Shown: positions 1-64,000 of the stretch, piece by piece
How positions within the stretch are numbered: the first letter of the stretch is position 1
Layout of the letters: each line of letters begins with the position of its first letter
Source of the DNA: Paracyclopina nana
Lineage: Eukaryota > Arthropoda > Copepoda > Cyclopoida > Cyclopettidae
Reading direction: 5' to 3'
DNA length: 64,000 bases
Assembly: GCA_019096065.1 (NCBI GenBank)
Contig: JAGUCH010000005.1
Location: 5,766,001-5,830,000 of the forward strand
The notes under the pieces: model-generated
Databases searched by the model: none
What the model was told of the DNA's origin: nothing
The model's input: the letters and a program-made list of their open reading frames with translations, nothing else
Made by a program: the position numbers and the translations under genes

Positions 1-1244
1 ACATTTGCTTTGAAAATGAAATTGTCGTCTATTAGGAGCTATAGAAGCTATCTTTGCTTGTTGCAGTGCAGTCGTATTTTGACGCTCATTCGCTGATAAT
101 CTTTACAAAATGACCGAATCGTGGTACATTAGCGTACGTTCCAAGGGTCAGCTTTTGTTTCATTACTTTTTTAAAAGTTGTTGGCTTCCTTTTTAAGTTG
201 TAAAAATGGCGTGAGGGGGGCCTAAGTGATGTCTTTAGTAGGTGGAGTATAATATATCACAAGCGCAACTTTCCGACGATGCTAATAGAGATTACGAGCC
301 TAAAGTAATTTTCTCACATACAAAGAAGCATCGTTTCATCGTACATCAGCAAAGAATGTGTAAAAACGCAAAAAGTTCTCTTTCATGGCATATAGTAAGA
401 TTTTAGCTGGAATTTAGGGCGGCTGGCGGCGGGAAGTCGTTATATAATATAGTAAAAGCATCGGCATATTTTACGACGTTCTTTCTCGTGAAATTGTACG
501 TAGTAATAGCATGGAGGGTAGCATAGTATAATTATGATGCAGTTTCACTTAACGCTCTAAAATACTCTTCATCTTGTAGTAGTCTTAACTAAGGGTCTTT
601 TTTCACCTCGTTTGCTTGGAGGAGCAGCTTTCTTTTTTTAATTGTAGCATATGTTGCTGTAGTAGTATAAAGTAGCAAATTGGTGAGAGAGTTTCAAGAA
701 GCAATTTTCTAGTGGAACTACTGAATTAAGTGTGCTCGCGCGGCGGGGAAAAAGCAAGTTATAGTGGATGAATAAAATGGCCCTTTTCGTGGAGAGGCCC
801 TCGTTCAATAGCTTTAAAGTACATGTGTGACTTTTCAATCATTTGAATTTCGATTTTGTCATATTTACGCGTGACACGTCGTGATCTAAAACGCTAGTTT
901 TCGTGGCTGCTGCTTCTGATGGATCATGACTCGTAGCTATCACAGCTCTATTTTCTTCTTCCTCTTCAGAAATATTCATAATAAAGACGGTTTTTGCCTC
1001 CCTTACGGTTAATTGTTGTTTTGGTATTATAACGTTGAAGTGTCTAAAGCTTGTCTTCATTTCGTGATAGTTGGTGTCGGGTTTTTTTTCGGTTGAGAGA
1101 AGAGCTCCTTTCCGATGTCGTCAGCTAAAAAGCAGAGAAAGGAGAAAAGAGATGAAAAGAGCTTTCTTAACTACTATGGCCTGAGAGAATGAAAATAAAA
1201 AAGTTGAAATTAATAGCAGAAGTAGCCGAGTTCCGCTACCTTAA
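1..1244. other. Intergenic, no gene recognised
   Basis: AT-rich sequence downstream of the CELF stop codon, which lies at 1245-1247 on the minus strand. Its right part is presumably the 3' UTR of that gene. Short open frames are present on both strands, but none shows a recognisable domain or a plausible splice context. Confidence 0.5.
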
Positions 1245-2667
1245 TTAGTAGGGCCTGCTGGCCTCCTTTGGCCTCTTCAGTTGGACCTTCAGTCGCTTCA
1301 TGCCAATTTGGAACCCATTCATGGCTTGGATCGCGGCTTGAGCGCTGTTGGGATTATCAAAGCTGACAAATCCTGGAATATACATAGAGAGTGCATCAAT
1401 AGATGTGAGAAAGCCATAACATGACAGCGGTTGATAGGCTTACCGAAACATTTGCTTTGGTTCGTGGCTCGGTCGATAAACACTTTGGAGCTGATGACGT
1501 TTCCAAACGGCAAGAACATCTGCATGAGCTCCGCATCCCCAAACTCTTGGGGTAGGTGGTAGATGAAGAGATTACAGCCCTCGGGACCGGAGATCGAGCA
1601 GCCTGCGTCAAAACATGATTATAATGACTATTTTCAGCAAGAAACGTTGTACTGGGTCAAGAGTTTTAGTTCAGGCTTTTTCAATGCCACTTAATGCTTA
1701 AGATGGCGCCACAGTAGAGAAGGAGAAAATACCAGAGATTTACTTTTCTGCTATATATATTTTTTTTGGCATTTTTGGTGAACGAACGGCGAAAATAATT
1801 TTTTTACAATATCATACTGTGCTTTTCTACTATATGTGTTTTTTTGGCACTTTTGGCGGCCAAATGGCGAAAACTGTATGGTATAATGTGAAATTTCTGC
1901 GTAAACAAACCGCTGCGCCATCTTGCGGATAATTCCCACTTTTAAATACATACCTATGCCAGGATAGGGTATTGTTGGGTACGTCTGAAGGGTGGCTGCG
2001 TTCTCATTGCCAAGACTTTGAGCTATTGAAGGTAAATTTAATTATGCAGTGCGTGTCATTTCGGTTATTTTAGAATATTGGTTACATGTGTAAGCGGCAG
2101 GATGGAGGCCGGTGGCTGCGAAAACAGCAGCAGCTGTTAAGGGCTCCGTTGACTGGGCCTGGCCCACCGGACTGGGCGTGCCAGGGCAGCCCTGGACGGC
2201 GGCAGCCGCGGCCGCGGCCGCCAGGGCCCCATTGACGGCATGTGGACTTTGGTGGCCTCCTGACCCTATAACAATGAGAAGAATTGAACAGATCCCAACT
2301 TCTTCCAATCTCCTTATTTTTAGTTACGATATCACATAGACAACTGCCATAATACATATGACACTGTGTATTTTACGAGAACTCACCATGAAGGTAGGTT
2401 CTGCTTGGAAAGGTTTGCTCATAAAGGAGTTCCATTTCTGAATATGTAGTATTATGATGATAAGTATGTGCTCACTATGCAAGCGAAATGGGGGAGGGTC
2501 AGGGATTTACCTGTGGTTGGGGTGACGACCCCCGAAGTGAGGCCGTTGATGCCAGCCTGGCCAAGCTGGGCTGTGGGCAGGCCTGTGATGGGGCTAAGGT
2601 ACGACCCCGCAGCGGCCGCGGCGGCCGCAAGGCCCGCAGGGTTAGACGTGGCCGCCACGAGGGCCGC

Positions 2668-2709
<42 letters not shown>

Positions 2710-3100
2710 ATGAATGAACTGGAAAAACAAAGGAGGAAGGATATCACTCGCATTCAAATCGATGTGCAAATATGTAGACTACCTGAGCTGCTGCGAAGGT
2801 GCCATAGGATCCGAACTGGTTGAATACGAAAGGGTTCAAAAGGCCCATATTGCCCGCAGCCGCCATTTGTTGCATTCTTCGGAGGTGTCTTTCGGCGTCA
2901 CTAATTTTGACCACGAGGCTAGCACTCTAAAATTAAGATTAATTAAAGATATTTTGGAAAGCTCGTGAAAGCTGCCAACTTACTTACGGGCATAACTTGT
3001 CGACCACCAGCGAAGAGGTCGAGGTCAACTGTGTCAGCCTCGCAGTTATCGGTGGTAGCCGGTGGATTCAGAGAGGCTGTCGTGGAGGCTGTGATAGACC
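1245..3100 (-). CDS. Bruno/CELF-family RNA-binding protein, 3' exons (RRM3 end)
   Basis: Six minus-strand exons are read at 2988-3100, 2783-2926, 2511-2718, 2086-2265, 1444-1602 and 1245-1372, and all join in frame. The last two encode the third RNA-recognition motif of CELF/Bruno proteins, with [25 protein letters not shown] and the family C-terminus [16 protein letters not shown] proteins bind GU-rich RNA and control splicing and translation. Upstream exons encode the divergent linker: [18 protein letters not shown], equivalent to the end of RRM2, then a polyglutamine run (about 2660-2706) and polyalanine. The exon at 2988-3100 (ends GGRQVMP) is not a standard CELF exon. RRM1 and most of RRM2 were not found, so the gene model is 5'-incomplete. 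The family call is secure; the 5' structure is not. Confidence 0.85.
1701..1931. repeat. Dispersed GATGGCGCC repeat, copy 1
   Basis: Begins agatggcgccac, contains the family words 'aaaataccaga' and 'ttggca(t/c)ttttgg', and ends gcgccatcttgcgg. The central block is duplicated (tttttttggcatttttgg near 1760, tttttttggcacttttgg near 1840). It lies in the CELF intron 1603-2085. Four further copies occur in this window. Confidence 0.75.
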
Positions 3101-5407
3101 CTGCAAAGCAAGAGTTTTCTTCTTTCAGTGAACTGGTATGAAGTAGTGGTGGGTGTGAAGACGACGACGACGACGTATATTATAAAGTATAAAGCGAGGA
3201 CGTTAGCCGATAGCAAGCTGTTGCTTCAGCCTCAGCCTCGACGGCCTGAGCGGCCGTGGTACGTACCACGGCTTTCTATTGAGCAAATTGGTGCATGGTA
3301 GCCAGTAGTACACTGTGTGTGCTTTCTCTATGCAAAGCTACCGAGCTAGATCGCGAGTAGGAGCGCAACAACGCGCCATGGCTGCTATGTGGCCTCGCTT
3401 TACCAGCCTCGCAGCCTCTCGTCATCATCATCATCATCTTCGTGATATACAGTATATTATGATATTACCTTTGCTGCTTTCGAAAATATTCGACGACGAC
3501 TCGTGACTACTCAGGCTGCTGCTGCTTTCATGGCCGTACTCTTCTTCTGTCGCAGTTAGGGTGGCTTGAAGGGGCCTGTTGCCTAGCATGCCATGGGGTG
3601 AGGACCGAAGGGAGTCTGCTTTTTAACTGTGCTGGCTGCAACAATATCGAATATGTGTGTGTGACTGACGAGCTTTCCTCTTCCAAAGATATATATACTA
3701 ACTATGCACGCGCGCGCACCAATACATGTAGCTAAGCATACGTAACAGGTACATATACAATGTATCTGAAGCAGCATTGATTATGTCTCAGCCGCTTCAT
3801 CCCAGCCATGAGAGGCTGTTTATGCTAAGCGAGTGTGTGTATACACCGACAGTTCCACAACGACGAAGTTGAGCCTGCTTTCTTTCAATATGGCAAATAA
3901 GCTTACCTTCCAATTTTGTGAGTATGCTATTTTTCTCCGCAATTGCTTCTACCAGGGACCAGCCTCAAATGTATTTGTCTCAAAGAGGATGATGATGCTT
4001 TGGAGGCGGAGAGCAGCGGTGGCAGAGTGTGTTTTTCGTCTGGAAAGAGTCTTTGGTGTGAGCCTCTAAAGAAGAGGATGAACAATGGCGCCAAAGCGCA
4101 ACAGCCTCCTTGCCGTCGAAGTCGTGTGCTCTCGCTGGCTGTTGCGCCTTTCTACTTTCCCCTCCTTCTACGAGCGCTACACGAGGCTGCGTGAGCACTA
4201 AGCTGCCAAAGTGTTCCTCATACTATATAGCGTTGTCAACCATGCCATGATTGTCGTCGCATGCATCCATCTAGCCAAAATGCCGGCCTGCCTTCGTAGC
4301 CTTCGTATACCGGTTCAAAAGCTGGCTTTCTCTCCCTGCTGCTGCTGCTCGTAGCTTCCTCATCTCTGGAGCTCCAACCACCAACATCATGCCAATTCCA
4401 CTGTTGCTTGCTTTCTCCCCTGCTATACCTAGCCAGAGACTCAAGCAGCAGCAGCAGCACCCCGAAATCGTGAAACTGTGTCACGTTGAAAAGGGCTTTC
4501 TTCTCTCCTCCACAGTGGAGCGAGCTGCAGTCGATTTCCCACTCAAGTTGGATTTATAAAGGGAGTCGCATTATCTATTCACATGTTAAGCCGCAGTAAT
4601 GAATTATAGCTGCCCGCTACCGCTGCTGCTTTTGATCCCTTGCAGTCTGTATAAAGTATATTGAAAGATACTATTACTGGGAGCTGCTGGGAAAAGCCAG
4701 CTGAGAAGAAAGCTGCTTGCTGGCAACTCCAATTACTTCTATGGCTCGAGATAAAGCTAGCCTCCTCTACTTTTACTTTAGTAGGAGTATAGTGGCCTCC
4801 GATTCCGCGTTGGCCTCCTCCTTGGAGGCCAGTCTCTTTGCCATTAGCTTGCAACCAGTTGTTGCCTTTCGCTGCTATATGAAAAAGGGAACATTTCGTG
4901 CTCCCTTGCCAGCAGCTTTCTTCTTCTACGCGAAGCTAGCTTCTATGTAATGCTACCGGTGGCGGAAGCGGGTATCAAAACTGTTGCTGCTGCAGGGAAG
5001 ATCCACAAGTAGCTAGCATTGCTACTGCTACGTAGGGATGCCATACATATTATGTATTTGGCAGTGGCACAAGAAAAGCTTCCCCTAATGGCTCCAATGC
5101 AACTGGGAGCTTAGGAGAGATACTGGGGGGAATTTGCTTAATTTACTGGGACACAAACAGTTTTCTCAAAGACTGCTTAGCAAAGAGTGATTCTTAAACT
5201 ATCCAATATATACTTGGCAATTTCCTTCTCTATCGTGTTCGGGAAAAACTATCCTCCTCCTCCATCATCATCTGCTCTCTTTGTGTAGCATTAAAAGTTT
5301 ATTCCCAATTTGCAGGTGCACGTATGTCAGTAGGTAGGTGAGGAGGGGGGAGAATAAGGTATAAGCCAATCATGGTATGTAATTAGGGCGGTGTAGAGGC
5401 AATAAAA
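3101..5407. other. No coding sequence recognised
   Basis: Lies between the most upstream recognised CELF exon and the 3' end of the DPP8/9 gene. It contains short low-complexity tracts (a GAC run near 3162-3176, CATCATCAT near 3421-3436, GCA/CTG clusters) and a CGCGCGCG run near 3707. It may hold CELF upstream exons or 5' UTR. I searched for RRM1/RRM2-like peptides on the minus strand and saw none. Confidence 0.4.
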
Positions 5408-10410
<5,003 letters not shown>

Positions 10411-11362
10411 TTGGGCCTCATTCAATTTGCTGTTAGTGTTTGCCTCCTTTTGTTGACAGGACCAAAATAACACACTCTAAAATAACAACAGCGGCTCCGC
10501 CGACGAAACAGCGTTGCCAGATATTTTTGAGTGTGCTAAAAGTCGCCAAACCTCGATTGCCCTTTCTGGCACATCATTGGGCTCATTTGGGCTTTCGGAT
10601 TTAAATTTGGTTAAAAGAAATATTTTTCTATTTTTTAAGGCTTCCTTCGGATAAAAAACTAATTTCAGCCTTTGAGGGGCAGTTTTAGGGCTAAAGCTTG
10701 TTTGGGTACATTCGGGCAAATTCTCGGGTCGTAGAGGGTTTATGACAGCTAGTTTTTCTTCAAATTAGCATAGAGTGTTCCATAAATATTTTTTTCTGAA
10801 TCGAGGACAATCAAGGCTCACTTAATCATGTGTTTTGTTCAATTTGGGCTCATGATATAATTGATAACTTTATCTGTTTGGGTTCATAACACATGGTAAA
10901 TTATTTTTGCTCCCCTTGTATTTTTTCCGCTTTGCAAAGCAGTATAAAACTGATAAGAGATAATTTTTTATTATGCTTAAAATGAAAAAAAAATCAGATA
11001 TTTAAAGAATTGCTAATAGGAGCAATCTGCTTTTTAAAGAATATCCAATTTAGAGTTCATGTTGCTCTAGCTTTGTAGCATTTATTGCAGAGCCTTGGAA
11101 CATGAGCTTTTTTGAGAAATCCGAGATAAAGCACACTTAGAAGCTGCTCGTGAAATTAATCTCCTGACGTACCAGTAAAAAGTGTGGTTCTTATTTTGAG
11201 TGCTCCAAAAATGTGCGTGAGTGGGAGAAAGGAGAAGCAATATGAAAATATTCGTATATTTGACCAACAAAAGCTCTCTCTACTACATAAGTCCAATTAG
11301 AATTATTTTCACACCTAGAAATTTGATCTTGAAAAATAGTGTTACAATGTTTCTTATAATTA
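10411..11362. other. Intergenic between DPP8/9 5' end and kinesin 3' end
   Basis: AT-rich, with no domain recognised on either strand. It should contain the DPP8/9 promoter and 5' UTR and the 3' UTR of the kinesin gene. Both genes are on the minus strand. Confidence 0.5.
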
Positions 11363-14300
11363 TTATAATATGGTGCAAACTCCACTATCTTTTGCACTGC
11401 TCGGTCTTGATCCAAAACCATCGTCAGCATCATCATCCATGGCTATAAAAAAGTTATTTCATTAGAAAGCTTTTAAGCTACAAAAAATCATAAAAAATAT
11501 GCTCTGTTTAAATGGATGCAAGCTACTGTAGAATTAAGGGCTACCAATTACCTTAATTACCTTCAAATTTCTTCAACATCATTGCCACTTGCTCATCATT
11601 TGTGGCAGTGAAAATTCCCTTTAATGTCGAAGTGGGAATTTTCGCCCTATTTCTTTCCTCAGCTCGATCAAGCAATTTCTTGACAAAATCCTATAAAAGG
11701 AAAAGTTTTAATTATGGCTTTCGAAATTGTGAAACGAGAGCTCTTTTTCGTAAGCATTACACATTTTTGCTGCAATCTGGCTTGAGTCTTCTTCAATAAG
11801 AGCAATTCCACAATCGCAGACTGCTTCTGAGGATCCACAACTCTGCCATTCATTTGGAACCCGTTCATCAAATTGGCAGTCCTTCAAAGTAAAAAATGCC
11901 TGGTTAAGCAATTATTCCTTTTTTGGAATTTCCTCAGCGGAAAGATTTTCGGAAAAAGCATTTAAATAATTGCTTGAGAAGTGCGAAAAATCTTACAGGA
12001 TAATTATAGTAAATAAAGCTCTCCGAATCTGGATAGGAGCTTTTCAAGTATTTGAGTGCTTTTAGAGCTCTCCGCATAGTAAATTCACTAAAGGGTTGCA
12101 CAGTGGGGACTTAGGAAAAAATCAAGTCACAACCACTGTTGCTCTAATTAATTACCCCTTTATTAAGAAGTTATTTTTATTTGTGGACCTGAAAGTATAG
12201 CAACAACAAGGAATTTCTGCATTGTGTAACTTTCTCCCCACTTTTTGCGCACCTTTTTTTAAACATATAGTAAAAACTCACTTTGAGAAGACTCCTCTAT
12301 CGGATTTGATGAGGTCCCTGGTTGACAGGCCTTTTTTGCTGGCCACTGCAGATTTTCTGATGTACTGTTTCCCCATAATGTGGACCACAATGCTGCCATT
12401 GTTCAAATATTCCACAAGCTTTAAATAAAAAATCAATCTTAATATACCTTTTAAAACAAGCTAAAACTCAAATACTTGTCTGGTTGCTGGATGAAACTTG
12501 AAAATTTCACTATGGTTGAAATCCGGATTGGCCGTCAAGGATATTTTGCTCGTGACTGTATCCTTTTCGTTCAAATACACACGATACTTGCAGTGCACAT
12601 CCTAAAATGAACATATATGACGATTTGCTACAAATCCCAACCAGAAAATTTGAGCCGTTTTCACCCCAAACAAGTCAACATTTTACAATTACGTTCAGAT
12701 GCCTTGGGAAATGTCTGGTTAGTATATATTATGTATAGCAAGATTTACGGTGTATTTGTTGGGCAATCCTCTGCAGTTCAACAGCTTGAAGACAAAGTTG
12801 ACCTTGGTGCCAACCAAGTCATCCGGAGAGTCGACAAACATGTCATCAGCCTCACTGTACTCCTTGCCCTTTTCATCACAGGGAGCCACTTCCACGTTCA
12901 TGATGCCAATTTTGTTGCCTTTGAGATCCACGACCTCGAGCTGCTCCTTCATTTCCACCATGTAAGCTATGGGCTGGAGGAACACTTGCGCAGTGCCAAT
13001 TTCCACCTCCTGGTTCAAGTCCTCTTGGAAGGGATCTTTCTCCTCCGGAAGGTCCCAATCGTCCTCCTCTTCGTAGTTGTTGTACATCTCCTTCATCAGA
13101 TAGAGCCTATTGAGGAACTTTTCCTTGGGCCACACAAATTCGGTGCCATTCTCCAAGTTTTTCATTTTCACGCAAACTTCCGGCCTTGAGGACTTCATGT
13201 TGTGCTTTTCAAAGCCCTCAGCTTTGCCCTTCAGTTTGCCCACCATATTCGGTGCCACGAGGATGATTTCGAACTTGACTCGTTTGTCCAATTCTTCACT
13301 AATGCTGTTGGCCTCCTCCACAGCTGGCATCACCTCAATGAGGTCCTCGTGGAGCATTGCCACATCTCCAGAGTCCACGTTCTGGATATTGATGCCAGCC
13401 TTGGCAGCAATCTCCTCCTGGGAGTATTCATACGTGATGGGTGGGTAATGCTTCTTCTCGATGCCTTTTTCCAGGGGATTCTGGAAAATCCAGACGTGAG
13501 TGGATCCCACGATGATCCGATCGTTGTGCTCCAGCTGAGTTTCTCCGGAAATGGCGGTGCCATTCACGAGGAGTCTGCAGTCTTTTTCGAAAGGCCTAAT
13601 GAAGACCTTGCCATCCTTCTTGTCGCCAATCTTGATGATGGCGTGCTGGTTATGGATCCTGCAAATGAATCATCATAATATAATGGTGGCGATGTGACTG
13701 ATTCACTCTATGCGTGAGAGAAATGAGGTGAATGATGCTGGGTGACAAGCTGAATAATTTCGCTGCATAATTGATTAATATGATTAAACGATCAGCAGAA
13801 TGGAACCGCGATTTTCAAAAAGTGAGGAAAACATCAGCTTCTCTTTTTTGGGTTTTAATACGAGCCCCAGCCATGTATGGAAATCAAGGAGATAATTTGA
13901 TAATGTAGTGTACATAGTAGAAGTAGCCATAAAAGCAGCACGAGCTGGAGCTTTCTAAAATTATCTGCGGGCGCGGAAAAACAAACATTGGACTGTAATG
14001 TAGCTTTCTTTCCTCTTTTGCAGTCCAAAGGATCATCGACATTTGCTTCTGCTAAAGTGAAAGCAATGCACTACAAAGTAGACATTAGGGGGTGATTTTT
14101 CACGCACACTCATGATGGGCTGGGTTCCCACCCACAATTTCCCCGCAATACACTATTTATGTATATTGGGGAATTTTGTCACTATACAATATGCACAGTT
14201 CATTTACCCTGGACCGATCATGCAGATGTCCGAGTCATTTCCTTTACGGTTACCAATTTCCGTCTCAGTTTTGCGCAGAATGTGGATGATTTTCCCGCTC

Positions 14301-16827
14301 AGTTGGGGGTCGAAATTGAGGTTGTAGAGATGGGGATGGGATTTCTTGTCTTTCTGCAACGCTTGCAAGGCCTCGTCGTTTCCAGCCTGGGCAGCTTGAG
14401 CAGCCTTCAATTTCTCCTCGTAGCTTAATTTCATGTCTTGCAGCTCCTTCTCGTTGTCAGTCATCTGGGCTTTCATCTCCTCCATCCACTCCTTTTTCAA
14501 TTGCTCAATTTCTATATATTATGAAAAAATCAGTTATTTCATTGCTTTCTAAAAGACTAAAGTTAGCTTTCTCTTATTTTAATTTGCTTTAAAGGAAACG
14601 TGAATTTCGACTGCTTTCCAAATTTAGCCATGAATAGCCGATTTTTTGACTGCTTTCTTAATTTATTATAAGTTAAAATTTGAATTTTAGACTACTTATT
14701 AAGAAAAAAATGAATTTACACTGCTTTCTAAAAGTAAAAAAAAATTTGCCTGCTTTCTTAAAGTATATTATGTTTTTTGACAGCCTTATTTATGCAGAGT
14801 TGATAAAAACCGAAATATTTTCTACTGCTCTCTAAATTAATGTAGTAATAAAAATAAACTGAATTTTTAGCAGCAAGATTCCATGAAAAGAGGGAGTATA
14901 ACCTTCTTTGGATAGGTTTTCCCGGTCTGCGATTTTGTTGATTTCATTCATGTCAATTTTCCCTCCGGAGAGCTGAGCTTTGAGCTTCTCATTTTGCTCC
15001 TTCAGTTCACGGATCAGCTTGTCCGTGGGGTCTTCGTTCACCGTGGCTTTCGTTTTGATTTGTTTCGCCCTATCAGCTATATGATAATAGTGAGGGAAAA
15101 GTGTGAAAGGTGTGAAGAATTGCGAAAGCTCCGTCATCAAATTTCTCACCGTATCTCAACGTGGAGAGCGTCTCGTCGTAGTTAATGTCCGCAGGACTCA
15201 ACGCAGCAATCTGCAAATAATGTCAAAAACACCAAATATTACGAACGGTCAGCCAAATTATACGCATTACGTACCATGACAGTTTTGCTGTTTCCCCCCA
15301 GGGCATTCATCAATAATTTGGTCAGCACTGAATCTCGATAGGGAACTCGTACTCCTTTTTGCCCATTGCTTTGATCAGCCAGAGCTTTGATCACGTTGCC
15401 CAGGCAAGACAGGCTCATATTTATTCCAGCTCCTTCCTTTAATCGATCCCCTGTGGCCCCAGTCGACTCAACTCGTTCACTGCAAATGAAAATGATTTTC
15501 TCCTGGCCTGGTGCAAATTATCATAGCATAAAAATGAATACCTTCCAGCCAAGTCAACGAGGTTGACTACAGCCTTCTTCTCCATTTCCTTGCCAGCGTT
15601 GTTCTTGGCCTTTTGGATGAACGTTATGCCAACAATGGTGTGAGCCCTTGAAGAGGTGGCATTCATGTTGGTGCTTGCCACTGTCCTGTTCACAGTGCCT
15701 TGCTCCATTTTGGCAGCAATCTCCTCATAACTCCCCACGACTTCCTCCTTCAAGCCCTCAGCTGTATTTGATAATTAATTTTGTGTAAGAAAATTTTAAA
15801 GTGGATTTTGAGCGTTGTTCATTTACCGTAGAACCCCTTTTTGGGGTGCTGCCTAATTTTTAGGCTCGCGCTTTTTTTGCCCACCATTTTGGCATCGAGC
15901 AAATCTCGAGCCACCTCGTTGTAGATTTCAAGCATGGAGAACTTGACCTCGTACGAGGCCCCTTCGCGTTTCTCCCCAATGCCCTTGTACAGCTCCTCGC
16001 AAAACATGGGCACGAGGCCCTTATTGGCACCATAACCGATGACGGACCAGCTCTTGCCCGAGCCAGTCTGGCCATAGGCAAACAGGGTGGAATTGTAGCC
16101 TTTCCAAGCATTGTCTAGGATCCCTTGGCCGACGTCAGCAAACACTTTTTTCTACACGCAAAATTAATTATTAATGCCATGCCAAGGAGGTAAAATCGAA
16201 TTACAGGGAAAAATCTTCTTGGTATATTTCGCTTTGTAAAGATTAGATTTAGATCATTAGCAATTTCCTTTCATGGTCATTTTGCAGAGCTGAATACATC
16301 AGCCAGGTTATATAAATTGTTACATAAGATATCTGTTAAAATAATTAGCCTAATTAAAAAACCGCTGTATTGCAGTGCATAAATGCTAATATGTTCTTGG
16401 TAGTTCTATTGATATTTTACCTCTGTGCGTGATTAAAAAGCTTGTGTAATTCAAATAATTGAGTATAACTCTCAATATTGAAGGCAAGCCTCAAAATAAT
16501 TATTTCAAGGTTACACCCTAATTAAAAGGCCATAATTGCATGAATTTAGTATGAATAATTGTTTACCTGGTCGCAGAATTTGCTGCCATTGGGGTGGCCA
16601 GGATCAGGGGAGCAGTAGCCATCTTTTTCCTCTTTGCAGCCATCAAACGACCAGTAGGAGTAATCAAAGGAGAACTTCTTAAAGTCATTCGCATCTGCTG
16701 GATTGGTGATGGTGGTCGAGGCTCCAGACATTTGGATGATGAGCTTGGCATTTCTGCCAACCTCCCTGTTGTTGAAAGGCCTGACCCTGACGGCGACCTT
16801 GACATTCTCCACTTCTTCATCGGCCAT
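11363..16827 (-). CDS. Kinesin-3 motor with FHA domain, KIF28/KLP-6-like, predicted CaaX end
   Basis: Thirteen exons join in frame to 1,017 codons: 16567-16827, 15827-16151, 15542-15761, 15275-15479, 15150-15210, 14903-15076, 14208-14511, 12749-13658, 12476-12601, 12282-12418, 11761-11881, 11561-11690, 11363-11442. The N-terminal motor has [11 protein letters not shown], the P-loop GQTGSGKS, switch I NATSSRAH (SSRSH in most kinesins) and switch II DLAGSE. A neck coiled coil and an FHA domain follow (from about residue 480; [15 protein letters not shown]). The [12 protein letters not shown] segment and overall plan match the KIF28/KLP-6 subfamily, whose nematode member transports polycystins in cilia. 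The product ends DSGVCTIL, a CaaX-box-like tail, which is unusual for a kinesin. It is head-to-head with PICK1. A separate exon-like stretch at 11997-12109 breaks frame and is left out. Confidence 0.88.
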
Positions 16828-17667
16828 GTTTCTGATGACGACTGCGATAGGCTGATTATTCAAGGGCTTGTGGTCATGGTTTGTTGTCAGTAGTACTTTG
16901 GTTGTCATGGCAATCACGATTGGAGCTTCAAGTCTTGGGCACCAAAGTCATACCTGGAAAGCAGCTCTTCTTCATGCACTGCTGAAAACTATTACTACTC
17001 CAGCAAATGACGTAGTATCGGATGCCCTCAACCCGCAATTATTAAAGGACTGATGATAATCAATATGGGCAACCGAGCTAAATTGTTTGCAAAACAGTTA
17101 TGTGCATTCTTCTCAACTATTTTATGGGCTGAAATTGAGGAAAGCAAGGAGAAATTGTTGGGCCAACTAAACTTTTATTTCATACTACATTTTAGCATTG
17201 CTTCTGGTTGAAAAGTGAGCTGAAATGAAAATCACTAAAGCATTTGCTTTTCTGTTAGCCTAATCTTTAAAAAGGATCTTATATTCAGTTCAAGAAATTT
17301 ACACATAAATATTTGTTTTACCAGGTCTTCAATTAAGCAAAGTTTTTTGCTTAGCATGAGTCACAAGTATTTACTTTAAGCAAGTATGAATGCTTTTTTA
17401 ATGCTCAATGGAATATTTTTCAGCTCTTAATTAATTGACCTGGCTTGCATGTGTCATTAACTCTTACAAATGCATTATGCAGTAGCAGCATTTGGAAGGC
17501 ATTTATAGTAGTAGTATACAGTGCAGTGGTAGCACAGTAGAAAGAAAGCCTTTTCAGTGCTGGCTCCTCCAAGTGCAGCAGCACAAGTGGAGGCTGAAAA
17601 TCAGCTGCACCAGCTTACTACACATGATTTCCTGACAGCTGTGAAAATTCAGCCATACATCAACAAC
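16828..17667. promoter_or_regulatory. Divergent intergenic region, kinesin / PICK1
   Basis: The two start codons (16827 on minus, about 17668 on plus) face away from each other over about 0.8 kb, so both 5' control regions must lie here. An acceptor-like tttcag at 17550-17555 followed by an open frame suggests that a PICK1 5' exon or upstream coding part may also be here. No specific promoter motif could be assigned. Confidence 0.4.
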
Positions 17668-19808
17668 ATGAGCAACGGTGTGGTGAATTTGAGCAAGGAT
17701 GATGCCAACCTCATTGGGATCAGCATTGGAGGTGGGGCCCCACTGTGTCCACATGTCTACGTTGTCCAAGTGTTTGACAACACCCCAGCCAGCCTCGACC
17801 AGACTCTTGAGGCTGGAGACCGAATTGTAGCTGTCAACAATAACGACGTCTCGGGGAGGACTAAATTAGAAGTGGCCAGGATGATTCAGAACTCTGGGGT
17901 AATTTTTGTCTTAGTAGTATTTTTAACTATATCCCGACCGGAAAAAGTGTACACAAAAAATTGCAGAAAACTTGGGAAATATTATGCTTAAAACAAGTAA
18001 CATGTTTTTTTGCAGAAAAGTGTGGCTATTCGATATGAGAAGCTCTATTGTGATGTGCAGGGCAACAAATCTCTGGACATTCTGCTGAAGAAGCTCAAAC
18101 ATCAAATGGTGGAGAGTATGTCTTCCTCCACAGCTGATGCACTGGGACTCTCGCGAGCCATCCTATGCAACGATTCACTCGTGAAGAAGCTCGAAGAGCT
18201 GGAACGAACTGAATTCATGTATTCTGGCCTCATTGAGCACACGAGAAAGGTGCTCAGGGCTTACTTCGACGTTTTCCTCGTGTTCAAAGGTAAACAAAAA
18301 ATACTAATGCCCATTCCTGAGTATATTTTCCGTGATGCGAAACATCTTAGATCTTGGAGATGCTCTCTGCGAAATTGGCGTGAAGGAAACTGCCAAGGCT
18401 CACGAAGCATTTAGCAAATTTGGCGATTATCACCGCCAAATGGAAAAAGTTGGCATCCAAATGCTAAAGAAGACAAAAAGAGTGAGTGGGCGTGCGTGAG
18501 CATCCAACGTTCAGATTTATGGCTTTCACTTTTTGTAGGTGCTCGAGGACTTGGAGACATACCTCGGAAAAGCCATTCCAGACACAAAGCTGACCATCAA
18601 GAAGTACGCAGACGTCAAATTTGAGTACTTGTCCTTCTGCCTCAAAGTCAAAGAAATGGATGATGAAGAAGCCTCTTACGCCACCATTGGAGAGCCTCTA
18701 TATCGAGTAGAAGCTGGAAATATCGAATATAGGTAGCATTTCTACTTTCCTAACGATCCTCAATTAATGACCATCAAAAGGGTCAGTTCACCTGCTCCAT
18801 AAATTTTTATACCCAAATACCGCGCGAAAAAAGCCAATTCAAGCATTTTTCAATGTAGTCCGTTTTCATATTTTTACCCCAAAATTGGCCAAGATCTAAG
18901 TTCCTTTTTTATCATGGAAAAGGATTGAAAGGGAATATTTTTAAAAAGATTGCTATTAAAAATATTGACAGTTATGGAGCAGGTGAAGAGGGCATGAATA
19001 GTAGTTATTTATTCCGAGCTGGAGGACGTAAAGTCGGGTGATTAAATAGCTGAGCGAGGATTTTAAAATGGAAAAACACGAGTGCCACTTTATAAGCACG
19101 AACCAAGTGAGTGGGTTTAGGAAATGAGTGTTTTTCCATTTTAAAATCCGAGGACAGCTATTTAATGACCCATTATATGCCCCAGATAAAAAAATACACT
19201 TTTATATTCTGTAATACGATTTTTGAGTGTTTTAATGAAGTTACAGGGCTGCCCCGTGCCCTATAAAATGCTGCTCGGTTTTTAGTTGCTATCACTGGCT
19301 CTCACAGTCACGTACTAGCATCCTGGGGTTCGGGAGCAATAAAATAGACTTTTAAAAACCATTTTTTCTGAGGTGCTCTTATGGCGCAATGGTTTGAAGA
19401 AAGGGTTCTTATTCAGTTGTCTGAGGTTTAAATCCCATTCATGCCTTAATTTTTTCTGATTTCTTTATCAAGCTTAAATTATATATAGAAGGCATATTTT
19501 TCAAAATTGCATATAGGTGAACTCAGCATTTCCATGTTTATTTTTTCAGGCTTGTGCTGAAATGTCGATCCAAAGCTAGGAAGCAATTTGCAGCCTTGCG
19601 GTCAGATGTCCTGGTCAAATTGGAGCTTTTGGACAACAAGCACTTCCAAGACATGGTTTTCCAGCTGAAACGGCTGCTTGATGGCCTTTCCAAATTTCAC
19701 ATCCAAACTCAGCAAATTGTCTCGCAAGAAAAGCTGTTTCCCATCGAGGTAGATTGGTGTCCGCCCTCCCTGGAATTGGTCGACGACGACCAGTGTTGTG
19801 CCGAATAA
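17668..19808 (+). CDS. PICK1: PICK1: PDZ plus BAR domain trafficking protein
   Basis: Exons 17668-17898, 18016-18289, 18351-18481, 18539-18732 and 19550-19808 join in frame (362 codons from the ATG at 17668). The N-terminal PDZ domain has DDANLIGISIGGGAPLCP and VYVVQVFDNTPASLDQT. The BAR (arfaptin-homology) region has SSSTADALGLSRAILCNDSL, AIPDTKLTIKKY, DVKFEYLSFCLKVKEMDDEE and GEPLYRVEAGNIEYR, very close to vertebrate PICK1. PICK1 is a peripheral membrane adaptor that binds receptor C-termini (for example AMPA-type glutamate receptors and PKC-alpha) through its PDZ domain and curves membranes through BAR. The tail is short and acidic and ends CCAE; the long acidic tail of vertebrates is absent. 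The frame stays open upstream of 17668 to about 17557, so the N-terminus could be longer through an upstream exon. Confidence 0.95.
18787..18987. repeat. Small inverted-repeat element in PICK1 intron
   Basis: A perfect 16-bp inverted repeat: ttcacctgctccataa at 18787-18802 and its reverse complement at 18972-18987. The roughly 200-bp unit it encloses looks like a short non-autonomous DNA element, but no clear target duplication was identified. Confidence 0.5.
19036..19171. repeat. Foldback (hairpin) element in PICK1 intron
   Basis: The left arm 19036-19079 and the right arm 19128-19171 are 44-bp reverse complements with only about four mismatches around the 'ctgagcgagg / ccgaggacag' position. 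The spacer is 48 bp. The arms carry ggattttaaaatggaaaaac. This is a MITE-like foldback in the large last intron (18733-19549). Confidence 0.7.
19372..19445 (+). repeat. Possible tRNA-derived SINE remnant
   Basis: An A-box-like tggcgcaatgg at about 19383 and a B-box-like ggtttaaatcc about 40 bp later have the order and approximate spacing of internal RNA polymerase III promoters. No complementary acceptor stem can be drawn, so it is not a functional tRNA. The B box is degenerate. Confidence 0.3.
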
Positions 19809-20924
19809 TAATGATTAAATAAATTGATTCCAAAACCAATAACAGAACCCGCAATTACACACATAGGAGCTCTGCCATGCAACAACTGCCAATCAGACTT
19901 TATTTGGTTGAGGTGACAATTTTCTTCTTGGGAGAGGAAGTGTGGTGGTATATTGCGTATATATAGTAGCAACTATGGGTGACATTTTAATTAACGCCAA
20001 TGCTTGCTGTCACTCTGGATCCGGGGATGCAACCAAACGTGTCATTTCTCAGCTACCAACCTATTTTAGATGATCTTTTCACCTCCTCGCTGTGCATCTT
20101 GCCCAAATCACATTTTTGGCCGTAAAAAAGGTTTTACTTAGGAAAAGATTCAGTAAGACGATTTCAATGTGTTATAATTATGTTATTAGAGACCATAAAA
20201 TCGGTCCGTAAAAATATGGGCGAGATGTGATTTTAAAGGAGAAAAGCCTCGTAAAATTACCGTCCTCGTAAAATTACCGTCCTCGCATGCTCGGGTTAAC
20301 TAACCTTCACTCGGGTTTATTGTATTTTAAAACACTCTCTCACCGCCCGAATTTTCGTTCTCCATCTCCGTATAAATAAATACATGTCCCCATTAATGCC
20401 CAAATCCCACACTTTACTCAATTTCAGAATTGATAAAATTGCGTCTCTTATCACTTCTTAGAACTATGATAGAATAGGCCAAAAATATTAGAAGAGAGCT
20501 AAAAATTGAAAAATATGAGCAGCGTAGAACCCATAGCTTAATTTTACACGCTTATTAGATTTTTAGCACGGTATATGCGTCACACCGCAATTATCAAGCA
20601 ATTTATGGGGTGAAAGCCGCCACATAACTGTCAAATTGTTCAAGTTGAACACAGCGTGATTTGGCCGCGCGAATTCGCGGTACGTGTCAATATAATTTCC
20701 CCTTTTATGTAGTGTGCCTAAACATGTTTATAGTGCAACTTCCATGTGAGTCACCGAGATCTCGCCATTGATGTAGGACGTCCCATTGGCTCGTGGGACA
20801 ATTGGAGGTGGGGCCAGTCGGTGTGGAGCCAATACTTCCACACTTTCATCAGCAAAGGCGAGGCCAAAAACCTGCCTAATTGACCGAAGATTCATTTTCC
20901 ACATTCAGTAGTTTTTCAAGAACC
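19809..20924. other. Intergenic between PICK1 and the homeobox gene
   Basis: AT-rich, with no coding domain seen. It contains a short direct duplication of cctcgtaaaattaccgt near 20247-20285. It probably holds the promoter of the downstream homeobox gene; that gene's upstream coding exons, if any, may also lie here. Confidence 0.45.
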
Positions 20925-23113
20925 ATGGAGAACTTTTACGAGGACTGCTCAGGTAAGCTATTCTCACCTCAGGGAAATTAACTTGGAGACTTCAAAGGTT
21001 TCTCTGCGTATGTGTGCAAACTTTCCATGACTTGCAATTTCAAAGTCAAAACCTTTAGCACATCATTTTGCACTCAACATTGCAAATTGCACTGAAGACT
21101 TGAAGTCAATAGTTAAATGTCAACAGTAATGGATTCATTAGGGGTCTTTTTTATTTTTTAATTTTTGAAATTAGATAATTTTATCATGAGGATAGTGGAT
21201 GATGTAGATGAACGCTACATAATTGATATAGGAGGATATTCCTCCGTGATTTATTGATAAATTACAGCAGATCCCATCATCTATATACGTACGTTTTGCT
21301 TTAACAAAAGACCAGCAAAAGTGCTCATCTTGGCATAGGAATCAATCACTCATTTGTGATGATGAGGTCAGCAAAAGCAAACACATTCTATGAAATGGCC
21401 GAGCTATTTTCGTTGCTAAATGAACCATTTTAGACTATCTCGAATCGAGCTTTACTTTTCCTGCATTTTAATAACGAGCTCTAAATTTGGAATTTGGGTG
21501 AAACAAGCTCGCATGATGATAGCCTTTCTCCTAATTGACGTTTGTTTCATCCAATCCAATTTCCCTTTGACATCTTCGTTATTTTCAACAAGAAATGTTC
21601 AGTGCCTTTATACATGCGTATTACAGTTATAGGACAATTTGAATATCAAAATCAGAGATGGATCAACGATATTTTCCATGCTGCATTGAATTTTTCGCGA
21701 ATGATCATACTATTGCTGGATTCTAATTCTTTTGATACGAAAAAGACCTATTATTTTCTCTGAATAACTCACCTAATTCTGGTAGATGAAGCGTCAAAAG
21801 CAATTTATTTGGCGTTCAAAGTCAAGATAAATCTTTGAAAACGTTGTCCTTTTTCTGATATTTTGAGAAATGAGTCTGGTAAATTTTACTGTAAGCAGCA
21901 AATTAAATGCGTCTATTAGAAATGGCAACAACAAAATGGGTTTTCAGCTGATCAAAAAATTTGATCGACGTCAAGTCAACTTGAAAGAAAACAATCTATG
22001 ATTTGCGACTATTTAATGAATATTTTCCACTCTATCTAAAATTAAGCTTAATTTTCTATCAACAAACGCTAACATGGTAAGGCGGCAAAAGGCAAATGCT
22101 GTTTTTCCAAGTGATACCAAATAGCCAAATTCGCCCATAAAAACGCTGCTCGGTCTCGAGTTGAACTTGCTGACTTGATCAACACTTTTAATTACCTTTA
22201 CCTCAAAAAAACATTTTTCCTCACCTTAAATTTTTTCAGTATTCTGTATTCTTTGTTCATCTTTTTAAGGCCTATGCCAAAACTCGTTCTGAAAAGAAAG
22301 ATGGTGTAGATGAGCGGAACATTTGAGCTTTTGAAGAAACTGTTGGAAAATTGCTTTATCTCAGGAAGTCCAAATTGGAAAAGACGCAATAAAGTAGATC
22401 AGTCAAATCTTTCAAATGTCGTCGTAGCTGACATTTTCGTTTATTAGATCTGAGTCGAATTTTCAACTTGAATTTTGGGAGAGCTTTTTTTAAATCTATA
22501 CAATCGCGTCTTCAACAAATCACACTCGACAGACACGCACACATATATGTTAATATCATCATAATCATAATAATTGCATGATTTGAAAAATGCTTTTCCA
22601 GACACCTCCGAGGGGGCAAAGGCCAGCAGTAATCGCAGGCGTCGGACAGCCTTTTCTAACTATCAACTGCACGAACTGGAACAAGAGTTTGTGTCCAAAA
22701 AGTACTTAACGCTCAACGAGAGGTCCGACTTGGCCAAAAGGTTGGGACTCAGTGATGTTCAAGTCAAAATCTGGTTTCAGAACAGACGTGCCAAGTGGAA
22801 ACGCATGAAGACTGGCAATTGCCATTTGGCAAGCAGCAGCTCACCCTCGCCAAACAGCAGCTGCCACACGGCCTCGGCGGCCTCCGAATCTTCCAACAAC
22901 AAGGATGACCAGCCTCAGCAGACGAAAATCATCGTGCCAATCCCCATACACGTGTCCAGGCATTTCGCGTTGCGAAACCAATTTTTCGACTCGAACAAAC
23001 TGGTTAATTCGTTAGCCATCAGCCGACCCAAGCAGATGGAGCTGAGGCCGAATGCGATCGCGTCGAACCTCTCGTCATTCTCGAGGATCTCGTCAAAGCA
23101 TAATCAATTATAA
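20925..23113 (+). CDS. Homeobox transcription factor, unplugged/Gbx class
   Basis: A short exon 20925-20952 (MENFYEDCS) joins in phase to 22602-23113 across a 1.65-kb intron with clean GT and AG sites, giving 179 codons. The homeodomain runs from RRRRTAFSNYQLHELEQEF through KKYLTLNERSDLAKRLGLS to VQVKIWFQNRRAKWKRMKTG. KKYL.L.ERS and WKR.K.G are Gbx/unplugged hallmarks. The C-terminal TKIIVPIPIHVSR matches a conserved unplugged motif, which supports orthology beyond the homeodomain. Gbx proteins are DNA-binding regulators of neural and tracheal patterning. The N-terminus is very short for the class and the frame stays open upstream of the first ATG, so more 5' exons are likely. It ends only 51 bp from the convergent synaptobrevin gene. 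Confidence 0.88.
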
Positions 23114-23164
23114 CGCAATGAACAGAAGCAATAATAATAATAATATGGATTTTGAAGGATCTTC

Positions 23165-24246
23165 TTATTCTGAGCCTCCAGAGCCTCCGCCATCGCCTCC
23201 AGCATCTGAGGCCGCCGGGGCAGCGGGGGCAGGTGGGGGTGGCATGGCTTGCGGGGGCGGGTAGGCGTACTGGGGTGGGGGTGGCTCCATGAAAAACTTC
23301 CAGTACACGAGGCCGAGCACGATGACTCCAACGACTCCCATGGCGATCATGGACTTGAGGTTCTCCAGCCAAAACTTGTTCTTCATGGCTGCAGCTTGCT
23401 TTTCGAATTGAGCACATCCATCCTGGAGAGCGTCAGCTCGCTCCTCAAGAGATCCAAGCTTGGCATCTCGTTCAAGCCTGAAACAATCGGATTTATGAAT
23501 GGACCTACTTTTGCACAGCTAGGGCTCAGCCTTTCAACTGGTTTCCATAGTCACTATATGTATATTTAGAAAGATTAAGTTCTGGCGGTTTTTTTTGTGT
23601 GTCACGTTATAGATGGCGCCACTGTGCAGCGGGAGAAAATACCAGACGTGGATTTTTTCGCTACTTATGTATTTTGGCATTTTTGATAGCTAAAAGGAGC
23701 AAATTCACAGTTATTGCCTGATCAAATAGCAAAGCGCCATCTAGCGGAATAATCTTATTTTAGATAGTCCTATCTATAAAATATTATGGAAAACGTTTCA
23801 TACAATGAGCTTGTTACTAGTATTCTAAAGACTGAGCCTTATTTGAGCAGTTGCTGCATCAATGCATTTCTTTCTACTTATAGGGAAAGCTCTGTGTGTG
23901 TGTGTGCATCATCATCTTCCATTAATTTCACATGATTACAGGTTGAAGCTCCTGGTAATGTTTTACTAATGATGCATGATTCGCACATCCTGCACAGTAA
24001 TTATAGTACATGTAACAGCAGAAGATCCGAATAAATTACTTACACATTTTCCACGTTCTTATGCATGATGCCAATGACCTCCTCGACTTGAGCGTGCTGC
24101 TGGGCCATTTTCCTGGCTGCCTGGATTTGCCTCATCTGCTCGGGGCCAGGGATGGGCTTGCCATCGGGGCCCAGGGGCCTGTCAGGCTTGTCAGCCTCGG
24201 CGGCCTTTGGGGCCGCAGCAGCAGCAGCTGGTTTGGGGTCTGCCAT
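23165..24246 (-). CDS. Synaptobrevin/VAMP R-SNARE, copy A (one intron)
   Basis: Two exons, 24044-24246 and 23165-23477, join inside a Val codon directly before LERD (171 codons). The R-SNARE motif runs from AQVEEVIGIMHKNVENV through [20 protein letters not shown] to AQFEKQA, with the zero-layer Arg in LERD. One membrane segment follows (MIAMGVVGVIVLGLVYW), then a luminal tail rich in Pro, Ala and Gly. Synaptobrevins sit on secretory and synaptic vesicles and pair with syntaxin and SNAP-25 to drive fusion. The N-terminus carries LGPDGKPIPGP, shared with the neighbouring copy. The intron 23478-24043 holds a dispersed repeat. The 3' end faces the homeobox gene 51 bp away. Confidence 0.93.
23611..23749. 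repeat. Dispersed GATGGCGCC repeat, copy 3
   Basis: Compact 139-bp copy: starts agatggcgccactgtg, contains aaaataccagacgtgg and ttttggcatttttgat, and ends gcgccatctagcgga. It lies in the intron of synaptobrevin copy A. Confidence 0.8.
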
Positions 24247-24613
24247 TGTCTAGTCCTGATAGGTTAATCACATAGCATTTAAGGGCTGCCCTTTATTTGT
24301 TGAGTAGTATGTATATAGTAGTACGGGTTGTATATACTATAATAGTAGTAGCAGAGTTTATGTAGATAAGCTCACACGAAGTTAGTCTGCACTTGTCGTG
24401 TCAATTCAACAATAATGTCCACTTCAACACTAAATGCATATAGCAGAGAGAGTGAAACTTAAAAAATCATAAGCATGTTTTCTCAACAGAATGATAATTG
24501 ATGATGATAATATCGCATATATATATGCAGATATATATGTATAGTATAGTATGGCGTAACAGATAATAGGTGTGAGTGTATAGAAATTCAAGTCAAATTC
24601 AACGTCCTATAGT

Positions 24614-25075
24614 TTACTCGGATGGGGGCGCCCCGCCCGCGGGCGCAGGGGCGGGTGCGTATCCCGGGGGCGGGGGCTGGTACATCATCTGCTGGTGTCC
24701 GTCGTCGGAGAATTTGAAGTAGAGCAAAATGAGGAGGATGAGGCCGACGATGCCGCCCGCGATCAAGAATTTCATGTTCTGCAGCCAGAACTTGTTCTTC
24801 AGCTTGCCCGCCTGCTTCTCGAACTGCGACGCCCCGTCCTGGAGGGCGTCGGCCCTCTCGTCCAGCTCGGACAGCTTGGAGTCGCGCTCCAGGACCTTCT
24901 CCACGTTGCTCTTCATGATGCCCACGACCTCGTCCACTTGCGCCTGCTGCTGGGCCATGCGCCTCTGGGCCATCACCTGCTGCATCTGCTGGGGGCCCGG
25001 CAGGGGCTTCCCGTCGGGGCCCAGGGGCCGCCCATCGGGGCCCGTCGCGGGGGGAGCGCTGCCGCTATCCGCCAT
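24614..25075 (-). CDS. Synaptobrevin/VAMP R-SNARE, copy B (single exon)
   Basis: An uninterrupted 153-codon frame starting MADSGSAPP. It has [11 protein letters not shown] as in copy A, the SNARE motif [17 protein letters not shown] then [20 protein letters not shown], a membrane segment ([18 protein letters not shown]) and a Pro/Ala/Gly luminal tail ending GGAPPSE. It is closer than copy A to canonical neuronal synaptobrevin ([18 protein letters not shown]). It lies 367 bp upstream of copy A in the same orientation, so the pair is a tandem duplication. It lacks the copy A intron. The codons are much more GC-rich than the surroundings. Confidence 0.95.
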
Positions 25076-26197
25076 GATTTTTAAGGATCTTCTTCACTTC
25101 AGCTGGATTCGAATTTGTCATAGGGAAGAAAAAGAGAAAGCATGCAAGCAAATCCGTGAAGAAGTAGCAGCAGCACACAAAGTCTTGTATTCACTTTTTT
25201 TAAAGAAGGCTGGCCTTTTTCCGGTTCGGTAACCAGACGTAAATTAGTATATGATGTTTGTGCAGCAAAAATAGCAGATGAAAATAGTTGCTGAATATAG
25301 TAACGCGGCCCCGTGCTCTTAGCTAGGACGCGGGTGATCTCCTTGCACCACTCGACCAGTGTCCTGGTCGGAGTGCGAGATTTTTTTATCATATATATGA
25401 GAAGAAATGCAGAAAAATTCGAAAAATATGAGCCTTGTCACAGCTTGGAGACTCGTGAGGCGAAAGGGCCTTACCCGAGCGATGCTTCTTCGTCGGCCTC
25501 GGAGGTCTTCTTGCTGAAGTTTATGCTGGATATACGTCACGTGTGGATGAAGGTCAGTGAAGACTGGATCGATGGGGCCACCCTGCTGCCGCTGCCAAAC
25601 GACGAGGCGAGCAAAGAAAGTCTTGCTCTCCAAGCTGCGCTCTCTTATTTTGGTTACTTGCCCAGCCTTTGCAGCCTCAGCTACAACCATGCGCGAGGGC
25701 CGTGCGCACGCGCAAACCACCAGGACTTTCTTTCCTTCAGGCGGAATTTGCTATAATACAAAGAAGCTAAGAAGCATTGATGATGAGCCTCCTAATAAAC
25801 TAAAACTAAAAAAGCTATATAAAAAATAATTAAGTATTGATACCTGATGAAGTCAAAGTTGGACTTGGATCCTCAAGGGGATCCTCTTCAATGGCTAGAT
25901 GGCTTTCAAGTATTTGGCCTTGGGGGATGACTGCCAAACTTTCTTGAGTGACTCCTTTTCCAAAGGTTTCACATGTGAGTCATATTTAATATAGGCAATG
26001 GGCATGAGTGTGGGTTATTTTTTTGCTTACTATATTAGCAGATTCCATACAAATATAAGCACATATTTGACCGCAATAGAATTATGTTGTTGTTATATAT
26101 GAGTAGTCGCGGAAACAAATGAAAGGTTCTACAGCAGCTGCAATTATATGAGGATAAAAAGCATAGTTATAGGTCTTCTTCTTAAATAGCATCTTCT
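25076..26197. other. Intergenic, synaptobrevin B to LASP
   Basis: No confident gene. The left part should hold the synaptobrevin B promoter, and the right end the LASP 3' UTR. A minus-strand frame at about 25840-25970 (LAIEEDPLEDPSPTLTSSG, then stop) is open from a stop codon but has no Met and no assigned partner. Confidence 0.45.
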
Positions 26198-28142
26198 TTA
26201 CAAACGGATGGTGGTGACGTAGTTGGCAGGCAGCATTCCATATTGGCCAGTTCGATGGACCGTGCCACACATCCAGCCATCATCGATTTTCACACAGTTA
26301 GTGATTAAATCACCATCACGGAATGACACTTCGTCTTCATCCTGAGCGTCGTAGTCATAAATGGCCTGATAGCAATCCTGCAACAATGGGACGATAAAAT
26401 TCTGCATTAAAGAACAAAAAAACTCGATTATTACCCCGGCTGATTTTGGCAAGGAAGTTTTATGCTGCGGTGGAACCTGGCTCGGTTGCTGCTGTGGTTG
26501 GTGTGAACGTTGCTGCTGCTGATAATGCTGTTGTTGCAAATAGGCCTGCTGCTGCTGCTGCTGTTGCACATCTCGAGGCTGATGCGCTCCATAAGATACA
26601 GCACCATAGGGAGGAGCAGAGGACATGGACGTCGAACGCTGAGCACCCATCTGGGGCTGGTATTGATGCTGCTGCTGCATCTGCATAGACATCGACCTTT
26701 GTTGTTGTTGCTGCTGCTGCTGATAGTAATGCTGTTGCTGTTGCTGAGGCGCATATTGAGATTGGGGCTGCCTTTGCTGCTGGGCATACGCCTGCTGTTG
26801 CGGCACATGGGCCTGATGATACTGTTGAGGCTGCCTGGATGCCTCGTAAGAAGGCACACGTTGCTGCTGCTGAGCTTGCCTTGGTTGGGAAGGCTGTTGT
26901 TGAAGTTGTTGTTGCTTCGGCACTGCAGATGGGTAGTGTTGTTGTTGTTGTTGTTGCTGTTGTTGAAGTTGTTGTTGGGGAGGAGAGGGCAATTGCTGAT
27001 GCAGTGGCTGCTGAATTTGTTTCACAGGTTGAGCCCTCGGTTCCTCTCGCCTGACTCCTTCAGATTGCTTGCGTTCTAAAAAAATGAGGAAAGTTGAATA
27101 TCAATATTTAGCTAGACAGTTCCCCAAGTTTTATGAATGTAATTGGTACGTATTATGACTTATTTCTTCCATCAATATTGAGTTTACGTCTTTTAAAATG
27201 TAGCATGAGCTGCATTACATCCTATGAAAAATAAGTCAAAGGTTACAAGGCAAACTGCTTTTGGCACCTTCGAATAATTTTAGAAAGGTGGCAATACAAC
27301 TAAATTGGGAACATTAACTCTATCTTGATACAATGTTTTCGTTTCCATGAAGGTTATTTCAGGGTATAGATTTTCTGAGTGAGCTTAAGTAAACGTAAAA
27401 CTGTTATATTAACCTAGATGCGCAACTGGACCACCGCCCTCGCCCTCGTTCATAGAGCGCTTCTTCTCTTGCTCCTCTTTCTGCTCCACCAGGCCATGAT
27501 AAGTGATGTTGCTTATTGTTCGGGTGTTGGCTGCCAACCTCTTGGACTCGGGATCATCTGCCACGACCGTGAACTTGCTCTTGGAGGCTTCAAATTCCGC
27601 GTGGTACTGCACGTTGGACTGGATTTTGGAGTTGGCAGCCAGCCGCTTCATTTCAGGGGTATCCGCCACAATCGTGGCTTTGGCCTTTGGAACGTGCCTG
27701 CACGAAGAACAAAGGAAACGATTACAGGATAAAGAAGTACAACGCAAGAAGCTAATCAAGAGGGATTATAACTTGATAGGTGAATAAGCCTTGTCTAAGC
27801 TTTGAGGCAATTTTTGTCAACTTGTCAATCCAGGCTGATTGTTAAATTGACATATAACAACGGATGCATCAATTTTGCACACTTGGCCTTGAACTGCCTT
27901 TGCACAAGGCGAAACTAGTTATTTCGCCATTTTTGAAGACTGCAAAATTAAAATTGCAAATGAAAGCCATCTTACGCTCCACAGTAGGGTTTCTTGTCGA
28001 ACCCCTTGTAGTTCTTCATGTTGAGGGTCATCCCGCACTCCTCGCACTTGAAGCAAGCCTTGTGCCATAATTTGTCAAGGCACTTGACCTCCTCCACCGG
28101 GTAGACAGTCTTCTCGCACTTGGCACATCGTTTGGCATCCAT
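26198..28142 (-). CDS. Lasp: LASP: LIM, nebulin repeats, Gln-rich linker, SH3
   Basis: Four exons, 27976-28142, 27414-27697, 26435-27075 and 26198-26377, join in frame to 423 codons. Exon 1 is a LIM domain ([47 protein letters not shown]). Exon 2 has two nebulin-type actin-binding repeats ([19 protein letters not shown] and [20 protein letters not shown]). Exon 3 is a long linker dominated by Gln codons (CAG/CAA) with Pro and His. Exon 4 is an SH3 domain ([26 protein letters not shown]). LASP is an actin-associated scaffold at focal adhesions and in muscle. The Gln-rich linker is typical of arthropod LASP and much longer than in vertebrates. Confidence 0.96.
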
Positions 28143-28825
28143 GATGCGTCTTTAGGGAACCTGTCAAAAAAAGGAAAGGGTGAAGAAATAGCTGAAATGG
28201 ACTCGAGTCACGCCGAAATTGCAATTTCTTCGCGATTCGCGAAAATCTCTCACCTCCTCTGCTTCTCGGCCAGAGCTCTGACCTTCCAAAAGTTTCACCC
28301 TTCACTTCGAAGAATTCGAATCTCGGACAGCGACGAAAACTTTTTCGTGAGTGTGAGAGTGTGTGTGTGTGTGTGACTCTGCACTAGCTGGCAAAACAAG
28401 ATTTGACTGCAGCGCTACCAGATTTCCAATGGAGCAAAGTTGCAAACAAAATCACTTTTGACGCTCCGTCATTTGACGGAATAATTCAAATCGGAACTAT
28501 GTCCCGTCTTTTTTCCGTTTTTCACCTGTTGGCAACGGTTTTTAAAGGCCTGCAATCTGGGAAAAGGCCATAAAGTCACGTCCGGGACGAGTCTGGCCAC
28601 TCCCAACGCCAGGTGAACATCTGGTTTACACTCATTGGATGAAATTTCGTTGACCTATCAATGGCAAGGTTGCGTGTATGTTTTGTTTATTGCGTAAAAA
28701 TAGACGCGGTGTGATTTGGCGAGATTTTTTGTAGTTGACAATTTAAAAATAAGCATATTACATAACATTTAGAAGATCCTCTCACGTGGTAGTTTTTGCA
28801 TTGCTCTTCAATGTTCAATACAGCT
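28143..28825. other. Intergenic, LASP promoter side
   Basis: Upstream of the LASP start. It contains a (GT)n tract near 28355-28375 and otherwise AT-rich sequence. The right end should include the TMEM192 3' UTR. No gene seen. Confidence 0.45.
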
Positions 28826-30056
28826 CTAGATTTCGGAAATGGGGGCGATGCCCCCGGGATGGCTGGCGGATACTTGGGGATGATATCGACTGCCTTCAGT
28901 CACCAGCCTCCTCATGTCGAGTTCTTGGCCAATTTGAGGACACAGGTAGACTAAAAGCTCGGATTGTAGCTGTAAAATGTCACTCTCCTCGATGGCCTCG
29001 GGCGGGTAGGTGGGCGCGGGCTGCGTCGACCCCGGGGACCTTTCCACGTTGCCAAAGACGCTCTTGCCAAAGACCATCTCCCTGAACTCGTGTCGGTAAA
29101 GATCCGGAGGCTGTCCCTCCTTCTTGAACTTCCTCACCGCCATGATGTACTTGACCCACATGAAGAAGATGACCATGCACTCGAGCGTGATCAGGCCTCG
29201 CAGGGCCTCGATTTTGGTGGACTTGTCCTCGCAGGTCTTGTCGTGGTCGCAGTAGTCGTGCAAAGCTGTCACTGTCACGAGTAGCACCGCATTGCCCACT
29301 GAAGTAATGTAAAAAGGGGATCGGCGTAGATTTTTGGTCTGCAAAGAATTACATCATTAAACCGCAGTGCATGACAGCCTAATCAGAAAGTAACCCTCAA
29401 TCAAACTTTTTACGCATTTTTTACCCATTAGTTTTTGAATGTCACATTATCTGCCTTGTCACCTTAGTAGAATCAAAGAGCAGCAAAATACCCATTTCAT
29501 TTTTGAACTATTTTACATTTGCGGTAAGGCAGTTAATGTTGATTAACGACATAAACTCAAACATTGACATAACTGGGGATTTTTTTTCATTGGGTCAATT
29601 AGCAATCACCTTCACGTAGAACTCCACGTAGCCTCGGAGCCGGCCTTCGCGGTGGTGAAACTTGAGGTATTGGTCGACGACAAGGTGGCCACACCAGTAG
29701 AGCGTGTGGCTGTAAATTAGTAGGGAGAAGGGCTCGATCCAGCATTGCTGGCTGTCTTTGTCCGCGTTGCAAATGACAGGGATGATGAACACCATCAGCA
29801 CCATGACAACGTTGATGACCAACAAGAAGTACACCGAGGGCAACGTGGACCAGTTGGAGGAGCTGTCATTCCTCTTGAGGATCCTGCGCAGCTTGGGACC
29901 GGCGTTTTCCACCTCTGGAGTGCCCAAGAGTCTCTGGGTCGAGCCTGTCCGGTCATCCTCTGAAGGGTCAGCCTCGATGGAAATGATGCGCGGCCTCTCT
30001 CCAGCAGCCTCTATGATGTTGTCAGCCTCGGTCGGAGTCTTGGGGGCGTTCTCCAT
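28826..30056 (-). CDS. TMEM192-like multipass membrane protein
   Basis: Two exons, 29610-30056 and 28826-29338, join in frame to 319 codons. Four hydrophobic segments are visible: around VYFLLVINVVMVLMVFIIP, PFSLLIYSHTLYWCGHLVV, SVGNAVLLVTVTALHD and GLITLECMVIFFMWVKYIM. The block QYLKFHHREGRLRGYVEFY and the later KIRRF-like KFKKEGQPPDLY match TMEM192, a lysosomal/late-endosomal membrane protein. Long hydrophilic N- and C-terminal tails are presumably cytosolic. The start is the Met in MENAPKTPTE; an upstream near-cognate codon was not used. It lies 234 bp downstream of PA2G4 on the same strand. Confidence 0.8.
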
Positions 30057-30289
30057 CTTGACCTTATACAAGTTTTCCTAGTAATGCTAGCATCAGCTGC
30101 AGCAGTGTTGCTGATGCCAAAGCTAAGCAGCGTTGAGTGGTCCGGCAGGAAAGCGGCTTAGTAGTAGTGCAGCAGTAATTATTGCTACTAGCTCAGCCAA
30201 TTTTGCTCAAGTGTATATACTGAGAGGTGGTAGTAGCAAATATATTTCATAATCGCGAATTATCAACGCCGATGATGAACTGATGCACG

Positions 30290-31998
30290 TTAATTCTCAA
30301 CTAGAGCCGGCGCCTCGCCCTCGGGTGCAACGGCCTTTTCCGCGGCCTTCTTCTTCTTCTTAGCAGACTTGGGATTCGCAGAGGTCTTCAGGAGTTTCTG
30401 AAAGGAAATCCATCATTTTTATTAACTACTTAAATTTCCTGCTTTTCCCAGTAAATAAGCCTGAACATTGTCACCTCAATCTAGCTCATAGAAAGTCTTT
30501 TTGCTATGGGCAATTTCAACATTGTGACTTGACAGGGCTATTTTTATAGCCACTCAGATTATTAAATAGCTCTCCGAGTAAATTGAACAGAAATAGCTGT
30601 TACCTATTAATACATTCTATTCTAGGAGCTACCTAAATTAAGTGACAATGGAACCTCTGAACGTCATCAAGGTTGTCAAGTTAATGAAAAAATTACCTGG
30701 ATGTCAGCATCTTTTACAGAATGCTCAGAGGTGAAGAGCTCCTCCTCGAATGGCAGGCCAGTTATCCTATGGGGTCCGTTAGGCATCAAGAGAACAGTGA
30801 ACTTGAATTGAGCAACATGTTCACCTATCATGGTACAAACAAAATGAGCAAATGTTCTAAATAAATGAATTTAAACGTGCCTTCCTTCTCGTAGAGGACC
30901 TGGAAAGGTACGACAAGCTTGTGGGTGACACACTCCACGACCCCCATTTTGGCCTTTGTCTCGCTCTCAAAAGAGCGAATGTTGAAGGGCATGGGCCCGT
31001 AGCGCTTGTTGACAGCGCTGAAGAACTCGCGCGAGTTCTTCATCTTCAGCATATACGTCTCATCCGTCTTTTTGTAAATGGCAATCTTGGCATCCTTCTC
31101 CTTGCCATGCCCCTCCCCGGTGGAGATGAGGACGTCGATGGCGTAGACCTCGTGCAGGTCAAAGTCGTACTTCTCGTGCTCCTTCCGTTGTGCTTCCGTC
31201 GGGTTCTGGATGATGGTCTTCTCGCCGTCAATCACGTTCTGGTTCAGCTGGTGCGACAGCATGCCCTCCACCGGCTTGCACTCGAAGCTTTCCGCGATCT
31301 TCTGGACTGTATCCGTCACAATGTAGGTCTGTCAAATGAAAATAAGATTAATATAAAAATAGATCAGGAAACTTGGGAAAAATTATGGTCGCGATTATTA
31401 ACCTCGTTGCCAGGCTTGACAAGTCGAAGGGCAGCTTCTGCAGCCAGATGAGCTGCCATCATGACATCGGCCTTGCGTCCAGTGATCTTGGCCTTGCCAT
31501 CGCTGACCACGATGGTGTGTGCAACGACGGCAATGAAGCCATCGATGTGTGCACCAAGGTCGATTTTGACCATGTCGCCATCTTGAATGATGTAGTCGGC
31601 CTCGCTTTGCAGCGGCGAAAAGTGGCAGATGCAATTGTTGACGGAGACGCAGCAGGGAAACGCAATACCTGAAGAAACTTTTGATTATGACTTCGTTTTT
31701 ATTTTTAGTCCATGAAGGTGTCACCTTTTTGGATGTTTTTGTCCTTTTTAAATGCCTTTCCAGTCTCCTCTTCGACGCGCTTGTCAGCCTGGATGCAAAT
31801 GTCCCGCACAGAAGCACCGGCCTTGCAAAGGCCAACAGTCTCCTTGAGAACGCCTGAAAACCAAACACGAGTTGTTGTTTTTCTTTCCCGGATTTCGCCA
31901 AGATTTCACTTACGGTTCACAATATCTGCAGCCATCTTGTACTTCGTGACAACAATGTCCTCAGCAATGGTGGGGATCTTTTCTTCCTGTTCTGCCAT
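30290..31998 (-). CDS. PA2G4: PA2G4/EBP1, proliferation-associated aminopeptidase fold protein
   Basis: Six exons, 31914-31998, 31725-31853, 31403-31668, 30881-31328, 30697-30824 and 30290-30397, join in frame to 387 codons (human PA2G4: 394). Clear blocks are [78 protein letters not shown] and a Lys-rich C-terminus ([14 protein letters not shown]). EBP1 has a methionine-aminopeptidase fold without activity. It binds rRNA and ribosomes and acts in growth control. The donor of the intron after 30881 is GC rather than GT; the alternative GT four bases on would give an immediate stop. Confidence 0.96.
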
Positions 31999-32393
31999 TT
32001 TGCAAAGATTTTTTATGCCAACTTAGCGTGAAAGTTTCAGAAAGAACCACTTTTCTTTTTCCCTCCAGTCTGCACGGTATTTTAAGATGAAAATCGCGTC
32101 GAAAAAGTACCTCGATCGATTTGAAAAATCAACCGAAATAACACAATGTCTAATATAGAAATATTTTAAGGACTTAGATTCTGTTTAGAATAATTTAAAA
32201 AACAGGCGAATTCTGAGAAAATTACCATTTTGGGCTATAATATAATTACATAAGCCAAAAGTTGAGAGTTTATGCCTTAGAAATAGTAGTTAGGTGCACT
32301 CGTTGTGTGTGTTTTCCTGAGAGTGCCGGATGTTCAGCAAAGTGCTACCAGATTAAGGTAAATAATTGGAAAACACTCAAAAAATGCCAGCTA
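31999..32393. promoter_or_regulatory. PA2G4 upstream region
   Basis: AT-rich interval between the PA2G4 start and the decayed zinc-finger copy. It presumably contains the PA2G4 promoter. No motif assigned. Confidence 0.35.
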
Positions 32394-32690
32394 TGGGTAT
32401 GAAAGGCAAAATATGTGTTTTCCATTATTTTGTAAGCATTTGATTTTGAACCAGCAGGAGTGTAAATGAATAATTTATTCCCTTGTCGCTCATGTCATCC
32501 TTGCATGTTGATGGTCGTGAATGTTTTGCCACATTTATGGTCCCCTGCAAGACGACACTATGGAGAGCATTCATAATTCGTAATTTTGGCCAGTGCTAAA
32601 TACTTGTCACACTCCTCATAAATGACCAGATCTTCCAATGGAGAGCATTCATATGATCTTGGTATTCCAGGCCAGTAATTCACTTGAGAA
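32394..32690 (-). pseudogene. Decayed partial duplicate of zinc-finger exon end
   Basis: About 300 bp that parallels 32700-32985. Shared blocks include ggcaaaatatgtgtttt, gattttgaacc(a/g)gcaggagtg, atgttgatggtcgtgaatg and atcttccaatgg. It corresponds to the 3' UTR and the last finger of the adjacent zinc-finger gene. Substitutions and indels destroy the frame. It is a tandem duplication of the gene end. Confidence 0.7.
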
Positions 32691-32726
32691 CAAATTTAAG
32701 GGTACACCTGGCAAAATATGTGTTTT

Positions 32727-34626
32727 TTATTCTCTGTCAGCATTTGAGGAACTCACATCAGTGGGATCTACAACAAACTTTGATTTTGAACCGGCAGGAG
32801 TGTAAATAAATAATTTATGCACTTGTCGCTCATGTCTTCGCCTCATGTTGATGGTCGTGAATGCTTTGTCGCATATATGGTCCCCAGCACGGCACTTGTG
32901 GGGGCGGATCTTCCAATGGAAAGCATTCATATGGTCTTGGTACTTTCGACCTGTGCCAAAAGGCTTGTCACACTCCTCACAAATGAACGGAGACTTGACT
33001 GAACCAGGATGCTGCTGGCGCAAATGGCGCTTTAAATATGACTTCAATTTGAACCCCATTCCACACAGCTCACAGATGATTTCGTTGCCAGTTCGATGCT
33101 CCTTGAGGACATGTCTTGTCAACTCATTCATGCCTATAAACATTGCTCGACAGTCTTTGCACTTGAGCTCGTCGTGAGCCTGTCGTTTATGCCTTTTCAA
33201 AAAGTGAGCGTTCCTATACATCTTTCCGCACTTTTCACATGGCACAGCCACCTTTGAGTGGTACACCTTTTGGTGATTTTCATAGGCTCCGCTGAACTTG
33301 AACTTTTTCCTGCAATCCTCAATATTGCACCTAGAAATCAAATTCAATGGAAAATTGCCAACTCAGAGATAAAAACTCAACTTACACATAAATGGCAGGA
33401 TGCCTCCTTGGCCTTTTTTCAATGACAACCCGATAGTCTGAAGAGACATGACCTTTCCTTTCCTCATCAGGCTCCCTCTTGACCTTTTTCACACCCACAA
33501 TGGGATGGTGACTGGCCTGAGACCTCTTGAACTTCTTTTGGCGAGGTGGAGGCCGATAGTCATCATCCTTGACCAACTCGTCATCGTAGAAGTTGTCAGT
33601 TTCATACTCTTCAGCGTCAGAACTCATCTCCTTTTTGATTTTCATTGGCGTTTTTCGTTGCAAATCACGTTTTAGTGGAAAGTCAGATTTGGTGAGCAGC
33701 AATGACTTGATGAATAAAACCTCTTTCAATTCATCCACAGTCTTGATGCAACAAAAGGATAACCAAGCTTTGATAAAAGAAGCAAAGGAATTGTCATCAC
33801 TTCCATTGTAGAGAGGCTGCAATGACAAGGAGTTCATGTCCTTCCCTGATAACACATAGTAGCCACCAATGAGGTCTTTTTTCAGGCTCTCTGTCAGTTG
33901 GATTTTGGCCGACTTTTTCTTGTTGACTGGTGCATTGCTAAAATCGAACTGAAGCTTTTTAGTCCATTCATTGTTAGGATCACCAAGATAGAGGAGGATG
34001 TCGTCTGTCTCACAGTCAAAGCAGTGTCGGATGAGATCGGTGAATTTGCCGCACACTTTACTAGCCGTCCACAGCAATTTGCTGTCATAAATCACACTCA
34101 GAACTTGAGCCTGCAAACTTTCATTATTTTGGTCAGACTGTGCTGCTGGTGATGATGTCATCGCCAAAGCTATACATATACTTGGCTCATTTTGCCACAC
34201 ATGATCTTGGTTTTGCACAAATGCAACCTCGTTAAACGTTGGTTGAATGATTTTGTCACTATCATTGTAGTTTTCTGACTGGATGAGATCGACGATTTGT
34301 TGGAGAGAAAAAAAGCACTCTTTTTGCTGCTTAGTCCAATCTTGCAAGAAATCCTGGGAAAATGTGGGCTTGTCACCAGAGACCAATGCATCGTAGATGC
34401 CATCAATGGCCTTTTTTATCTCGTCCCCATCACAATTTTCAAAGATCAAATGAGACTCATCTTGAATGTTCAGGTCTTGAGTAAATGCGGGAAAGGCTGC
34501 GGCAAAAACGAGCCGATGGCACTTGCACACGGTTTGCAAGGTTCGATCCAACCTTGACACACTGATGGTCAGGTCTGTGAAGAGGTTTTGCTCGTAGAAA
34601 TCACGCACTGATTGGAAAAAATCCAT
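32727..34626 (-). CDS. BTB-like and C2H2 zinc-finger protein
   Basis: Exons 33386-34626 and 32727-33330 join inside a Val codon, giving 614 codons. The N-terminus (FYEQNLFTDLTISVSR, CKCHRLVFAAAFPAF) resembles a BTB/POZ start, with an unusually long middle region containing acidic and basic patches. The second exon carries six C2H2-type fingers, for example CEKCGKMYRNAHFLKRHKRQ, CKDCRAMF and CELCGMGFKLKSYLKRHLRQ; the first and last have unusual spacing. It is likely a DNA-binding nuclear regulator. The BTB assignment is moderate and the fingers are certain. The gene end is partly duplicated just downstream (32394-32690). Confidence 0.85.
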
Positions 34627-34994
34627 TTTTTGACGTTTTCTTATTATTGTTTACAACCTGAGCGGCGCTACCAGAAAATTTAGCCATTGGCCATTTGACG
34701 GAAAAAAGCCACAACAGAAATACACATTGGCGAATTTTTCTCTTTTATTTATAATTATCCATTTATTATGAGTATCATGTTATTACTTATATGAGAATTG
34801 ATGAATTAAAAATCAAAGAGTACAATGCCCAGCTTCTGGTAAAAATATATTTTTCTACAAAATAATAATAATAATTAGGATAAAAAAGGGGGGGTAAAAA
34901 AAGTATGTAATACTACAAAGGCTGCAGTCGATTTTTGAGCTTCTTCTTTCTCGAGGTGTGGAAAACGTAATACTTTTGTCTGAATGGCGCATTT
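34627..34994. other. Intergenic, zinc-finger gene upstream region
   Basis: AT-rich, 368 bp between the zinc-finger start codon and the stop codon of the next minus-strand gene. An in-phase alternative C-terminus for that gene (FRQKYYVFHTSRKKKLKNRL) can be read at about 34922-34990 in another frame, but no splice supports it. Confidence 0.35.
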
Positions 34995-36266
34995 TCAAAA
35001 TGAAACGTGGCTGACTTGGATGCTTCGGCGAGTCCACCATGAGCATTGGCTGCAGGTGACAAGTACGGTTTGGCACTTGAGGTCAAAGCAGAGCGTGTCT
35101 TCGATTGAGTATGACTTGGAGCAACCACAGCATTCAAAGGAGGCCAACGGCGTGGTCTTGAACATATCCAGCATTGGCACATGCACCACCTTGCTTCGGG
35201 TGCTTACGATATCAGTCAGAATCCCGTCCATGACAACGTCAACTAATTCCTGAGACGAGAGTTCTTTGGGATCGTCATCAATACTTAAACTATCCTGGTT
35301 GGACAAGCAAGGATTGCTTGATATCGACACGATTTCGTCCTCGAAATCAATATTGCCTTCGGTTGCTTGATGATCATCGGGAGCAGAAGCCCTGCGATAG
35401 CACGTGTCAACCTTGGAGCTCTTGGAGCTCAGCTGGTCTTCGTCAAGAGATTCCGATCTTTGCTGCTTTCGTTTCCGTCGGAGCGGACATGGCTTTTCTA
35501 GCGTGGTTTCTTCTATGGCAGTTGCGATTTCAACTATTTCAGGAACACTTTCGGGCACGGTCAAGGAGGGACGACGCAAATCCACATTTGATTGCCTCGA
35601 GTCTCTTGTCACTGATTTACGTCCTCTCCTTCTTTTCAGGTCAGTAATGTTCGGTTTCATATTGCAAAACGTGAATGGCACTGTTTTTCGCTGCTGGTGC
35701 GCCTGCTGATCCTCAACTGAGTCTGGCTCGTTTGGAGTCGGCTGCTCAGGCTTGTCTGAAGGAATGCTGATATTTTGGATGATTTGGGGCGTGAGCAGAG
35801 CCATTTGCGGCGACATGATGTTCAGATCAGACGGGGAGGATTTCCTCGCTGACAGATCGAGAAACAGGGGCTGTTCCACAGCCTTGACAACGTCAAGGAT
35901 TTGCGGTGAGAGTTGGGGTGGAGATGCAGCTGAATCCGATGACGAAGATCCTGAGGACGAGGTTGAGGCTGACGATGACTCTGGCGGAGAATCCACGGCC
36001 GACTCGTAAAAACTTGCCGTCGACGGCGACTCATTGGTCGTCCTCAAGAGGCACATCATCATGATGCCTTTCAGCAAAGATTCATTGTCCTCCAAAATTC
36101 CAGGCACTCTTTGTTTGTGACCGTTGCGCCAAGATGGCTCTGCAGCTGCTGCAGCTCGATGTGAAGCGAGACTGCGTACATCGGACTCGAAATCAAGTCT
36201 GAGGTCAGGGAAATCGTGGAATGTAGGCTTCTCCGGGTCGATTTCCACGCCTAAAATGATTCCCAT
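34995..36266 (-). CDS. Unrecognised Ser-rich, probably nuclear protein with Cys cluster
   Basis: A single 423-codon frame starting MGIILGVEIDPEKPTFHDFP. I do not recognise the family. The N-terminal 30 residues look globular and conserved-like. The middle is Ser/Pro rich with a long serine tract (SSSASTSSSGSSSSDS) and basic patches suggesting nuclear localisation (LKRRRGRK and PLRRKRKQQR). The C-terminus has a cysteine cluster, FECCGCSKSYSIEDTL then CQTVLVTCSQCSWW, with CxxC pairs that could bind zinc. The start was chosen as the first ATG of the frame. It lies 373 bp from the channel gene 3' end on the same strand. Confidence 0.7.
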   Translation of the reverse strand: MGIILGVEIDPEKPTFHDFPDLRLDFESDVRSLASHRAAAAAEPSWRNGHKQRVPGILEDNESLLKGIMMMCLLRTTNESPSTASFYESAVDSPPESSSASTSSSGSSSSDSAASPPQLSPQILDVVKAVEQPLFLDLSARKSSPSDLNIMSPQMALLTPQIIQNISIPSDKPEQPTPNEPDSVEDQQAHQQRKTVPFTFCNMKPNITDLKRRRGRKSVTRDSRQSNVDLRRPSLTVPESVPEIVEIATAIEETTLEKPCPLRRKRKQQRSESLDEDQLSSKSSKVDTCYRRASAPDDHQATEGNIDFEDEIVSISSNPCLSNQDSLSIDDDPKELSSQELVDVVMDGILTDIVSTRSKVVHVPMLDMFKTTPLASFECCGCSKSYSIEDTLCFDLKCQTVLVTCSQCSWWTRRSIQVSHVSF

Positions 36267-36638
36267 GCTCAAAAACCTGTTGGTTTATTTCATTGCGTCG
36301 GCTTTGTTTGCGAGAAAATTGAGCCGTGTCGTTTGACGGAAAATTTAATCATCTAGCCCCGAGTCTGAAATAGAACGCACCCTTGAGAATAGTGAAGGAA
36401 ACCGAGCGGCTAATCTTAAGGCAATATACATACCAAACGATTCTGATTAGCTTTAACATGTTAATGGCATATTGCAAGATAAGATTATAAAGTAATGCTA
36501 TTTTATTTGTCCACCGTTGAAAATGCTACTTAGCCTGTTTACAGTGCATTAAGAGCCTGAAGCTTCCGTTTCAGAAAAGAGATCGACTTAGTGCTACGGT
36601 ATGACGCCGCGGGAAATTCAAAAGCAAAACTTTATTGA
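36267..36638. other. Intergenic between orphan gene start and channel stop
   Basis: 372 bp containing the upstream region of the minus-strand orphan gene and the 3' UTR of the channel gene. Nothing else seen. Confidence 0.35.
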
Positions 36639-39600
36639 TCAAGATGAGTATTTGGAAAAGTAGCATGTAACGAACACTAGGTAGGCCAGGGGGAAGACCA
36701 CACGACACAACCGATCCAAATGAATGGCCAAGTTGACAAAACACCGCGTTCGGGCTCCGCCCACGTTGATCTAAGCAGAAAAGCAATTAACCACCGAAAA
36801 CGACCATCGATTCAAAAAATGCAACCTTCTCGTAATGCGGTGTGGTCGCAGGAGTAAACATGGGCTCCTCACTCAGAACCATTGGAGGCTGTTGCTGTTG
36901 TTGCATGCCAGAGAAACTTTGCTGGCTGAAGCTATTTGGCAGTCGAGGGTCCAAAATCACCGCTAAATTGCTTTGCTGCTGTGGCCGATGATGGTGCCTC
37001 ATCAGGGTGGCAGTTCTGTCGAATTTGCCCTGAAAAGCCCATTCCGCCATCAATGCCATTAATTATAATGATAACAATTAGCTACCTGAGAGGCTGCAGC
37101 AGAGAGAACTGCGGCCTTGCTATTGGCCTCAAACCTGATCCTCTCCAGTTGCTGCTGCATTTTCTGCTGCTGATGCTCAAGTATCTCTTCAAGGTGACTT
37201 TGACTCACTTTGGGCCTTTTTGCCGATCCTCCACCGCGACTGCCTAGGTAATTGACCAGCACGAACTCGGCACAGGCTCCGTAGATGAAGGCCAAGGAGA
37301 CGGCTCTCCACAAGTCCAAGGCAGACAAGCTATTGGCATTGGCTGGAGTGGCCATGCTGAGCAGACTTTGAAGTGACCAGCGATTGTTGGAGAAGTAGCA
37401 GAGCATTGTGCCCACACCAAGGATGGTGCGAGCTGGCACTGAAGACCAATCGAGCCAGAAAGTCAAAAAAGAGGTGGCCACGAGGGTGATGTCAGGCAGA
37501 AAGAGGTCCGACCAATATTGGCCCAGATCTCTGCCCAAGTGAATACCCACTTCCAAGCAGCTGTAATTACCTGCTGCAAAGAGAGATCGAGTCATAGTAA
37601 ATGGAAAGGGTGAGGAGCTTTTAGGTCGTGATCTGATCTGATTTTGGCTGCAGCTAGAGAGGAGCGCATGCATAGATATGGCGTAATTAAGTTACTATAT
37701 CTTTGGCTCCTTCATCGCTAGATCTGGCTTAGCCTCATTTGAATTTCTTGAAACACTGCTAGATAAGGCAGAATATTTGGGTGTACGTGGAAAGTGCACA
37801 CGGTTCGTTTTGCACGAGCCTTCCTACAAAAGGATTATTGATGGGCTCCAAAATGACACTGCTTTATTTCTTCTCTGGGATGTGAACTTTGCCTGCATTA
37901 TGACACTTCTTTTATGTAGTATAGTAAGTGGGCTTGAAACGACGAAGCAGTAAAAAAGAAAAGTCTTGCTGACGAATGCAAGTTTCATGTGAAAAAATTG
38001 GCTCGGGGAATTTGCCAGCATCTAATCATATATAAAGCCCTTTTTTGGCTGCCCCAGGCCAATAAATAATTCTCACCAACAAATGGAGGTAGAAGAAAAC
38101 ATGGTTGAGCCATAAAACCAGAATTCAAGCCTATAGCTTTCTAAATCTATTCTGCTTCTGCTACAGAAGTTGCATATTACTGTGAATGCTCAAAGAATGG
38201 TAGAAGGTGCAAAGAAGCAGCTGCCATGAATATGTAAACGAGAAATAAGAGATGAGGAGAGATTTTTTCCAGGGGAGCATACGTTACGATATGCAGTAAT
38301 TGTATATAGTGGAGTCGTACTAGAATACTGTGAAAGCTTTTGCTTGCAGTTACACTCCCATAACAAAAGGGGCAGCAGCCCTTTATCAGGAAGATGTCCC
38401 TTAGCTAGCATAGACTGCAATAATACTTTTGTCTGCTTATGCTAAAAACTTCTCCTTTTGTGTGACTATGAACGTACTAGTAGTACCTATTGGCCTTCTC
38501 GACGAGGAGCAATCTGAAGGCCAGAAATCTCGTGAACCCTCTCCCAATAATTGTATTGCATCTGAACTTTGAGTAGCTTCATGGAATAACGATGAGCTCG
38601 GCCACCACTCGAAGGTGATCTCTTCTTTGGGGTAGGATACTGTAACATGGATTTCTCATGTAAAATTCATGTAGAAAGTAATAGGGCACCTACAGCTTTC
38701 TAATTGAGAGGTGCATCGAAGGTCGTCAAATGGAAAACGAGCAGGCTCGCCCTGACACGCGAGGCTCATTTCAAATCTGAATTAAAGATGATGATCATCA
38801 GAATCAGTTGCATAACATGGATAAATATTTGTTTGCCTGGTGATTGAAATCACTGTTCCATTGGGGTATATCTCCAGTGCTTCAGTGGCTTTGAAAGCTC
38901 CGTGCGACCTGAAATGCAATGCAGGCATCCAAATGTTGTTGAAATGGTGAATGGCATTGAGATAAGATGATTTGGTGGCTCTTCGATCTTCGTGGATGAG
39001 CCGAGGGTCGAACCACCGATGAACCATAAGTCCCTGAACCTAAATGGCAAGAGGAGAAGAAGTTGCTCTTTTTCTTGTGGGAAAAAAGTTACTGAGAGAT
39101 TACAGCCACTGACGACAGGAAACAGGCATTAATGGGAGGCAATGTTTCAGTGTATATATAGTGTACTGGCTGAAATGCACAGTGGCCAAGATGGATGGGA
39201 TGATGAGGTTGGTGTTTCGTAGGTTTCCCTCAACACCCGCGAGAGATCATTGAAGGCTCGGCTAATAAATGGCCCAGAAATTGCGCTAATAGAGCATTTA
39301 CGAGCTTGACAGCAGCATGAATATGCTGAACAAAAGAATCTGCTTTTTCAACATCTAGGAAGTGTAATGAAGCGAGAGGCTCATTATAATGAGCCCTAAG
39401 TAAAATACCCGCGTAGAAAATGAATACGCAACAAAAGAAAGCGATTACCTTAAACGTACGCTGTGTATCGCAATCATGTGCATATATCTCCTAAGTGACT
39501 CTGAAGGAATATGCGTTTCTTTCCTGCTAAAAATACTCCTTACAGTCAAGGATTTTGTTTAGTCAATTATTTGATGGCGCCACTGGAGAGTGGGAAAAAT

Positions 39601-42158
39601 ACAAGAAGTGGCTCTTTTAGCTATTTAAGCTATTTGGCATTTTTGACTGCCGAATGGCGAAAATGGATCTGTTTAAGCCTTGTAATGAGGTTCATCAATT
39701 CTAAAATCAAAGAGATTTAGTTTAAGCATTTTTTACTCCAGCTCTCAAGATGGCGCCACCATCGAGGTGGCAAAAAATACCAGATGTGGCTTTTTCTGTT
39801 TTTGGCATTTTTGGAGGCCAAATGGCAAATTTTGATCAGTCTTGTCAAGCCTGTCAAGAAGGTTAGCATAATAAAATACTAAAATTATGGCGTGGGGAAG
39901 CAAAATGCTTAAAGTTGCGTGTTTGGCTTTTTTTGAAACGCAATATCCATCCTAAAACGAGTTGCAGCTCCATCTAGCGGATTGCAGTGTTTTGCTCTCA
40001 AAAAATACAGCTCGTTTTACATGTATTGCACATACTGTCGCATTCCTGTGGGCGTTGCCGATAAAAGTACCATACACATGTCTTGTCATTGGTAATAGCA
40101 GAAAAGCAATCTGACTAACCGTAGGGTTGTGATATGGTACAAAAGGCGTAGTCCAAGTCATAAATATCTGGCTTGAAAACAAATGCCAACTGGAGTGAAA
40201 ATACATTGACGACAGTACGAGAATACGGTTGACTGCTCATATTTGACCGCAATCTTTCCTCCTAGAGAACGACTACAAATACGACTACTTCCTTGTCGGC
40301 TTTTTAGGCCAGTTATCTCACACTTGAAAAGGCTCACATAAAGGTGGCGGCAGCCTTTATGTAATGGAAAATTCTTTTGAGGAAAGCAAGAGGAAGAAAT
40401 CATCGGCTTACTGCGATTAGGGATTCGGCGGGTAGTTTCTTCATTGACGTGATTGTCATGGAAACGTTTACGAGAACCACAGAGCTGGAGCGGGCTGCAA
40501 GTAACATAACGTAAGCATTATGTGGTGTTCATCTACTGATGGCAGACATCATCGGTCAAAACTGAAACTACAAAGAATGTAGCATACTTGCTATAATAAT
40601 TTTTTCTTTTTATACACAAAATGTCAATTTAAGACCAAAATTCATTAATTAATTTAATGAATTTACTCGATTGTCTTTCCTTTTTTCAGTTCCCAAAACT
40701 GGCTACAAAGAGCAAACGAGAAAAATTGATGTCCATCAAATCATCCAGATTTCATAAATGTTGTGAACTGTGTACTAGGCTCAGTGGGTAGTAAAAAAGC
40801 TATAACTTAACCTGGAGACGAAGGTGGCTTTTCTCGTTTGTCATAATGCTGAACATTGAGGAGATGATCAAGAATCTCTTTGTCGCTCATTTCATGGTAT
40901 CTCCACCATTTCCAGCCCGTTCGCGGGGGCATAAAACCCCCGTGTGGAAAAGGGGAATTCTTGTCCATTTTCTCGTAAGGATGATCATCATTGTGTTCTT
41001 GCTGCTGCTGCTGCCTGCTCGGTGATAAAGTGGTCGAGAAATAGGAGCCGAAAACACCACCATCATTATCAAATTGCTTCCTGCAAAAAGAGTCAACTGT
41101 ATATTAACAAGACCAGTCCCTACAATGTGGTATATTAATTATGAGAGCTTGGTAGATGAAGATGCATAGCCAGAAGTGATCGGTTACGTAATAACTTTCT
41201 GCATGACCACACATGATCTAGCTTCTTCTTCTGTATTTTTGTTGAGAGATCTCAAGTTGTACTCAACGGAAACGCGGCCGTCGCGGATACATTAATGCAA
41301 TAATAATGGATGTGTGTTTTGTCATGTACCAATTATAATATGTAGTATACCAGAGTATATTATTGTCGTAAAAAGGGTATATTCATTTCTAACTGTGGAA
41401 ATTCACTTCATGATGTGGGGAAAGCTTTTGCGTTTTGGATACATGAAATGTATCATACATTTTTCAGCCATTGTATTGGCATGTTGTATTCCCAGATGTA
41501 TCATACATCAAATACACTTCATTATTTGCAGGAGAATTTTCACCCTGCTTCCCATGCAGATTACTAACTTGATACCTAGTATATTATGTGATACAGGGGA
41601 TCATGGAAGCAGAATAAATATGCACGCTTTTTGGCAACCCCAAAGTATGCATCATTAACAATCGCATCAAAAAATCAACTATGGCCACTGTGTTGTGCAG
41701 AGGTATCCCATATATGTATTGAGATCATCAACACTGCGCTGTACCAGGAGAAAATTGCACATTACTAATAATGCTTGGCTAAGCCAATTGAGCATTTATG
41801 CAGATTACTCTGTGACCTATGATTCATTATATGCTCCCCTCATTCGACACCATGTAGTAGTACATGCATAAAATACGAGGTGAGCAGCTAGATCACGAGT
41901 CTGGTTATTTCATTAGCAACTGCAAATCAAGGGAGCGTGATCCTTGGAATCATCATCAATTTTCCAAAAGCTTCACTTTTGTGTACTACATTTTCTTCCA
42001 TTTTTTAGCCAATGCAGCCAGTGACCTTTATTTTTGAAAAAATCCCAAATTAACCAGATTTCCAATATTATTTTTTTTTCAACTTACTGTGGCAAGCCAA
42101 GGGCAGGACAAAAAAGTAGGAATATCAAGGCAAAGCTGCAGAAGGTTGTTTTCGACAT
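36639..42158 (-). CDS. Orphan Cys-loop ligand-gated ion channel, probably anion type
   Basis: Nine exons join in frame to 561 codons: 42088-42158, 40812-41080, 40412-40494, 38837-39039, 38694-38776, 38487-38639, 37086-37573, 36826-37029, 36639-36770. Exon 1 is a signal peptide (MSKTTFCSFALIFLLFCPAL). The ligand-binding domain holds ILDHLLNVQHYDKREKPP, VNVSMTITS, WFDPRL, NNIWMPALHF and the Cys-loop CQGEPARFPFDDLRC with its 13-residue spacing. Then come GNYSCLEVGIHLGRDLG leading into TM1, the TM1-TM2 VPAR motif typical of chloride channels, TM3, a Gln-rich TM3-TM4 loop and TM4 (DRLCRVVFPLAYLVF). The TM2 lining (TILGVGTMLCYFSNNRW) departs strongly from GABA/glycine/GluCl channels, so ligand and selectivity are unknown. 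The intron after 38837 uses a GC donor. The start of exon 37573 is ambiguous by 3 bp. Confidence 0.85.
39573..39680. repeat. Dispersed GATGGCGCC repeat, copy 4 (partial)
   Basis: Starts gatggcgccactgg, has aaatacaagaagtggc and ttggcatttttgac, and lacks a recognisable right end. It lies in a channel-gene intron (39040-40411). Confidence 0.65.
39749..39981. repeat. Dispersed GATGGCGCC repeat, copy 5
   Basis: Starts gatggcgccaccatcgagg, has aaaataccagatgtggc and ttggcatttttgg, and ends cagctccatctagcgg. It is longer than copy 3 because of an internal insertion. Same channel-gene intron as copy 4. Confidence 0.75.
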
Positions 42159-43079
42159 TGCCCTGCTTTTGGTGTACGTGTTGTTGTGGTAGCTGTAGTA
42201 TTTTGGCACAAAAGTCAGATGAAAAGGCCACTTCTGTCACCTGGCACAAAAAGTCAAGACATTGTTGTAGTCTCCACGTGGATGTGTGTTGTATTAGCAG
42301 TGTGCTTTTACATCCTGCTCAGACGAGCTTCGCCCATCAATTGCGAGCTTTTCGCCTTCGCGCTCGCGTATTTGTACATACTTCTGCGTCTATACTGAGT
42401 ACTTAGCCCATGGTATATTCTGCGATGCTCAGCGTCGTCCCATCAAACCTGTCCCTTGGTATTATTAAGATTATTTAATTTCAGTCTCCATAAGAGAAAG
42501 CAGATAACCAAATTTTTTGGATTTCAAGCTGCTTTCTCTTTTGGTCACAATTGTCTGTTTTTTCAGACGGGCTAATATTAGGTATTTTTTCTTTGTCGAC
42601 TATTTGGCAAGTTGAACCGTAGGCCTCATTTAAAACTGGGAAAAGGAAACGTAAGCAGTAATAAAAAGTCGCAGAGAGCTTCTCTTATTCGCATTTCGAA
42701 CAAACCTATATTACGAGCTGGCTCTCCAGATTATTACAATGCTGTTTTGTAGAGCTTTTGCCAACCTGGATCACGTCAAGTGTAAGCCATTTTAAACCAA
42801 CGAAACAATGAGACGTACTATGAGATTTTGGTGCCCAAAAAGCTGCTTGAGAGGAAGTCAATTAAAAGGGAATTTACATTCAATTAAAAAAACTACGTCT
42901 CAGAGTTTGCTTTTAACATAGTACGTTTCATTTACTAAAGAGAGCAATTTCTTACAAAAATCTAGAATACATTGTTATGAGTGACCTCAGACTGGTTTTA
43001 CTTGGGCCAGTTTGGTATTTGTATTCAAACCTTGCCTCGAAAGAGCTAGGGCAAGCCACGTTTTTTGCTCCATGTAGTA
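42159..43079. other. Channel promoter side and transposon left flank
   Basis: No gene recognised. Contains a few short inverted repeats, such as gagaaagcag at about 42492 with ctgctttctc at about 42530. It ends at the TA next to the transposon left terminus. Confidence 0.4.
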
Positions 43080-43095
43080 CCCAGCGAACCCTTTT
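43080..43095 (+). repeat. Left terminal inverted repeat of CMC element
   Basis: Sixteen bases, CCCAGCGAACCCTTTT, preceded by TA. Identity to the right terminus stops after base 16. Confidence 0.92.
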
Positions 43096-43149
43096 TTGTT
43101 TTTAAACGAGACAAAAATCTGTCAAAAACTTGATGAAAAGTTCCCCTCC

Positions 43150-43400
43150 GAACGCGTTCCTTATTATTGTATCGGTAACAAGAAATCTATACGAAATTAG
43201 ATGTCGGAACACGTTTGACAAATGCAATAAAAGTCGATCAGAAATTAGTTATCTCGTATCAATTTTTCGCGATAATTAACGAGTTTCAAACTCGTTTCAA
43301 ATCATAAGAAACGCAAAAAATAACACGATAAAAACTCAATGATAAAAAACAGAGACATTTTAAAACATGTTTAAAATTAGATGAAAAATCCATCGTGTCG
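43150..43400. repeat. Left subterminal motif cluster
   Basis: Several direct and inverted copies of an (A)ACGAGTTT-like word, including aacgagtttcaaactcgtttcaaa near 43278-43301, and related acgtttgac and gaacgcgttc. CMC elements typically carry such subterminal repeats as transposase or accessory-protein binding sites. Binding here is inference. Confidence 0.55.
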
Positions 43401-43695
43401 CTCCCGCATTTTTAATTTTCGAAAAAATAAATTACGATTTTGTTTCAAAAGGCCGCATTTATTATCACATATTCAGCATTTGACATATTACTGATTAATT
43501 TTCTATCATATTAGAAAGCATATTTTTGAACTTAAGGTGCGACATTTCTGCTGTAGCGTCTTTTTATCGCATTTTCCTTTTTTTCACAAGACAAATTTGC
43601 AAATATGATACACATCGAGACATGTTAAATTATCATGCAGAGATTAATATTGATATTGAAAAGAAAACATTTGTAATTTCTCCATTCTGAACGAG

Positions 43696-46600
43696 TTATT
43701 TTCTTGCATCCTTTTCAGCCTGCTCCCTGGCATACTTCTCCACCATCTTCTTGTGTGCCTCGAGCAATCTTGCCTGCAACTCTTCAGGGGGAATATTGGC
43801 AAATCGGTTTGGCAAGGCATAGGGATCATCCGGGAGCTGTAAAGAAGAAATGTTTTCATGCATTTTGTTTTTGAAACGTCATTAGAAGCTTTTTTGAAAG
43901 AGTGCAGTTTGAAAGTTTGTAAATGTAGCGTGTTTTTGAAGAACTTTCTAATTTCGAATTTTTTGATGTTCTTTTTTGTAATTTGCAAATATGTTTGAAA
44001 AATGAGGATGGGCTTACAGGTGGGAGAGGCTGAGGTCTTCCATGCTCATCATAAGCACTAGCAATGACTTTCACTGGAGCGGATTTCTGTGAGCCGCGAG
44101 TTTGATAAGAGCTGGTGGATTGGTGTGAAGTGCTGGCGCTTGGAATGCAATCCGTATCAGTTGTTTGGACATGAAGATTTTCTGTTGAGATTCCATGAAC
44201 AACGATTGGAGTACCAAAACGATTAACTCCTTGCAAAGTTGATTGGCTCTGAGATGGCGGCGGCACATCCTTTGATTGCGGCGGCGGCGGCGGCAAATCC
44301 TTTGATTGCGGCGGTGGCGGCAAATCCTTTGATGGTTTTTGAGAGTAGCATCTTTGATCCTCATCAGACGACAATGTGACAGTTTCCACATTACGATCAA
44401 ATTCGGATGGCGACTCAGCTTCACCTTCCTCATCACTGCCCTTATCCCGTGGAGAAGCTTGTTCCTCATCTTCACCTTGATCAGAGGATTCATTGAGAGA
44501 TGCCATCGACACATTTTTGAGTTGCTCCTCTTCATCTGACTCGCTATCCGAACGAGTTCGCCTGGCAGAAGCTTCAACGTCGATGGGAAACTTATTCATC
44601 AAAGCCTCCATGTCCGAGATGTGATCATTGAGGACTTTCTTGTAAATTGACTTCAACTGAAACAAAGATTGAATTTAAGTACTATTGTCTGGCAAAAGTT
44701 TTTAAAACTTACGTCCGGCACGTTTCTGGGCTGATCAAATGTCAGCTTCGTCACATCCAAGCCATCGGCCTTAGCAGCAGCGATAATGCCCTGCATCACT
44801 TCGTATACACTGAAAACTTGTTTCGAAGTGTTTCCATGCCTCAACGTGTCAAACAAGACATCCTCGCTCTTGAACGGCTTTCCTGATGCCTCCCGATCTT
44901 CTCCAGTGCCACATTCAGCCCTGTCCTTCCTCAGCTTTGATCGGTACTCGGCTTTGTCATCCATTTCCACAGTGTTGGGAATCGCATGCTGCAGTTTAAC
45001 AAATTATAAAAATTGAACACGTTTGCAAATTAAATATTTTCTTACCACATTGTGAACGTAGAATTCGTTATCAACGTTGTGGAGAGCATCAATTGCAGCA
45101 TCTGGATTAGCACCTTCCGCAAAGGCAACCTCCAACATCTTGGTGCGAGCATTTGCAAAACGCGTTGCCATCACCTTGCGAACTCCTTCAAAGGAGCCGG
45201 CAAAAGTTTCTCCGCCCAGTTGCAAACTAGTGCGAACGAACGGAATGATGTCGGTCTTGATTATCTTTTCGAATGCATCTGGAACAATCCTTTTGTAGTA
45301 CAGAGTCTTCTTGGCACTGGAATGAGAAATGAGATATGAAACTAAATCGCGATTTGGAAATTAGTGCAGCTTAATTACTTTTTTGGGTGGCGCCACACAA
45401 GATGTGCCATGGCGAGCCTCGTTATCAAAACGTTAGTCAACGAAAAAGCAATCCGAACGTTAATTGAGCCTTTGCGAGACTCAAAATCATCTTTGAGCAG
45501 AGCGACAATCTTCGACTGCACATAATGAGACGACAGAAAGGCATCAAAAGCCACCCCCATGTAGTCAAATGGCAGAAAACGTCCTAGGATTCCACATGAT
45601 CTGGATGTCTTTTCAGCTGCATTTTCAGTGATGTTACTGATCTCACAGCGGATTCTTGCTTGCTCAATTGAGAAGTCCTCAATCGTCGTTTTAGTGGAAT
45701 TGATGGCATCCAAGATGCGCTGTTAAAGTTTAATTTGTTGAAATCAACATTTAGATTATGCAAAAATGACACTTACCGTGGTGCTGCTCTTCGTAGCTTT
45801 CGTAGCAAGGGCCTCCAAAACTTTTTGAATCTCGTTGGCAATGAGATCCTTGATAGTTTCCCGTAGCTCGACAAACTTAGGTTCCACAGCTTCCTCAACG
45901 GCGGCCTTCACAACAGCTTTGAACGGATCCGACTGAGCCCGATTACGTTCCAAATCCGTCACAAACGATCGAAGCTTGTTATCAAGCTGCTCTTCACTGA
46001 TAACTATCGCCTCAGTATAGGTAGCAGCAATGCCCTAAAGAAAAATGGGTTTGAATACTGATAACTTGAATAAACTTAAGAGATACTTACATAAGTCTTA
46101 GTCACCGGATCGTAGTTCACGATCTGCTGTTGACCTTCATTAAATGGAGGTAGCGGAAGGTCTTGCTGAACAATTTCAGGTCCGGTAGTTGAAGCTGTTG
46201 ATGGACCAGCCGATGTTTGAGGCAAATCTTCAACTGCAGCGAGCTGCTTTTGCAATGCCATCCTTTTGGCTGGCGACATTTTAGACGTTATCGTGTCTGA
46301 ATCAGATTCAGAAGTTTCTTCAACAATCCGTTTCCGAGTCTTGTCGGCAGATCTCTTCGACGCATCCTTTGACTTTGCCGCCACTTTGGACGGCGGCATC
46401 GCCTTTGATGTTGATGGCTGCGGCTCATTTAGAGCCTCTTTGCTAATTGACCCAGCATCCTTATCTTGTTTTTTGGAATCCTTTCCGCTCAGTCCCATTG
46501 TGCGTGATGTTCCAGGAGTTGGTGTGAAGAACGGATTATTGAGTAGCACACCACTTGGCGAAGTCTCCTGGAAATCCACACTGCTTAATCCGATGGAAAA

Positions 46601-47301
46601 GTAAGTTACATTGCTACGTACTTTTGCAGAGGGCGCAGATTGCACCACGGAGGAGCTTGGGATAGCTTTTTTGGCTCCTTTTCCTTTCGAACGAGTTTGA
46701 AAGTCTTCTTCAGAGTCTTCCTCATCTCCAGTCGTCTGAGGCAATTTGGAGACATCTTTGCTACGCGTGGAGATTTCCTTCCATCGTCGATACGTTATCT
46801 TGTTCGTGATTGGATCACGCTCTTCGTAACTCCAATCCTTCATCATTTTCTCCCCAAAGTTCTTGATAAGCATTGCCTTCAAGGACGACTTTTGTGGGTA
46901 GGGCAACGATTTCAATCGAGCATTCAAATCAACGAGCAAACTCTTCACTCGTCCTTTGCTAGTTCCTATTGAGATTGAAAGTTTAAATCCTAGTTTCTAT
47001 AAGCTCACGAAATATTCTTACCTTTCTCGACGCGGCAGAAAATTGACATCGCCTTTGGCGGTTGGGTCTCATCAAGCAAGAAGTTATTGATTTTTGCCCT
47101 GTTCTGCAGGGTGAGCTTCTTTTTTGGATCAAATCCAACAATGTCCTGCACTTTTCGCTCGTCAGCAAAAACATGATCCGACGGCAGCCATTGAAAGGGT
47201 TCGGCGTCCTTCAAGCAAACGTAGATAATGACGTCGTACGTTGTCGATGGAGTGTCAGGAGGCGTCTCGTCAACTTCGTTGGCCTTCTTCTTTGGTCCCA
47301 T
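43696..47301 (-). CDS. Transposon companion protein (second CMC gene), unknown function
   Basis: Eight exons, 47022-47301, 46091-46965, 45777-46034, 45379-45719, 45046-45316, 44713-44988, 44018-44656 and 43696-43836, join in frame to 1,026 codons. The start is ATG in MGPKKKANEVDE; the frame is also open upstream from a GTG, which I did not use. The N-terminal region is followed by VKSLLVDLNARLKSLPY and a Lys/Ser-rich linker. A Leu/Glu-rich helical block follows, then a globular-looking region (RSCGILGRFLPFDYMGVAFD and FVRTSLQLGGETFAGSFEG), an acidic Ser/Glu-rich stretch and a PPPP/QSKD repeat segment. I recognise no family. By position it is the analogue of the DNA-binding accessory gene of plant CACTA elements; that role is inference. 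Confidence 0.8.
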
Positions 47302-47715
47302 GGCTTCAATTGGGTTATTTTTGGGCAGATGCACTAGATTTTAGCAGATTTCGATTTTGAAACAAATTTGACGTCAGCTTTCGTCAATGGCGGACGACGC
47401 TCTGGGCCGTTGAGAAGCTTCTCGAATGTTCCGCCAAAAGAAGGCGGCGAGGGCAGTTTTGGCCGGCGGTGGCTGACAGTAAGGGCGCATCTAATTTTTA
47501 TCGCGTTTCTTAGTCGATCAGAAAACAAAGATATGTAAAATTAAAATACTAAATTTTGATTTTGTTCACTTAAATAGTTAGTTCATGTTATTTTAAATAA
47601 CAAATATTTTTCGACATATAATTTTTAATTTTTAATTTTTTTAAACGCCCCATCAGCCATTTGTACATGGCAACATCGACAACGTGGCTGCTGGTAATAA
47701 AACCCAATTGTGAAA
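47302..47715. promoter_or_regulatory. Bidirectional promoter region of CMC element
   Basis: The 414 bp between the divergent start codons must contain both promoters. It is AT-rich in its right half. No specific motif assigned. Confidence 0.5.
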
Positions 47716-50700
47716 ATGCCAAAAAAAAAGGCAAAAACGAAGCAAGCAGATGCTGCCAAGCAGGCACGATACCGCCTGCGAGCGTCCGAAGCTAATCGAA
47801 AACTACGTATGATTCAATATCGTTGTGCAGCAAAAGTGCGAGCATATCAACAGCAACTAGGAATCACAGATGAAATGTAAGCTGGAGCATAGAAAATTTG
47901 GTGAGGTCGTTTCTAATTTTATTTTGTTTGTAGGCTGAAAGACGAAAACTTCATGGGAGAGCATCCAGATATCTGTCCATTTATTCGTGAAGATCCAGAA
48001 ACAATTAAGGAATGCATTCGGCAATTGCGAAATACATCGTCATCGTCATCAGCCGATGTGGAAAGCAGTGACAGTGACAAAGTTGATGAGATTGTTGACG
48101 ATATGGAAAATCCAAACTTGGAGAGAAACAAACGACTGTTGAGAAAGAATTTGAAACGTAAATTGGAAGAGCTTGGTCCTATCGACCCAAACGATACAAC
48201 ACCTGAATTTGAAGATTCGCAAGTTGATGAAATTTTTCTCCAGTCTCAGCAAGAGGATGGCCAATCCTTTGATACTCCGACTTATGATGAGTTGATCGAG
48301 ATGCGAAATAAAAAGTGTAAATTGATGGCGGAAAACATCAAAGTCAATGATAACGAGTCCGACAATCCACAGCCATCAACATCCGGTCTCCAAAAGAGTG
48401 CCGACAAAGAGATGCCAAGCGTCAATTACCAGAGTGATGATAACGAGTTCGCAAATCCACAACCATCAACATCTGGTCTCCAAAAGAGTGCCGACAAAGA
48501 GATGCCAAGCGTCAATTACCAGAGTGATGATAACGAGTTCGCAAATCCACAACCATCAACATCTGGTCTCCAAAAGAGTGCCGACAAAGAGATGCCAAGC
48601 GTAATTAATGAAAATGATGCTTTCAACAGCTGTGATGAAGAGGTCACCTTCTATGAAGCTTCTGAAACGAGTTTTGAAGAAACAGACGAAATCTATTCAA
48701 AACGAGTTCCAATTCATTCCAGTCCTGGAGAGTTAGATTTCCTAGAAAATGAGCGATCTGATGAACTAACTGATCCCAATGAGGATTGTGACGATGAACC
48801 GGCAACGTTTCATGACCTTATTGCGTTACCAAATGTTGATGAAGAGGATGATGTTTTCTATGATGCACTCGAGGAAGTGCAAGAGGAGGGCGAGCAAGAC
48901 CCACGCGAGGATAATGCGATGTTTCAACATGGCATCAACTTGAGTGATTTTCGTGAAGCCTTGGAAAAAGAAAACGAGTTGCCAACAGTTAAAGAGCGTA
49001 ACCATGCATTATATGCGCGCTTCTTTTTCTTATCATCGATTCTGGCAGTTACCGATAGAGCGGCTAAAGCTTTTTGGAACTTCGCTCGCTCACTAAGTGA
49101 TAGGACATTGCTTTCATTTAAAGCTATAAAGGCAAGATTTACGAAAGTCATTCCGCCGGTCCATATGACATATGAGTTCTATGACACCCTGAAGAAGACA
49201 ACTCATCAATATCAAGGCACTAAATTCCCACGAAAAAGATTTCCTAGGCCTCGCTACCGTTTATTGTGTGAATGGTCCACCGTAGAAATGACCGAACTTT
49301 ACAAATTCTTTCGAAGTGTCCACAAGGATGATATTGTCAGTGAGTTTAATGGCAAGAAATTCGTGGACTTGTTTGTTGACGGAGTGCCCCTGGCAAAGTC
49401 CTCAGACTGCCAAATGAACGTGTTATGTGCTCGTTTTCTACCTTGTAGGAAAGTTTGGCCAGTCTCTATTCACGTGTACCGAAGAGGCCAGAGTACTGAC
49501 ATTGTTGAGCTATGTGCCAGAATACTCCAAGAATGTGCTGATAACGATTTTGTAGTGCGTAAGTTTATTGGAGATAGTCCTATGCGTGCCAAGATGAAAT
49601 GCCTTAAGCAACATAATGGGTACTGTAGCTGCGAATGGTGCTATTGCATTGGAAAATACCTCAAATTGGAGAAAAAAATGAGTTTTGATGCAGAAACAAT
49701 GAAGTACAAACGTCGTACCCATGAAGATTGGCTGAAAATAGCTGGTAAAATTGAATCTGCGCCAAATGACATTTCGGAACGAGATCAGTTCGGCATCAAA
49801 GGATATTCGCCGCTGCTACAACTCAACAACTTTGACATAATCCGCGACTTTGTACCCGATCCCATGCACAATATTTCGCTTGGGGTCGGTCGGGCTCTCT
49901 TGGGACTCATTATGGAAATCAATGGTGCGAAGGATATTGTGACAATGGCGGGAATTGAAATTGCAAAGGCGTTTGACAATCTTTGGATTCATCAAACAAT
50001 TCCACAAGAGTTCCCTCGGGTACCACGCTCAATTCGAAACAACTTCAAACATTTGAAGGCGAGCGAGTTTATTTCGATAATATGCTGTGGGTTCACCCAT
50101 ATGTACACAGCGTTAAAGCCGTTTGCATCAAAATCTGTCATAAAAACATGGCTCTACTTTGCATACATCGTCCATGGAGCATTGATGCCTGATCCAATAT
50201 TTGCACAAATCATGCCCGATTCTGTTGCTTATCGACTTCAGAAAGAGTTCTACCGATTGTTTGAGCAGAATTTTTCAAAGGCAAACTGCACATTCAACAT
50301 CCACACCTTTAGTCACCTGTTGGAAATAAGAAAAATCGGACCATTAAGTGATTACAGTGCAATGCCGTTCGAAAGCTATTTTAGCTACCTAAAAAAGATT
50401 ATCAAGCCATATACTCTTAGTTTTGCAAAAAGCTGTTTGATAAAGTCTTTCATCTGTAACATGAACGACCACTCTTGCCGGTACCAAGTGTCAGTAAAAG
50501 TGAACGGGCCAAAACGTACGATTAACAACATTGTATGCACAAGAGACGGTCTATTTTACTACATGTTTGATACTGATGGAGATTACTATGTATGCAACCA
50601 AATCATGACCAAAAAGTTCTTCACCCCTGAAGCTCCGCTATTGGATTGGGATTACGTTCACGTGAAGGTGCTCGACACCATTGATGAAGAGAATGTCAAG

Positions 50701-50784
50701 GTGCACAAGAAAAAAATACTTTGCAAAGCCATTTTGGCCGACAAGGTCTTGATTTCCGTACCAAACGATGTATACTTTACATAA
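47716..50784 (+). CDS. CMC-type DDE transposase
   Basis: Exon 47716-47876 (starts MPKKKAKTKQADAAKQARYR, very basic) joins across a 57-bp intron to 47934-50784, giving 1,003 codons. The N-terminal third is acidic and low-complexity, with three 30-residue repeats (48331-48600). The catalytic part has FVDGVPLAKS (Asp about 536), FIGDSPMRAKMKCLKQHNGY (Asp about 601) followed by the cysteine cluster CSCEWCYC, then RNNFKHLKASEF and MPFESYFSYLKK (Glu about 867). This order, with the HNGYC.C..C segment and the .NFKHLKASEF motif, matches CACTA/Tnp2-like and related animal transposases. The triad assignment is by motif position only. No internal stops, so probably functional. Confidence 0.85.
48331..48600 (+). 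repeat. Three 90-bp tandem repeats within transposase
   Basis: Units 48331-48420, 48421-48510 and 48511-48600. The second and third are virtually identical and the first diverges at its 5' end. Each encodes 30 residues with NPQPSTSGLQKSADKEMPS. The repeats lie in the disordered N-terminal region. Confidence 0.95.
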
Positions 50785-51039
50785 AAGGTCATTATGTCTT
50801 TTCAAACAAAATAATGTTAATTTCCTGAGCAGATAATATGTGTATTCAGGAGGTTGTATTTGCTGAAACATAATTGGAATATGTGTTGAATAAACATTTG
50901 TGAAAAGCAAAACAAATTGCATGCAAGTAGTTGTTGTAACAGCATTCAATTGAGTTATTTACAATATCTATATTCCATTTCATAGCATCAATTTTAAGAA
51001 ATTAGATAAAAATTATATATATATATGCGCTCTCAGGGT

Positions 51040-51230
51040 TGAATTTTAACATCGCGTTTCAAATTCGTTTGTAAAACATTTTAAATTAGATGGAAAAATA
51101 CGTTTCTCATAACTTGTTTGAAAAGATTTTTCGAACGAGTTTCCTGAAACTCGTTTGAGAAAACGTGTTTGCAAAGTGATTTCAAACTCGTTCATATCGG
51201 ATTTCATTGAGAAATCTAATGGGAAGCCGA
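51040..51230. repeat. Right subterminal motif cluster
   Basis: Copies of aaactcgtttg, cgaacgagtttcc, cgtttcaaattcgtttg and tttcaaactcgttc, the same word family as at the left end. Confidence 0.55.
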
Positions 51231-51263
51231 TATGGCCAAATTCAATGCTGGGAACAGCTGCCG

Positions 51264-51279
51264 AAAAGGGTTCGCTGGG
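51264..51279 (-). repeat. Right terminal inverted repeat of CMC element
   Basis: AAAAGGGTTCGCTGGG, the exact reverse complement of 43080-43095, followed by TA at 51280-51281. Confidence 0.92.
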
Positions 51280-52979
51280 TAGCTTCATTGATTGCAGAAA
51301 ATATCTGCTATAGCAAAAATATGGCTAAAGCCTTTTTCATGAACAACAAAATAATTGTTTTGAAAAAAATATTGATTTGGGGTTTTAGAAACAGAAGAAG
51401 TCAGAGTGAGACAGAGCAATGTTTTCAAGGGCAAATCGAGCAATTTTTGGCATGCTAAATCAAATTTTTAAAACTTTTATAACGAAATAATTTCTATAAG
51501 CTAATTATTTGCAATGAATGCACCCATTTGAGTCAAGAATTGAGGAAAAAATGAGATTGCTTACATTTTAGTATTTTTCATACTTATAAATAGTTTCTTC
51601 CATGTATTAATTTTTTGTGCATTTTTGTGATGTGTCATGGGGCTTACATGAACAGGGCATAAGACAGCTTTGGTCGGACACGCACATGGTAACGTAGCAG
51701 CATAGGAGAGCAGAAAAAGTGGGCATCCAAGTCAAATACTCAAACGAACTTCACCCTGGAGCAATCGGTGTGTGAACAAAGTATCCCTCGAAAGCTGTCA
51801 GGCCTTTATTGTATTGCGATTTTGGAAAGTTCTGCTGTAGCAAAAAGAACTGAACGTAGGTAGAGGCAAAACTGCGTGGAGCATGAAAATTGTGCCTTTT
51901 TCCCTCAAGAGATAAAGTAGGAGGTGAAAATGAATGAATATACTACCTACTTCGGCTAACGAAGAGCAATTGGCCTAAATATATAAGTGGCCAGGCTGAT
52001 GTAGAACTAATATGATAATTGCTTCATACCAACCATCCATGAGGGTTCTACGTAAAAATAAGGTTTGTTCATCAGAAAAACTGCATTGTGCTAAAATAAA
52101 ATGCTTAAAATCAACGCCAAGAAAAGGTGAAATATTTGAATGTTCCCTTGTATGTAAGTGGTATCAGATTGTATTATTTATGCTGTATTTATTCTGGTGC
52201 AGTAGGTGAACACCGCATAAATGCTCAAAGAAAAAACTGCTTGTCTTGTCATTGTTTTTTGGCCAGGTTAAAAAAAGGCTTTGGCAAGCTAGCAGTATTT
52301 CGCAAGAGCTAGCTTTTTTGGGGTTCCTTTTATCTACTTCTCCCCAAGCAGCAGCAGCAGAAGCAGCGGCTTTTTGATGCTGAAAAAAATAAGACAAGCA
52401 GGGTTTCTTTTGTTGACTCTGTAATTCACCCTTCATTAGTGGCAGGAGATCAAGATGAGTTGCTGCTCTATAAGGAAGCAACGTGCAACTTTGCCAAAAG
52501 ATTGAAGTGCAAAAAAAACCTTTTATCTCCTCTCCTCTTTTTTCCTCTCTTTTGAGAGCTGCATGAGGATGTGAGAATTCATCAGTGGAATTGAAACCGA
52601 GAAAATCAGTATTCGACAAAACAAAAGGAAAAGCCGTTTTTCCTCTAAATATTTCCTAAGACAATGTTCATGTGCAAAGGTGCTTTTCAGAAAGTAAAAA
52701 ATTGTCACAAGGCAAAGGAGTTTTGATAACAGGCCACTTTAGAAGGGCTTCTCAACTAGTTGAACTGAGAATCGGGTTGACAAATTTAGGGCAAGAATCG
52801 GAAATTTTTTAATTACTTCAGCTGTTGTAATAACTCTGCATTTTGAGAGTTGTTGGTTCATATTTTATTCGTGTGATGCATGTAGATAGTAACCAGTTTA
52901 TTGGCACTGAAATTGAAGTAAACTTTGAGCGGTTTCTTTCAATTAGTCTTTAATCGACCTATTTTTACCCAAAGTAAAC
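51280..52979. other. Spacer between the two large elements
   Basis: About 1.7 kb of AT-rich sequence. Short open frames show no recognisable domain or splice structure. No gene seen. Confidence 0.5.
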
Positions 52980-53029
52980 GGCCCGATCCGTGGCGTGTTT
53001 TTTCATAGGCACTATGTGACTATGTAAAC
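52980..53029 (+). repeat. Left 50-bp terminal inverted repeat
   Basis: Identical over 50 bases to the reverse complement of 61122-61171. Confidence 0.93.
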
Positions 53030-53305
53030 ATGCTTAAGTAGCTGCGATAGTCAGCTTGAGTCTTTTATTTCATTGAAGTAAAATGGCTGACTATTGCGAG
53101 CTGCATTACATAAAAAGCAACTCATGGCTGACTAAACGCTTTTTGATCAGTCTTTGAGCCAGTTTGCTGAGAAATGATGCCAATACTTCCCAAAAAAGCC
53201 AAAATCAGCCGTCTTATTTGAAGAATCCAAAAATAACCACCCAAAATGTGCACGTTTGCTTTTGTTTACATTTTACTTTTGCTGGGCCGACGGCATGTGA
53301 GACTC

Positions 53306-54060
53306 AAGTCAAGAAAATCGCCGATTCAACCTCAAATATCGCCAATTTGACCTCGAAAATCGCCGATTTGACCTCGAAAGTCGCCGATTCGGCCTCGGAA
53401 ATCGCCGATTTTGACCTCGGAAATCGCCGATTTTGACCTCGGAAATCACCGATTCGGCCTCGGTAATTGCCGATTTGACCTCGAAAATAGCCAATTCGAC
53501 CTCGGAAATCGTCGATTTGGCCTCGGAAATCGCCCATTCGGCCTCGAAGATCGCCGATTTGACCTCGGAAATCGCCGATTCGGCCTCGGAAATAGCCGAT
53601 TCGGCCTCGGAAATCGCCGATTTGACCTCGAAAATTGTGATTCGACCTCGGAAATCGGACTTAAGTCAAGAAAATCGCCGATTCAACCTCAAATATCGCC
53701 AATTTGACCTCGAAAATCGCCAATTTGACCTCGAAAGTCGCCGATTCGACCTCGAAAATCGCCGATTCGACCTCGAAAATCGCCGAGTCTGGCCCCGAAA
53801 ATCGCCGATTTGGCCTTGAAAATCGCCGATTCTGCCTCGCAAATCGCCGATTCTGCCTCGCAAATCGCCGATTCGGCCTCGGAAATCGCCGATTTGACCT
53901 CCAAAATAGCCAATTCGACCTCGAAAATCGCCGATTTGGCCTCGGAAATCACCCAATCGGCCTCGAAAGTCGCCAAGACGGCATCCAAAATCGCTGATTC
54001 AACCTCAAAAATCGCTGATTCAACCTCGAAAATTGCCAATTGAACCTCAAAAATCACCGA
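53306..54060 (+). repeat. 21-bp tandem array, open in several frames
   Basis: About 36 units of the form tcgccgatttgacctcgaaaa, 21 bp each with substitutions. Because the unit is a multiple of three and lacks stops, several forward and reverse frames stay open. One forward frame reads as the heptad IADLTSK/IADSASE, another as RRFDLEN. A longer period exists: the block starting aagtcaagaaaatcgccgat at 53306 recurs at 53663, 357 bp later, exactly 17 units. No Met-initiated gene with splice support was found, so I call it a minisatellite. Confidence 0.9.
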
Positions 54061-54249
54061 CAGATGACTTAAAAGCTTAAAAACGGTACGGATCAATGTA
54101 CTTAATAGTTTAGAATCAATTAAATAATGAAATCTTTTTGCAGGTCTTTTTTATGAGTGAAAAAGCTGCCGAATTTGGACTTGAAAAGTGGCGCATTTGA
54201 AAGTGGAGAAATTAGCCTTGATGAAAGCTGATTTTTGGCCCCAAAAATT

Positions 54250-57200
54250 GGTACTAGTAGCGTAAGAGTTGCTCTATGGATAAGCTGGTGGGGTACGTCG
54301 AATAATATTGGAAGAGTTCACTCTTTCAAGGTTTAACGGCCAGATTCTCATCAGTGATGCCTAGCTGTCCAACCTTACATGCCTAAGAATGGCAATCATA
54401 TCAGTGGTCACATTAGATTGTTAGCAAATTAGCGTAAGAGTTGCTCTATGGATAAGCTGGTGGGGTACGTCGAATAATATTGGGAGAGTTCGCTCTTTCA
54501 AGGTTTAACGGCCAGATTCTCATCAGTGATGCCTAGCTGTCCAACCTTACATGCCTAAGAATGGCAATCATATCAGTGGTCACATTAGATTGTTAGCAAA
54601 TTAGCGTAAGAGTTGCTCTATGGATAAGCTGGTGGGGTACGTCGAATAATATTGGGAGAGTTCGCTCTTTCAAGGTTTAACGGCCAGATTCTCATCAGTG
54701 ATGCCTAGCTGTCCAACCTTACATGCCTTAGAATGGCAATCATATCAGTGGTCACATTAGATTATTAGCGTAAGAGTTGCTCTATGGATAAGCTGGTGGG
54801 GTACGTCGAATAATATTGGGAGAGTTCGCTCTTTCAAGGTTTAACGGCCAGATTCTCATCAGTGATGCCTAGCTGTCCAACCTTACATGCCTAAGAATGG
54901 CAATCATATCAGTGGTCACATTAGATTGTTAGCAAATTAGCGTAAGAGTTGCTCTATGGATAAGCTGGTGGGGTACGTCGAATAATATTGGAAGAGTTCA
55001 CTCTTTCAAGGTTTAACGGCCAGATTCTCATCAGTGATGCCTAGCTGTCCAACCTTACATGCCTAAGAATGGCAATCATATCAGTGGTCACATTAGATTG
55101 TTAGCAAATTAGCGTAAGAGTTGCTCTATGGATAAGCTGGAGGGGTACGTCGAATAATATTGGGAGAGTTCGCTCTTTCAAGGTTTAACGGCCAGATTCT
55201 CATCAGTGATGCCTAGCTGTCCAACCTTACATGCCTTAGAATGGCAATCATATCAGTGGTCACATTAGATTATTAGCGTAAGAGTTGCTCTATGGATAAG
55301 CTGGTGGGGTACGTCGAATAATATTGGGAGAGTTCGCTCTTTCAAGGTTTAACGGCCTGATTCTCATCAGTGATGCCTAGCTGTCCAACCTTACATGCCT
55401 AAGAATGGCAATCATATCAGTGGTCACATTAGATTGTTAGCAAATTAGCGTAAGAGTTGCTCTATGGATAAGCTGGTGGGGTACGTCGAATAATATTGGG
55501 AGAGTTCGCTCTTTCAAGGTTTAACGGCCAGATTCTCATCAGTGATGCCTAGCTGTCCAACCTTACATGCCTTAGAATGGCAATCATATCAGTGGTCACA
55601 TTAGATTATTAGCGTAAGAGTTGCTCTATGGATAAGCTGGTGGGGTACGTCGAATAATATTGGGAGAGTTCGCTCTTTCAAGGTTTAACGGCCAGATTCT
55701 CATCAGTGATGCCTAGCTGTCCAACCTTACATGCCTTAGAATGGCAATCATATCAGTGGTCACATTAGATTGTTAGCAAATTAGCGTAAGAGTTGCTCTA
55801 TGGATAAGCTGGTGGGGTACGTCGAATAATATTGGGAGAGTTTGCTCTTTCAAGGTTTAACGGCCAGATTCTCATCAGTGATGCCTAGCTGTCCAACCTT
55901 ACATGCCTAAGAATGGCAATCATATCAGTGGTCACATTAGATTGTTAGCAAATTAGCGTAAGAGTTGCTCTATGGATAAGCTGGTGGGGTACGTCGAATA
56001 ATATTGGGAGAGTTCGCTCTTTCAAGGTTTAACGGCCAGATTCTCATCAGTGATGCCTAGCTGTCCAACCTTACATGCCTTAGAATGGCAATCATATCAG
56101 TGGTCACATTAGATTATTAGCGTAAGAGTTGCTCTATGGATAAGCTGGTGGGGTACGTCGAATAATATTGGGAGAGTTCGCTCTTTCAAGGTTTAACGGC
56201 CAGATTCTCATCAGTGATGCCTAGCTGTCCAACCTTACATGCCTAAGAATGGCAATCATATCAGTGGTCACATTAGATTGTTAGCAAATTAGCGTAAGAG
56301 TTGCTCTATGGATAAGCTGGTGGGGTACGTCGAATAATATTGGAAGAGTTCACTCTTTCAAGGTTTAACGGCCAGATTCTCATCAGTGATGCCTAGCTGT
56401 CCAACCTTACATGCCTAAGAATGGCAATCATATCAGTGGTCACATTAGATTGTTAGCAAATTAGCGTAAGAGTTGCTCTATGGATAAGCTGGTGGGGTAC
56501 GTCGAATAATATTGGGAGAGTTCGCTCTTTCAAGGTTTAACGGCCAGATTCTCATCAGTGATGCCTAGCTGTCCAACCTTACATGCCTAAGAATGGCAAT
56601 CATATCAGTGGTCACATTAGATTGTTAGCAAATTAGCGTAAGAGTTGCTCTATGGATAAGCTGGTGGGGTACGTCGAATAATATTGGGAGAGTTTGCTCT
56701 TTCAAGGTTTAACGGCCAGATTCTCATCAGTGATGCCTAGCTGTCCAACCTTACACGCCTAAGAATGGCAATCAAATCAGTGGTCACATTAGATTGTTAG
56801 CAAATTAGCGTAAGAGTTGCTCTATGGATAAGCTGGTGGGGTACGTCGAATAATATTGGGAGAGTTCGCTCTTTCAAGGTTTAACGGCCAGATTCTCATC
56901 AGTGATGCCTAGCTGTCCAACCTTACATGCCTAAGAATGGCAATCATATCAGTGGTCACATTAGATTGTTAGCAAATTAGCGTAAGAGTTGCTCTATGGA
57001 TAAGCTGGTGGGGTACGTCGAATAATATTGGGAGAGTTCGCTCTTTCAAGGTTTAACGGCCAGATTCTCATCAGTGATGCCTAGCTGTCCAACCTTACAT
57101 GCCTAAGAATGGCAATCATATCAGTGGTCACATTAGATTGTTAGCAAATTAGCGTAAGAGTTGCTCTATGGATAAGCTGGTGGGGTACGTCGAATAATAT

Positions 57201-57622
57201 TGGGAGAGTTCGCTCTTTCAAGGTTTAACGGCCAGATTCTCATCAGTGATGCCTAGCTGTCCAACCTTACATGCCTAAGAATGGCAATCATATCAGTGGT
57301 CACATTAGATTGTTAGCAAATTAGCGTAAGAGTTGCTCTATGGATAAGCTGGTGGGGTACGTCGAATAATATTGGGAGAGTTTGCTCTTTCAAGGTTTAA
57401 CGGCCAGATTCTCATCAGTGATGCCTAGCTGTCCAACCTTACACGCCTAAGAATGGCAATCAAATCAGTGGTCACATTAGATTGTTAGCAAATTAGCGTA
57501 AGAGTTGCTCTATGGATAAGCTGGTGGGGTACGTCGAATAATATTGGGAGAGTTCGCTCTTTCAAGGTTTAACGGCCAGATTCTCATCAGTGATGCCTAG
57601 CTGTCCAACCTTACTTGCCTTA
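54250..57622 (+). repeat. 172-bp satellite array (20 units; 164-bp variants)
   Basis: Unit starts (at cgtaagagttgctctatgg) are 54261, 54433, 54605, 54769, 54941, 55113, 55277, 55449, 55613, 55785, 55957, 56121, 56293, 56465, 56637, 56809, 56981, 57153, 57325 and 57497. Spacing is 172 bp, except four units of 164 bp (starting 54605, 55113, 55449 and 55957) that lack 8 bp at the junction (attattagcg instead of attgttagcaaattagcg). Units differ at only a few positions. The last is truncated near 57622. No coding potential. Confidence 0.97.
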
Positions 57623-57869
57623 GTATGGGATTTATTTATGAAATTTTGTAGAGTTTTATAAACATTTGAAACTTAATTGACTACATTTGCTGATTTTTTT
57701 CATTTTTCATGGTGCATGGTTTATCCTAACGTAAAATTGGAGGTTGCTTAGGATGGAAATTGAGTCAACTGGCCTCTATTCATAAATTGCTGAAGCAGAT
57801 AAATACTTAGCAATTGGATGGATAGTGATCAGCTTACAGAACGATTCATAGGAGCTCTGGCCAAATGTG

Positions 57870-59440
57870 TACAATCAGCAACTTAAGTGGCGTGATGCTT
57901 AAGGCATGGCAGCTTTTGTGATGGCATAAGTTTATTGTGGCATCTATGTTTTGTGTAAGATGAGCAACTTAAGTTGCCATATGCATGAGGCCTCTGAGTT
58001 TGTTGGAAGACAAGCAGCTTAAGTTGTTATGTGAATAGGGCATCGCATAAGTTTGCTGTGGCCTCTGAGTTTGATGGAAGACGAGCAGCCTAAGTTGTTA
58101 TGTGAAAAAGGCATGGCATAAGTTTGCTGCGGCCTATGAGTTTGATGGAAGACGAGCAGCTTAAGTTGCTATGCGAAAGAGGCATGGCATAAGTTTGCTG
58201 TGGCCTATGAGTTTGATGGAAGACGAGCAGCCTAAGTTGTTATGTGAAAAAGGCATGGCATAAGTTTGCTGTGGCCTCTGAGTTTGATGGAAGACAAGCA
58301 GCCTAAGTTGTTATGTGAAAAAGGCATGGCATAAGTTTGCTGTGGCCTATGAGTTTGATGGAAGACGAGCAGCCTAAGTTGTCATGTGAATAAGGCATGG
58401 CATAAGTTTGCTGCGGCCTCTCTGTTTGATGGAAGACAAGCAGCCTAAGTTATTATGGGAAAGAGGCATGGCATAAGTTTGCTGTGGCCTCTGAGTTTGA
58501 TGGAAGACGAGCAGCCTAAGTTGTTATGTGAAAAAGGCATGGCATAAGTTTGCTGTAGCCTCTGAGTTTGATGAAAGACGAGCAGCCTAAGTTGTTATGT
58601 GAAAAAGGCATGGCATAAGTTTGCTGCGGCCTATGAGTTTGATGGAAGACGAGCAGCTTAAGTTGCTATGCGAAAGAGGCATGGCATAAGTTTGCTGTGG
58701 CCTATGAGTTTGATGGAAGACGAGCAGCCTAAGTTGTCATGTGAATAAGGCATGGCATAAGTTTGCTGCGGCCTCTCTGTTTGATGGAAGACAAGCAGCC
58801 TAAGTTATTATGGGAAAGAGGCATGGCATAAGTTTGCTGTGGCCTCTGAGTTTGATGGAAGACAAGCAGCCTAAGTTATTATGCGAAAGAGGCATGGCAT
58901 AAGTTTGCTGCGGCCTCTAAGTTTGATGGAAGACGAGCAGCTTAAGTTGCTATATTCATGGGGCATGGTATATGTTTAGCCTCTGAGTTTGGTGGAGGAC
59001 GAGCAGCTTAAGTTGCTATATGCATGTGGCATGGCATAAGTTTGCTGTAGCCTCTGAGTTTGGCGGAGGACAAGCAGCTTAAGCTGCTATAGCAGCTTAA
59101 GCTGCTATAGCAGCTATATGCATGAGGCATGGCATAAGTTTGCTGTAGCCTCTGAGTTTGGTGGAGGATGAGCAACTTAAGTTGCTATATGCATGTGGCA
59201 TGGCATAAGTTTGCTGTAGCCTCTGAGTTTGGCGGAGCATGAGGCATGGCATAAGTTTGCTGTAGCCTCTGAGTTTGGCGGAGGATGAGCAGCTTAATTT
59301 GCTATGTGCATGAGGCATAGCTTAAGATAACTGTTGCCTCTGAGTTTGGTGGAGGATGAGCAGCTTAAGTTCCTTTATGCATGTGGCATTGCATAAGTTA
59401 GCTCTGGCCTCTGAGTTTAGTGGAAGGTGAAGCGTTTTCT
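57870..59440 (+). repeat. 71-bp tandem array
   Basis: About 20 units containing gtttgctgtggcctctgag, tttgatggaagacgagcag and cctaagttgttatg. Spacing in the centre is 71 bp (for example 58051, 58122, 58193). Units diverge towards both ends; the right part shifts to tttggcggaggatgagcag and contains a palindrome, gcttaagctgctatagcagc, near 59090-59110. Unrelated in sequence to the 172-bp satellite. Confidence 0.93.
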
Positions 59441-61121
59441 TGTCAGGACAGTTAGCTGTGGCCACTTGGTTTAGTTGAAGTTCCTGACCAGCGTAGGCTG
59501 CACTAGTTTGCTGTTGCCAATGAGGAAGGTGAGGATGATTTGAATTAAAAATACCACGTAAAAAATAAGGCTTTCTATTTCTAGCTATATGTAAAGGATG
59601 CTGCTCATGGACTCAAGAAATGCACGAAGCGGACAGCTCTGAAGAAGCTCTAAAATGGTCAGAATTGGCAGTAGTATGGTTCCAATTACTGCGCCACACC
59701 CTGTAAAATGGACCAACTATGCTATGAATGGCTTCAATGATGAAATGCTGTCCTAGAATTGAAGAGCCAATGAATTCTTTATATTTAATGTTGTCAAATT
59801 TTTGTATCAATTGTCTTTTTGATTATATGAGATAATGTGATGAGATACATCTAGGTAGGATAGAAGCAGGCACCCTTAATAAATTGTTAAGATAGATAGG
59901 TAGACACAGGCCCGTCCACCAAGGCATGCCTTGACGCAACTTTTTTAAGTCTCACGCAACCAAGATTCTGTCATTAGTTGGAGGGCGCCACAGTCGCCCA
60001 AGTACATTAAAAAAAGCGCTAAATTCAAAATTAGATTTTGCGGCCCCTTGGCTGGCGTGAAGTTGAGCGCACGCTAGTGAATGATGCGAGTGACGTATTA
60101 ATCTGAGCTACCAGATTTGGCTTTTTTCCGACAAATTTGCCCTCATTAGACTCTTTCTGTAAGTGACAGATTTTTTCTTATCAAATAGAGTAGTTCCGCT
60201 TGGTTATTTCCACAGAATTCTAATTTTTTTTTCTGTCAGAAGCCCTTCCATAGCATAGTTAGACCGCGTGTTAAGCTAATTTCAGCTGGTAGTTCACCTT
60301 ACATTCTAGATCATCTTGGGTAGACATATATTTTTTATTCCTTTTTCATGATCTAGTAAGTTAGGCCACAAGAAAAGTACCTAAAAGTGCCTTGGGGAAA
60401 TCCTTCATTAGGCCAGCCAGTCACCTCCATTGCACCCAGCCTGCACACTCTACAACACCGGTATGAGGCCAAAAAGATTCCTGACCAGAACCAGTATGAG
60501 GCCAAAAAGATGCCTGAGAAGAAGGCCAATCCACCAATTGGGGCTTTATTGCTTTCATGTGGCCAATGACAGCAATAGTTCATTAATAAAATAGTAAAAT
60601 TAAGGCCTTTCAAGCCTGCATTTTTGGGCCATTCAAGGCTGCAAACTCTGGCATTGAAGACTGTCTTCAACTTCAGGTCATTAAAAACTGCAGAATCTGG
60701 CTTTCAAGGCCACTAATTCCACTAATTCTGGCTGTTCAAGACTGCAAATTGAACTTTCATTTTTATACTGTTGCAGAAAATTTTAATTGTGAAAATAAAT
60801 GCTCATGACTTGGTATCTCTACATTTTGTGCTTTGAGAGCAGTATATCTGATGAACTATGATCATTTCTAAAGAGAGCTGCTCAATGATTAGATATTTTT
60901 GACAACTGGAAAGCAATAACTCAAGTAAAAATAAGCCAATCTCTGATTAAAATGGATTTTTTTGGCAGAAACAATTGTTGCTCAAACTTCTTATTAGTGT
61001 TGATAGTCACCAAGTACTTAAGCACCTTGACATGCTATTTAAATGCCATGGTATGCTATTTAAATACTTGCAGTTTAGCTGCTTAAATAGTAGCTACTTA
61101 AGTAGCGGAGTGTATAGTCAC
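59441..61121. other. Non-repetitive right part of the TIR-bounded unit
   Basis: AT-rich, with no transposase or other domain. Contains a short internal duplication (tatgaggccaaaaagat at about 60464 and 60495) and a run of related phrases built on 'caaggc...gcaaactctgg' at 60600-60740. Possibly relics of the element's ancestral interior. Confidence 0.45.
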
Positions 61122-61171
61122 GTTTACATAGTCACATAGTGCCTATGAAAAAACACGCCACGGATCGGGCC
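61122..61171 (-). repeat. Right 50-bp terminal inverted repeat
   Basis: Exact reverse complement of 52980-53029; followed by aac. Confidence 0.93.
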
Positions 61172-63198
61172 AACATCACCTGAAGTTTATTTCTGCGTTT
61201 GTCATATGACAATTTTTCTGGTATAAGTAAGGTATTCGGCGTGAATTATCGTAATTTGGATGGTACATGAGTTTCGATTAAGCTTTGTTTTGCAGAGAGG
61301 AAAGCCAGTGGAGAAAAATTGGCTGAATCGGAATTAGCACAGTGCATCTCTCGCAACCTTCCCATAATTAATTCCGAGGAGGATTCTTCTTGAATTAGTA
61401 GGTCATTGAATGCAGCTTAACCGAAGTCGACGTAGGCAGACACTGCAAACAATCTCGAGCTATCGCTTCACAAATATCGATTATGGGAAAAGAAAGTCAA
61501 CATGACGATCGCCACTGGAATTGCGAAGAAGAAGAAGCAATCAGTGTGTAAAAAGCAATTTGCCGCAAAACAAAGAAAGCCTTTTAAAAAACGCGGGGCC
61601 TTGCGCGAGAAATGATAGAGCTTGTGCGTAATCTCCTAAGCATGAGTTAATGCCCGAAAACAAATGAAGAAGCATCAGCTGATGCTCAAGCTGGAAGAAG
61701 AAGCTTTACACAAAAGAGAGAGGGAGAGAGTGGAGAGCAGCTACGTATGCAGTGAGAGCTCTCTTTTTGGTATATACCACTACATATCCCTGATGCGAGT
61801 AGAAAGGGTGCCCACCTTGAGGACGAGTGACGTCGAAGTACATAACCTTCTATTGCCGCAGAAGCTGCAGCGCAGGGCTACCAGATTGGGAGCAGCACGG
61901 AGTGACCTCCGTGGAGGCCGCAGTAGCAGCAGAGAAGGCGTGCGAGGCCGACTTGAGCTTAAGCTACTCAGTACTACTTCAGTGCTCGGTTGCTAACAAC
62001 GAGTACACTGGCCGCGAGGATTGTCGAGCAGCAGCCGCAGCAGCCTTCACTGTGTTGCAATTTCGCTTGAACAAAAAAAGAGACATTCGCGGCCTTCGGC
62101 GAGCAAAATCCAACTTCGGTGAGGCCAGCATCATCGTGAGGTCGTCCCCGCGAATTTCGCCTACTGTGGCCAGCCTCGGAGCCTCGGTCGCGTAAGTTTT
62201 CCGTTTATGTTATATATGTCGCGCGCGCGCGCATGCGTCAAAGGCTCAGAGCAACTTTGGGGCATAATAATTCGGTTCGACCCGCAATCAAACTAATAAT
62301 CTCGTTGCTGCTCCACCAAAGCGGAAAAATCGCATTAGGGCTCGTTACGTTGCGTGCAATAATAATAATTTCCATTATCCGCTTTGGAATACGTGAGTCG
62401 CCGTAATGCGGCAATGCCCGCTTAAGTGGCACGAAAGCGCGTTTGCCGGTCGAAATGCATATCATCTTTTCCGCAACAGTGTGGCCTCGTCGTGCCGCCC
62501 ATGGTGAATTGCGGAGGCCGTGGTCGCTGCAGCAGCTCCAGCCTCCAGCTCTGGCTTGTTCGGAGCAACGAAGCAAGAAGAAGTGACTGGTGTAGAAGCG
62601 GCAAAGCCTGTGACCACCGAAGCAGCAGCAGCCATCGGCCTCGAGCCCTCGTCTTGGAAGAAGAGCAGTGGCGGAGGCCGACATGGCCGTCGGCCTCGAG
62701 CGGCTGCAGCAGCCTCTTCCGCAAGAGCAGCACCACGACTAGCCGTAGACTAGCCAGCCACGGACGCCGCGCGGCCTCCAAGAGAATTAGAAAGCCGCCA
62801 CTGCGAGCGACGACGACTGCGAGCTCAGCCAGTTGCAGCAACAAGAACGAGGTCGCAGCTGCACCCCCCAAGTCCACGACCGAGTCCAGAAACGAGGCGA
62901 GGACAACAAAAGCTTCAGCAGCAGCCTCATGGCCAGCGGGCTCACCCTCGCAGCAGGGGTGGCCTCGGCGGAGGAGGCCTCGCCCCATCGCACCACTATC
63001 CAGCCGCTGATTCTTGAGCCCGCTGCAGAGTGAGACACCCATGTGCGAGCGGCCTCGGAGACCCGCCATGAAGTCCTCCGACAGCTCGCGACCTCGCAAC
63101 AGCCGCATCAAGTGACCTCTCATGCATAACGACGAGGACAGCTGAGGGATCGCGGGCCTCACTCACCCTTCGTGACAGTGATTCGCGGTCCCTGCAGT
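61172..63198. promoter_or_regulatory. GC-rich upstream region of the RGS gene
   Basis: From about 61850 the sequence becomes GC-rich with many GCA/GCC triplets and CpGs. It includes an alternating (CG)n run at 62220-62232. Long frames are open on both strands here, but they overlap each other and carry no domain, so I treat the interval as promoter and 5' UTR, possibly with an unrecognised 5' exon. Confidence 0.45.
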
Positions 63199-64000
63199 AT
63201 GGACAACAGTCGCAAACATGACAGCATCGGTACGAAAGCACACCGCACAGCCTCAGCCTCGGATCAACCTACTGCCACCACCAACGCCACCGCCGCTGCT
63301 GCAGCCTCGGAGGCCGCCAGCAACAACAACGGAATGCTGCCCACACAAACCACCGTCTCCATCAGCGTGGCCATACAGCAGCCAGCCTCCGCGGAAGCGG
63401 CGCAGCCTCCGGCAGCGGCCTCCATGGCCTCCACCTCCACGGCCGTCGTCCTCGCGACACCCACATCGATCGCGTTGTGCAGCGGCCAGCCCGTCACGAA
63501 CAGCAGTGGGACTGCACCTCCACCTGCGTCTGCACCTCCCGGAGGACCGGTTATGGCAGGTGCGGCTAGCGGCCTCCTCGCGGCCGCCATGCCGACCTCC
63601 ACGAGCTCCAGCAAGACCGTGCAAAGGCCAGCAGTCTTTGACAAGGTACGACATGCTGGCAAAAATGCTTGCTATGCGGCCTGATTCAATTAGTCTACTC
63701 CTTGCAGCTTGAGAGCCTCGTCCAGGATATGCAAGACAAAGTTCACGGCGTGCCCGTTCGACACCAGAAAGTTTTCCTCACTTCGATCCCCTTCGCATTT
63801 ATGGGTAAGAAGGCTAGATTTAGCATATCTTTAAGGGTCGTGCCGCGCCGCCCGGCCTAATTGAACTTGTGGGACAGCGCCCTCTGGAATTTTGCTCATG
63901 CAAAAATGATAGAGGGCGCTGCTGATGTCGGAATACAGAAGCAGACCCAGCACGACCGTCATAATGTAATTATTTGTGGTATTTCAGGCTACGACCTCAT
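63199..64000 (+). CDS. R7-family RGS protein, 5' exons (DEP domain start), runs off the edge
   Basis: Exons 63199-63645, 63708-63804 and 63988-64000 (continuing past the window) join in frame. The first exon is a 149-residue Ala/Ser/Thr/Pro-rich extension starting MDNSRKHDSIGTKAHR and ending in AVFDK. The second gives LESLVQDMQDKVHGVPVRHQ and KVFLTSIPFAFMG and the third YDL, which is the start of the DEP domain of R7 RGS proteins (RGS6/7/9/11, EAT-16/EGL-10 type). These bind G-beta-5 and membrane anchors and speed GTP hydrolysis on Gi/o alpha subunits in neurons. The GGL and RGS domains lie beyond the window. The long low-complexity N-terminus is atypical. Confidence 0.8.
63875..63921. repeat. 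47-bp hairpin in RGS intron
   Basis: Arms cagcgccctct (63875-63885) and agagggcgctg (63911-63921) are perfect reverse complements. The loop is itself partly self-complementary (attttgc / gcaaaaat). It lies in the intron 63805-63987. Confidence 0.7.

Follow-up and report, generated by a model that had tools for sequence, protein, structure and literature searches.

The question raised by this locus is whether a unit that consists mostly of satellite DNA is itself a mobile element, and what its arrays do. The window, i.e. the whole analysed stretch of 64,000 nucleotides from contig JAGUCH010000005.1 of Paracyclopina nana, contains at positions 52980-61171 a unit of 8,192 bp whose inverted ends match perfectly over 50 bp and which has AAC on either side. 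An initial annotation had proposed either a transposon that breeds and spreads satellites or repeated capture of tandem DNA. We searched the genome (91.95 Mb, 10 contigs) for further copies and relatives of this unit. In our view it is very probably a non-autonomous DNA transposon which is moved in trans and whose passenger arrays turn over and reassort between copies.

Results

Structure of the unit

The two ends of the unit are identical as inverted repeats over 50 bases, and base 51 is the first mismatch, as the initial annotation had stated. The left terminal inverted repeat (52980-53029, forward strand), delimited by end comparison and genome-wide end matches, starts with GGCCCGATCC; its right counterpart of 50 bp lies at 61122-61171 on the reverse strand. 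Comparison of the flanks confirmed the candidate duplication of 3 bp, with AAC at 52977-52979 on the left and at 61172-61174 on the right. The interior, described here on the forward strand, begins with a left non-array segment defined by alignment to the other copies (53030-53312). Together with the terminal repeat, this segment aligns to each of the others with 93.8-98.2% identity at aligned bases and 71-278 gap columns. Array 1 has a period of 21 bp and 35.6 copies (53313-54060) and is followed by spacer 1 (54061-54257). Array 2 has a period of 172 bp (164 in some units) and 19.8 copies (54258-57628) and is followed by spacer 2 (57629-57988). Array 3 has a period of 71 bp (57989-59424), with 15.6 good copies up to 59090 and degenerate ones to about 59424, and adjoins the right non-array segment (59425-61121). 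The arrays were delimited with Tandem Repeats Finder. By our own segmentation they make up 68% of the unit, in agreement with the earlier description of an interior filled mostly by three satellites of 21, 172 and 71 bp, and the share ranges from 49 to 75% across five copies.

Besides, the right segment of the window copy carries a later insertion, a nested short element of ~412 bp (59907-60318, forward strand) with an 8-bp duplication, GGTAGACA, recognised by eye. The element, whose two flanks have GGTAGACA in common, is missing from the copy on contig 1, where the site is empty, and tens of further copies occur across the genome.

None of the five copies contains a convincing gene, and their longest reading frame measures 196 aa. 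Frames above 116 aa lie mostly within the 21-bp array, and the longest frame outside the arrays, of 116 aa in the right segment of the window copy, is partly common to C1 and not conserved in the C3 copies (names below). A search of the unit for RNA families and ribozymes gave three matches with E values of 0.36-0.5, all under the gathering score.

Five copies with the same arrays in the same order

The search of the whole genome with the unit ends returned ten matches which form five pairs. A 20-base end pattern with up to three mismatches recovered the same ten ends and three related ones, compared with none in the reversed control. A genome in which these ends are mostly unpaired was thus not what we saw. 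The copies, named after their contigs, are C5 (the window copy, 8192 bp), C3a (9934 bp), C3b (5645 bp), C1 (5984 bp) and C8 (4259 bp). All are bounded by terminal inverted repeats, with a few mismatches between the two ends of C3a, C3b and C8. The 21-bp, 172-bp and 71/85-bp arrays follow each other in identical order in all five, and their copy numbers differ, a pattern that the initial annotation had proposed to look for. For the 172-bp array, Tandem Repeats Finder counted 19.8 copies in C5, 26.2 in C3a, 7.0 in C3b, 8.3 in C1 and 2.0 in C8, these lengths being dependent on the assembly. The period of array 3 is 71 bp in C5 and C1 and ~85-88 bp in the C3 copies; in C8, the sites of this array are regularly spaced 71 bases apart.

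Genome-wide, the 21-, 172- and 71-bp arrays of the window found matches inside the five units only. In this search all first-look candidates were scored and very common words were skipped, and array 3 was queried in the 71-bp form of the window rather than in the ~85-bp form of the C3 copies. Accordingly, we saw no arrays in the same order lacking the inverted ends, and the idea that the arrays also form large blocks elsewhere found no counterpart among the matches to the window's three arrays.

Target duplications and empty sites

Three of the five copies have identical 3-bp flanks (AAC in C5, GCT in C3a and TTT in C8), for which the chance is about 9e-5, and in no copy does the agreement extend beyond 3 bp. 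The remaining flanks read AGT/ACT in C1 and TTG/ATG in C3b. For the C1 target we found eight relatives that span the whole joined site, and all eight, when fetched, read AAGAAG-ACT-TTCAAAAG without interruption. With AGT to the left of the unit and ACT to its right, a single ACT in all of these paralogues means that ACT was the duplicated target and that one base of its left copy has since changed. The relatives are 96-99% identical to the C1 target, so the insertion of C1 should be recent. For C5, 17 relatives of the target were listed, which belong to another repeat family and show ~75-76% identity. The site was crossed uninterrupted by eight of eight fetched paralogues, with small gaps near the junction that blur the exact duplication there. 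For C3a, C3b and C8, scoring 40 of 102 candidates brought up no empty-site relatives. In total, the target-site duplication is a constant 3 bp, exact in three of five copies and demonstrated for a fourth, C1, by its paralogues; C3b has no exact one. Insertion is thus directly demonstrated, in the case of C1 via its empty-site paralogues.

Short relatives and family placement

A pattern search for short elements with ends like GGCCCGATCCTTAGCAGG gave 64 matches, ten of them unit ends, and none in the reversed control; a second end pattern gave 80 matches (two unit ends) and one in the reversed control. Among the 38 loci fetched by the ends of short elements, 11 had no second end inside the fetched stretch, and the short elements inspected measured 70-385 bp. 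To count duplications we kept 17 of 39 elements, dropping those whose second end deviated from the consensus at more than two of 18 bases. Nine of the 17 have an exact 3-bp duplication, never a longer one (P about 2e-11), and the other eight have no exact duplication. Another short element, at C2:3237229, lies outside the set of 39 and has AAT on both flanks. Moreover, a block of ~50 bp past the terminal repeat is common to one short element and the right end of the units, a similarity reached in none of 300 shuffles each for C5, C3a and C8. In the window this subterminal block (TATTTAAATA ... CTACTTAAGTA) lies at 61057-61104 on the forward strand. The common end motif, the subterminal block and the 3-bp duplications therefore identify the unit as a large relative of a MITE-like short family.

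PIF/Harbinger elements create a 3-bp duplication of the sequence TWA. We rejected membership in this superfamily, as none of 13 duplications is TTA or TAA and none of the 25 PF13359 rows (DDE_Tnp_4) lies within paired ends when coordinates are compared by eye. CACTA/EnSpm elements have ends reading CACTA/CACTG and a 2-3-bp duplication of variable sequence. The variable 3-bp duplication agrees with this group, but the ends of the unit, GGCCCGATCC, do not. Accordingly, neither of these two superfamilies was confirmed as a fit for the ends and the 3-bp duplication. Zator, Academ and other superfamilies with 3-bp duplications, each with a transposase of its own, may be further candidates. A foldback type such as Tetris or Galileo was also rejected, as the inverted repeats are only about 50 bp long and the arrays lie inside them in one orientation. 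As far as is known, Helitrons and Helentrons have no terminal inverted repeats and no target duplication, or, in the case of Helentrons, none of the unit's kind; the unit carries both and was not assigned to them. In viral contigs the end pattern had no match.

Search for an autonomous partner

A related copy that encodes a transposase, as envisaged in the initial annotation, was not found in the genome with the unit end, the end of the short relatives or the bare 10-mer GGCCCGATCC as queries. The 10-mer has 96 exact sites, compared with 20 for the reversed control, and inward-facing pairs spaced 0.4-15 kb apart comprise only the five units and C1:8066661-8074513. We rejected the latter as autonomous partner, as it encloses an apparent host coiled-coil gene and is flanked by unequal triplets, AGG and TTA. 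The enclosed gene presumably resembles DRC4, and a Pfam search with it gave nothing over the cut-off. Two more near-consensus end pairs are spaced 583 and 799 bp. By eye, neither Harbinger-type rows nor rows matching the transposase-like protein of the window, for which 78 of 236 candidates were scored, lie between paired ends. A frame which we take to be kinesin-like was also met in this genome.

Turnover and mosaic structure of the arrays

The two copies on contig 3 are nearly the same outside their arrays, with 98.7-99.3% identity over the aligned bases of the left segment, spacer 1 and the right segment. Nevertheless, we recognised 24 units of 172 bp in C3a and 6 in C3b, having cut the units at an anchor so that partial ones at array edges may escape. 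The right segments of C3a and C3b differ by about 400 bp of gap columns, hence the change is not confined to the arrays. Within the arrays, multi-unit patterns recur, as in C3a, where units 05-07 match units 12-14 at all informative columns. The last units are divergent, yet they correspond across copies: C5_18 equals C1_05 (100%), and the unit closest to C3a_23 is C3b_05 (97.3%). Mean identity of the 172-bp units is 98.0% inside C5 compared with 93.8% between C5 and C3a. However, the mean within a copy is not always the higher one, being 90.3% in C3b and 94.5% in C1, versus 95.9% between C1 and C5. To judge from the sequences, these patterns are consistent with unequal exchange or slippage in which homogenisation would be incomplete. 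The notion of a transposon that breeds satellites is thus borne out by array lengths and unit types that differ among near-identical copies, whereas its spreading of satellites holds only in so far as they travel as passengers.

For the analysis of mosaic structure we used sites at which C1 differs from both C3a and C3b and dropped gapped sites and those where C3a and C3b disagree. On the left, the window copy is C3-like at 12 of 15 sites in the left segment, 112 of 135 in the 21-bp array (a count that depends on aligning a repeat) and 28 of 32 in spacer 1, which has 95.4% identity to the C3 copies and 81.9% to C1. On the right, it is C1-like at 239 of 240 informative sites; identity to C1 amounts to 99.7% in spacer 2 and, over aligned bases, to 99.5% in the right segment. 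The first ~1.3 kb are consequently of C3 type and the remainder is of C1 type. As spacer 2 and all 172-bp units from the first onward are C1-type, the switch coincides with the left boundary of the 172-bp array, ~1.28 kb from the start of the unit. The arrays of other copies are mixed as well. Of the six 172-bp units in C1, the first is closest to C3a (98.7%) and the remaining five are closest to C5, and the two units in C8 are closest to C5 and C3a, respectively. The mosaic nature of the window copy is thus shown, whereas the repair route that would have produced it is one that we infer.

Discussion

The unit is very probably a transposon, most likely of the cut-and-paste kind, with ends that start with GGCCCGATCC and a 3-bp duplication that shows no evident fixed target sequence. 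Its mobilisation would depend, in trans, on a transposase acting on the short elements with this end motif as well. The three unrelated arrays were probably in place, in their fixed order, before the five copies separated, and may grow and shrink via unequal exchange or slippage. Such length changes would most likely occur during gap repair after excision or during exchange between copies. Repair with another copy as template could reassort left and right parts, with a switch at or in the 172-bp array. In this assembly the arrays would be passengers of transposition and not seeds for free satellites.

The origin of the arrays bears on the other explanation of the initial annotation. We found no support for repeated capture of tandem DNA, because all five copies share three kinds of array in one order and the searches matched no source outside the units. 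A capture that preceded the divergence of the five copies may have occurred. That the arrays were taken up from pre-existing genomic satellites at that stage agrees with the finding that the array units are no more similar to the ends than chance predicts, which leaves room for an outside origin, and capture by a MITE and by Helitrons is described in the accessible part of a review (PMC12628747). Nevertheless, we consider such an origin unlikely, as this genome yielded no matching source.

Similarly doubtful is a role of the arrays in transposition itself, in which the 71-bp array would multiply sites bound by the transposase. Such a role has been proposed for Galileo and Tetris, in the latter case in the accessible text of the paper (PMC4079207). 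Sites of the GCWACTTAAG type are numerous in C5 (12), C1 (15) and C8 (14) compared with 0-0.1 expected, and a palindrome of this kind lies near both unit ends. However, C3a and C3b have two such sites each, located near the ends, and yet both were inserted, C3a with exact GCT flanks. Furthermore, the 71-bp unit resembles the ends at chance level only, a similarity reached in 47 of 300 shuffles for C5, 50 for C3a and 58 for C8, and we rejected the idea that this array is copied end sequence.

A further explanation is that a transposase-like element at 43078-51281 of the window comes from the family responsible for moving the unit. A related frame lies upstream of the unit in the same orientation at C5 (2.2 kb) and C3b (2.9 kb), and the rough chance of such proximity in two of five copies, given the 81 rows found, is about 5e-4, an estimate made post hoc with a self-chosen distance. 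The ends of this element (core CCCAGCGAACCC) are unlike GGCCCGATCC, though, its flanks suggest a 2-bp duplication, and the DNA separating it from the unit has no similarity between C5 and C3b. We therefore regard its membership as improbable. A composite of this element and the unit is rejected because the intervening DNA is dissimilar at the two places. The frame matched no Pfam family. Finally, segmental duplication of a region rich in arrays, with incidental inverted ends, would account for five similar copies, but is extremely improbable given the 3-base flank identities, the uninterrupted target paralogues at two loci and flanks that differ from one copy to another.

With mobilisation in trans as the preferred reading, the unit can be set beside known elements. 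Tx1 and 1723 of Xenopus laevis are kilobase TIR elements with internal arrays of variable copy number, and their ends and target duplications are other than those of the unit. Two further Xenopus elements, miDNA4 and Xstir, are shorter than the unit. According to the accessible parts of two reviews, miDNA4 is a TIR element of the Tc1/mariner group whose internal tandem repeat varies in copy number and Xstir is a composite of a MITE and a tandem array; each has one kind of repeat, compared with three in the unit (PMC9659126, PMC12628747). The same parts describe transposons with internal arrays of changing copy number and tandem repeats that a MITE and Helitrons have captured (PMC9659126, PMC12628747), and different array types inside a single Helitron/Helentron element are mentioned (PMC12628747). 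Similar features were described for the foldback element Tetris of Drosophila virilis. As far as the available text goes, it is apparently non-autonomous, has variable internal tandem repeats and shares its end sequence with the short MITE DAIBAM, and the change in copy number is ascribed to unequal crossing-over (PMC4079207). The unit resembles it in being non-autonomous, with internal repeats that vary and ends common to short MITE-like elements. The Tetris repeats sit within its inverted repeats and, by the same text, also occur as satellite-like arrays elsewhere (PMC4079207), whereas the unit has three kinds of array, all of them internal, equally oriented and unmatched outside. Cg_HINE Helentrons of the Pacific oyster carry arrays of one kind, exceptionally two, in the accessible part of their description (PMC7492417). 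Helentrons are not known to have terminal inverted repeats and target duplications like those of the unit, which has both as well as three arrays. The earlier remark that the arrangement corresponds to no named element fits our observations, although Tetris, Cg_HINE and miDNA4 are close precedents. Among titles and abstracts we found no description of a three-array TIR element. Transposons with one or two internal satellite arrays are already known from these precedents.

The unit provides a clean example of a TIR transposon carrying satellites, in which every copy found is fully readable and no free arrays were matched. Its insertion is shown by empty-site paralogues, and one mosaic with a switch at an array edge is visible. 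In addition, the comparison of C3a with C3b makes array turnover in a mobile element measurable against near-identical flanking sequence. This family shows how tandem repeats can travel and be reshuffled within a gene-less transposon. A tentative reading, drawn from five copies of which one is clearly a mosaic and one or two have mixed arrays, goes further: the arrays may act as recombination joints, a template switch within or beside the 172-bp array reassorting left and right parts like cassettes while array lengths turn over. If this is true, satellites inside transposons would be drivers of modular evolution rather than passengers.

Two of the five genomic copies of the unit, the 8,192-bp transposon with three internal arrays, are preceded 2-3 kb upstream by a transposase-like frame in the same orientation (window 47917-50784 for the window copy; G000:C3:6282377-6284044 for C3b, a copy on another contig). 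The DNA separating frame and unit showed no similarity between the two places. The chance of two in five units having such a frame upstream was about 5e-4, a rough value computed after the pattern had been noticed.

Beside the window copy lies a second element, distinct from the unit (window 43078-51281), whose inverted ends are perfect over 18 bp (core CCCAGCGAACCC), have TA outside both of them and enclose a 955-aa frame without introns. A Pfam search of this transposase-like frame returned no family; we take it to be reminiscent of Tnp2/CMC-type transposases. Its C-terminal part has at least 81 matches in the genome, own locus counted (78 of 236 candidates scored), and most of these matches are free of inside stops. 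Besides, an in-frame tandem repeat (period 90 bp, 2.9 copies) was observed within the transposase-like frame at window 48347-48607.

The window copy of the unit itself contains a nested short element of about 412 bp with an 8-bp duplication (window 59907-60318), which occurs in tens of copies across the genome and is absent from the C1 copy. C1 was inserted into a member of a young repeat family, which includes G000:C8:4601879-4602178 and seven further loci with 96-99% identity over 300 bp. Moreover, pattern searches found one pair of end-like motifs three times at G000:C3:3441615-3455835. Since the same pair recurs at a spacing of about 7 kb, this suggests a tandem duplication of that length.
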